NCBI GenBank assembly: GCA_028688835.1
Contig: JAQTXL010000004.1
Span: 1 to 43,772, forward strand
Origin: Candidatus Nanopelagicales bacterium
GTDB taxonomy: Bacteria > Actinomycetota > Actinomycetes > S36-B12
DNA length: 43,772 nt
Reading direction: 5' to 3'
Shown here: in pieces, positions 1 to 43,772 of the stretch
Layout of the letters: each line of letters starts with the position of its first letter
Position numbering within the stretch: the stretch's first letter is position 1
Made by a program: the position numbers and the translations under genes
The notes under the pieces: model-generated
Database searches by the model: none
Told to the model about the DNA's origin: nothing
Seen by the model: only the letters and a program-made list of their open reading frames with translations

Positions 1-1
1 C

Positions 2-457
2 CCCGCGCCGACTCCTGCCCCAGCACCCGTGCCTGCCGGTCCGTCCACGCGCACGATCTACGTCTGCCCGAGCGGATTCACCGACGCCGGATCGCTGTGC
101 AACAAGACCATGACCTACACGTTCCACTCAGTGACCACCACCAGCCCCTACAGCTACCACCAGCAGTTCATACAGACCGGCTCACACGTGAACTACTCCG
201 CCTCACCCAATGGCGGCACCTACTACGCCAAGGACAAGTGGAACCCCACTGACGGCAGCGCCGAGGGCTACTACGCCGTCATCCCTGACGGCTACTACGC
301 GACCGTGAAGGACGCACCTCCTGCCGGGTACACCGACAACGGCTCGGCCTACAGCAAGACCGAACTCGTCAAGGACACCGCTCCGGCCGGATACAGCGAC
401 AACGGCACCGCCTGGGTCACAACCGCGGCCAAGGTCGCCCAAGAAGTCCCCGCGTAG
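2..457 (+). CDS. C-terminal part of a Pro/Ala-linker surface or secreted-type protein with degenerate GY(T/S)DNG repeats (5' end outside window)
   Basis: Frame open from the window edge encoding PAPTPAPAPVPAG; repeats PSGFTDAGSLCNKT / PAGYTDNGSAYSKT / PAGYSDNGTAWVTT; stop at 457. Confidence 0.6.
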   Translation, partial: PAPTPAPAPVPAGPSTRTIYVCPSGFTDAGSLCNKTMTYTFHSVTTTSPYSYHQQFIQTGSHVNYSASPNGGTYYAKDKWNPTDGSAEGYYAVIPDGYYATVKDAPPAGYTDNGSAYSKTELVKDTAPAGYSDNGTAWVTTAAKVAQEVPA

Positions 458-514
458 TCGACAGACCCAACCTCAGTACGCCAACCGCTTCAACCTCACA
501 GACAAGGCACCGTC

Positions 515-1354
515 ATGCACAACCACGAACTGCAACCCCTGATCAACGACCCCGACCTGAGCACCACCGCAGCCGCCCGCGCCCTGCTGGCCCTGGCCAA
601 GAGCGTGTCGCGCGGCGACCCGGATATCGCCGGAGACGTCACCATCCTGCTCACCGAGCGCCTCAAACCAGGCGGATCCATCTATACCCGCCTTGGTACC
701 CACGCCAACCCCGCCGCCCTGCTGACCATCGCAGCCAAGAACGCCGCCGCCCAAGCCCACGAATCCGCCGGCCGCCACAAGCGCGTCATCCCCCTGACCG
801 ACGATGGGGACCTGGCCGCCATCGAACCAGCCCCATCCCCGTACTCCCCGACCTTCGGAATCTTCGACCTCCTCGGGGACCTCGGCTGGACGATGGCACA
901 CCTGGAGATGCTGGCCATCCCCCGCAAGCGACCCGGGCGCTGCGTGCACCCAGGCATCGAAGCCGCCCTGGAACGCGTCGCGACCTGCTTCGGGATCCCC
1001 GTGCGCTGCCCCGGCTGCCCTACCGACATGGAGCTGCTGCGCCTAGACCTGCGCGGCCCCACGTCCTGGCCCCACCTGGTGCCCGTGCTCCTGGAATGGG
1101 GCTGGGACCACGACGTCATCACCCTGATCACGACCTCGCCGGCCAATATCGCCCAGTGGCGCGACCTCGACATCCGACCACCGGCCCGCCAAGAGCGCCG
1201 CATGGTCGAAATCGCCCGCAAGATGCGCGTCGAACCATGGCTACTGCAGGACTCCCAAGCCATCCGCGACTCCGTGCGCAGCGCCCGCAGCACCGCACCC
1301 CGCATCCACATCCCCACACCCCAAGGGTGGGGAGCCTGCGAGAAGGCGTCGTAA
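515..1354 (+). CDS. Hypothetical protein (279 aa) of integrated-element backbone
   Basis: Long ORF with consistent C-ending codons, followed by another ORF on the same strand; no family recognised. Confidence 0.6.
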   Translation: MHNHELQPLINDPDLSTTAAARALLALAKSVSRGDPDIAGDVTILLTERLKPGGSIYTRLGTHANPAALLTIAAKNAAAQAHESAGRHKRVIPLTDDGDLAAIEPAPSPYSPTFGIFDLLGDLGWTMAHLEMLAIPRKRPGRCVHPGIEAALERVATCFGIPVRCPGCPTDMELLRLDLRGPTSWPHLVPVLLEWGWDHDVITLITTSPANIAQWRDLDIRPPARQERRMVEIARKMRVEPWLLQDSQAIRDSVRSARSTAPRIHIPTPQGWGACEKAS

Positions 1355-1424
1355 ATGCCAACTACCAAGGGGCTGGGGCCGTTGACAAGACAGCACCGTC
1401 AACTGGCCCCACCCGGAGGTACCC

Positions 1425-2231
1425 ATGACCAGCCACCCGCCCCACAGCACCCAACCGACCCCCATCGACGCACTCGACATCGTCAGCGCCCTGCGCAACT
1501 GCGACCCACATCAGCTGGCCGCGGCCCTGGCCCGCTGCCCCGACCCAGCCTTGACCCACCTGGCCCAAGCAGTCCTGGACGCCGCCACCCGCAAAGCCAG
1601 CTACCCTCCGGCACAAGTCATCGCCGAAGCCGACGCCCTGCTCTACCAAGTCCTATGCGCGCCCGTCGCCGACGCCAACCCCACCGGCATCACCATCGAC
1701 CCAGCCACCTACGCCCGACATACCGGCGCCAGCCTCGCCGAAGCCGAACGAGTCCTGCGGGACATCGCCATAGACGAATCCCAGGCCTGCGACCAACTGC
1801 TGGCCTCCGGCGTAGAGCCCAACTTCACGATCGAGCAAGCGCAGGTCCAGGACTGCATCAGCAAGCTGCGAGCGGAGGGACAGGTCCCTACTCGCCAGCT
1901 CGTTCGGGTCCATGCCACTGCCGTAGCTGTGTCCGCAATGCGCCCAGACGAGGGCGACCAACCGATCATCTACCCGCCAGATACAACGCTGAGCCCTCGA
2001 CTCGTGAGCCCATCGCCTAAAGTGCACGTCCTGCTGTGGCTGGACCGTATGGACGCCAACCCACCATCAGTCGGCATACTCGAGGAACGCATCGACTACC
2101 TGCGCAGCGCCAAGTACGCCATGGGCCGGGCAGCGAGAACAGTTGGCGAGATGGCACATCGTCCCGACGGCCTCAGTTCGGCGACATCCAATCTCAGGCC
2201 ATTCGAACCGCCATTTCAGCTGGCAGGTTGA
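1425..2231 (+). CDS. Hypothetical protein (268 aa) of integrated-element backbone
   Basis: ORF ends immediately before the excisionase-like start (TGAG ATG). Confidence 0.6.
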   Translation: MTSHPPHSTQPTPIDALDIVSALRNCDPHQLAAALARCPDPALTHLAQAVLDAATRKASYPPAQVIAEADALLYQVLCAPVADANPTGITIDPATYARHTGASLAEAERVLRDIAIDESQACDQLLASGVEPNFTIEQAQVQDCISKLRAEGQVPTRQLVRVHATAVAVSAMRPDEGDQPIIYPPDTTLSPRLVSPSPKVHVLLWLDRMDANPPSVGILEERIDYLRSAKYAMGRAARTVGEMAHRPDGLSSATSNLRPFEPPFQLAG

Positions 2232-2232
2232 G

Positions 2233-2451
2233 ATGACTGCTCCCACAACAGATACGAGTATCGACAGGCTTCTGACAATCGATCAAGCAGCGGAGATTCT
2301 GGCTGTCAACACACGCATGATTCGCCGACTAGTCGAGAGCCGACGCATCGCCTTCGTCAAAGTTGGTAGGCATGTGCGCTTCCGCGAGTGCGACCTGATG
2401 TCGTCCGTGCAGGCTTGGACAATTCAACCTGCCGGCAGAGCACGCCAGTAA
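2233..2451 (+). CDS. Excisionase-family / MerR-like helix-turn-helix DNA-binding protein
   Basis: LLTIDQAAEILAVNTRMIRRLVESRRIAFVKVGRHVRFRECDL matches the excisionase-family HTH pattern; ATG at 2233. Confidence 0.8.
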   Translation: MTAPTTDTSIDRLLTIDQAAEILAVNTRMIRRLVESRRIAFVKVGRHVRFRECDLMSSVQAWTIQPAGRARQ

Positions 2452-2584
2452 GTCCACCGGTTGCCCACGATGTAGAAACGGGGGGGTTCCTCCAGCACTG
2501 CGGTGCGTTCATCATTGCTGGTGATGGGCTGCCGGTAGGCGCAGTGTGCATGGTGAATTCAAGTAGGGGGCGCCAACAAATGAG

Positions 2585-2767
2585 ATGTTCCTGACCATCG
2601 AGCAGGCTACAGGGGTCGTCGCCTTGAATGAGCGAATGGTGCGCCGTCGCGTGGAAGAGCGACGCCTCGCGTTCGTCGACGTTGGACGACGTGTGCGCTT
2701 CAGGGAGTCGGATTGAGCGGAGGCGATGCGGGCCTGGACGATCCAGCCTGCGGCACGCGGGCGCTGA
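2585..2767 (+). pseudogene. Second excisionase-family HTH copy, interrupted by an in-frame TGA at 2714-2716
   Basis: Translation MFLTIEQATGVVALNERMVRRRVEERRLAFVDVGRRVRFRESD*AEAMRAWTIQPAARGR*; homology to the upstream gene continues past the stop (AWTIQPA). Confidence 0.8.
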
Positions 2768-3018
2768 GCATCTTCCGTGGCTGAACCGGCCGGCAGGATC
2801 CAGTTCAGGAAGGTGGATCATGACTGTGGACGCATCCATTGCTGCTTCGGGCGCGGGAGAAGTCCATCCTCCATTTCAAGTGTGTGCCGCCGTGCCGACG
2901 CGAAACTCCCCGAATCATGTAGCTCCCAGGGCCGCGACAGTCGAGGCGAGTTCTCTCCGTCGCAGGCGCGAGGAAGAATATGGCCCGGCTCCATCCTCCG
3001 TGACGCTACGCTCGCAGG

Positions 3019-3807
3019 GTGACCCGAGTGAGACCCCGCGCGCGCGTCGCGTCCGGGCAAGAGAAGGTGGTCATCGCTCGCAGTGGAAACCGCTGCGCTT
3101 ACCCCGACTGTCGTGCCGAACTCGTCTTTGACGCCGACGCCGAGGGCGACCAGCCAAAGGTCGTCGGCAAGGTGGCGCACATCGCTGCAGCTAGTCCGGG
3201 TGGTCCGAGGTATGACGCCTCGATGACGGATGCTCAACGCAGCTCAGCCGAGAACCTCATCTACTTGTGCGGGCCGCATCACGACGCCGTCGACTCGCAA
3301 CTAGACAAACACACGGTCAAGTATCTGCATGACGCCAAGGTCACGCACGAGTCGGCAGTCGCTCGGGCGGTAAAGAACGCTCTCGGAAACGTGACCTTCG
3401 AGGAACTTGGTGTGATCTGCGGGGCCATCTCAAGCGCACCCGACCCAAGCCAGGCCACAACAGTCGAACTCGCGCTACCCATCCAGGACAAGATCACGCT
3501 GAACGAGCTCGGGGCGGTGAGCGCGGAACGCATCTCAGCGGGTCTTTCCCAGGCCTCGCGCGTTGCTGAGTTTATTGCCTTCCAGCAACAGACCTCGTCG
3601 AACTTCGGCCGCAGACTCGTCAGTTCCTTCAAAGCCGAGTACTTCGCCGCAGAGGCCGAGGGCCTCGATGCCGACGGCATCTTTGACAGCCTGGTACTCA
3701 CCGCCTACGACAACTCAGGTCCCCGTCAGACGCCTACAGTGGAGGCAGCTGCTCTAGCAGTCGTCGCTTACCTATTCGAGATTTGTGAGATCTTCCGCCG
3801 TGAGTGA
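3019..3807 (+). CDS. HNH endonuclease-domain protein, putative effector of an ABC-3C system
   Basis: CAYPDC ... VAHIAAASPGGPRYDASMTDAQRSSAENLIYLCGPHHDAVD is an HNH motif; about 170-aa C-terminal extension; start codon uncertain (GTG at 3019). Confidence 0.8.
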   Translation: MTRVRPRARVASGQEKVVIARSGNRCAYPDCRAELVFDADAEGDQPKVVGKVAHIAAASPGGPRYDASMTDAQRSSAENLIYLCGPHHDAVDSQLDKHTVKYLHDAKVTHESAVARAVKNALGNVTFEELGVICGAISSAPDPSQATTVELALPIQDKITLNELGAVSAERISAGLSQASRVAEFIAFQQQTSSNFGRRLVSSFKAEYFAAEAEGLDADGIFDSLVLTAYDNSGPRQTPTVEAAALAVVAYLFEICEIFRRE

Positions 3808-4030
3808 CCTCTACCCCGACAAGTTCACGCCTATCGAGCGAACAGTGGTGGGCGAGAGCGCCTTGCTCCTCGGTCTGCTCCGGGGGCGCGCCATCAGCAT
3901 CGGGCAGCTTTTCGTCGAATTCCGCGACGTCGCGCCGACGACCACATATGACGCCTTTGCTCTGGCACTCACATTCCTTTACGGCGCGGGAGCAGTCACG
4001 CATCGAGATCAGATCGTGACCGTGCCCTGA
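3800..4030 (+). CDS. Small middle component of an ABC-3C-like system (MC6-like)
   Basis: Starts GTG at 3800 overlapping the HNH stop; VSDLYPDKFTPIERTVVGESALLLGLL...; stop overlaps next ATG (TGATG). Confidence 0.6.
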   Translation: MSDLYPDKFTPIERTVVGESALLLGLLRGRAISIGQLFVEFRDVAPTTTYDAFALALTFLYGAGAVTHRDQIVTVP

Positions 4031-5757
4031 TGCTCCTCCGCATCTCGACCAACAAGGAGGAGTTCAAGCCGATTGACTTCAAGCCCGGCTTCAATGCCAT
4101 CGTGGCGGAGCGCGCTACGGATTCGACTGATCAACACAGCCGGAACGCCCGAGGGAAATCAACACTACTCATGCTGGTGAACTACGCACTCGCGGGCAAC
4201 CTAAACAGCGCTCTTCGTCCGCTTGCCGCAGACGGCTGGGAAGTGAGCCTTGGTCTTGAGATGTTCGGTGGTCAAGTAACGGCGACTCGCGCACTCGCTC
4301 GTGGCACGAAGCTCAGGATCGACGCTACCGGCCCCGCGAACGAGGTCATGCGACCGTACCTCTCCGAGGGGCAGATCTCGGTCGCAGATTGGAAGGACCT
4401 ACTCGGTCTCGCGCTGTTCCGCCTCGAGCCCGCCGAACAAGAGATGACAAGCGGACTATCCGCGCGCACATTGCTTTCTTATGTCATTCGAACAGAGCCC
4501 TCTAAGGACCCCCTAAAGATCGTGGCGCAACAGTCAGCGACGAGTAGTCGCGAGCACGTCTCCTACCTGCTCGACTTGGATTGGACGGTCGTGCACGAAC
4601 TGGCCGGGATCAAGACTGGACTAGAGCAGCTCAAGCAGATTAGGGCGGCGGCTAGCGATGGGCTCATGTCGACGTTGCGGCCTGAAGCCGACCTGCTGCT
4701 GGAACGTGCCGCTCTAAAGGGTGAGCTCGACGAATGGGAGGATCGGATCTCTGGTTTCCGTGTGCTCGAAGACCCGAACTCGCTCGTCATCCGAGCCGAT
4801 GAACTGACGGCAAGCATCTCGGTGCTGAGGGACGAAGCTGTGGTGGATCAAAGAATGCGACAACTCTATCGGGCATCGCTCGATGAAACCCCGAACGGTC
4901 TATCCGTTCAGACAGCCTCGGTCGAAGACCTCATTTCCGACGCTGGGCTTGTACTTGCGGAAGGGTTCATCCGCCAGGCCGAAGACGTTCGTGATTTCCA
5001 TGCCGAGCTACTGAGGAACAGGCGCGCCTACCTCCACTCAGAGGTAGAACGACTCAACGCCCGGATCGCGGAACAAGCAGATGAGCTGGCCCGCCTCGAC
5101 TTGCAACGCGATGCCCTGCTCCGAACGCTTCAGGCGGGTGGCGCCCTAGAGGAACTCGATGCGATGAGGAGTGAACTTAGCGGAGTTCAGTCGCGCATCG
5201 CGGCGGTCGACCAACAGATCGAGCAGGCCCGCGAAATCGCGTCGCGCAAGGAACAGCTCAAGCACGCCCGATCGACCAAGCGAACAGAAGCTGCAGGGGA
5301 ACTCAGCCAGTCGCGAGCCAAATTGGATCGTGTCAGCGAGCGGCTCAGTCTGAAGATGAAGCAGCTTTACGGGCACGAGGCCGCTCTGACCGTAGAGGTT
5401 GACGACATGGGCTTCAAGTTCAAGCTCACCACGGCCCGAGCCGGAAGTAGCGCCGTAGACCGCATGATGATGTTCTGCTTTGACCTGACAATGCTCGAAG
5501 AGGGCGTCACGACTGAGCACCACCCCGACTTTCTCATCCACGACTCAACCGTCTTCGACGGTGTTGACCCGCGGCAGCGTGCCAGCGCGCTGCGATTCTC
5601 CCAGCAGATGGTCGAGGCAACCGGCGGGCAGTACATCTGCACGATCAACAGCAACGATGTTCCGGGGGAAGTGCTTGATCAGCAGTGGTTCAAGGACGGC
5701 GTCGTGCGCACGATCCTCGATACCGAGGCCGGTGGATTGCTTGGACGGGAGTTCTAG
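4030..5757 (+). CDS. DUF2326-type ABC ATPase with coiled coil (ABC-3C ATPase)
   Basis: Walker A-like NARGKSTLL near N-terminus, long helical middle, C-terminal HHPDFLIHDSTVFDGVDPRQ Walker B-like segment. Confidence 0.8.
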   Translation: MLLRISTNKEEFKPIDFKPGFNAIVAERATDSTDQHSRNARGKSTLLMLVNYALAGNLNSALRPLAADGWEVSLGLEMFGGQVTATRALARGTKLRIDATGPANEVMRPYLSEGQISVADWKDLLGLALFRLEPAEQEMTSGLSARTLLSYVIRTEPSKDPLKIVAQQSATSSREHVSYLLDLDWTVVHELAGIKTGLEQLKQIRAAASDGLMSTLRPEADLLLERAALKGELDEWEDRISGFRVLEDPNSLVIRADELTASISVLRDEAVVDQRMRQLYRASLDETPNGLSVQTASVEDLISDAGLVLAEGFIRQAEDVRDFHAELLRNRRAYLHSEVERLNARIAEQADELARLDLQRDALLRTLQAGGALEELDAMRSELSGVQSRIAAVDQQIEQAREIASRKEQLKHARSTKRTEAAGELSQSRAKLDRVSERLSLKMKQLYGHEAALTVEVDDMGFKFKLTTARAGSSAVDRMMMFCFDLTMLEEGVTTEHHPDFLIHDSTVFDGVDPRQRASALRFSQQMVEATGGQYICTINSNDVPGEVLDQQWFKDGVVRTILDTEAGGLLGREF

Positions 5758-6183
5758 GACCGCCTCGCCCCGGCCCGCTGGTTTCGCGTATTGAAGTCGA
5801 ACCTCCCACCAGCCTCACCACGCTGCCCCAGACCAACCGGCAGTGCCACTTGCTCAGGCGGCCAGGAGCCTGCGTGAAATAGGCACGCCTTGCTGCGCAT
5901 CCGTCGACTGGCCTTCCACTATGCGAACGTCTGTGGCTCGAAAGGGAGTTCAGTCGTGCACTGGGCGTGCAATATTGAGGAGGCGAGACGGCGCCAGAGG
6001 AGTTGATGCCTCAGTCCGCGCCGTGCCCGCTCGAGCCGGTTCTCTCAAGAACTCCCCTACATCCCTGTGAGGTTCTCCGGCCTTTGGTTCCTCCAATGGC
6101 TTGCGGACTGTTCGCTTGCTCGATGAGCCGACATGTAGGTCTTCGAACTACTCCGCGTTCAAAGAGTCTCGCGGCTGGTTTGG

Positions 6184-6882
6184 CTACTCTGTATCTGACG
6201 AGGGCTGATCGGGAATCCACTCGAGGCATTCAGGGCACTTCTTCGCCACAAGTGGAATTTGAGAGGCACAGGCTGGGCACGCTTTCTTCCTAGACCTGAA
6301 TAGGCCGTCCATTCGATTGGATGAAACTCGACTTCGTTCAATATTGGCGAGTTCCTTAATGCTTGAAGCGATGGCCTCACCAGGATCCGTAAACGATGCG
6401 AAGAGCACGCCACGAAGTGACGTCATGTTGATCGTGAAGCTCTCTGAGTACCTTCTTCCTTCGCCGGAGTATGCCAAGTCGAAGGTCAGCGCGACGTGGT
6501 CACCGTCTGGCCTGTCGAATACTTCCTCGCGAGGAAGAAGTACCTGATATCGGTATCGCCGACCCGGCGCCAAGTAGGACACGCCGTTGGCAATGCCAGT
6601 GACCGCCTGCACTTCAGCCGCCAACTCGGCAGATCCGACCACAGTTGCAGTGATCGTGATTCCTTGGGCTGCACGTTCACCGTCATTCCCAATGACAAGT
6701 TCGGCTCGTCCCGTACCCTCCGCCCGAAAGTCGATGAAGGCGTAAGGGCGCCTTGATTCAAGGGCACTCCTGGCCATGTTCCTGGTCAGCAATGCGTACC
6801 AGCCGGTGATGAACACGAGTACGAGTGAGCTGATCAGCTGCAGACTTCCAGCGTGCGCGTCGAGGTAGTCCATATTGCGCAA
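6184..6882 (-). CDS. Membrane-anchored protein with C-terminal zinc ribbon (alternative ATG at 6873)
   Basis: N-terminal hydrophobic helix LQLISSLVLVFITGWYALL; C-terminal CPACASQIPLVAKKCPECLEWIP. Confidence 0.65.
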   Translation of the reverse strand: MRNMDYLDAHAGSLQLISSLVLVFITGWYALLTRNMARSALESRRPYAFIDFRAEGTGRAELVIGNDGERAAQGITITATVVGSAELAAEVQAVTGIANGVSYLAPGRRYRYQVLLPREEVFDRPDGDHVALTFDLAYSGEGRRYSESFTINMTSLRGVLFASFTDPGEAIASSIKELANIERSRVSSNRMDGLFRSRKKACPACASQIPLVAKKCPECLEWIPDQPSSDTE

Positions 6883-6922
6883 GGTAGCGAACGACCCTGA
6901 CAGCGTGGACAGTCGCTGTGCG

Positions 6923-8218
6923 CTACTGAGCTAGCGCGGACGCAGCTCGGTAGCCAGAAATCGCTGCATTCCAGTCGAAGTCCAGTACGAGTTGGGATTC
7001 CGCCGATACTTCCTCGGCGCTTTGCTCAAGCGCAGTCAGCGTACGGTCGCGGATCGAAGTGACGCGATCAATCGCGTAGTCGGTCGGAATGCCCAGGAGC
7101 TCGGCGACCACTCGCCAGTCGTCGTTGGCTACACGGACAAATGCGTCACTCTTGCCGAGAATGAACGAGGCGTGCAATTTGCGGACCGAGTCGAATCGCT
7201 TGCCCCAGGGCCGGGTGAAGGGCAATGCACTGTTCAGGTCATAGAGCGGAGCCAGGAGCGCGTCAGGGCCGGACAGAAGCAGGGAGAAATTGCGCGCATG
7301 GCCATCGGTGCCGGCGATTGCGTAGTTGAACGCCAGACCATCGAAGAGTCGTTGCGCTGACGATTGACGAAGGTGTGCCGGCAGCCTTCGCAGCAGTGAG
7401 CCGATCTGCCTGATCCCTGGCCCACCGTCTCGTTCGTACTTCTGCCACGCCGGGTAGCCCAGTGCCTGGCACAGGTCCTCCTGATGAATCCGCTGGACCT
7501 GTCCTTCGGCGGATGTCAGCCTGTCGTAGCGAACGACAACCGCAGCATGCGTGCCGTCCACAAGCGGCTGAAGCCACGCTGCTGCAGTACTCAGTCCAAG
7601 ACGGCGGGCAGCCCGCAGGCAGATGACTTCGAAGGCGTCGAACTGCTCGAACCCTGGGATTGCGGGCTTGACGATGTGGGTTGTCGGAACTGCGCCAAAC
7701 GGGATGCCCCACAGCCCATCCGCGTAGGCAAGGGCAATCTTGGCCTGCGCGCCGGCCAGTGACCACTGGCCATGCTGTGACAGCGGCAGTCCACCCGCTG
7801 CGGCCGATCGACGCAGGTCTGCGATCCGCTCCGCAAACTCGACCTCGCTCAGCCGATCGACACCGCCGTTGCTCGGCAGTCCCTGGCCGACCGGGACCAC
7901 GCAGACGGCTCCCGGCAAGTCACGGCCGACGTACTCCAACAGCCCCATGACATTTGAGCGCGAGACGCCGGACTCGAGTTCGATGCGCTCACGCGCTGCA
8001 CCCTGCTCTGGCAAGAGTGCTTCGAAGAAGTTGGTGACGGCTCCCTGCAAGTGCTCGGCTCTTGCGAGGGGAATCGACAGCGACAGCGGAGTCGCGTCGA
8101 TGGCATCTCGGTAGTGCGCGTCATACTCGAACTCGAGTGCGCGCCCATCGGGTGCGCGCAGCCGCCCAGCGAGGCGCTCCCCCAGCCAGACATCGAGTCC
8201 ATGGTCAGTGACACTCAT
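6923..8218 (-). CDS. hipA: HipA-family serine/threonine kinase toxin
   Basis: GAVCVVP; WSLAGAQAKIAL; HIVKPAI; HQEDLCQALG; DGLAFNYAIAGTDGHARNFSLLL; APLYDLNS, all typical HipA motifs. Confidence 0.92.
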   Translation of the reverse strand: MSVTDHGLDVWLGERLAGRLRAPDGRALEFEYDAHYRDAIDATPLSLSIPLARAEHLQGAVTNFFEALLPEQGAARERIELESGVSRSNVMGLLEYVGRDLPGAVCVVPVGQGLPSNGGVDRLSEVEFAERIADLRRSAAAGGLPLSQHGQWSLAGAQAKIALAYADGLWGIPFGAVPTTHIVKPAIPGFEQFDAFEVICLRAARRLGLSTAAAWLQPLVDGTHAAVVVRYDRLTSAEGQVQRIHQEDLCQALGYPAWQKYERDGGPGIRQIGSLLRRLPAHLRQSSAQRLFDGLAFNYAIAGTDGHARNFSLLLSGPDALLAPLYDLNSALPFTRPWGKRFDSVRKLHASFILGKSDAFVRVANDDWRVVAELLGIPTDYAIDRVTSIRDRTLTALEQSAEEVSAESQLVLDFDWNAAISGYRAASALAQ

Positions 8219-8475
8219 GCTGAGCCCTCGTGCGCCCTCACCACAGAAGCCAGATCCACCGGAACACGGCGAGGCTCGATAGCTGTCACCAGTCCAAGCG
8301 CAGCCATGACGTCCAGCACCTTCGCAACTTCCACTCGACCTGAGCCGCGTTCAAGGCGATTCACGAGGTCACGGCTGACACCTGCCTTGGCGGCAAGTTG
8401 AGCCTGAGTCCAGCCCCGCTCCCCACGGACACTACGGACGGCACCCGCGACATCATCAACAGTGGCAATGCGCAC
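8215..8475 (-). CDS. hipB: HipB-family antitoxin, XRE HTH (GTG start)
   Basis: RGERGWTQAQLAAKAGVSRDLVNRLERG HTH; 4-bp overlap with hipA start. Confidence 0.85.
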   Translation of the reverse strand: MRIATVDDVAGAVRSVRGERGWTQAQLAAKAGVSRDLVNRLERGSGRVEVAKVLDVMAALGLVTAIEPRRVPVDLASVVRAHEGSA

Positions 8476-8487
8476 AGCACCTCCAAG

Positions 8488-8589
8488 TGTCGGCGTTCGC
8501 CGACATTTTAGCACATGTCGGCGCTCGCCGACAATCGGTTCCCTGTCGGCGCTCGCCGACATCTGAGACTCTATCGGCGTTCGCCGACA
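8488..8589 (+). promoter_or_regulatory. Four-copy palindromic operator array upstream of hipB (18-bp sites at 8488, 8516, 8544, 8572)
   Basis: TGTCGGCG-YT-CGCCGACA repeated with exact 28-bp period; fourth copy has one changed base (TATCGGCG). Confidence 0.85.
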
Positions 8590-8775
8590 CCCGCACTCAG
8601 AACCGGGCGCGAAGGAACCCTGGCTATGCCGGAAGGAAGGTGCATCCACCTCCTCGTCGAGTTCCACTCATGCATATGGTTCGTCAGCCCGCATCAGTCA
8701 ATGATGACGAGAAGTCGGAACTGGCCCTTGTCCAGACCACCGCCGACGAGCCTCCAGTAGACGGGAAGCAACACG

Positions 8776-9138
8776 ATGAACTTGACATGGCTAGAGGCCG
8801 GCGCAGCGGCCTGCCTCATAGTCGGGCTGCTACTGATTGTTGTCGCCGCAGTATGGGCATACCGACGCTTCGGCGCGAGGAAGACGGAGTTGGATCTTCG
8901 GCTCAGTAGCTTCTGGGCGGAGGAGGCATCCGCAAAAGCGGACGATCGACCGTTCGATGAGCATGCATATGCCGATATCACGGCAACCTATGCCGATCTT
9001 CGCGTTCTCCGCGCGACCACCCTCAGTGCTTTGCTCGATGACGCGCGTCAGAGCGCCAAAGGTGGTCCAGCCCTTTTGGCGCTTCTCGGGATCGTCCTGC
9101 AGACAGCCGGAGGCATTGCGCCACTGATGAGCGGATAG
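8776..9138 (+). CDS. Small single-pass membrane protein, unknown function
   Basis: N-terminal hydrophobic helix AACLIVGLLLIVVAAVWAYRRF followed by a soluble helical region and a second hydrophobic stretch. Confidence 0.55.
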   Translation: MNLTWLEAGAAACLIVGLLLIVVAAVWAYRRFGARKTELDLRLSSFWAEEASAKADDRPFDEHAYADITATYADLRVLRATTLSALLDDARQSAKGGPALLALLGIVLQTAGGIAPLMSG

Positions 9139-9259
9139 ACGGGCAGAGGTACCGAGAGTCGCGCCAGGACTCCCCCGCTGGGCAGCCGCGTCTCCCGATG
9201 CTGAGACATCGTCGTTCAATACATCGGGTAACCACGTCCACTCAATTGCGGCGAAGTGC

Positions 9260-9371
9260 GTGCGATACCCGTGCGATAAGGCCCTGAGGCACACACCAGA
9301 CAGAAGGCTTCCAAGACGTGCGTAAAGCCTTACACGAGAACAAGAATCCCCCGTGCGATAGTCGTGCGATA
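9260..9371 (+). repeat. Two pairs of GTGCGATA octamers (9260/9271 and 9353/9364), putative arm-type recombinase sites
   Basis: Octamers 11 bp apart within a pair, pairs 93 bp apart; same layout at 15069-15180. Confidence 0.7.
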
Positions 9372-9422
9372 GCGAGAGGGCTTGAACGGGGTCTGACGGT
9401 GAATCAGGCGGGCATATGAAAA

Positions 9423-9455
9423 GCGGATACCCCTTGCATTCCAAGGGGTATCCGC
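9423..9455 (-). terminator. Hairpin terminator, 14-bp stem and 5-nt loop, T-rich tract on minus strand
   Basis: GCGGATACCCCTTG-cattc-CAAGGGGTATCCGC; minus strand continues CTTTTCATAT. Confidence 0.75.
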
Positions 9456-9456
9456 A

Positions 9457-9502
9457 GTGGGGCGGGCGGGGCTCGAACCCGCGACGACCAGATTATGAGT
9501 CC
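9457..9502 (-). repeat. 46-bp tRNA-Met 3' fragment (att-type duplication; internal att site)
   Basis: Identical to 15266-15311 (gtggggcgggcggggctcgaacccgcgacgaccagattatgagtcc); 5' half of the tRNA absent. Confidence 0.9.
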
Positions 9503-9639
9503 TGTAGTGCCCGCTCACGCCTTCTCGAGCCCGCTCGAACCCACGCGATCGCCGGTAACTAGGACAAGAGTCACCTGACTTGTGCACTCGCTTCACCTGT
9601 TAGAAGTAGATCGCAACGACAATGCTCAGCGTGAGGGAA

Positions 9640-12600
9640 TCAGCCAGCAAATTCATCAATTGGGTCTGTACTTGAATCAAGCCAACCGGCCGCCGCGGGG
9701 ATTCCCCCCTGTATTGCTCGATCAACCAGAATTTGAACGGCGTCAGGCCCTTGCTGCTTTCGAAGCCTTCGAACTATGGGGCCTACCTCGTAGCCCAACC
9801 ACTGCGGATTTTCAACGTGTGAGAGCAAGTGAGCCATGAGTTCAATTGTTCCTAGTGGATGGCGTTCGGGGTGCGTGGAGCTCTCGAGACGACGAAGTAC
9901 TGATGAATGGTTGCCGAGTTTGAAGTCTCTCCTGACGACTAGATCTACGGCATGCTCAAATTCTTGATCCAATGCCGCTAGCCACGAGGCCGCGATGCAC
10001 CAATCAGGGTCCGAGACAGTGATAGGGAGGCCACGCGAGAGGTCGCGCGTGAATTGGCACAACCAACGAGTCCATATTTGGTCAGACTTGGCACCGTCTT
10101 CGTAGTCGAGGTAGTGCTCCACTGCAGACATGGCGAACGGCACTTGATCCGGCTGAATCTTTGAAAGAATGCTGGATAGGTATTCGGTTGAGCCAGTTCC
10201 ATTCGAATTTGGCGCGTCAGCGATCGACACAACAAGTCCGAAGAATTGACGCTGCAATCGTTTGTCGAGCTGATTGACACAAGCCGAGAAGCTCAGGGTT
10301 GCGTCCGCGTAGCCACGATCAATCATTCGAAGGTTCACGCGTGGGTGGTAGAGATGGCCTTCCCAGAAATGGCGTCCGCCCCCTTCAGCTGACTCCATGC
10401 TGCGAAATACATGGTCTGCTATCAAGTCCTCATAGGCATGGAATAGGAATGCGAGCTCTGCACCCATGGCGGCACGCGGCCCCGCAAGACGCTCATCCAT
10501 GCTGCCAGCGATCATGGAGAATCGCTCACCACACTCAAGCACGAGTGCATTCTGGGGATCGTCCTGACGAATCTGACTTGTCAGGTGGATCCAGAACTGC
10601 GTTAGGACTCCCGGCCAGGAGTTCAGTGCTTCAAACATCGCGTCCACAGCGCTTGAACCCGAGAAGGAATCGATCCTCGAGTCCCACAAGCGGCACGACA
10701 ACGCGAATGCACTATTGCGCGCTGCCGCTGGGATCAAGTCTTCCGAGCCGCGAACGCCTCGGAGCAGCAGGGAACTCAATGCGCGTTCAATTCCATTGAA
10801 ATCCGACCAGCTACTAATGGCTGCGAGCAGCGATTCCCACGGGAGTTCTAGATCTGATTCTCGCCAGCCACTGAGCACTGCAGATGCCAATTGCTCTAGC
10901 TGAGGGGAGCTGCATTGCCCTAGGGCCAGGTTCCATATTCCAATTCCTTTGCCTGGAGATCGGCCAACTGCTCCTGCGACCTGGGCCACGCCGTCATCCC
11001 ATGATGGTTTATCGCTCCAATGGTCGCCGTACTCGACGGCGAGCAGCTTCCGAATAGCTGCGACTGGATCGTCGGCTAGCTCTGCATCGAACTTAGCCTC
11101 ATCGAAGGGTGGGCGTGGTTCAACCCAGCCGCCGCTGGTAAAGGAGTCGAGGTCTGGGTGTTCGCCAATCTCCCAAATTGCGTGCGCAGCCTGTAACGGC
11201 GCTAAGGCAGAAGCAGCTTCGGCCCAACTTGCGTCGGCCGCCAGGAGCCAGTTCAGCAGGTCGTAGCGTTTGCGGTCTGCGTACTTTGGGTCAATAGGCG
11301 TGTCCAAAGCAGCAGCCAACAAAAGTCTTCTCGTTTCGACTGATGCCTGCTCCAATGACTCGCGGATCAGAAGGAAGACTTCATGCTTCAGTCCATACTC
11401 ATAAAGGAGTCCTTCAGACAACACAAGCCTTATGCGCTCGTCAACGTCTTCATGTGTGAGGAGCATTCCCCAAAGCGCGAGTCGCTTGAACAGGAGAAGG
11501 TCAGTCGACAGCCACCTTTCCACAATTGCGGCTGCAGCCTGCTTGTCACTGGCGGCGATGGATGCAAGTGAGTCTCGGACGGAGTCAATAATTGCGTCAG
11601 CGATTTCGCGATGCTCGTCCTGCGCATGTGGCTCGATTGCAGAGCGCCTGAAATTGATTGGATCAAAGGCGGAGTCACCCTGTTGATACGCGGAGTAAAG
11701 TTCACACGCCCCTTTGAGCGCATGCTCCCCGATCTCGAGCAGGTATGGCGCTGCCTCTGAGAGGTTGGGCTGAAGTTCGCTGGCCCAAACGTCTTCCACT
11801 GCGAAGTCACGAGTTGGCCATGAGATCGTCGACGATGGCCAGGCTCCTTCCTCGAAGCCGCCTAGACCGAATCGGTTTTCCAACTCAAGTCTCGGCTGCA
11901 GGGCAGTGCGCCAAAGGAGAAGCAACGCTCTCCTATGATCTTTCCATTTAGCTGAATGTAGGAGTATTCCAAGGAATGCGCCGACAGCGAACATATCCAC
12001 GGGTTGCGACAAGAGGACTGCGACCCATCGCTCATAGGTCTCGTTCGGTCCATCCTTTGCCTGTCGAGCTACGGCACTTGCCAATGCTGACCAAAGATGT
12101 GGAGACAACCCAGGTCGGCGCTTGAGTTCGTTTAGGGCTATGCGCTCGGCCGCAGGTGAACTGAGCGCTGCATCTGCAAACCAGTAGGCGAGTTGTATCC
12201 AGGTGCCATCTTCAGACGTGTCTGTCCAGTTGTGCTTGAAGGCATCACTGGTAGCAAGCCACTCAATCCAATCTGCTTGTGACGCGAATTCGCGGAATGC
12301 TTCTGAACCGTCCACGCTGTGGATAGCGCGGGCCAGATATTCCAGCTCTGAGAGTTCCGCAGTAGGAGGGCCAGACACAATCCTTTTCACTCGCTCGCGG
12401 CGAGCGAGCCCGCCTTCAGACACTATCTGGGCCCAAGCCTCCAGCGCCTGCGTCAGTTCAGAGTGCAACCCGTCCTCGTTGGGATACGCAATTGGCGCAA
12501 TATCGAGTCGGCCCCAGAGATCGTCATCGGGTTCGTCTGTAAGCACGTACCGACCCTGAGCACCGCGCAGACCTACGGCGAGATAGTCCATGACGGTGTC

Positions 12601-13278
12601 TCGGTGGCTATAGCCAACGAACAGCACGACCAAGTCACGAAACATTGGAAACAAGAAGCGAGCAGCCCATGCCTCTGTGAGGTAGGACACCCCAAGGTCT
12701 GCATCTGTGAGCACCATTTCTTCGATGCGGCCTACTGCCGAGCCGTGCAATTGAACAAGCCCGCTGAAGCTTCCCCCTAGCGGCAAAGCTGGACCCACAT
12801 ATTTGCCCACATTCGAAACACCAGCATCACCCAAAGCACTTGATAGGTGATCGTCGAAGTTTGTTGTCACGATGCGGAACGTCGGACAAGCTGAAGCTAT
12901 CTCGACTAAAGCACGATGATTGATGTTCGGCCTCGAATCAGGATTGGCAAGTACTTCGGCCACCAGGTCATATACGGGCGCACCCTGTTTTTGCAGATGC
13001 CCCAACAGTGCATCGGGGCGAGTCTCAAACTGCTTCATTACTTCTTCGCTGGTATTTCGCCGGTTGGCGATCCCTCGGGCTAGACCCTCGAACGACGGCA
13101 GGTTCGCGGGCGCGCTCATCGAGACGCCCGCACCGACGAACAGCACAAGGCGACCTTCTGCATGGGCGTCTAGGACTGCATCCGGCAATTCGACCTTGCC
13201 TGTGATGTGCACCTCTCCTCTGTCCTCTCCCCTATTCCCAGACCTCGTCCTTACTCCGCGCCTTGCCTCACTCGTCAA
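9640..13278 (-). CDS. Large SIR2-domain protein (up to 1212 aa), candidate NADase-type anti-phage protein; start uncertain
   Basis: RLVLFVGAGVSMSAPANLPSF, VTTNFDDHL, VQLHGS, LFVGYSHRD are SIR2 fold motifs; long helical C-terminal region. Confidence 0.85.
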   Translation of the reverse strand: MTSEARRGVRTRSGNRGEDRGEVHITGKVELPDAVLDAHAEGRLVLFVGAGVSMSAPANLPSFEGLARGIANRRNTSEEVMKQFETRPDALLGHLQKQGAPVYDLVAEVLANPDSRPNINHRALVEIASACPTFRIVTTNFDDHLSSALGDAGVSNVGKYVGPALPLGGSFSGLVQLHGSAVGRIEEMVLTDADLGVSYLTEAWAARFLFPMFRDLVVLFVGYSHRDTVMDYLAVGLRGAQGRYVLTDEPDDDLWGRLDIAPIAYPNEDGLHSELTQALEAWAQIVSEGGLARRERVKRIVSGPPTAELSELEYLARAIHSVDGSEAFREFASQADWIEWLATSDAFKHNWTDTSEDGTWIQLAYWFADAALSSPAAERIALNELKRRPGLSPHLWSALASAVARQAKDGPNETYERWVAVLLSQPVDMFAVGAFLGILLHSAKWKDHRRALLLLWRTALQPRLELENRFGLGGFEEGAWPSSTISWPTRDFAVEDVWASELQPNLSEAAPYLLEIGEHALKGACELYSAYQQGDSAFDPINFRRSAIEPHAQDEHREIADAIIDSVRDSLASIAASDKQAAAAIVERWLSTDLLLFKRLALWGMLLTHEDVDERIRLVLSEGLLYEYGLKHEVFLLIRESLEQASVETRRLLLAAALDTPIDPKYADRKRYDLLNWLLAADASWAEAASALAPLQAAHAIWEIGEHPDLDSFTSGGWVEPRPPFDEAKFDAELADDPVAAIRKLLAVEYGDHWSDKPSWDDGVAQVAGAVGRSPGKGIGIWNLALGQCSSPQLEQLASAVLSGWRESDLELPWESLLAAISSWSDFNGIERALSSLLLRGVRGSEDLIPAAARNSAFALSCRLWDSRIDSFSGSSAVDAMFEALNSWPGVLTQFWIHLTSQIRQDDPQNALVLECGERFSMIAGSMDERLAGPRAAMGAELAFLFHAYEDLIADHVFRSMESAEGGGRHFWEGHLYHPRVNLRMIDRGYADATLSFSACVNQLDKRLQRQFFGLVVSIADAPNSNGTGSTEYLSSILSKIQPDQVPFAMSAVEHYLDYEDGAKSDQIWTRWLCQFTRDLSRGLPITVSDPDWCIAASWLAALDQEFEHAVDLVVRRDFKLGNHSSVLRRLESSTHPERHPLGTIELMAHLLSHVENPQWLGYEVGPIVRRLRKQQGPDAVQILVDRAIQGGIPAAAGWLDSSTDPIDEFAG

Positions 13279-13407
13279 GGATTCAGACTATGTCTACAGT
13301 CGCAAGTGAAGAAACTTGGAATCTCTATTGACGCCCATAGTCGTTGGTTCCAGAACCTCCACCCTCTTACAACTCCTGGACCATGACATAGCAGCGTGAG
13401 TTCGGCG

Positions 13408-14679
13408 CTAAATCAGTCTGTCGGGTACCGGCCTCACCGGTCGTTCCGAGCGAGTGTCACCGCTCGCCGTGGCCAGCGACCTCTCGTACTTTGTCAGCAG
13501 CGCGAACACATCCCGAGCTTCAAAGAGTCGGTTGCGCGCAACACTGCCCGTCGACGTGAGCACACCTGCATCGACCAGGCGCGTCACCGCCGTGTTGGCT
13601 GCCTGGAAACTCACGCCTGTCAGCAATGCCAGATCGTCAACGGTGACTACCGGATGCGTGAGCAAGACGGTTAACGCGCGCTCTGCTGCGCTGCCCCGTC
13701 GCGAAGTCACGGCCACTCGCCACCGCGACTCAAGCGCAGCGAGGTCGTTGCTCAGTCGGCCCGCGTCCGCAACTGCTCGACGGGTCGCGGTAATGAACAC
13801 TTCGAGCCATCTCGAATAGGCCTCGCCAGCGGTCTTGGTGCCTGGTGCGCCGACGTATCTGAAGGAAGTAAGCCCGCGGATGTAGCCGCTGCTGTTGGTC
13901 GCAAGCGCCAGACTGACCGGCGGCACGAAAGCCGTAGCCGCATTGCGACGTCGAAGAACAACGTGAATCAGTGCACGCCCAGTGCGCCCGTTGCCATCGG
14001 CGAAGGGGTGGATCGTCTCAAACTGAGCATGGACCAGACCGGCTTGAACTACCGCTGGCATATCGTCGCGGTTGATGAAGGCACACAGATCGTTGAGCAG
14101 CGGTTCGACGAATTCAGGTGGCGGTGGGACGTAGTCGGCATCGCAAGGGTTGAAGTTGTTCCCCCCGAGCCAGTTCTGTGTCGCTCGGACGACCCCACCC
14201 AGTTCAGGCGTAGGCGACCTGTCCATCAGTGCACGATGCAGCGCAAGGACATGATCGACATTTACTGTGGGCACCTTGGCAATGTCGCCGACTGCCATCC
14301 GCATCGCCTCAATATTGCCCAGGACGGAGTCGGCCGTCTCGTCCCGAGAGAGCTCACCGTGGGCCATCATCGCCTCATGTCTGGCTAGACGTCGTGAGCC
14401 GATCGCGAGACCTTCTATCTTCGACGAAGCCACTGCCTCCGCTCGGAGGAGGAATCGGGCCAGCTGCTCGAGATCGCCACTCGCCGTAGCCTTCGCGTCG
14501 AAGGATGCAAGCGCCACTTCGGCATCGACGAGGTCTGCAGCGAGGTTGCTATCAAGTTCTAGGGTCGCGGCTGCCAACTCGTCGGGGACATACGCTTGGT
14601 ATCGGCACGGTCGGCGCGACTTGCGCGAGCCGTAGGCATCGGGAGACCCCTCCCAGAGGGATTCGACGAGTCGAGACAT
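13408..14679 (-). CDS. Fic-domain protein with N-terminal inhibitory helix and C-terminal winged HTH (upstream TTG at 14706 also open)
   Basis: HPFADGNGRTGR Fic motif; SSKIEG inhibitory motif; C-terminal TVDDLALLTGVSFQAANTAVTRLVDAGVL wHTH; GGAG 8 nt before ATG. Confidence 0.9.
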   Translation of the reverse strand: MSRLVESLWEGSPDAYGSRKSRRPCRYQAYVPDELAAATLELDSNLAADLVDAEVALASFDAKATASGDLEQLARFLLRAEAVASSKIEGLAIGSRRLARHEAMMAHGELSRDETADSVLGNIEAMRMAVGDIAKVPTVNVDHVLALHRALMDRSPTPELGGVVRATQNWLGGNNFNPCDADYVPPPPEFVEPLLNDLCAFINRDDMPAVVQAGLVHAQFETIHPFADGNGRTGRALIHVVLRRRNAATAFVPPVSLALATNSSGYIRGLTSFRYVGAPGTKTAGEAYSRWLEVFITATRRAVADAGRLSNDLAALESRWRVAVTSRRGSAAERALTVLLTHPVVTVDDLALLTGVSFQAANTAVTRLVDAGVLTSTGSVARNRLFEARDVFALLTKYERSLATASGDTRSERPVRPVPDRLI

Positions 14680-14698
14680 CCTTGAAGCTCCAATCTTC

Positions 14699-14751
14699 TT
14701 ATTCAAGTTTACATCACTAACCTTGAATAAGAAGCATTTTCATTCAAGGTT
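14699..14751. promoter_or_regulatory. Inverted-repeat half-sites upstream of fic
   Basis: TTATTCAAG (14699-14707), CTTGAATAA (14722-14730), ATTCAAGGTT (14742-14751). Confidence 0.6.
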
Positions 14752-15068
14752 GCTGAGCCACAGATGCGCCCCTACAGCGAACTCACCCGAAGCCCAGGAG
14801 GAGAAGGCCCTGACGGCCCAACTGGCAATTGACGGCCCGGGACGACCCTCCTGTCCTATGCCGACAGCTTTCGACGATTCGTGCGAGTCAGGTGGAGGCA
14901 ACCCCCACCCAACGTGAGGCCTTCAGCTCCAATGACGTCCATAGCCACTTCCGTTTAGGTACTCCGGTCTGATGACCGAGCTAGCTTCGCACCAACCTAA
15001 GGGGCTGCTAATGAGCCTCAAGTTCCAGAATCGTCCAGCTATTCGTCCGATTTCTTGCCACAGTTTGC

Positions 15069-15180
15069 GTGCGATAGTCGTGCGATAAGACCTCCGAGCG
15101 TCTACAGCCCAAAATGCCACCCCAAGGCCCAGGATGTGTTTCAGGAGAACGAGAAACCGACGTGCGATAGTCGTGCGATA
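15069..15180 (+). repeat. Two pairs of GTGCGATA octamers (15069/15080 and 15162/15173), putative arm-type recombinase sites
   Basis: 11-bp intra-pair and 93-bp inter-pair spacing, same as at 9260-9371. Confidence 0.7.
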
Positions 15181-15232
15181 GTGAGAGGGCTTGAACGGGG
15201 TCTAACGGTGCGACACACTGGCAATAGAAATA

Positions 15233-15263
15233 CGAAAACCCCTTGATTTGCAAGGGGTTTTCG
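15233..15263 (-). terminator. tRNA-Met terminator hairpin, 13-bp stem and 5-nt loop
   Basis: CGAAAACCCCTTG-atttg-CAAGGGGTTTTCG directly 3' of the tRNA. Confidence 0.75.
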
Positions 15264-15266
15264 CTG

Positions 15267-15340
15267 TGGGGCGGGCGGGGCTCGAACCCGCGACGACCAG
15301 ATTATGAGTCCGGGGCTCTCACCAGCTGAGCTACCGCCCC
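15267..15340 (-). tRNA. tRNA-Met (anticodon CAT)
   Basis: GGGGCGGTAGCTCAGCTGGTGAGAGCCCCGGACTCATAATCTGGTCGTCGCGGGTTCGAGCCCCGCCCGCCCCA folds as cloverleaf; anticodon loop CTCATAA; CCA not encoded. Confidence 0.95.
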
Positions 15341-15455
15341 CCAACAGGCATCGCACTCTACTGACAGCAGCCCCGCGTCACCGCGCTGTGCAGGCGTGCA
15401 GGTGCGCCTGCCCGGCAGGCCATGCCGCACAGACGTCCGGCTGCTGCGCGTGCGG

Positions 15456-16523
15456 CTACTTGGGTATGGCGTTCGTCAGCGAGCGCGCGACGAGCACGCC
15501 GAAGCCCATCGTCGGCGACACCTCGGAGCCGTAGTACATGAGCCACTTGTTCTTGCCAGTGCTGATGATGTCGGCATCGCCGCCACCGGCGATCACGAAC
15601 TTCTCACCGGTGAAGGTCGTGCCGTTGGTGCTCGTCGACACGAAGATGCCGTACGAGGATCCGCGGTCGGCTGCGTAGTAGAGCGCGATCTTGCCCTTGG
15701 CGTCGACCAGGGCGAAGGGGTGCGAACCGCTCATGGCCAGCTGCGGGCCCATGGTCCAGGTGAGCATGTCGGTCGAGGTGGCGGTGCGCATGATGCGCTC
15801 GGCGCGCTCGCCGGGCTTCTCGAGATTGGAGAAGTAGGCGCGGTAGGTGCCGCCGACCTTCACCAGGCTCAGCGTGCCCGGCTCGAAGCCTGCCTGGGCG
15901 GTGGTGATGACCGGCCCCTCCTCCGTGAAGGTGAGGCCGTTGTCGGAGCTGATGGCCGAGGTGATGGTCCCGGCAGAGGTGTAGAAGAGGCGGATGCGGT
16001 CGGCATCGACACGCACGGCGCGCGGCTGCCCCGCCATGGTCTTCAGCGGCGCCACCGACTCGGCGACGAACTTCGTGCCCGTGGCATCAGTCGACGTCGC
16101 GGTGCGCAGGCCGGTGGGGTTGACCCACGAGTACAGGCGGATGCGGCCGTCAGCGAGGCGGATCGCCGACGGGTCGGCGACCTGCTTGCCGGTGCCGCCG
16201 AAGGTGTCCTGCGTGAGCACTGGGCCGACAGGCGTGAAGATCCCCGCGGTCTTGGCCATCACCGGAGCCTTGGGCGGGGTGCCCGGCACACCGGGTGCTC
16301 CGGTCGGATTGCCAACAGGTGCACCAGCGACGGGCTTCGAGCTGGGCGCCCAGCGGCCATTGATGCACTCGATGGCCCCTGAGCCCAGCGGCTTGACCTC
16401 CCCGGGCTGACTGCACGGATCACCGGGCTGCTCCGCAGCATTCGCCCAGGTGCCACCGGCCATGAGGGCAGCCACGGCGACGGACACGGACAGCGCGGTG
16501 CGCAGCTTTGCCTGCTTGGTCAT
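15456..16523 (-). CDS. Secreted beta-propeller-like (glycosidase/sialidase-fold) protein
   Basis: Signal peptide MTKQAKLRTALSVSVAVAALMAGGTWANAAE; repeated blade-like motifs (IRLYSWVNPTG, IRLFYTSAG, YRAYFSN, IALYYAADRG, KWLMYYGSE). Confidence 0.75.
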   Translation of the reverse strand: MTKQAKLRTALSVSVAVAALMAGGTWANAAEQPGDPCSQPGEVKPLGSGAIECINGRWAPSSKPVAGAPVGNPTGAPGVPGTPPKAPVMAKTAGIFTPVGPVLTQDTFGGTGKQVADPSAIRLADGRIRLYSWVNPTGLRTATSTDATGTKFVAESVAPLKTMAGQPRAVRVDADRIRLFYTSAGTITSAISSDNGLTFTEEGPVITTAQAGFEPGTLSLVKVGGTYRAYFSNLEKPGERAERIMRTATSTDMLTWTMGPQLAMSGSHPFALVDAKGKIALYYAADRGSSYGIFVSTSTNGTTFTGEKFVIAGGGDADIISTGKNKWLMYYGSEVSPTMGFGVLVARSLTNAIPK

Positions 16524-16593
16524 GCCGCGAGGCTAGCGGCCCGATGACCCCATGGCCACGGCTTCGCCGCACGCACATGGTTGCATTGCTGCA

Positions 16594-16878
16594 ATGGAGG
16601 CCCTGCGAATCACGGTGCGCGTCAAGCCCGGCGCCTCGCGGGCGCGTGTCGGTGGCGCGTACGGCGAGCCGGCCGCGCTGATCGTCGCCGTGCATGCCCA
16701 GCCGGTCGACGGGCAGGCCAACACCGCGGTGATCGCAGCGCTGGCATCAGCGCTTGACGTGCGCAAGGCCGACCTGAGCGTCGTGTCCGGACACACGGCC
16801 CGCACGAAGGTGGTCGAGATCTCGTGCGCCGATGCTGCCGACGTGCAGGCGCGCATCGATGCGCTGCTGCTGGCCTAG
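16594..16878 (+). CDS. DUF167 / UPF0235 (YggU) family protein
   Basis: [16 protein letters not shown]...[37 protein letters not shown]. Confidence 0.85.
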
Positions 16879-17222
16879 GCCTTCTTCACCACGCTCGACT
16901 TGAGCATCATCGGCCCGAAGCCGTCGACCTTGGCATCGATGTCGTGGTCGCCCACGCCCTGCACGAGGCGGATGTCGCGCACCTTCGTGCCGACCTTGAT
17001 CGGCTGCGAGCTGCCCTTGACCTTCACGTCCTTGACGATGGTCACCGAGTCGCCGTCGGCCAGCACATTGCCAACGGCGTCGCGGATGACCGGAGTCGCC
17101 TCAGCTGCGTCGTCCCCAGCCTGCACCGACCACTCGTGGGCGCACTCGGGGCAGACGAACAGCCCGCTCAGCTCGTAGGTGAACTCGCAGGAGCACTGGG
17201 GGCATGGGGGCGTGTCGTCCAT
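16875..17222 (-). CDS. PhnA/YjdM-family zinc-ribbon protein
   Basis: [25 protein letters not shown] and [20 protein letters not shown]. Confidence 0.88.
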
Positions 17223-17231
17223 GCCACGAAC

Positions 17232-18119
17232 CTAGCCCTTGACGTTGGGGAACCTCTTGCGTGCTTCCTCGAGGGCGACCTCGGCGCGCTGGCCGGCGAC
17301 CTTGCGAGGCGCCGGGCCGTAGCCCTTGTCGGCGTTCTCCTTGCGCCAGGCGGCGACGTCGCCGGCGTGACCGGTGACCTCCATCATCTGCAAGCTGGCC
17401 TGCAGGTTGACGCGCATGCCCATGGTCTCCCAGGCGCGCTTGACGCCGGCCTTGATGCCCATGAGCACCGACAGCGGCGCCTGCGCGATCTGCCAGGCGA
17501 TGAGCTCTGCGGTGGCCTCGAGATCCTCAGCGGGCACGACGCGGTTGACGAAGCCGATGCGCTTGGCCTCCTCGGCGTCGATCGTCTGCGAGAGGTAGAG
17601 GTACTCGTAGGTGCGGTGGAAGTTCATCGTGACCCACGGCTCGATGAGGGTCTCGCCGCCCGGGAAGCCCAGGCCCTGGGGCAACGGCATCTGGAAGTAG
17701 GCGTCCTCGGACGCGATGACGATGTCGTTGAGCAGCGCGAAGTAGGTGCCGCCGCCGACGCAGTAGCCGTTGACCGCGGAGATGGTCGGCTTCTGGAACT
17801 CCCAGAGGTGCAGCACCGGCCAGGTGAAGAGCTTGGCCTGTCCGGCCCACGGGTGACCGGCCTCGGCGGCCTCGAGGAACTCCGGGTAGGCGGGGCCGCC
17901 ACCGGCGCCCATGTCGTGGCCCGCGCTGAAGCCGCGGCCATTGGCCTTCATGATGACGACCTTGATGTTGTAGTCGTTCTCAGCGTCGGTGAGGCACTGC
18001 TCGACGTCCCAGACCATCGACGAGCTCTGCGAGTTCGCTGCCTCGGGGCGGTTCAGGATGATGCGCGCGACAGGGCCATCCTTCTCGTAGATGACCGCTT
18101 CAAGTTCCTGACGCTCCAT
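17232..18119 (-). CDS. Enoyl-CoA hydratase/isomerase family protein
   Basis: Crotonase-fold motifs: ARIILNRPEAANSQ, GRGFSAGHDMG, KPTISAVNGYCVGGG. Confidence 0.9.
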   Translation of the reverse strand: MERQELEAVIYEKDGPVARIILNRPEAANSQSSSMVWDVEQCLTDAENDYNIKVVIMKANGRGFSAGHDMGAGGGPAYPEFLEAAEAGHPWAGQAKLFTWPVLHLWEFQKPTISAVNGYCVGGGTYFALLNDIVIASEDAYFQMPLPQGLGFPGGETLIEPWVTMNFHRTYEYLYLSQTIDAEEAKRIGFVNRVVPAEDLEATAELIAWQIAQAPLSVLMGIKAGVKRAWETMGMRVNLQASLQMMEVTGHAGDVAAWRKENADKGYGPAPRKVAGQRAEVALEEARKRFPNVKG

Positions 18120-18226
18120 GGTGACTCCTTCGCACAGCTGCCGTGCGGCAGCGATGGTCGGAGATTAGTCGCGAGCGGGGCCCGACGCGCCCGGAATGGC
18201 ACGAATCACAGCGGTGGTCGGGGATG

Positions 18227-18302
18227 TGGCTCCCCCATCTGGACTCGAACCAGAAACCCTGCGATTAACAGTCGCATGCTCTGCCAATTGAGCTATGGGG
18301 GA
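18227..18302 (-). tRNA. tRNA-Asn (anticodon GTT), encoded CCA
   Basis: TCCCCCATAGCTCAATTGGCAGAGCATGCGACTGTTAATCGCAGGGTTTCTGGTTCGAGTCCAGATGGGGGAGCCA; loop CTGTTAA. Confidence 0.95.
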
Positions 18303-18380
18303 TCAAACAGCGCCCGCAGAGAATACCAAGGTGCAGCGGGGGCGCCGACACCGGTCGAAGGCCTGCCCGGGAACGTGCGC

Positions 18381-18884
18381 TCAGATGCCCAGGGCGGTGC
18401 GCCACTCGCCCAGCGCGCGGTCGGCATCGGCGCGGTTCTGCGGGTCATCGGGGTCGACCCCGGCGTCGAAGACCACCGTCCAGGAGATCTCGTCGCGCCC
18501 CTCGCGGCGGGCGGCGGCCAGGCAGGTGCCGCCCCTGGGCAGGTCGAAGCGCTCGCTCACGATGACGTTCGCGGTGACCTGGGCGTGCACGGCTGCCGGC
18601 AGCTGGCGCGGCGTGGAGATGGGCACGCGCAGCCGCTGGCCGTGCCCGCGCTCGTCGTGCAGCTCGAGCTCGAGGAAGGGCTCGGACCACGACGCGCGGA
18701 TGACGCGCCGCCAGGGGATGCGCGAGCCCTGCAGGTAGAGGGCCTCGCCGGTGGCGATGACGTGCGTGGTGTCAGGCAGCTCGTTCGTGCCCCAGGCGAT
18801 GACCCGCTCCCCGGCGCCGACGCCGGCGGCCTCGCGCACCTCAGCGGGGATCCGCGCGGAGCGAACGCGGCGCAGCACGCTCAC
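18381..18884 (-). CDS. Hypothetical protein translationally coupled to dnaG (GTG start overlapping dnaG stop)
   Basis: VSVLRRVRSARIPAEVREAAGVGAGERVIAWG...; GTGA overlap. Confidence 0.7.
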   Translation of the reverse strand: MSVLRRVRSARIPAEVREAAGVGAGERVIAWGTNELPDTTHVIATGEALYLQGSRIPWRRVIRASWSEPFLELELHDERGHGQRLRVPISTPRQLPAAVHAQVTANVIVSERFDLPRGGTCLAAARREGRDEISWTVVFDAGVDPDDPQNRADADRALGEWRTALGI

Positions 18885-20776
18885 GGGCGCTCGCCCAGGG
18901 CCTCGGTGTGCAGGGACTTCTTGTAGTCCTCGAGGGCCATGAGTTCGGCGAACAGCTGCTGGTGCAGTGCGGCCTGCTCGGGTGAGTCCGTGCGCTGCAG
19001 GCGCCCGCGCAGCTCGAGGATCCGGCGCGCGGCGTCGAGCTCGAGCAGGCGCGCGATGAGGCTGGTGGCGTAGCGCTCGTCGTCGACGGACTCCGAGGGA
19101 AGCGGGTCGACGGCGAGCTCGCGGATGAGGCGACGCACCTGGTCGTCGGCGGCCACCGCGAGCACTGCGTCGACCCACACGAGGCCATCGAGCTGGGCCG
19201 TGGGCATGCCGGCGGCCGTGATGGCCCGGTGCACGGCCCGGGCGCGTGGATGGGTGAAGGCGGAGTCCTCGAGCGCGGGGTAGCGCTGCTCGACAGCGCC
19301 GGGCATCTGCAGGGCGCACTTCAGGGCCTCGCGCTCGATCGTGAACGCCGGCCCGTCGTTGGCCGGGATCGGCTCGTCGCGCTCGGGCTCGGGCTCGGGC
19401 TCGCGCTGGACCGCGGGCGCCTCCTGCGCTGTGAACGACGGGCGCTTGGCGGGAGCGGGCCTGGTCGCCACGGCCGCCTGCACCGCACCGACCTCCATGC
19501 CCAGGAAGCCGGCCAGGCGGCGGGTGTACTCCGGCCGCAGGGCCGGGTCCTTGATGCGCGCGACGATGGGGGCGGCCTCGTGGAGGGCGGCCACGCGACC
19601 CTCGGCGGTCTCGAGGTCGTGCGCGGTCAGCGCGGACTTGATGGCGAACTCGAACAGCGGCACCCGCCGTTCGACCAGCGCGCGCACGGCCTCGTCGCCC
19701 TTGGCCAGGCGCAGGTCGCAGGGGTCCATGCCGCTGGGCTCGACGGCGACGAAGGTGCTCGTCACGAACCGCTGGTCCTCGTCGAAGGCGCGCAGCGCCG
19801 CCTTCTGCCCGGCGGCATCGCCGTCGAAGGTGAAGATGACCTGCCCGCGCATCTGGTCGTCGTCCATGAGCAGGCGGCGCAGGATGCGGATGTGCTCGGA
19901 GCCGAAGGCAGTGCCGCAGGTGGCGACCGCCGTTGTGATGCCGGCGAGGTGGCAGGCCATGACATCGGTGTAGCCCTCAACGATCACGGCCTGCTGCTGC
20001 TTGGAGATGTCCTTGCGCGCGAGGTCGAGCCCGTAGAGCACCTGGCTCTTCTTGTAGATCGGGGTCTCGGGGGTGTTGAGGTACTTCGGGCCGTCGTCAT
20101 CGTCGAGGAGCTTGCGTGCGCCGAAGCCGACGACATCGCCGCTGAGCTCGCGGATCGGCCACACGAGGCGCCCCCGGAAGCGGTCGTAGACGCCGCGGTT
20201 GCCCTGGCTCAGCAGGCCGCCGGTGAGCAGCTCGGCATCGGAGAACCCGCGCTTGCGCAGGGTGTTCGTGAGCGCATCCCAGGACTTGGGTGCGAAGCCG
20301 ACACCGAAGGTCCGGGCGACGTCGGCGTCGAAGCCGCGCTGCTGCAGGAAGGCGCGGGCGATCTCGGCCTCGGGCGTGGCCAGCTGCTCCTGGTACCAGC
20401 CGGCCGCGATCTTGTGCGCCTCGACCAGGCGCGTGCGCTGGCCCTGCTGGCGGTTGACGGCTGCCCCGCCCTCGACGTAGCGCAGCTCGATGCCGGTCTT
20501 GTTCGCCAGCTTCTCGACCGACTCCGCGAAGCTCAGGTGGTCGATCTTCTGCAGGAAGCTCAGGACATCGCCGCCCTCGCCGCAGCCGAAGCAGTACCAC
20601 ATGCCGCGGCTGGGGGTCACGTGGAAACTCGGCGAGCGCTCGTCGTGGAAGGGGCACAGGCCCTTGAGGGAGCCGCCGCCGGCGGACTTCAGGGTGACGT
20701 ACTCGCGCACGACATCGTCGATGCGCGCCCGCTCCCGGACGAGGGCGATGTCCTCGTCTCGAATCCGGCCCGCCAT
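18881..20776 (-). CDS. dnaG: DNA primase
   Basis: Zn-binding CPFHDERSPSFHV...YCFGCGEGGDVLSFL; TOPRIM VIVEGYTDVMACHLAG. Confidence 0.97.
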   Translation of the reverse strand: MAGRIRDEDIALVRERARIDDVVREYVTLKSAGGGSLKGLCPFHDERSPSFHVTPSRGMWYCFGCGEGGDVLSFLQKIDHLSFAESVEKLANKTGIELRYVEGGAAVNRQQGQRTRLVEAHKIAAGWYQEQLATPEAEIARAFLQQRGFDADVARTFGVGFAPKSWDALTNTLRKRGFSDAELLTGGLLSQGNRGVYDRFRGRLVWPIRELSGDVVGFGARKLLDDDDGPKYLNTPETPIYKKSQVLYGLDLARKDISKQQQAVIVEGYTDVMACHLAGITTAVATCGTAFGSEHIRILRRLLMDDDQMRGQVIFTFDGDAAGQKAALRAFDEDQRFVTSTFVAVEPSGMDPCDLRLAKGDEAVRALVERRVPLFEFAIKSALTAHDLETAEGRVAALHEAAPIVARIKDPALRPEYTRRLAGFLGMEVGAVQAAVATRPAPAKRPSFTAQEAPAVQREPEPEPERDEPIPANDGPAFTIEREALKCALQMPGAVEQRYPALEDSAFTHPRARAVHRAITAAGMPTAQLDGLVWVDAVLAVAADDQVRRLIRELAVDPLPSESVDDERYATSLIARLLELDAARRILELRGRLQRTDSPEQAALHQQLFAELMALEDYKKSLHTEALGERP

Positions 20777-20830
20777 GGCACGAGTCTAGGTGCCGCCGCT
20801 GACCCCGCTCAGCGGATCAGCCGCCAGTGG

Positions 20831-22060
20831 TCAGCGGATCAGGCGCTCATGCCAGCGCACGATGCTGACGTCGGTGAGGCTGGCGACCTGGTCGATGATC
20901 ACCCGCATCCGCTCGGCGTCGTTGGCCGCCTCGGCGTACGTCTCGGCCAGCCAGGGCTCCAGGGATCGGCCCTCGTCCAGGCGCAGGGCGTGGACGACCT
21001 CGGCCACGAGCTCGCGCTGGCGCGCCTGCTCGGCCTCGATGCCCGGGCGCCGCATGACGAACAGGACCGCGATCGCCTTCATGACGGCGACCTCGTCGCG
21101 CACCTCGTCGGGCACCACGAGATCAGCCGCGTAGCGGGTGAGCGGTGCATCGCCGTGGGCGATCTGGGTGGCCACCTGGGTCGTGACGCAGAACCGCGAG
21201 ATGAGGTAGCTGGTGGCCTTCTTCAGCGCAGCCTGGGTGCGCATCGTGCCGTCGAACTCGCGCGGCCAGTAGTCCAGCGCCAGCAGCCGCTCGAGGGCCT
21301 CGTCGAGGGCGTGGGGGTCTCGCTCAGGGTCGAAGCGCTCGCGCGCGGTCTCGACGAGCGCCCGCTGGTTCTGGGGGTCGCGCAGGTCGTCGAGACGCAC
21401 CAGGCCCGCGTGGATCGCATCCTCGACGTCGTGGATCGAGTAGGCCACATCGTCGGCCCAGTTCATCACCTGCTCCTCGATGCACTGCCGGCCTTCGGGA
21501 GCACCCTCGCGCAGCCAGTGGAAGACCTCGGCGTCATCGGCGTAGTAGCCGAACTTGGCGGTGCCCTCGCGCCGCGCCCAGGGGTACTTGCAGGAGGCGT
21601 CGAGTGTGGCACGGGTCAGGTTGAGCCCGGCGCTGCGGCCACGGGCATCGACGACCTTGGCCTCGAGGCGCGACACGATGCGGAGCGTCTGGGCATTGCC
21701 CTCGAACCCGCCGATGCCCTGCGCCAGGCGATCGAGCTCGATCTCGCCGTTGTGGCCGAACGGCGGGTGCCCCAGATCGTGGGCCAGACCCGCCACCTCG
21801 ACCACGTCGGGATCGCAGCCCAGAGCCTCGCCGAGCTCACGGGCGATCTGGGCCACCTCGAGGGTGTGGGTCAGGCGGGTGCGCGGGAAGTCATTGACGC
21901 CCGAGGTCATCACCTGGGTCTTGGCCGCCAGCCGTCGCAGCCCCGCGGAATGCAGCACCCGGGCCCGATCGCGCGCGAAAGGACTGCGCACCGACTCCTT
22001 GATCGGCTCGGCCACGAACCGGGCCATCGAGGCCTCGTCGTAGTGGGCGGGGTGGGACAC
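20831..22060 (-). CDS. dgt: Deoxyguanosinetriphosphate triphosphohydrolase-like protein (HD domain; start uncertain, ORF open to 22183)
   Basis: FARDRARVLHSAGLRRLAAKTQV, TRLTHTLEVAQIARELG, AGLAHDLGHPPFGHNGE. Confidence 0.93.
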   Translation of the reverse strand: MSHPAHYDEASMARFVAEPIKESVRSPFARDRARVLHSAGLRRLAAKTQVMTSGVNDFPRTRLTHTLEVAQIARELGEALGCDPDVVEVAGLAHDLGHPPFGHNGEIELDRLAQGIGGFEGNAQTLRIVSRLEAKVVDARGRSAGLNLTRATLDASCKYPWARREGTAKFGYYADDAEVFHWLREGAPEGRQCIEEQVMNWADDVAYSIHDVEDAIHAGLVRLDDLRDPQNQRALVETARERFDPERDPHALDEALERLLALDYWPREFDGTMRTQAALKKATSYLISRFCVTTQVATQIAHGDAPLTRYAADLVVPDEVRDEVAVMKAIAVLFVMRRPGIEAEQARQRELVAEVVHALRLDEGRSLEPWLAETYAEAANDAERMRVIIDQVASLTDVSIVRWHERLIR

Positions 22061-22183
22061 GTCGCCGACCCTAGCCAGTGCGCGTGACCCGCGGGTGGCC
22101 TGCGGGTGGCCAGTCGGTGTGATCGACACCGCCGACGGCTGCGGTGCGCCGCGGCGGGGTTCGGCGGGCTCAGGTGTGACCAT

Positions 22184-22846
22184 GTGACGGTGAGTGCACC
22201 CCCGGCGTCATCCCGGCGCCCGGCGAGCTCCACCCAGCGCCCCCGCTCCGCACGCGGCTGGATCGCGGCGGGCATCACCATCGCGGTCGCGCTTGCCCTG
22301 CTCGTGCCGATCGGCGCTGCCATGCAGATCGTGCTGTCGGCGCAGTTCGACGACCGCACCCGCACGCAGGCGATCGTGCTCATGGACCCGAGCCGGTTCT
22401 GGGGCGACGGGGCCGAGGTGCTGGCCTCGCGCGTCGATCACGCGGCCGAGCTCTACCGGCAGGGCGTCGCACCCGTGATCATGCTCACCGGCAAGGAGTC
22501 AACTGCGCGCGCCGAGCGCCGCCTGCTCGTCGCCAAGGGGGTGCCCGACGGCGACATCGTCAGCTTCATCACCGGCGTCGACACCCTGGGCTCCCTGCAG
22601 ATGGTCGCAGCGGTGATGAACGACCTGCACTGGCAGTCGGCGACGATCGTGACCGACCCGCCCAATGCAGCGCGCGCATCGGCGATCGCCAGCGGCTACG
22701 GCATCGATGCGCACCTGTCGCCGACCAAGTCGGGCCCGGGCGCGGCGATGACCAGCGACTACGTGGGCCGCGAGACTGCAGCCCTGCTGCGCTACTACCT
22801 CATCACCCGGTGGACCCAGCCGCAGCTCGTGCACCCGGCCGGCTAG
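22184..22846 (+). CDS. YdcF/SanA-like (DUF218) membrane-anchored protein
   Basis: N-terminal TM; SRVDHAAELYRQGVAPVIMLTGKES...TARAERRLLVAKGVPDGDI. Confidence 0.75.
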   Translation: MTVSAPPASSRRPASSTQRPRSARGWIAAGITIAVALALLVPIGAAMQIVLSAQFDDRTRTQAIVLMDPSRFWGDGAEVLASRVDHAAELYRQGVAPVIMLTGKESTARAERRLLVAKGVPDGDIVSFITGVDTLGSLQMVAAVMNDLHWQSATIVTDPPNAARASAIASGYGIDAHLSPTKSGPGAAMTSDYVGRETAALLRYYLITRWTQPQLVHPAG

Positions 22847-25584
22847 CGGGAGTCGCTGCCCGCCGTCGACTTCTCGACCGTGGCGCGACCGGCCTCGAGC
22901 CGGGCGACCGGCACGCGGAACGGCGAGCACGACACGTAGTCCAGGCCCACCTCGTCGAAGAAGTGGATCGACGCAGGGTCACCGCCGTGCTCACCGCAGA
23001 CGCCGCAGTGCAGCCCGGGCCGCGTGGCCCGCCCGCGATCGACGGCGATGCGCACGAGCTCGCCGACGCCCTCCTGGTCGAGGGACTCGAACGGCGAGAC
23101 GCCGAACACGCCCTTCTCGAGGTAGGTGGAGAAGAAAGCGCCTTCGACGTCGTCTCGGCTGAAGCCCCAGGTGGTCTGCGTGAGGTCATTGGTGCCGAAG
23201 GAGAAGAACTCCGCGGCCTCGGCGATCTGGCCTGCGGTCACTGCAGCGCGTGGGAGCTCGATCATCGTGCCGATCGGGAACGCCAGGGTGCAGCCGTGCG
23301 CGTCGGCAACGCTCGTGAGCACCTCCGCCGCCTCGTCGATGACCAGCTCGAGCTCCTGGATCGACCCCACGAGCGGGATCATGATCTCAGCCTGCGGATT
23401 GCCGCCCATGCGCTGGCGGAAGCAGGCGGCCTCAGCGATGGCGCGCACCTGCAGCGCGAACAGGCCCGGCAGCACCAGCCCTAGGCGCACGCCGCGCAGG
23501 CCCAGCATCGGGTTCTGCTCGTGCAGGCGGCGCACCGCCTGGAGCATCCGCAGCTCGGGCTCATTCTGCTCACCGCGCGACTCGGCCACGGCGACGCGCA
23601 CCGCGAGATCGGTGAGGTCGGGCAGGAACTCGTGCAGCGGCGGGTCGATGAGGCGGATGGTGACGGGCAGGCCGTCCATCGCCTCGAGGATGCGGATGAA
23701 GTCCTTGCGCTGCAAGGGCAGCAGGGCCTCGAGCGCCTCGTCGTGCTCGGCCTCGTCGTCGGCCAGGATGAGCCGCTCGACATAGGTCTTGCGCTCCCCC
23801 AGGAACATGTGCTCGGTGCGCAGCAGCCCGATGCCCTCGGCGCCCATGTGGCGCGCACGCGTGGCATCATCCGGCGTGTCGGCGTTGGCGCGCACGCCCA
23901 GTCTCCGGCGCGCGTCTGCATGCAGCATGAGCCGGTCGACGGCGCGGATGAGCTCGACGGTCTCCTCGTCGGCCGAGGCCACGGCTGCATCGAGGCCCTC
24001 CTCGAAGTAGCGCACCACCGGGCTGTTCACGACCGGAACCTCGCCGACGAAGACCTCTCCGGACCCGCCGTCGATCGAGATGACATCACCCTCGCTCACG
24101 ACGACGCCGGCGTCATTGGTGATGCGTCGCTGCTTGGTGTCGACCTCGAGCTCCTCGGCGCCGCACACCGCGGTCTTGCCCATGCCGCGCGCGACGACCG
24201 CCGCGTGCGAGGTCTTGCCGCCACGGCTCGTGAGCACGCCGGCTGCAGCCACCATGCCCTCGAGGTCGTCGGGATTGGTCTCGCGGCGCACGAGGATGAC
24301 GCGCTCGCCGGCCTCGGCCCACTGCACGGCGGTCGCCGAGTCGAACACGACCCGGCCGACTGCCGCGCCAGGCGAGGCGTTCATGCCGCGAGCCAGCAGC
24401 GGATGCGCGACATCGGCCACGAACCGCGGGAACATCAGCTGCGACAGCTGCGCGCCGTTCACGCGCAGCAGGGCCTCGTCCATGGTGATCACGTGCTCGT
24501 CGACGAGCTGCGTCGCGATGCGGAAGGCGGCGCCAGCGGTGCGCTTGCCCACGCGCGTCTGCAGCATCCACAGGTGGCCGCGCTCGATGGTGAACTCGAT
24601 GTCGCACAGGTCGCGGTAGTGCAGTTCAAGACGATGCATGATGTCGACGAGCTGCTTGTAGGACTCGGGGTCGATGCGGCCCAGCTCGCTCAGCGGCAGC
24701 GTGTTGCGGATGCCGGCGACGACGTCCTCGCCCTGGGCATCAGGCAGGTAGTCGCCGTAGATGCCGCGCGCGCCGCTGCCCGGGTCTCGCGTGAACGCGA
24801 CACCGGTGCCCGAGCCCTCGCCGTAGTTGCCGAAGGCCATGACCTGCACGTTCACTGCGGTGCCGAGGTCGTTGGGGATGCGCTCCTGGCGGCGGTAGAG
24901 GCGGGCACGGTCGGTGTTCCAGGAGCGGAAGACCGCCTCGATCGCCATCCGCAGCTGCACCTGCGGGTCCTGCGGGAAGTGCTCATCGGCGTGTGCCGCG
25001 ATCACGCCCTTGTACGCCGTGACGAGGTGCTTGAGCGCATTGACCGGCAGGTCGATGTCAGCGGTCACCCCGGCCGACTCCTTGGCGACCTCGAGGGCCT
25101 CCTCGAAGTGCTCCCCATCGATGCCGAGCACCGTCTTGCCGAACATCTGGATGAGGCGCCGGTAGGAGTCCCAGGCGAAGCGCTCGTCCTCCGCGGCCCG
25201 GGCCAGGCCCTTCACGCTCGCGTCGTTAAGGCCGACGTTGAGGACCGTCTCCATCATGCCCGGCATCGAGAAGCGCGCACCTGAGCGCACCGACACCAGG
25301 AGCGGATCGTCGTCGGCGCCGAGCGTCTTGCCCATGCGCTGCTCGAGGAGCCCCACCTGCAGCGTGACCTGGTCGAGCAGGCCCTCAGGCAGCCCGCCGG
25401 TGGCGAGGTAGGACTTGCAGGCCTCGGTCGTGATGGTGAAACCGGGTGGGACTGGCAGGCCCAGGCGCGTCATCTCGGCGAGGTTGGCGCCCTTGCCGCC
25501 CAGGAGGTCGGCCTGCGAGCGATCACCCTGCGTGAAGGAGTAGACGTATGTCGGGACGAGGGTGAGCGCAGGCGTGGGCTTCAT
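22843..25584 (-). CDS. ppdK: Pyruvate, phosphate dikinase
   Basis: GGKGANLAEMTRLGLPVPPGFTI; GGKTSHAAVVARGMGKTAVCG; EGIGLLRTEHMF; FGTNDLTQTTWGFSRDD. Confidence 0.97.
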   Translation of the reverse strand: MKPTPALTLVPTYVYSFTQGDRSQADLLGGKGANLAEMTRLGLPVPPGFTITTEACKSYLATGGLPEGLLDQVTLQVGLLEQRMGKTLGADDDPLLVSVRSGARFSMPGMMETVLNVGLNDASVKGLARAAEDERFAWDSYRRLIQMFGKTVLGIDGEHFEEALEVAKESAGVTADIDLPVNALKHLVTAYKGVIAAHADEHFPQDPQVQLRMAIEAVFRSWNTDRARLYRRQERIPNDLGTAVNVQVMAFGNYGEGSGTGVAFTRDPGSGARGIYGDYLPDAQGEDVVAGIRNTLPLSELGRIDPESYKQLVDIMHRLELHYRDLCDIEFTIERGHLWMLQTRVGKRTAGAAFRIATQLVDEHVITMDEALLRVNGAQLSQLMFPRFVADVAHPLLARGMNASPGAAVGRVVFDSATAVQWAEAGERVILVRRETNPDDLEGMVAAAGVLTSRGGKTSHAAVVARGMGKTAVCGAEELEVDTKQRRITNDAGVVVSEGDVISIDGGSGEVFVGEVPVVNSPVVRYFEEGLDAAVASADEETVELIRAVDRLMLHADARRRLGVRANADTPDDATRARHMGAEGIGLLRTEHMFLGERKTYVERLILADDEAEHDEALEALLPLQRKDFIRILEAMDGLPVTIRLIDPPLHEFLPDLTDLAVRVAVAESRGEQNEPELRMLQAVRRLHEQNPMLGLRGVRLGLVLPGLFALQVRAIAEAACFRQRMGGNPQAEIMIPLVGSIQELELVIDEAAEVLTSVADAHGCTLAFPIGTMIELPRAAVTAGQIAEAAEFFSFGTNDLTQTTWGFSRDDVEGAFFSTYLEKGVFGVSPFESLDQEGVGELVRIAVDRGRATRPGLHCGVCGEHGGDPASIHFFDEVGLDYVSCSPFRVPVARLEAGRATVEKSTAGSDSR

Positions 25585-25662
25585 GCCACCAGTCCACCGC
25601 ATCGGGGTGCGCATGGGAAGGGACGATCGTCACAGCGCCGGCGCCCTGGGCGCCGCACCTGA

Positions 25663-26781
25663 TCAGCCGCCGCTGACCGCGAGCTCGGCGTCCTTGAGCA
25701 TGAGCAGTGACGTGTCGTCGAGCAGCGGCGAGTTCAGCCAGCCATCAGGCAGCGATGGGCGCTTGCCGCCCGAGGTGCGACCGCGCGGCCCTGCCCCGAC
25801 CTCGATGTTGAACTGCTGCTCCGGGTCGATCTGCGCGAGCAGCTCGTCGAGCTGTTCGAGGCTCTCGACGTTGCCGAGCGCCTGGCGCACCTGCTGCTTC
25901 ACGCTGAACCCCTTGAGGTACCAGGCCATGTGCTTGCGGATGTCGCGGATGCCCTTGAAGTCGCCGTAGTCGCCGCACAGCAGCTCGGCATGGCGGCGCA
26001 GCAGCACCAGCACCGCAGCGAGATCGGGATCAGCGGGGATGGGATCTCCGGTGAAGGCGGCAGCGAGCTGGCCGAACAGCCACGGACGGCCCAGGCAGCC
26101 ACGGCCCACGACCACGCCGTCGGCCCCCGTGGTGGCGATCATGCGCAGGGCGTCCTGGGCGGTCCAGATGTCGCCGTTGCCCAGCACCGGGGTGCCCAGC
26201 GGCGCGAGGTGCTCCTTGAGCCGGGCGATCGCCTCCCAGTCGGCCTTGCCCGAGTACATCTCCTGGGCCGTGCGGCCGTGCAGGGCGACCCACGTGGCGC
26301 CCTCCTCTGCTGCGGCGCGGCCGGCCTCGAGGTAGGTGAGGTGATCGTCGTCGATGCCCTTGCGCATCTTGACGGTCACGGGCACGCGCCCGTCGGCGGC
26401 CTTGACCGCCTCGCGCACGATGGAACGGAACAGGTCGCGCTTCCAGGGCAGCGCACTGCCGCCGCCCTTGCGCGTGACCTTGGGCACGGGGCACCCGAAG
26501 TTCATGTCGATGTGGTCGGCACGGTCCTCGTCGATGATGATGCGCACGGCAAGCGCCATCACCTTCGGGTCGACGCCGTACAGCTGCACCGACCTGGGCT
26601 GCTCGTCGGCATCGAAGGTGACCATGTCGACCGTCTCCGCATTGCGCTCGACCAGTGCACGCGAGGTGACCATCTCCGAGACGTAGAGGCCGGCACCGGC
26701 CTCGCGGCACAGGCGACGGAACGAGCGGTTGGTGATGCCCGCCATGGGTGCGAGCACCACGGGCACGCTCAGGTCAGCCAT
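25663..26781 (-). CDS. dusB: tRNA-dihydrouridine synthase (DusB-type; ORF open to 26814)
   Basis: VVLAPMAGITNRSFRRLCREAGAGLYVSEM; IDMNFGCPVPKVTRKGGGSAL; LHGRTAQEMYSG. Confidence 0.93.
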   Translation of the reverse strand: MADLSVPVVLAPMAGITNRSFRRLCREAGAGLYVSEMVTSRALVERNAETVDMVTFDADEQPRSVQLYGVDPKVMALAVRIIIDEDRADHIDMNFGCPVPKVTRKGGGSALPWKRDLFRSIVREAVKAADGRVPVTVKMRKGIDDDHLTYLEAGRAAAEEGATWVALHGRTAQEMYSGKADWEAIARLKEHLAPLGTPVLGNGDIWTAQDALRMIATTGADGVVVGRGCLGRPWLFGQLAAAFTGDPIPADPDLAAVLVLLRRHAELLCGDYGDFKGIRDIRKHMAWYLKGFSVKQQVRQALGNVESLEQLDELLAQIDPEQQFNIEVGAGPRGRTSGGKRPSLPDGWLNSPLLDDTSLLMLKDAELAVSGG

Positions 26782-26844
26782 CGAAAGCACGGCTTGAGTG
26801 TGCCAGTGCGGCACACTGGGGACGAAATCCGATGGAGGTCCCTG

Positions 26845-28485
26845 ATGTCCGAGATGGTGGCAGTGCTGACCGGCCGACGGAAGTGGGTCGCACTGTGCTT
26901 CCTGGCGCTCGGCGTCTCGATGATCATCCTCGATGCCACCGTCGTGAACGTCGCCATCCCGACCATGGTGCGCGACCTGGGCCTGTCGACCAATGACGCC
27001 GAGTGGATCAATGCGGCCTACTCGCTGACCTTCGCCTCGCTGCTCATCCTGTTCGGGCGCCTGAGCGACCGCTTCGGCCGTCGCCTCATCTTCACCGTCG
27101 GCATCATCGTCTTCGTCGCCGCGAGCATGCTCGTGGCCCTGGGCGCTGGCGCCACCGAGATCATCGCCGCGCGCGCCCTGCAGGGCGTGGGCGCCGCCAT
27201 GATCCTGCCGAGCTCACTGTCGATCATCAATGCGGTGTTCGTCGGGAAGTCCCGCGCCATCGCCTTCGCCGTGTGGGGCGGCACGATCGGCGGCATGGCC
27301 GCCCTCGGCCCGCTGGTGGGCGGCTGGCTGACCACCTACGCGTCGTGGAACTGGGCCTTCCTCATCAACGTGCCGATCGGCATCATCGTGCTCATCGGCG
27401 CTCTCATCACGGTGCCCGAGACCAAGGACACGCACGCGCGCAAGGGCTTCGACATCGCCGGCATCCTGCTCATCACCCTGGGCCTGGCGGGCCTGGTGTT
27501 CGCCCTCATCGAGGGCCAGCGCTACGGCTGGATCACGCCGATCAGCGACTTCCACGCCGGCCCGTGGACCTGGCCCCTGGAGAGCATCTCGATCGTCCTC
27601 GTGGTCGGCATCGGCGGCATCCTCGCGCTCATCGCCCTGGTCATCGTCGAGTCGCGCAAGGCCGCCGCCGGCAAGGTCGTGATCCTCGACCTGCGCCTGT
27701 TCCGCATCCGCACCTTCGCCTTCGGCAATGCCGTGGCGCTCATCGTCAGCCTCGGCGAGTTCGGCCTCCTGTTCGCCCTGCCGCTCTTCCTGCAGGCAAC
27801 ACGCGGGTACGACGCGCTGCAGACCGGCGTGATCCTGCTGGCCCTGGCTGCCGGCTCCTTCCTCGCGTCCGGGCTGGGCGCGCCGCTGGCGCAGAGGTTC
27901 GGGCCGGTGCGCGTGCTCCAGGGCGGCATGGTGCTCGAGGCGGTCGGCATCTTCGGCCTGGGCATGATGCTGTCGACCGAGGTGACCGGATGGCAGATGG
28001 CGCCCTGGCTGTTCCTCTACGGCATGGGCGTCGGCTTCGCCACCGCGCAGCTCACCGGCGTGATCCTCGCCGAAGTGCCTGTGGCCGACTCGGGCCAGGC
28101 CAGTGCCGTGCAGTCGACCTCCCGGCAGATCGGCGCCGCGATCGGCACGGCCATCATCGGCACCACGCTCATCGTCGGGCTGGGCAATGTCGCCGTGCAG
28201 CTCACCGACCGAGGGGTGCCCGCGGAGCAGGCGCAGGTCATCAGCGACGCAGTCGCCGGGTCAGCGGGTCAGGCCATTCCCGGTCTCGCAGCGCTGCCCG
28301 ACGGCGAGGTGCTCGTCTCCGGCGCCTCCGAGGGCTTCGCGAACGCGATCACCTACGTGGCCTGGGTCGCCGGCACCTTCGTGCTGCTGGGCTTCGCCGC
28401 GAGCCTCACGCTGCCGCGCAATGCCGCGCGCATCGAGTCCGAGGGCTACGAGCCTCCGGTGGAGGCTGAGCACTCAGGTGCGTGA
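26845..28485 (+). CDS. MFS transporter, DHA2/EmrB-QacA-type
   Basis: Multiple TM segments; LDATVVNVAIPTMVRDLGLS; GRLSDRFGRRLIF; WGGTIGGMAALGPLVGGWL. Confidence 0.92.
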   Translation: MSEMVAVLTGRRKWVALCFLALGVSMIILDATVVNVAIPTMVRDLGLSTNDAEWINAAYSLTFASLLILFGRLSDRFGRRLIFTVGIIVFVAASMLVALGAGATEIIAARALQGVGAAMILPSSLSIINAVFVGKSRAIAFAVWGGTIGGMAALGPLVGGWLTTYASWNWAFLINVPIGIIVLIGALITVPETKDTHARKGFDIAGILLITLGLAGLVFALIEGQRYGWITPISDFHAGPWTWPLESISIVLVVGIGGILALIALVIVESRKAAAGKVVILDLRLFRIRTFAFGNAVALIVSLGEFGLLFALPLFLQATRGYDALQTGVILLALAAGSFLASGLGAPLAQRFGPVRVLQGGMVLEAVGIFGLGMMLSTEVTGWQMAPWLFLYGMGVGFATAQLTGVILAEVPVADSGQASAVQSTSRQIGAAIGTAIIGTTLIVGLGNVAVQLTDRGVPAEQAQVISDAVAGSAGQAIPGLAALPDGEVLVSGASEGFANAITYVAWVAGTFVLLGFAASLTLPRNAARIESEGYEPPVEAEHSGA

Positions 28486-29040
28486 GCGCACGTAGGTGTG
28501 CACGACCACGCCGTTGTCGAACGGACGCGTCGTGCGGTAGCTGAGCTCATACGGCTGCTCGACCTCGTCGAAGAGCCGCGCCCCACTGCCGAGCACCACC
28601 GGGAAGACCATGAAGTGGTACTCGTCGACCAGGTCGAGGGCCTTGAGCGCATTGACGAGCGTGCGACTGCCCGCGACCTGGATCTCGCCGTGGTGCCGAG
28701 CCTTCACTGCCTCCACCTCAGGGCGCAGGTCGCCGGACAGGACCGTCGTGTTGTTCCAGTCGGCCGACGTGAGCGTCGTGCTCACCACGTACTTGGGCAG
28801 GGCATTCATCCTGTCGGCCATGTCGCCCTCGTAGTCGGGCCAGGCTCCCGCGAAGCTCTCGTAGGTCACGCGGCCCAGCAGCAGTGCGTCGGAGTCGGCG
28901 ATCTCCTGCTGCTTGTACTCCTGCCAGCTGTCATGGTGCCGCTCCCCGACCCAGTTCGTGTGGGCGTAGCCGGGCTCGCCGCCGGGCGCCTCCACGACAC
29001 CGTCGAGGGACACGAACTCGGTGACGACGATCCTGCCCAT
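28474..29040 (-). CDS. Dihydrofolate reductase-family (RibD C-terminal-like) protein
   Basis: IVVTEFVSLDGVVEAPGG; ALLLGRVTYESFAGAWP; IQVAGSRTLVNALKALDLVDEYHFMVFPVVLGSG. Confidence 0.9.
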   Translation of the reverse strand: MGRIVVTEFVSLDGVVEAPGGEPGYAHTNWVGERHHDSWQEYKQQEIADSDALLLGRVTYESFAGAWPDYEGDMADRMNALPKYVVSTTLTSADWNNTTVLSGDLRPEVEAVKARHHGEIQVAGSRTLVNALKALDLVDEYHFMVFPVVLGSGARLFDEVEQPYELSYRTTRPFDNGVVVHTYVRSRT

Positions 29041-29060
29041 GGCAGCCTCCTTGCCGGTGG

Positions 29061-30443
<1,383 letters not shown>

Positions 30444-30508
30444 GGTGCGCTCCTGTTCCGAAGCGCGTGGGCGCTCCAATCCGGCTGGTTGTCGGCGGTG
30501 CGGTGATT

Positions 30509-30958
30509 CTACGAGAGATCGTCGAAGGATTCGTAGTGACCCGACAGCGACTGCCCGGGCGCACTCGAGACGAGGTGCGCGAGCGCGTCGTACGTCTCGC
30601 ACATGGAGTCGACCTGGACAGCACTGCACACGGGCACTGCGAGCACGATGCGCGCAGCGCCGAGGTTTCGAAGCCGGGCCGCGACCAGTCGCGCGGCAGT
30701 GCCCGACTCGACACCGTCGTCGACCACGAGCACCTCGTGACCTGCGACTTCGGGCAGTCCATGGACCTCTCGCTCGCCGTCGACGCTCACGACGTTCGCG
30801 CGCACCGGCTGCGCTCCCAGCGCAGCTGCCACCGGGGCGGCGACCTGGGCTCCGCGGGCGTTCAGGCCGATGACACACGGGTGCGCGGACGTCAGTGCCG
30901 CGACTGCCGCCGGCGCCAGTGCCTGCCCGGCGTCAGCGAAGCTCGCGAACGGCGTCAT
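30509..30958 (-). CDS. Phosphoribosyltransferase-like protein
   Basis: [27 protein letters not shown]-type motif. Confidence 0.8.
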
Positions 30959-31377
30959 GCCTGGATCGGCGGCACTGACGCGGCAGCCGCCTGCCCCAGC
31001 CCGATCGCGTCAGCATCGGCCGCCCGGCCCGACTTCGCGCTCTCGGCGCCGCGGTCGCTGATCATGTGCACCGCCTCGAACGCCGATGACTCGTCGATGG
31101 CCCTGGACAGCAGCGGCACGGCAGCGATCTTCACCTCGAAGCGCGACAGCGCGCGTCGGTAGGCGCCCACGCCGTCCCACCGCGTCGTGATGAGTCGAAG
31201 GTCGGTCTCGTCGGTCGACTGGCCCAGGATCGCGTCGATGAAGCCGTCGCTCTGCGCCAGTGCCTCCAGGGCCGCGCGCGCGTCGTCAGCGAACTGCGCC
31301 GCCTGCTCGCCGGTGACCCGGAAACGGTTCACCACGACGAGGATGGGCGCACTAGAGTCCGTCCACAGTGGATTCAC
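30955..31377 (-). CDS. Antibiotic biosynthesis monooxygenase-like (ABM) domain protein
   Basis: ILVVVNRFRVTGEQAAQFADDARAALEALAQSDGFIDAILGQSTDETDLRLITTRWD. Confidence 0.65.
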   Translation of the reverse strand: MNPLWTDSSAPILVVVNRFRVTGEQAAQFADDARAALEALAQSDGFIDAILGQSTDETDLRLITTRWDGVGAYRRALSRFEVKIAAVPLLSRAIDESSAFEAVHMISDRGAESAKSGRAADADAIGLGQAAAASVPPIQA

Positions 31378-31413
31378 GTGCCGACGGTAGCGGCACGAGG
31401 CGACGGAGGAATC

Positions 31414-31767
31414 ATGGCCAAGGGCTCAGGTGGGCTCCCCGAGGGCGTGCGCGGACCCAGCGGCCCGGCCCGCTCGGCTGGCCGGCAGGCGATGGAGCGC
31501 ACCTCGATGCCGATGCTCATGCGGATCAACCGCCTGCCGCGCTGGCTCGTCGTCGTCACCCTGGGCGCACTGCTCTTCCTGGGCCTGATCCAGACCGGAA
31601 GCCTGGCGTGGCTCGGCGGCATCATGCTGCTCATCGTCACCGCCTTCCTGGGCTGGCTGCTCATCTTGGCCTGGCCGGTGCTGACGCCCCAGCAGCGCGG
31701 CATCCGCACGGTGGTGGTGCTGGGCGCCCTGGGCATCACGGTGCTGAAGTTCCTCGGCCGCTTCTAG
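31414..31767 (+). CDS. Small actinobacterial membrane protein (DUF6703-like)
   Basis: NRLPRWLVVVTLGALLFLGLIQTG...LGWLLILAWPVLTPQQRGIR. Confidence 0.7.
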   Translation: MAKGSGGLPEGVRGPSGPARSAGRQAMERTSMPMLMRINRLPRWLVVVTLGALLFLGLIQTGSLAWLGGIMLLIVTAFLGWLLILAWPVLTPQQRGIRTVVVLGALGITVLKFLGRF

Positions 31768-31774
31768 CCGAAAT

Positions 31775-31789
31775 TGACAACCATTTTCA
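31775..31789. promoter_or_regulatory. Putative Zur box upstream of znuA
   Basis: TGACAACCATTTTCA; reverse complement TGAAAATGGTTGTCA resembles the actinobacterial Zur palindrome TGAAAATGATTTTCA with two differences. Confidence 0.75.
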
Positions 31790-31808
31790 TTAAGATTACC
31801 GTGCGGGC

Positions 31809-32711
31809 ATGCGCGCAGCCTGGCTCCTCATCGGGGCCCTCACCCTGGCCGGATGCTCCTCCTCCCCCGCAGCACCCGAGGCCGCTGATGGCACGGGGCT
31901 GTCGGTCCTGACCACCACGACCATCCTCGGCAGCGTCGTCGGCGACATCGTCACCTGCGCCGGCGGCACCGCCAGCACCCTCATCCCGGCCGGCGCCGAC
32001 CCGCACGACTTCGCGCCGTCCTCGGAGCAGCTGGCCGCCGTGGTCAAGGCCGATGTCGTCATCGCGAACGGCCTGGGCCTGGAGGGAGGCCTGGCCGACG
32101 CATTGACCTCGGCCAAGGCCGACGGCGCCACCGTGTTCGAGGTCGGTCCGCTGGTGCAGCCTCGGGACTTTCCGGGCACCACCACCCCCGATCCGCACTT
32201 CTGGTTCGACATGTCACGCATGGCCACTGCCGCCGAGCTCATCGGCGACGAGCTGGCGAGCAAGGGCGGCGAGCAGTACCGCACCTGTGCCGCCACCGAG
32301 GCCGAGCGCATCCGCACGGCACAGGTCGGTGTCGCCTCGACCCTGGCGTCGGTGCCTGCCGCTCGTCGGGTGCTCGTGACCGATCATGATGCGTTCGGCT
32401 ACCTCGCCGATGCCTACGGCTACCGCATCGCGGGCGCGATCATCCCCTCGGGCACCACGCTCGCCGCACCCAGCTCCAGCGACCTCGCGGCCCTCGCCAA
32501 GGTGATCGCCGACACCAAGGTCGACGCGATCTTCGCGAACTCCAACAGCCCCCAGGTGCTGGCCGATGCCGTCGCCAGCGAGGTCGGCTACCCCGTGACG
32601 GTGGTCGACCTCTATGTCGACAGCCTGGGCGAGCCCGGCAGCGGCGCCGACACCTACATCGGCTACCTGCAGACCGATGCCTCCCGCATCGCCAAGGCCC
32701 TGGCCGGCTGA
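31809..32711 (+). CDS. znuA: Zinc ABC transporter substrate-binding lipoprotein
   Basis: Lipobox LAGCSS; TTTTILGSVVGDIV; PAGADPHDFAPSSEQL; PDPHFWFDMSRM. Confidence 0.92.
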   Translation: MRAAWLLIGALTLAGCSSSPAAPEAADGTGLSVLTTTTILGSVVGDIVTCAGGTASTLIPAGADPHDFAPSSEQLAAVVKADVVIANGLGLEGGLADALTSAKADGATVFEVGPLVQPRDFPGTTTPDPHFWFDMSRMATAAELIGDELASKGGEQYRTCAATEAERIRTAQVGVASTLASVPAARRVLVTDHDAFGYLADAYGYRIAGAIIPSGTTLAAPSSSDLAALAKVIADTKVDAIFANSNSPQVLADAVASEVGYPVTVVDLYVDSLGEPGSGADTYIGYLQTDASRIAKALAG

Positions 32712-32712
32712 C

Positions 32713-33567
32713 ATGGACTGGTGGCTGGAGCCGTTCTCGCTCGGGTTCGAGCAGCGCGCCCTCATCGGCGGCGCGCTCGCCGGCCTCATGTCCTCGATCG
32801 TCGGCACCTGGCTGGTGCTGCGCGGCATGAGCTTCTTCGGTGATGCCTTCGTGCACGGGGTCGTCCCCGGCATCGCCGCGGCAGTGGTGCTCGACATCAA
32901 CCCGGTCATCGGCGCGGCCGTGGCCGCCCTCGTGATGGTCCTGCTCATCGAGCTCGTGCACCGCCAGACGACGCTCACCGAGGACACCAGCATCGGGCTG
33001 CTGTTCGTCGGCATGCTCGCCCTGGGCGTGGTCATCATCTCGCGGCTCAGCACGTTCTCGGGCAGCCTGACCACCATCCTCTTCGGCGACGCCCTCGGCA
33101 CGAGCGTGGGCGACCTGTGGGCCCAGGGCGCGCTCACCATCGTGATCATCGCGACGACGACGGCGCTGTACCGACCTCTGCTCGCGCTGTCGTTCAACCG
33201 CGACAAGGCCCAGCTGCTCGGCATGCGCCCCAAGGCCGCGCACGCCGCCCTGCTCGTACTCATCGCCGCCGCGGTGATCGGCAGCTTCCAGTCGGTGGGC
33301 ACCCTGCTGGTCTTCGGCCTGCTCGTGGGCCCGCCAGCGACCGCCGCCCTGCTCGCCCGCACGGTGCCGCGCATGATGCTGATCGCGGCCGGCATCTCGC
33401 TAGTCTCGGTCTGGCTCGGCCTGACCTTGAGCTACCACCTGGGCACCGCGGGCTCGGCGACCATGGCCCTGATGCCCATCCTGATCTTCTTCGCCGTGCT
33501 TGCCGTCACGCGCATCCGCGACGCCTTCGCTCGTCGCGCCGCAGCGGGGCAGGTGTCGCATGCCTGA
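32713..33567 (+). CDS. znuB: Zinc ABC transporter permease
   Basis: ABC-3 family permease pattern; RALIGGALAGLMSSIVGTWLVLRGMSFFGDAFVHGVVPGIA. Confidence 0.93.
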   Translation: MDWWLEPFSLGFEQRALIGGALAGLMSSIVGTWLVLRGMSFFGDAFVHGVVPGIAAAVVLDINPVIGAAVAALVMVLLIELVHRQTTLTEDTSIGLLFVGMLALGVVIISRLSTFSGSLTTILFGDALGTSVGDLWAQGALTIVIIATTTALYRPLLALSFNRDKAQLLGMRPKAAHAALLVLIAAAVIGSFQSVGTLLVFGLLVGPPATAALLARTVPRMMLIAAGISLVSVWLGLTLSYHLGTAGSATMALMPILIFFAVLAVTRIRDAFARRAAAGQVSHA

Positions 33568-34423
33568 GTCGCACAGCACTCACGCGCACGCTATGCCCGA
33601 CGTGGTGGTGGCCACCGACCTCGTGCTCGGCCACGGCTCGCATGTGGCGGTGCAGGCCTCGTCGTTCACCATCCCCGCTGGAAGGGTGACGACCGTCATC
33701 GGGCCCAACGGCGGCGGCAAGTCGACCCTGCTGCATGCGATCGCCGGGCTCATCACCCCGCTCGCGGGCTCACTTCGGGTGCTCGACGCGCATCCGCACG
33801 AGATGCGCGAGCACCTGAGCTACGTGCTCCAGTACACGACCGTCCCGGTGGGCACCCCCATCACAGTCGCCGAGACCGTGATGATGGGCCGCTACCCGCG
33901 CATGGGGCTGTTCCGTCGACCGACTGCAGACGACCGGGCGCGGGTGCGTGAGGCCATGGAGCGCCTGCAGATCACCGACCTTGCAGGGCGGCACCTGAGT
34001 GAGCTCTCCGGCGGCCAGCGCCAGCGCGTCTACGTCGCCCAGGGGATCGCGCAGGAGCATGACGTGCTCCTGCTCGACGAGCCGCTCACCGGACTCGACA
34101 TCGCCTCAGCCCAGACCATCGACGAGATCATCCACCAGGAGCCCACCGGCGGCTGCACGGTGATCCTGACCACCCACGACCTCGACGAGGCGCGCGCCAG
34201 CGATCACGTGGTGCTGCTGGCCGGGCGCGTGATCGCCTCGGGGCCACCCGAGCAGGTGCTCACCGCCGAGCACCTCATGACGGCCTATGGCCTCGGCGGG
34301 CTGCATGCAGGCAGCGAGCCCAAGGTCGGCGCCGACCACCATCACCACCACGAGCATCACGAGCACGACCACCACGGTCATGCGCACGAGCACGGGCATG
34401 ACCACCCCGAGGGCCGGCGATGA
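33560..34423 (+). CDS. znuC: Zinc ABC transporter ATP-binding protein with His-rich C-terminus
   Basis: Walker A GPNGGGKSTLL; LSGGQRQRVYVAQ; VLLLDEPLTGLD; C-terminal DHHHHHEHHEHDHHGHAHEHGHDHP. Confidence 0.94.
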   Translation: MPESHSTHAHAMPDVVVATDLVLGHGSHVAVQASSFTIPAGRVTTVIGPNGGGKSTLLHAIAGLITPLAGSLRVLDAHPHEMREHLSYVLQYTTVPVGTPITVAETVMMGRYPRMGLFRRPTADDRARVREAMERLQITDLAGRHLSELSGGQRQRVYVAQGIAQEHDVLLLDEPLTGLDIASAQTIDEIIHQEPTGGCTVILTTHDLDEARASDHVVLLAGRVIASGPPEQVLTAEHLMTAYGLGGLHAGSEPKVGADHHHHHEHHEHDHHGHAHEHGHDHPEGRR

Positions 34424-34809
34424 CCGCGGGACCTCGCTCCACCCGGCAGCGCACGGCCGTGGCCTCAGCGCTCGGTGACGTCGATGACTTCCGGTCGAGC
34501 CAGGAGCTGCACGAGTTCCTGCGGGAGCGCGGCGAGAGTGTGGGCCTGACGACCGTGTACCGGACCCTGCGCACCATGGCCGACGCAGGCGAGGTCGATG
34601 TGATCGTGCGCGAGGACGGCGAGTCGGTGTACCGGCGCTGCAGCGGCACCCATCACCATCACCTGGTCTGCCGCGGCTGCGGCGCCGCGGTCGAGATCGA
34701 GGGCCCAGCGGTCGAGCAGTGGGCCGACGCCATGGCTGCGCTCCACGGCTACACGCAGGTCAGCCACACGCTGGAGCTCTTCGGCCTCTGCGGTCACTGC
34801 GGCAGCTGA
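34420..34809 (+). CDS. zur: Fur-family zinc uptake regulator
   Basis: [42 protein letters not shown]; overlaps znuC stop. Confidence 0.92.
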
Positions 34810-35579
34810 TTGGGCACCGCTCCCCCGTAGCGCCGATCGCGCGAGGCATAGAGCTGGCAGGCATGCCACAGGTGGCGCCGGTCGAAATCCGGCCACAGCG
34901 TGTCGAGGAACACCAGCTCGGCGTAGGCCGACTGCCACAGCAGGAAGTTGCTCGTGCGCTGCTCGCCTGACGATCGGATGAACAGGTCGACGTCGGGCAT
35001 GTCGGGCTCGTCGAGATAGCGGTGGAACATGCGCTCGTCGATGCGCTCGGGCGACAGCCGACCAGCGGCGACGTCGCGGGCCATGGCCGCTGCAGCATCG
35101 GCGATCTCCGCACGCCCGCCGTAGTTGACGCACATCGTGAGCGTCAGCTTCTTGTTGCGCGCCGTCAGCCGCTCGGCCTCCTCGAGCTCGTTGATCACGC
35201 TGCGCCACAGCCTGGGCCGGCGCCCGGCCCAGCGGATGCGCACGCCCAACTCGTGCATCTCATCGCGCCGACGGCGGATGACATCGCGGTTGAAGCCCAT
35301 GAGGAAGCGCACCTCGTCGGGCGAGCGCTTCCAGTTCTCGGTGGAGAAGGCGTAGGCCGACAGTGACCCGATGCCCAGTTCGATGGCGCCGTGCACGCAG
35401 TCGAGCAGGGCGGCCTCGCCGCGCTCATGGCCCGCCGTGCGCGGCAGCCCGCGCTCCTTGGCCCAGCGCCCGTTGCCGTCCATGACGATCGCCACGTGCC
35501 GCGGCACGAGCTCGGCCTGGATCCGCGGCCGGGTGGCCCCGCTGGGATGCGGCGTGGGTGCACGCAGCTGCTGCTTCAT
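34794..35579 (-). CDS. uppS: Isoprenyl transferase (undecaprenyl diphosphate synthase family)
   Basis: [74 protein letters not shown]. Confidence 0.96.
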
Positions 35580-36325
35580 GTGGCGAGCCTTCGGTCGTCG
35601 CGGTCAACGAGGGGCAAGGATCGCAGACCGCGCTCGAGGTGCCACTGCAGGAAGGCCGCGACCAGGCCGCTGGCCTCGCGGCGCTCGCGCACCTCGCTGG
35701 CATCGGCAACCGGCCAGTCGCCACTGAGCAGTGCGGCGAGCAGGCTCACTGCGGCAGGCGACGGCGCCGCAGCACCGGGAAGCCGGCAGTCACTGCAGAC
35801 CATGCCGCCGCCGGCGACCGAGAAGGCGCGGTGCGGGCCAGCGGACCCGCAGCGGGCGCACTCGTCGAAGGACGGCGACCACCCGGCGATCGACAGGGAG
35901 CGCAGCAGGTAGGCGTCGAGCACCAGGGGCGCGTCATGCTCACCGCTGACCAGGGCGCGCAGGGCGGTGATGAGCAGCACATACTGCTGCACGGCAGGCT
36001 CGCGCTCGACCGGCGTGAGCCGCTCGGCGGTCTCGACCATCGCCATCGCCGTGGTCCAGCGACCGTAGTCGCGCGAGAGCGCTGCGCCGATCGGGTCGAT
36101 GGTCTCGACCTGCGAGATGCTGTCGAGACTGCGTCCCTCGTAGCACTGGATGTCGACGTGACTGAAGGGCTCGACACGGGCGCCGATGCGGCTCGACGTC
36201 TTGCGCACCCCGCGGGCCACGGCCCGAACCCGGCCGTGATGGCGGGTCAGGAGCGTGACGATGCGATCGGCCTCGCCCAGCTTGTGGGCGCGCAGCACGA
36301 CGGCTTCGTCACGGTAGAGCGGCAC
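35576..36325 (-). CDS. recO: DNA repair protein RecO
   Basis: [54 protein letters not shown] start 36325. Confidence 0.94.
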
Positions 36326-36380
36326 AGGACATTGTGTTCCCTGCGGCTGCGCTGTGGCGACTGCCACGCTCGACCGACGG

Positions 36381-37295
36381 CTAGAAGCCGAGGCGCCGCA
36401 GGAGCTTGGGGTCCTTCTGCCAGTCCTTGGCCACCTTGACCCGGATGTCGAGGTAGACCGGGCTGCCGACTAGGTGCTCGATGCCCTGCCGCGCCTTGGT
36501 GCCCACGTGCTTGAGCCGCGAGCCGCCCTTGCCGATGATGATCGACTTCTGGCTGTCGCGCTCGACGAAGAGGTTGGCGTGGATGTCCATGAGCGGGCGA
36601 TCGGCCGGACGGCCCTCGCGCATGCCCATCTCCTCGATCGTCACCGCGATCGAGTGCGGCAGCTCGTCCTGCACGCCCTCGAGGGCGGCCTCGCGGATGA
36701 GCTCGGCGACGGCGATCTCCATCGGCTCGTCGGTCACCTCGCCGTCGAGGTACAGCAGCTGGCCTTCGGGCATGAGCGCGGTGAACTCCGCGATCAGCAC
36801 GTCGATGTTCTCGCCGCTGTTCGCCGACACCGGGATGATCGCCGACCAGTCGGTGTCGAGCTGCATCGCGAGCATCTGCGCGTCGAGCAGCCGCTCGGCC
36901 AGGGTCTCGCGGCTGACCTTGTCGGCCTTGGTCACGATGATGACGATCGGCGTGCGGCCCAGCTCGACGATCTGCCCGGCGATGAAGCGGTCGCCGGGGC
37001 CGATGGTCTCGTCGGCCGGCAGGCACAGGCCGATGGCGTCGACGGTCGACCACGTCTCGCGCACCTGGTCGTTGAGGCGCTCGCCCAGCAGCGTGCGCGG
37101 CCGATGCAGCCCCGGCGTGTCGACGAGCACGAGCTGCGCCTCGTCGGTCGTGAGGATGCCGCGGATGATGCGCCGGGTCGTCTGCGGGCGCGAGGACATG
37201 ATGGCGATCTTCTGGCCGACCATGCGGTTGGTGAGCGTGGACTTGCCGACGTTGGGCCGCCCGACGATGGACACGAAGCCGCTGCGGAAGGCCAT
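36381..37295 (-). CDS. era: GTPase Era
   Basis: VSIVGRPNVGKSTLTNRMVGQKIAIMSSRPQTTR; DTPGLHRPRTLLGERLN; KH region FVERDSQKSIIIGKGGSRLKHVG. Confidence 0.97.
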   Translation of the reverse strand: MAFRSGFVSIVGRPNVGKSTLTNRMVGQKIAIMSSRPQTTRRIIRGILTTDEAQLVLVDTPGLHRPRTLLGERLNDQVRETWSTVDAIGLCLPADETIGPGDRFIAGQIVELGRTPIVIIVTKADKVSRETLAERLLDAQMLAMQLDTDWSAIIPVSANSGENIDVLIAEFTALMPEGQLLYLDGEVTDEPMEIAVAELIREAALEGVQDELPHSIAVTIEEMGMREGRPADRPLMDIHANLFVERDSQKSIIIGKGGSRLKHVGTKARQGIEHLVGSPVYLDIRVKVAKDWQKDPKLLRRLGF

Positions 37296-37639
37296 CAGGA
37301 CTCCAGCCGCGCGGTGAGCGTGCCGTCGGCCGCGCACACCAGCACCGGCACGCCCGCGCCGCCAAGATCGCGCACGCAGGCGGGGTCGACGGCATCGGCA
37401 CCGATCACGACTGCGCACTCGAGGCCCGAGGCGCCGGCGGCCACGGCCTGCGCGACCGCGAGCTCGAGCGCCGTGAGGCTCAGGTGCTCGCGCTCGACGG
37501 TGGCACCGGCGTAGGTGCGGCCGAGCTCATCGCGCACCGCTGCGCCCTCGCGCGCGCCGATGCGGGCACGAGCGCCGCGCGCCAGCGTCACGAGCTTGGC
37601 GTCCTCCGGTTCCAGCGTGCTCGGGTCCAGGTCAGTCAT
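37295..37639 (-). CDS. Cytidine deaminase-like protein with degenerate active site
   Basis: GAAVRDELGRTYAGATVEREHLSLTALELAVAQAVAAGA resembles the CDA fold, but HAE/CAE and PCxxC motifs are absent. Confidence 0.7.
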   Translation of the reverse strand: MTDLDPSTLEPEDAKLVTLARGARARIGAREGAAVRDELGRTYAGATVEREHLSLTALELAVAQAVAAGASGLECAVVIGADAVDPACVRDLGGAGVPVLVCAADGTLTARLES

Positions 37640-38945
37640 CTGCGCCTCCAGGCGTCGGCTCGACAGGCGCGACCGGCTCGATGAGGATCGCGTTGATGCG
37701 GTTGCGCCGGCCACCGGTGGTCTCGGCCGTGAGCACGTAGCCGTCCTCGGTGATGGACGCCCCCGGGATCGGGACCCGGCCCAGGCGCTTGGCCATGAGC
37801 CCCAGCACGGTGTCGATCCCCTCCTCATCGGCGTCGATCTCGATCGACAGCAGCTCGGCAACATCGTCGACGTGCATGCGCGAGCTGATGCGGAAGCTGC
37901 CGCCGTCGAGCTCGGTGACCTCGGGCATCTCGGTGTCGTACTCGTCGGCGATCTCGCCCACGATCTCCTCGAGGATGTCCTCGATGGTGACCAGGCCGGC
38001 GGTGCCGCCGTACTCGTCGACGACGATCGCCAGGTGCACGCGTGCGGCCTGCATGTCCTTGAGCAGCTCGTCGACCGCCTTGCTGTCGGGCACGAAGAAG
38101 GGCTTGCGCATGATCGACTCGACGCGCTCGCCGACCTCGGCCGCACGATGGTCGAAGGAGCGGCGCACGACGTCCTTGAGGTAGACCACGCCGACGATGT
38201 CGTCGGTGCTCTCGCCGATCACGGGGATGCGGCTGAATCCGGAGCGCAGGCCCAGCGACAGCGCCTGGCGCAGGGTCTTCTCGCGCTCGATGACGATCAT
38301 CTCGGTGCGCGGCACCATCACCTCGCGAGCGAAGGTGTCGCCCAGCTCGAAGACCGAGTGGATCATCTGGCGCTCGTCGTCCTCGATCAGGCTGTCGGCC
38401 TCGGCGAGGTCGACGAGCTCGCGCAGCTCGGCCTGCGAGGCGAACGGGCCCTCGCGGTAGCCCTTGCCGGGCGTGAGGGCATTGCCGAGCACGATGAGCA
38501 GCGACGTGATGGGGCCCAGGATCGTGGCCAGGCCCCGCACCAGGCCGGCGCAGGACATGGCGATGCGATCGGCGTGCTGGCGCCCCAGCGTGCGCGGCGC
38601 GACGCCCAGCGCCACGTAGGACACCACCACCATGACGCCGACGGCGACGAGCAGTGCGGCGCCGACCGACCAGTCGTGCCCGAGGGCGAGCACATCGACG
38701 CTGACGTAGCTGACGATCACCGTGGCACCGACCGTTGCCACAGTGGACAGGAACAGCAGCACATTGACGTAGCGCGCGCGATCATCGAGGACCACCAGCA
38801 GCCGGTCGGCCTGCTTGGGCTTCTCGCGGCGCAGCTCCTCGATGCGCGATCGGGAGACACGCCCGATCGCGGTCTCCGCGCTCACCAGGAGGCCGGAGAT
38901 CACGACGAGCGCGAGTGCGAGCGCGATCAGCCAGGCGCTAGCCAC
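37632..38945 (-). CDS. Hemolysin/CorC-CNNM family protein with CBS domains
   Basis: N-terminal DUF21-type TM domain; VMVPRTEMIVIEREKTLRQAL; VDEYGGTAGLVTIEDILEEIVGEI. Confidence 0.94.
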   Translation of the reverse strand: MASAWLIALALALVVISGLLVSAETAIGRVSRSRIEELRREKPKQADRLLVVLDDRARYVNVLLFLSTVATVGATVIVSYVSVDVLALGHDWSVGAALLVAVGVMVVVSYVALGVAPRTLGRQHADRIAMSCAGLVRGLATILGPITSLLIVLGNALTPGKGYREGPFASQAELRELVDLAEADSLIEDDERQMIHSVFELGDTFAREVMVPRTEMIVIEREKTLRQALSLGLRSGFSRIPVIGESTDDIVGVVYLKDVVRRSFDHRAAEVGERVESIMRKPFFVPDSKAVDELLKDMQAARVHLAIVVDEYGGTAGLVTIEDILEEIVGEIADEYDTEMPEVTELDGGSFRISSRMHVDDVAELLSIEIDADEEGIDTVLGLMAKRLGRVPIPGASITEDGYVLTAETTGGRRNRINAILIEPVAPVEPTPGGADD

Positions 38946-39405
38946 GCGAGGCCTCCCCGGCGGGCGCCGCGAGCTGCCAACGCGCGAGCAGGTCGTCCTG
39001 CAGGGCGAACATCACGTCGTACTCCGCGTCTGTCATGTGGTCGTGGCCGATGAGGTGCAGCATCCCATGGACGAGCAGGAACTCCAGCCGCTGCGCGAGC
39101 GGCATGCCGTGGCCCTGGTCGTCGGCCTCGACGAACTCCGGGCACATGACGATGTCGCCGAGCACGCCGGGCTCAGGGTCGGGCGAGGGCCGGAGCTCGT
39201 CCATCGGGAAGGACAGGATGTCGGTCGCTCCCGGCTCCTGCATCCACTCGACGTGCAGGGCCTCCATCACCGCGGAGTCCACCATCGTGACCGACAGGTC
39301 GACCGCAGGATGCAGCTGCAGGGCGCCGAGCAGGAACTCGGCCTCCTGCTCGAGCCGATCGAGGTCGACGGCGTAGGCCGTCTCATTGGCGAGCGTCAGG
39401 GTCAT
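38938..39405 (-). CDS. ybeY: Endoribonuclease YbeY
   Basis: ATDILSFPMDELRP; LLVHGMLHLIGHDHM. Confidence 0.95.
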   Translation of the reverse strand: MTLTLANETAYAVDLDRLEQEAEFLLGALQLHPAVDLSVTMVDSAVMEALHVEWMQEPGATDILSFPMDELRPSPDPEPGVLGDIVMCPEFVEADDQGHGMPLAQRLEFLLVHGMLHLIGHDHMTDAEYDVMFALQDDLLARWQLAAPAGEASRG

Positions 39406-40382
39406 CGGTTCTGCTGGACGTCGAATCGGTCGTAGGCCTCGACGATGCGTCCGACGAGCTTGTGCCGCACGACGTCGCCGGAGGTCAGGCGGCAGAACGC
39501 GACGTCGTCGATGCCCTCGAGGATCTGGCTGACGATGCGCAGTCCGCTGGTGGTGCCACCGGGCAGGTCGACCTGCGTCACATCGCCCGTCACCACCATG
39601 GTCGAGCCGAAGCCCAGGCGCGTCAGGAACATCTTCATCTGCTCCGCCGAGGTGTTCTGCGCCTCGTCGAGGATGATGAACGCGTCGTTGAGGGTGCGCC
39701 CGCGCATGTACGCAAGCGGCGCGACCTCGATGGTGCCGGACGTGATGAGACGCGGGATCGACTCGGGGTCGATCATGTCGTGCAGCGCGTCATAGAGCGG
39801 GCGCAGGTACGGGTCGATCTTCTCCGAGAGCGTTCCCGGCAGGAAGCCCAGGCGCTCACCGGCCTCGACTGCAGGACGCGTCAGGATGATGCGCGTGACC
39901 TTCTTGGCCTGCAGGGCCTGCACCGCCTTGGCCATCGCGAGGTAGGTCTTGCCCGTGCCGGCAGGCCCGATGCCGAACACGATGGTGTTGGAGTCGATGG
40001 CGTCGACATAGCGCTTCTGGTTCAGGGTCTTGGCCCTGATCGTGCGCCCGCGGTTGCTCAGGATGTTCTGCGTGAGCACCTCGGTGGGGCGCGTGCCGCT
40101 GCGCAGCAGGGAGATGCTGCGGTCGAGGGACTCGGGCGTGAGCGCCTGGCCGGTGCGCAGGACGGCCAGCATCTCGCCGATGAGCGTCTCGGCGATGCCG
40201 ACCTCGGCCGGCTCGCCGGTCATGGTGATCTCATTGCCGCGCACGAGGATGTCGACCTCGGGGAAGGCGGCCTCGATCTGGCGGATGAGCACGTCGCTGG
40301 ACCCGAGGAGCCCGACCATGGGCTGCGAGTTCGGGATGCTGATGCGCGCCTCGGCGCGGGGGGCGGAGATTGGCGTGGTCAT
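39402..40382 (-). CDS. phoH: PhoH-like ATPase
   Basis: [70 protein letters not shown]. Confidence 0.95.
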
Positions 40383-40386
40383 GCGA

Positions 40387-40728
40387 CTACCCCGGCGGCC
40401 ATGTGAAGTCCCTTCCGCCCAGCACGTGCCCATGCACGTGGAACACCGACTGCCCGGCCTCGGTGCCGGTGTTGAAGACGAGACGGAACTGGTCGCCCAG
40501 GCCCTCCTGCTGCGCCACCTGCGCAGCGGTGGCCAGCACCGTGGCGGTGAGCCCCGGCGCACTGCCGGCGAGGGCGCCGATGTTCTCGTGGTGCTCGGTG
40601 GGGATGACGAGCACGTGGACGGGCGCCTGCGGGCTGATGTCGCGGAAGGCCACGACCTCGTCGGTGCGCAGCACGACATCGGCCGGGATCTCCCCGGCGA
40701 CGATGCGGCAGAACAGGCAGTCGGTCAT
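40387..40728 (-). CDS. HIT family protein
   Basis: CLFCRIVAGEIPADVV; HVLVIPTEHHENI; SVFHVHGHVLGG. Confidence 0.93.
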   Translation of the reverse strand: MTDCLFCRIVAGEIPADVVLRTDEVVAFRDISPQAPVHVLVIPTEHHENIGALAGSAPGLTATVLATAAQVAQQEGLGDQFRLVFNTGTEAGQSVFHVHGHVLGGRDFTWPPG

Positions 40729-40732
40729 CGGC

Positions 40733-41494
40733 TCATCCTCCCATGCCCGCTGCTGGCTGCTCAGCCCATCGCAGCCTGGTGCTGAGCACGCTCACGGCGA
40801 CCGTGCCCGCCAGTGATGCGCGCAGCACGCCGTCGCCGATCGACACGGCCGTGGCACCACAGGCCTCGAAGGCGGCGAGCTCGTCGGCGGCGATCCCGCC
40901 CTCAGGCCCGACGACCAGTGCGATGGTGCCCGAGACCGGCAGTGGCACCTCGGCCAGCGAGACCGTGGCCTGCTCGTGGAGGACGAAGGAGGCCGTGCAG
41001 CCCTGCAGGGCACTGGCGACGGCGGGAGTCGACGCGACAGCGTCGACCTCGGGGATCCAGGCACGGCGCGACTGCTTGGCTGCGGACCTGGCAGCGCTAC
41101 GCCACTTGTCGAGCGACTTCTGCGCGCGCTCGCCCTTCCACTGCGCGATGGAGCGCTGGGCCGACCAGGGGATGATGCGATCGACGCCGGCCTGGGTCAT
41201 GAGATCGACCGCGAGCTCGCCGTGCTCGCCCTTGGCAAGGGCCTGCACCACGGTGAACTGCACTGGCGGCCGCGGCACGGTGTCGAGGCGGTCGACGACC
41301 AGGGTGAAGGACGAGCCGTGCACGACCGCCGTGCAGGAGGCTCGCGCACCTCGACCGTCGGAGACCAGCACCTGCTCGCCGTCGCCGATGCGCAGCGCCG
41401 AGGCCGCATGACGCACCTCGGCCGCAGGCAGCTCCACGACGGAGCCGGGCGCGGCCGACGCGAGGTCGTCGACGAGGAGCAGCGGTGGCGTCAC
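40733..41494 (-). CDS. rsmE: 16S rRNA (uracil-1498-N3)-methyltransferase
   Basis: [71 protein letters not shown]. Confidence 0.93.
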
Positions 41495-42621
41495 TTCTGG
41501 TGGAACGCATCCTTGAGCCGCGAGAACAGGCCGCCGCCGGGCTCCCCCTCGGCCCCGCCGACGCGCACGGACTCCTCCGAGCGCAGCTCGGCGAGCCTGG
41601 TGAGCAGAGCGACCTGCTCGGCATCGAGGTCGGTCGGCACGCGCACGTCGAGATGCACGTGCAGGTCGCCGCGCTGCCCGCCGCGAAGCCTGGATGCACC
41701 CTTGCCGCGCAGGATGAGCTGCTCCCCCGACTGCGTGCCCGCACGGACGTCGAGGTGCTCGACGCCGTCGAGGGTGTCGAGGTCGATCGTGGCGCCCAGC
41801 GCCGCGGAGGTCATCGGCACGGTCACGCGGCAGTGGAGCTCATCGCCGTGCCGCTCGAAGACCGGGTGCTCGGCCTGCACGATCTCGACGAACAGGTCGC
41901 CGGCGGAGCCGCCATTGGGCCCGACCTCGCCCTCGCCGGTGAGCTGGATGCGGGTGCCGGTGTCGACGCCCGGCGGGATCTGGATGGTCATGGTGCGCCT
42001 GGTGCGCACACGACCGTCACCCGAGCACTCATGGCACGGGTGCGGGATGGTGGTGCCGAACCCCTGGCACTGCGGGCAGGGCCGCGAGGTCATGACGTTG
42101 CCGAGGAAGGAGCGCTGCATCTGCTGCAGCTCGCCGCGACCCTTGCACATCACGCAGGTGACCACCTCGCTGTCGTCGGCCAGGCCCGAGCCCTCGCACG
42201 AGCCGCAGCGCGAGGCGGTGTCGACGGTGATGTCGCGGGTGTCGCCGAAGACCGCGGTGCGCAGGTCTATCTGCAGCCGGATGAGGGCGTCCTGGCCGCG
42301 GCGTGCGCGGGTGCGCGGGCCGCGCTGTCCGCCGCCACCGCCGAAGAACGCGTCCATGATGTCGCCGAAGTCGAAGCCGCCCTGGAAGCCGCCGAAGCCG
42401 GCGCCCTGGCGCGGGTCGCCGCCGAGGTCGTACATCTGCCGCTTCTCGGGATCGCTCAGGACCTCGTACGCCGCGGTGACCGTCTTGAACTTCTCCTGCG
42501 CCGCAGGATCGGGGTTGACGTCAGGATGCAGCTCGCGCGCGAGCTTGCGGTAGGCCTTCTTGACCTCATCGGGCGAGGCATCCTTGGTGACCCCGAGCAG
42601 GGCGTAGTAGTCGGTGCTCAC
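41491..42621 (-). CDS. dnaJ: Chaperone DnaJ (GTG start)
   Basis: [33 protein letters not shown]; CxxCxGxG zinc-finger repeats. Confidence 0.96.
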
Positions 42622-42628
42622 GTGGTGC

Positions 42629-43645
42629 TCACTGCTCCTCAAGGATCCGGGTGACGTACTGCGCGACGGCCTGCACCGAGCTGATGGTGTTGGCGTAGTC
42701 CATGTGGGTCGGGCCGACGATGCCCAGCGAGGCCAGCTCCTGGCCGTGGCGTCCGTATCGCGTGGTCACGACGGAGGTGGACGACAGGCCCTCGACCTCG
42801 GTCTCCTGGCCGATGCGCACGGTGACCCCGCCCATCGTGGACTCGCCCATGAGTCGCATGAGCACGACCTGCTCCTCCAGGGCCTCGAGGACGGGCTGGA
42901 TCGCGATCGGGAACTCCTCGCCGTAGCGCGCCAGGTGCGCGGTGCCGCCGATGACGATGCGCTCGTCGACATCCTCCGTGGCCGCATCGAGCAGCGTGGC
43001 CACGACCGCCACCGCAGCAGGGCGCGACTGCGCGTCGATGTGCTCGACGAAGCTCTCGAGCACTGCTGGCAGTGACGAGAAGGACTGGCCCACGACATCG
43101 ACGATGAGCCGTGCGCGCATGTCGGCGAGCTGCTGCTCAGGCAGGGGCTGGCTGATGTCGATGGTGCGCTGCTCGAGCCGGCCGGAGTCGGCGACGAGGA
43201 TGAGCAGGAGCCTCGTGGTGCTGATGGCGATGAGCTCGACGTGGCGCACGGAGCTGCGCGTGAGCGATGGGTACTGCACCAGGGCAACCTGCCGGGTCAC
43301 CTGTGCCAGCAGCCTCACGGTGCGCACCATGACGTCATCGAGGTCAACCGACCCAGCAAGGAAGCGCTCGATCGCGCGACGCTCGCCCGGGGCCAGTGGC
43401 TTGATGCCGGAGAGCCGGTCGACGAAGTGCCGGTAGCCCAGATCGGTGGGGATGCGGCCGGCGCTGGTGTGCGGCTGGGCGATGTAGCCCTCGTCCTCGA
43501 GGGCGGCCATGTCGTTGCGGATCGTGGCCGGCGAGACGCCGAGGCTGTGCCGCTCGACAAGGGCCTTGGAGCCGACCGGCTCATGCGTGGTGACGTAGTC
43601 CTCGACGATGGCGCGGAGCACGGCGAGCCGGCGGTCCTCCAGCAT
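42629..43645 (-). CDS. hrcA: Heat-inducible transcription repressor HrcA
   Basis: [55 protein letters not shown]. Confidence 0.96.
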
Positions 43646-43660
43646 GCTCACCTCCGGCAT

Positions 43661-43687
43661 TTGGCACTCGCAGATCCTGAGTGCCAA
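43661..43687. promoter_or_regulatory. CIRCE operator upstream of hrcA-dnaJ
   Basis: TTGGCACTC-N9-GAGTGCCAA, perfect 9-9-9 inverted repeat. Confidence 0.95.
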
Positions 43688-43772
43688 GTGTAACCGTGGC
43701 GCGTGCCTGCGGGATATCGTCCGGACCCGGGGCGACACGACGACAGGAGCGAGCACCGATGCGCGGATCGAC

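Follow-up and report, generated by a model that had tools for sequence, protein, structure and literature searches.

Results

Genes and features to the left of a tRNA-Met gene

We analysed a window of 43,772 nucleotides, the whole stretch of DNA under study; its first base is also base 1 of the contig. An intact tRNA-Met(CAT) gene, located by ARAGORN on the minus strand (15340..15266), is the putative integration target and anchors the features described here. Adjoining it, the unit 9503-15311 carries two genes on the minus strand: a SIR2-domain protein resembling Dsr1 (9640..13278; Pfam SIR2_2; partial matches to Dsr1 models at 1.5e-57 and 4.8e-66) and a SoFic-like Fic protein (13408..14706; Pfam Fic; PADLOC SoFic, 6.8e-72). 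Both ends of this unit are present; it is att-flanked and holds no integrase and no other recombination or transfer genes.

Farther left lies a HipBA group: an ORF without NCBIfam match (6184..6882, minus), a HipA-type toxin kinase (6923..8218, minus; HipA_C, 2.3e-41), a HipB-type antitoxin (8215..8667, minus; HTH_3, couple_hipB) and a small ORF without family match (8776..9138, plus). The leftmost genes are all on the plus strand: an excisionase-like HTH_17 protein (2143..2451; Pfam HTH_17, 9.2e-11), PDC-M68A (3019..3807; ABC-3C CTD10; PADLOC, 6.6e-94) and PDC-M68B (4030..5757; DUF2326/ABC-3C-like; PADLOC, 8.1e-210; Pfam DUF2326). The outer end of this leftmost unit, with the excisionase-like gene inside it, is beyond the assembled sequence.

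Several of these genes have counterparts in related genomes. G042 and G057 carry hipBA DNA of 73% identity close to tRNA-Met cores. The Fic protein is 89% identical to one that directly adjoins an integrase in G005:C40, the integrase occupying the position where the window carries the Dsr1-like gene; an ORF similar to the excisionase-like gene is also found near that integrase. A full-length relative of the Dsr1-like protein is absent from 84 family genomes, which gave a single weak partial match, and an intact copy of a window unit was not found among the genomes compared.

Two homologous modules end in the same 46-bp core

The core at the tRNA (15266..15311, minus) corresponds to the 3' part of the gene from the anticodon loop onward. 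It is identical in 46 of 46 positions to a partial tRNA-Met at a junction between units (9457..9502, minus), and the identity ends immediately on either side. The earlier note had claimed this match, which proved exact; the genome holds no further copy, and about 3e-20 such identities would be expected by chance in 2 x 2.34 Mb. The 46-bp cores restore the tRNA, which is intact, as in a tRNA-bounded element.

To the left of each core we find a module of about 240 bp: two GTGCGATA-NNN-GTGCGATA pairs, a GAGAGGG block and a terminator hairpin. At the tRNA, arm pair 1 (15069..15087, plus) lies 93 bp farther out than arm pair 2 (15162..15180, plus; GTGCGATAGTCGTGCGATA), which starts 104 bp before the core; the conserved GAGAGGGCTTGAACGGGGTCT block (15181..15204, plus) and a terminator-like hairpin directly past the tRNA 3' end (15231..15265, minus; -22.5 kcal/mol, z -8.5), also seen in relatives, complete the module. 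Octamer scan and module alignment place the arm pairs of the left copy at 9260..9278 and 9353..9371 (both plus), and the alignment places its GAGAGGG block at 9372..9395 (plus); its hairpin occupies 9422..9456 (minus; -28.8 kcal/mol, z -8.0). The octamer pairs thus start at 9260, 9353, 15069 and 15162, with the same spacing of 93 in both modules, and they are the only four in 2.3 Mb of genome with up to two mismatches allowed; a reversed-pattern control gave 0.

Over 243 bp the modules align without gaps at 75.7% identity, in keeping with the earlier description of a shared organisation of octamer pairs, block and hairpin. Identity varies by part: 17/19 in arm pair 1, 19/19 in arm pair 2, 22/24 in the block, 25/35 in the hairpin and 46/46 in the core, while the 74-bp spacer between the arm pairs retains 38/74 (shuffled mean 20.8, maximum 35). 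The two copies are diverged homologues rather than a recent duplication, because their hairpins are unlike in sequence and the ungapped module identity is 75.7%.

Both hairpins fold strongly (z around -8). On the tRNA strand the hairpin comes after the tRNA and resembles an intrinsic terminator. In a covariation test 88% of the pairs were kept and slid versions scored much worse; compensatory changes showed no excess over shuffles on most measures, so the hairpin is called from its folding energy and position.

Phased repeats beyond the core and a probable third junction

Just beyond the core, on what we call the P side, 10-bp-phased GTGCCCGCT repeats are common to cassettes without an integrase. 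In the window they read GTGCCCGCTC/ACGCCTTCTC/GAGCCCGCTC/GAACCCACGC (9506..9545, plus). Such repeats, with consensus NGTGCCCGCT, are common to 15 cores and have a 10-bp period (lag-10 identity 0.48 versus 0.30, z 10; lag 20, z 7.8). No integrase lies in the units behind these 15 cores where the unit is complete; integrase units carry a different sequence at this position.

A further junction, now decayed, probably lies at 5956..6041 (plus). An arm-like pair at 5956-5974 has the third-best arm score, 25.8, the next score outside a module being 7.9; a P-side repeat at 6022-6041 has the best P-side score in the whole window. The two are 66 bp apart and in the correct order, the hairpin and core between them being lost, and a covariance model of the module gives E 0.035 over the segment. 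This combination is suggestive rather than proven, and it would divide the left part into a PDC-M68 unit and a HipBA unit. The earlier note had split the cargo into an ABC-3C/HipBA segment and a SIR2/Fic segment: the latter stands as a unit, and the former is probably two cassettes.

The module is shared across genera

The octamer pair was sought in 85 genomes of the family. Six further genomes, from two other genera, contain it, and in 6/6 the block, the hairpin and a tRNA-Met core follow. In these relatives 103-104 bp separate the start of the second arm pair from the core, and GAGAGG is kept in most modules of the other genera. Among 11 modules from three genera, 10 measure 149-150 bp between arm pair start and core end. 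The relatives' units diverge immediately past ATTATGAG, which is the anticodon loop of the tRNA. Arm sequences at a similar distance from the core fall into classes: GTGCGATA, GTGCAATA, GTGCCACT-like and GTGCACCA. The covariance model matches 62 of the 85 genomes, many weaker matches being the tRNA gene only; as plain tRNA-Met genes are among them, this figure is no tally of elements. A search of viral contigs gave 18 loci with GTGCGATA pairs, of which 0 have a GAGAGG block or a tRNA core.

In one relative the module stands next to a recombinase gene. In G084:C67, about 210 bp separate the end of an integrase gene (PF00589 and SAM_3) from a double arm with 93-bp spacing, behind which lies a tRNA-Met core. 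The paired repeats conserved beside this gene are putative arm sites. Because the same module recurs in other genera, in one case right behind the gene of a tyrosine integrase, we take it to be an attachment site with the anatomy typical of tyrosine integrases, which may bind the arms. The integrases of G005, G061 and G062 retain R, K, HxxR, H and Y and appear intact; that of G084 lacks about 50 internal residues. Their nearest named relatives (for G005, G061 and G062) are mycobacteriophage integrases, at 36% identity. Integrases of the mycobacteriophage type use paired arm sites next to the core. No description of the module or of the integrase was found in the literature searched, which was mostly open-access.

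Arrays of core-bounded cassettes in relatives

In other genera the module and its partial tRNA-Met core occur singly or in tandem rows, which supports the earlier reading of position 9457 as a junction between two elements. The rows consist of cores in the same orientation, up to about six of them, spaced mostly 1.5-8 kb apart (G042:C18, G064:C325 with six, G073:C11, G084:C67 with three, G061, G062, G066, G041, G082 and others). Their cargo includes AbiE, Xre-AbiEii, HipA, DUF6036 nucleotidyltransferases and many unknowns; no phage structural genes were seen in the units examined.

The same units recur with the same boundaries. When contigs are compared, homology sets in 0-3 bp from the core start in AbiE units (G042, G082, G083, G084), in Xre-AbiEii units (G066, G041 and two in G082) and in integrase units (G005, G062, G084). 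In G084:C67 an integrase-only unit (3213-4867) separates an AbiE unit from the DNA downstream. G082:C43 has no such unit, and there the AbiE unit joins at a single core the DNA that lies downstream in G084. Since the two genomes have different module sequences left of that core, an exact comparison is limited to the right side. G061 and G062 share a flank that is 95% identical up to the core, with different units beyond. As in additive flexible genomic islands, cassettes have been added beside the tRNA, leave repeats of a tRNA fragment and vary between relatives.

The window has no integrase of its own

Neither family searches nor similarity revealed an integrase in the window, and tblastn with three integrases, run for remnants, returned noise only (best E 0.014). 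The assembly of the window, 96.7% complete, contains no relative of the cognate integrase, and just two Xer-like tyrosine recombinases. The six-core row of G064 is in the same situation, with one Xer-like match and no cognate integrase.

The earlier note had proposed comparison with an empty site. In two genomes of the same genus, G004 and G007, which are syntenic with the window to the right of the tRNA, other DNA, shared by both, lies to its left; no second core is present in the 9.9 kb (G004) and 3.6 kb (G007) available. It had also suggested looking left of the window for a third 46-bp copy. None is in the assembly: the contig begins at base 1 of the window and another contig, C49, begins inside a likely chromosomal flank gene, so the far left end of the array falls in an assembly gap. 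Compared with the earlier description, the picture now also takes in units without integrase, a family-wide system and a third junction.

Discussion

A probable array of cassettes mobilised in trans

We consider it likely that the locus is a tandem array of small, non-autonomous cassettes of phage-defence and toxin genes, which are integrated at tRNA-Met and mobilised in trans, the window being its tRNA-proximal end. In this model, units are bounded by cores that comprise the tRNA sequence from the anticodon loop to the 3' end. Each unit bears one putative attachment arm on its tRNA-facing end (GTGCGATA sites in two pairs with 93-bp spacing, the GAGAGGG block and the terminator hairpin), and units without integrase have additional 10-bp-phased repeats just inside the opposite end. 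A tyrosine integrase may bind the arms and recombine the core of a circular unit with the core in the tRNA gene. The incoming core would then complete the tRNA, the hairpin would act as its terminator, and the previous 3' end would be displaced outward.

Since each integration would push the old 3' end outward, the newest unit should be the one that adjoins the tRNA: the Dsr1-like/Fic unit, preceded by HipBA and then by PDC-M68 behind the decayed junction. An inner junction that is intact and an outer one that is decayed fit this outward displacement. As the window units have no integrase, their movement would need one supplied in trans, of the kind seen as a core-bounded unit in relatives. 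The mobility of units without integrase is deduced here from the AbiE and Xre-AbiEii units of relatives rather than from the window units.

The stack might instead be an immobile graveyard of once-autonomous elements that lost their integrase after insertion. Such remnants would be expected to have no integrase; moreover, the Dsr1-like gene occupies the integrase position of G005 beside the same Fic, an excisionase-like gene is left at 2143-2451, and the outer junction has decayed. The unit 9503-15311, however, keeps its arms, spacing, P-side repeats and core intact, and AbiE and Xre-AbiEii units that lack an integrase are found in several genera, with unchanged boundaries, which is hard to reconcile with a loss of integrase that ends mobility. 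We therefore regard the graveyard as unlikely. A similarly low probability goes to a helper unit, with the integrase, in the assembly gap to the left, from which the array would be mobilised in cis. The assembly is a draft and the gap at its far end could contain an integrase: the contig begins within the array, the start of C49 cuts a flank gene, and the excisionase-like gene is close to the left edge. Against this helper stand the 96.7% complete assembly without the integrase and the row of G064, likewise without one.

Units could also be shuffled without any integrase, by RecA-dependent homologous recombination between the repeated modules or cores. The repeated sequence at the end of every unit measures 46 to 250 bp, and the resulting core boundaries would be the same as those left by an integrase. 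We nevertheless find this improbable: the arm sites, their fixed 93/104-bp spacing and the 10-bp phasing resemble a protein-binding architecture, an integrase gene is adjacent in G084, and divergence starts at a single point in the anticodon loop. Finally, several contigs of relatives do break exactly at cores (G006:C31, C28), but a chimeric contig joined at the repeated 46-bp tRNA end is very improbable here, given just two core copies in the assembly, modules that are 24% different, and tandem rows in many independent assemblies.

Relation to known systems

The array proposed here has parallels in several known systems. By our comparison the closest in setting are the additive islands, and the closest in logic CIMEs and CALINs. 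In Ca. Actinomarinales, 'additive' flexible genomic islands have been described that contain repeats of a tRNA end (PMC7771536), as have tRNA-Lys repeats at additive islands in Ca. Methylopumilus (PMC10872708). They too consist of small cassettes that sit beside tRNA genes, are marked by direct repeats of the tRNA end and pass between genera. Our analysis recognises arm-like sites, phased repeats, a terminator and a cognate integrase, and defence or toxin genes are found in many of the units; the main text of the Actinomarinales paper makes no mention of an integrase or recombinase (PMC7771536).

CIMEs and ICE accretion in streptococci likewise involve att-flanked units without integrase, in tandem at one RNA gene, that are expected to move with or via a related element. 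In Dehalococcoides, tandem islands without integrase lie at ssrA and depend on a serine recombinase (PMC3146451). Compared with both, the units here are often just 1.5-6 kb and the integrase can form a unit of its own; unlike in Dehalococcoides, the integrase is of the tyrosine type, with paired arm-like sites and a visibly conserved bipartite att anatomy. Integrons and CALINs (PMC11389934) also are arrays of cassettes in the same orientation, some without integrase, moved in trans, as would be the case here. No cassette site of the attC type was noticed among the modules examined: the sites are tRNA cores accompanied by double-strand arm-like sites, and a fixed integrase platform is missing. 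Tycheposons, reported at 4-200 kb with their own recombinase (PMC10872708), are likewise tRNA-associated cargo elements of aquatic bacteria that use a tyrosine recombinase, tRNA-Met being among their targets. The units here are mostly small, lack an integrase and stand in rows, and those of the window have no recombinase of their own.

Tentatively, we extend the model to a family-wide, integron-like cassette system of aquatic Actinobacteria. In it the tRNA-Met core would replace attC, and standard double-ended modules would flank cargo units without integrase, rich in defence and toxin genes. The integrase may travel as one of the units, and the arm classes GTGCGATA, GTGCAATA, GTGCCACT and GTGCACCA may set integrase compatibility at the same tRNA.

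Repeated tRNA ends beside cassettes were already known in streamlined aquatic bacteria. The present analysis adds an attachment anatomy that can be read across the family, a likely recombinase that can be named, and cassettes that are delimited to a few bp. A specific test follows: do defence cassettes without an integrase move in trans? Altogether, the turnover of defence genes at a single locus becomes countable from metagenomes.

The only gene of the core-bounded, integrase-only unit (G084:C67 3213-4867) encodes a tyrosine integrase (L088 3354-4418) that has lost about 50 residues in-frame and reads HALRH in place of HDLRH. In the window, the SIR2 protein of the integrase-less unit 9503-15311 (9640-13278, minus strand) resembles the Dsr1 models only in part, and no full-length relative of it was found among the 84 family genomes.

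In L169, L170 and L176 the tRNA-Met left module is of a second type that lacks the hairpin, and these modules have in common a TTTCGGCTGATGCTTGA-like sequence adjacent to the core. One contig (G019:C24) bears two complete tRNA-Met genes with 20 kb between them (L183 4831-4907 and L087 14723-14799), together with a partial core. Three public MAG records from the family (L093, L096 and L098) are titled Bifidobacterium breve, apparently through mislabelling.

At the left edge of the window, an ORF open at the contig start (2-457) contains PAPTPAPAPVPAG and repeated units of the APPAGYTDNGSAYSK type; it matched no protein family in the search.

Four copies of the palindrome TGTCGGCG-N-TCGCCGACA, spaced by 28 bp, occupy 8488-8617, immediately upstream of the hipB ORF (8215-8667, minus strand) and overlapping its listed start. 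A stretch resembling this array is present in G042, a relative carrying rows of tRNA-Met cores. The palindromes in the window are probably operators of HipB.

Follow-up and report, generated by a model that had tools for sequence, protein, structure and literature searches.

Two tandem elements at a tRNA-Met gene

The window analysed here, 43,772 nucleotides of DNA from a Candidatus Nanopelagicales bacterium, is an entire contig (C75) of a 2.3-Mb draft genome. An intact tRNA-Met (CAT) gene was called at 15266-15340 on the minus strand, and its 3' part (15266-15311) recurs with 100% identity at 9457-9502. This displaced copy, an att core that extends up to the anticodon loop, marks the boundary between element 1 (1-9456), the left end of which falls off the contig, and element 2 (9503-15265), a complete core-to-core cassette of 5.8 kb. 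The chromosome to the right has a GC content of about 0.70, element 2 one of 0.56-0.61. Left of the tRNA gene, GC drops from about 0.70 to 0.56-0.67, and this drop supports a foreign origin of the DNA, as judged from base composition.

Element 1 encodes a 72-residue helix-turn-helix protein of the excisionase family (2233-2451, plus strand), with matches to HTH_17, TIGR01764 (excise) and a PHROG excisionase. A second, truncated copy of the excisionase-like sequence (FLTIEQATGVVALNERMVRRRVEERRLAFVDVGRRVRFRESD) lies shortly downstream, at 2585-2716. Upstream of the intact copy, two neighbouring open reading frames (279 and 268 aa, 515-2231) had no Pfam or PHROG matches and are possibly replication or regulation genes of the element. 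Two further genes on the plus strand encode candidate defence proteins, one PDC-M68A-like (CTD10; 3019-3807) and the other a PDC-M68B-like ATPase (DUF2326; 4030-5757). On the minus strand are a HipA-like kinase, the toxin of a HipAB pair (6923-8218), and its HipB-like helix-turn-helix partner (8215-8667). A plasmid search with an element 1 protein gave no match. Element 2 carries, both on the minus strand, a 1212-residue SIR2-domain protein that is Dsr1-like in its N-terminal part (9640-13278) and a SoFic-like Fic-domain protein (13408-14706), the gene for which is 85% identical at the nucleotide level to DNA lying behind an integrase in a genome of the same genus (L117).

We found no integrase gene in the window with either Pfam or an iterated tyrosine integrase HMM, a search that covered the whole of element 2 and the visible part of element 1. 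The draft genome itself, in which the left flank of the array stops at a contig end (C49) with an assembly gap at the left junction, yielded just two tyrosine recombinases, both XerC/XerD-like, and no cognate integrase. Element 2 (9457-15266) has att sites at both ends and neither integrase nor transfer genes, and in this it is CIME-like. Two other identities were considered and rejected. From the set of int, xis, replication and TraB-like transfer genes of an AICE (pSAM2-like), only a xis-like gene was present among the scanned ORFs, with the left end of element 1 missing. An integron or CALIN is not compatible with boundaries that are tRNA-Met fragments rather than attC sites, and the window holds no integrase.

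Inverted repeats adjoin both cores, one at 9424-9456 (GCGGATACCCC...GGGGTATCCGC) and the other beside the 3' end of the tRNA gene at 15233-15263 (CGAAAACCCC...GGGGTTTTCG). The pairing is kept between the two and the sequence is different, and comparable hairpins of differing sequence occur at other junctions. Each element therefore seems to supply its own probable transcription terminator to the tRNA gene.

Paired octamers with a fixed geometry at both cores

An earlier note on this DNA had described paired octamers at set distances from the two cores, and its pairing and its 11-, 93- and 104-bp spacings were all confirmed. The octamer GTGCGATA occurs in eight exact copies in the window, all on the plus strand and each within one of four pairs (9260/9271, 9353/9364, 15069/15080 and 15162/15173). 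Octamer starts are 11 bp apart within a pair, outer and inner pairs are 93 bp apart, and the inner pair starts 104 bp before the core at both junctions (9353 to 9457 and 15162 to 15266). At the right end of element 1, the outer pair (9260-9278, GTGCGATA-CCC-GTGCGATA) lies 197 bp from the core and is followed by the inner pair (9353-9371, GTGCGATA-GTC-GTGCGATA); at the right end of element 2, the outer pair (15069-15087) is again 197 bp from the core, and the inner pair occupies 15162-15180.

Chance or a simple repeat was considered as an explanation. Only 0.65 octamers are expected by chance in the window (maximum over 100 shuffles, 3), and the four exact GTGCGATA-N3-GTGCGATA pairs compare with 0.25 expected even when up to 3 mismatches are allowed. 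In addition, the pair was not found in the rest of the draft genome, even at 2 mismatches. These statistics, together with the recurrence of the pair at the same position in other genera (below), refute this explanation, to which we assign a negligible probability.

The earlier observation that the intervening sequence has diverged at constant spacing also held. Between inner pair and core the two junctions are 75% identical; the figure falls to 51% in the stretch separating the two pairs and to 29% immediately upstream of the outer one. On sequence grounds, the junctions are homologous copies of each other, which makes their equal spacing weak, non-independent evidence, and we sought independent junctions elsewhere.

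Homologous junctions in the family

tRNA-Met cores were collected across the 85 genomes of the family; 76 junctions were read, and 69 pre-core regions were scored for repeat spacing. Exact GTGCGATA pairs were present in six other genomes of the 85, belonging to two further genera. The inner pair was at -103/-104 relative to the tRNA-Met core in G016, G019, G082, G083 and G084, and only some genomes had the outer pair as well (-198 in G019, -197 in G084). Other tRNA-Met junctions had pairs of another octamer, again with an 11-bp period: GTGCACCA pairs at -104, GTGCAATA pairs mostly at -104, GTGCCA[CT]T-type pairs (GTGCCATT/GTGCCACT) at about -106 or -158, and GTTAGAY-type pairs at -69 (GTTAGATC) or -91 (GTTAGATA/GTTAGACA). 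Both octamers of a pair change together between elements, that is, they switch in concert. A near-identical octamer repeat at spacing 11 was found in 27 of the 69 pre-core regions, compared with about 4 at most other spacings and 11-12 at the highest of them (10, 15 and 18).

Therefore, octamer pairs are neither missing from homologous junctions nor freely variable in their spacing, since other genera keep 11-bp pairs, mostly at -103/-104. The spacing that the earlier note called exactly conserved is so in both window copies but is not absolute elsewhere, as GTGCAATA pairs were also found at -94 and -116 in two genomes, about one helical turn away. A class-wide pattern search for armed tRNA-Met junctions beyond the family returned one match.

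Octamer pairs beside integrases and other tRNA genes

The exact GTGCGATA pair was found at 40 loci, 21 of them actinobacterial, in a scan of 85,462 species genomes. A tRNA T-arm motif was located within 250 bp of the pair in 15 of the 21 actinobacterial loci, where 8% of random positions have one, and in 2 of the 19 others. The strict T-arm motif overlooks partial tRNAs at several further actinobacterial loci. The actinobacterial pairs cluster by tRNA 3' ends (Met, Arg, Lys, Ala, Val and Thr), often near tyrosine integrase genes. In four loci, at tRNA-Arg or tRNA-Lys, the pair is directly upstream of integrases that have a GFGYIRKLPSGRYQAS-like N-terminus in common (L039, from Propioniciclava tarda, and L043, L049 and L051; the integrases of L043 and L049 are partly truncated). 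A viral contig (L029) has a tRNA-like core with GTGCGATA pairs on either side, which start 96 bp ahead of the beginning of the core and 65 bp past it, and an integrase gene adjoins.

The arrangement is not peculiar to this octamer. Upstream of 32 independent actinobacterial phage integrases, an exact 7-mer repeat at spacing 11 was found in 17, and any other spacing in at most 5; the octamers vary from integrase to integrase. Likewise, GTGCCA pairs lie upstream of int for the GTGCCA-type tRNA-Met integrases of G062, G005 and G054, and in G005 and G062 such pairs are also at the tRNA-Met end, which places the motif on both sides of the element. Among viral relatives of the GTGCGATA-class integrase (41 loci), the 32 checked had no GTGCGATA pair at up to 2 mismatches. 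No viral relatives of the tRNA-Met GTGCCA-class integrase were found, and a tRNA-Met core search of viral contigs gave one match.

A further possibility is that the octamers act as operators or promoters, for instance of tRNA-Met or of genes of the elements. Five viral contigs (L023, L025, L028, L030 and L032), some of them gammaproteobacterial-looking, have GTGCGATA-N3-GTGCGATA ahead of phage genes, within sequence resembling a TTGACG...TATATT promoter. This context makes an operator function of the pair in unrelated phages probable, and the octamer alone is consequently no proof of an arm site. The pair directly upstream of int in some actinobacteria could likewise reflect autoregulation of int. 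In the window, however, the pairs are downstream of the tRNA gene and no gene starts at a fixed distance from them, and tRNA-Met genes of the same genus without an adjoining element have no octamer pair. We therefore regard a regulatory role at these junctions as highly improbable.

The earlier note had left open whether the octamers are sites for a recombinase or an excisionase. Tandem direct repeats spaced by about a turn are common excisionase targets, and element 1 encodes a protein of this family, so the pairs might be binding sites of a recombination directionality factor, such as the product of 2233-2451, rather than of an integrase. Excisionase sites are usually on one side of the core, whereas the pairs are on both sides in the GTGCCA elements and in the viral contig L029, as arm sites are. 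Moreover, element 2 has identical sites but no such gene, and the same octamer accompanies integrases with a common N-terminus at different tRNAs. The two-sided occurrence in particular makes the excisionase reading less likely than integrase arm-type sites, and we judge it unlikely. The recombinase half of the earlier proposal was supported by the 11-bp pairs at junctions, the association with integrases and tRNA genes, and the two-sided arrangement in L029; the excisionase half fits less well.

The octamer pairs are thus, with good probability, arm-type binding sites of a two-handed (lambda/L5) tyrosine integrase. This reading follows from sites that are repeated, paired one turn apart and placed at preferred distances from the core, that lie on both sides in intact elements, and that go with the integrase and not with the tRNA. 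As with arm sites generally, the short repeats sit on element arms beside a core shared with the chromosome. The two arms of an attP are seen in the GTGCCA-type elements and in L029, whereas the window elements show one arm only, and the other side of the core had no enriched octamer pairs in integrase-less cassettes. It follows that the sites in such cassettes may be incomplete or relics. A cognate integrase, which usually accompanies arm-type sites without being strictly defining, is encoded beside this octamer in other actinobacteria and is missing from element 2 and from the visible part of element 1.

Tandem cassettes without an integrase

In many genomes of the family, tRNA-Met cores are arranged in tandem and in uniform orientation. 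A tyrosine recombinase was undetected in 21 of the 23 complete core-to-core segments, which have a median size of 2.1 kb and carry AbiE toxin-antitoxin pairs, HipA and helix-turn-helix genes, among others. When cassettes of different genera were compared, homology began exactly at the core in many comparisons and ended at the core end in others. Furthermore, G084 and G082 have an AbiE cassette (91%) and the next cassette (92%) in common and differ by one core-to-core cassette of 1,655 bp, which holds a decayed integrase and GTGCGATA arms. Homology breaks exactly at cores and this one-cassette difference indicate that the cassettes are discrete units.

The decayed integrase of G084 is the only one inside a GTGCGATA-armed tRNA-Met cassette. 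Its cassette (3354-4418 of L083, contig C67) has cores at both sides and no gene other than the integrase, which resembles the GTGCCA-type enzymes and has a 38-residue in-frame gap relative to its relatives and HALRH in place of HDLRH. In none of the 85 family genomes did we find an intact integrase that combines GTGCGATA arms with a tRNA-Met core, and no integrase with the GTGCGATA-class N-terminus was found at tRNA-Met; the best match, in G065, lay in a region with neither a GTGCGATA pair nor a tRNA-Met core.

It is conceivable that the cassettes are dead remnants left by integrase deletion and that the octamers persist only through recent common descent. This possibility is compatible with an arm-type identity of the sites, as it concerns present activity. 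It accords with the scarcity of integrases in complete segments, the damage to the G084 enzyme and the failure to find an intact cognate enzyme in the family. On the other hand, the octamers are perfect at both window junctions, whose flanking sequence is down to 29-51% identity. Homologous cassettes also occur across genera and break exactly at cores, and one insertion or deletion of a cassette is precise. We consider complete inactivity possible but rather doubtful.

Retention of arm sites in a complete cassette without an integrase suggests instead that such defence cassettes, having kept their docking sites, are moved by an integrase supplied from elsewhere. For the window cassettes, we consider mobilisation in trans slightly more likely than not.

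A model for movement in trans

We infer the binding of an integrase to these sites, the bending of the DNA into an intasome and the mobilisation in trans. Elements 1 and 2 are tandem tRNA-Met insertions. Two N-terminal arm-binding domains would sit next to each other on each octamer pair, separated by one helical turn, and the catalytic domains would cut the tRNA-Met core in the anticodon-loop region, 104 bp (here also 197 bp) from the arms. There is one arm block per element, at the tRNA-proximal end, so that excision or insertion would keep the block with its element. The integrase of another element, reading the same core and GTGCGATA arms, could then mobilise the cassettes in trans, or they might move jointly by accretion.

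More tentatively, the tRNA-Met gene of this family could be an integron-like cassette-capture locus. Its short cassettes without an integrase, many of them bearing toxin-antitoxin or defence genes, would each have a one-sided octamer-pair address, one turn apart within the pair and about ten turns from the core, that picks the helper integrase, and different octamers would be different addresses within one shared array.

Similar arrangements have been described in part. In cluster J mycobacteriophages, putative arm-type sites were reported as direct-repeat pairs flanking the core (PMC3706429). In that group and the L5 group, as here, short pairs flank a tRNA common core and belong with related tyrosine integrases that have an N-terminal arm-binding domain; repeats are also found at the int start, with about 100 bp from core to int. 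The octamer here is GTGCGATA, whereas theirs has a TGCATAC-like consensus, and in the present elements the pairs are at one end only and int is absent. Tandem islands bounded by copies of an RNA gene 3' end are also known at ssrA in Dehalococcoides; an integration module is missing from 15 of the 31, which were put forward as cis-mobilisable (PMC3146451). Those islands have a Ccr-like recombinase at tmRNA, whereas a tyrosine integrase is implied here and the integrase-less cassettes keep arm sites. According to the excerpted account of the additive flexible genomic islands of Methylopumilus (PMC10872708), these have repeated tRNA-Lys ends, and tycheposons, which have a tyrosine recombinase, likewise begin at tRNA-Met. 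They resemble the present arrays in their occurrence in freshwater bacteria, repeated tRNA 3' ends and variable cargo. The lineage is different, that excerpt does not mention paired arm sites, and, compared with the islands it describes, the cassettes here are short, several of them with toxin-antitoxin or defence cargo. Finally, CALINs are integron cassette arrays without an integrase (PMC11389934). They too have a recombination site for each cassette and are thought to move in trans, but the cores here are tRNA-Met fragments with arm-type sites rather than attC, with no integron integrase. The paired arm addresses retained by integrase-less cassettes are, as far as the literature that we searched shows, the new part.

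These sites offer a sequence-level handle on the possible movement of integrase-less defence cassettes. As the octamer names the integrase class depended on, helper-cassette pairs become predictable, and whether integrase-less tandem tRNA islands are dead or mobilised in trans becomes directly testable. Arm sites of actinobacterial integrases can also be annotated by a simple rule, namely an octamer pair spaced by 11 bp in the neighbourhood of an integrase or tRNA end.

Two further observations were made on the arrays of the family. Long tandem tRNA-Met arrays in G064, G042 and G073 (L166, L170 and L172) each contain three or four complete integrase-less segments, the shortest below 1 kb. In G019, two intact tRNA-Met genes are about 20 kb apart on one contig (C24, at 4833 and 24726), the second with GTGCGATA arms, and the intervening DNA may represent an element with a complete tRNA gene.
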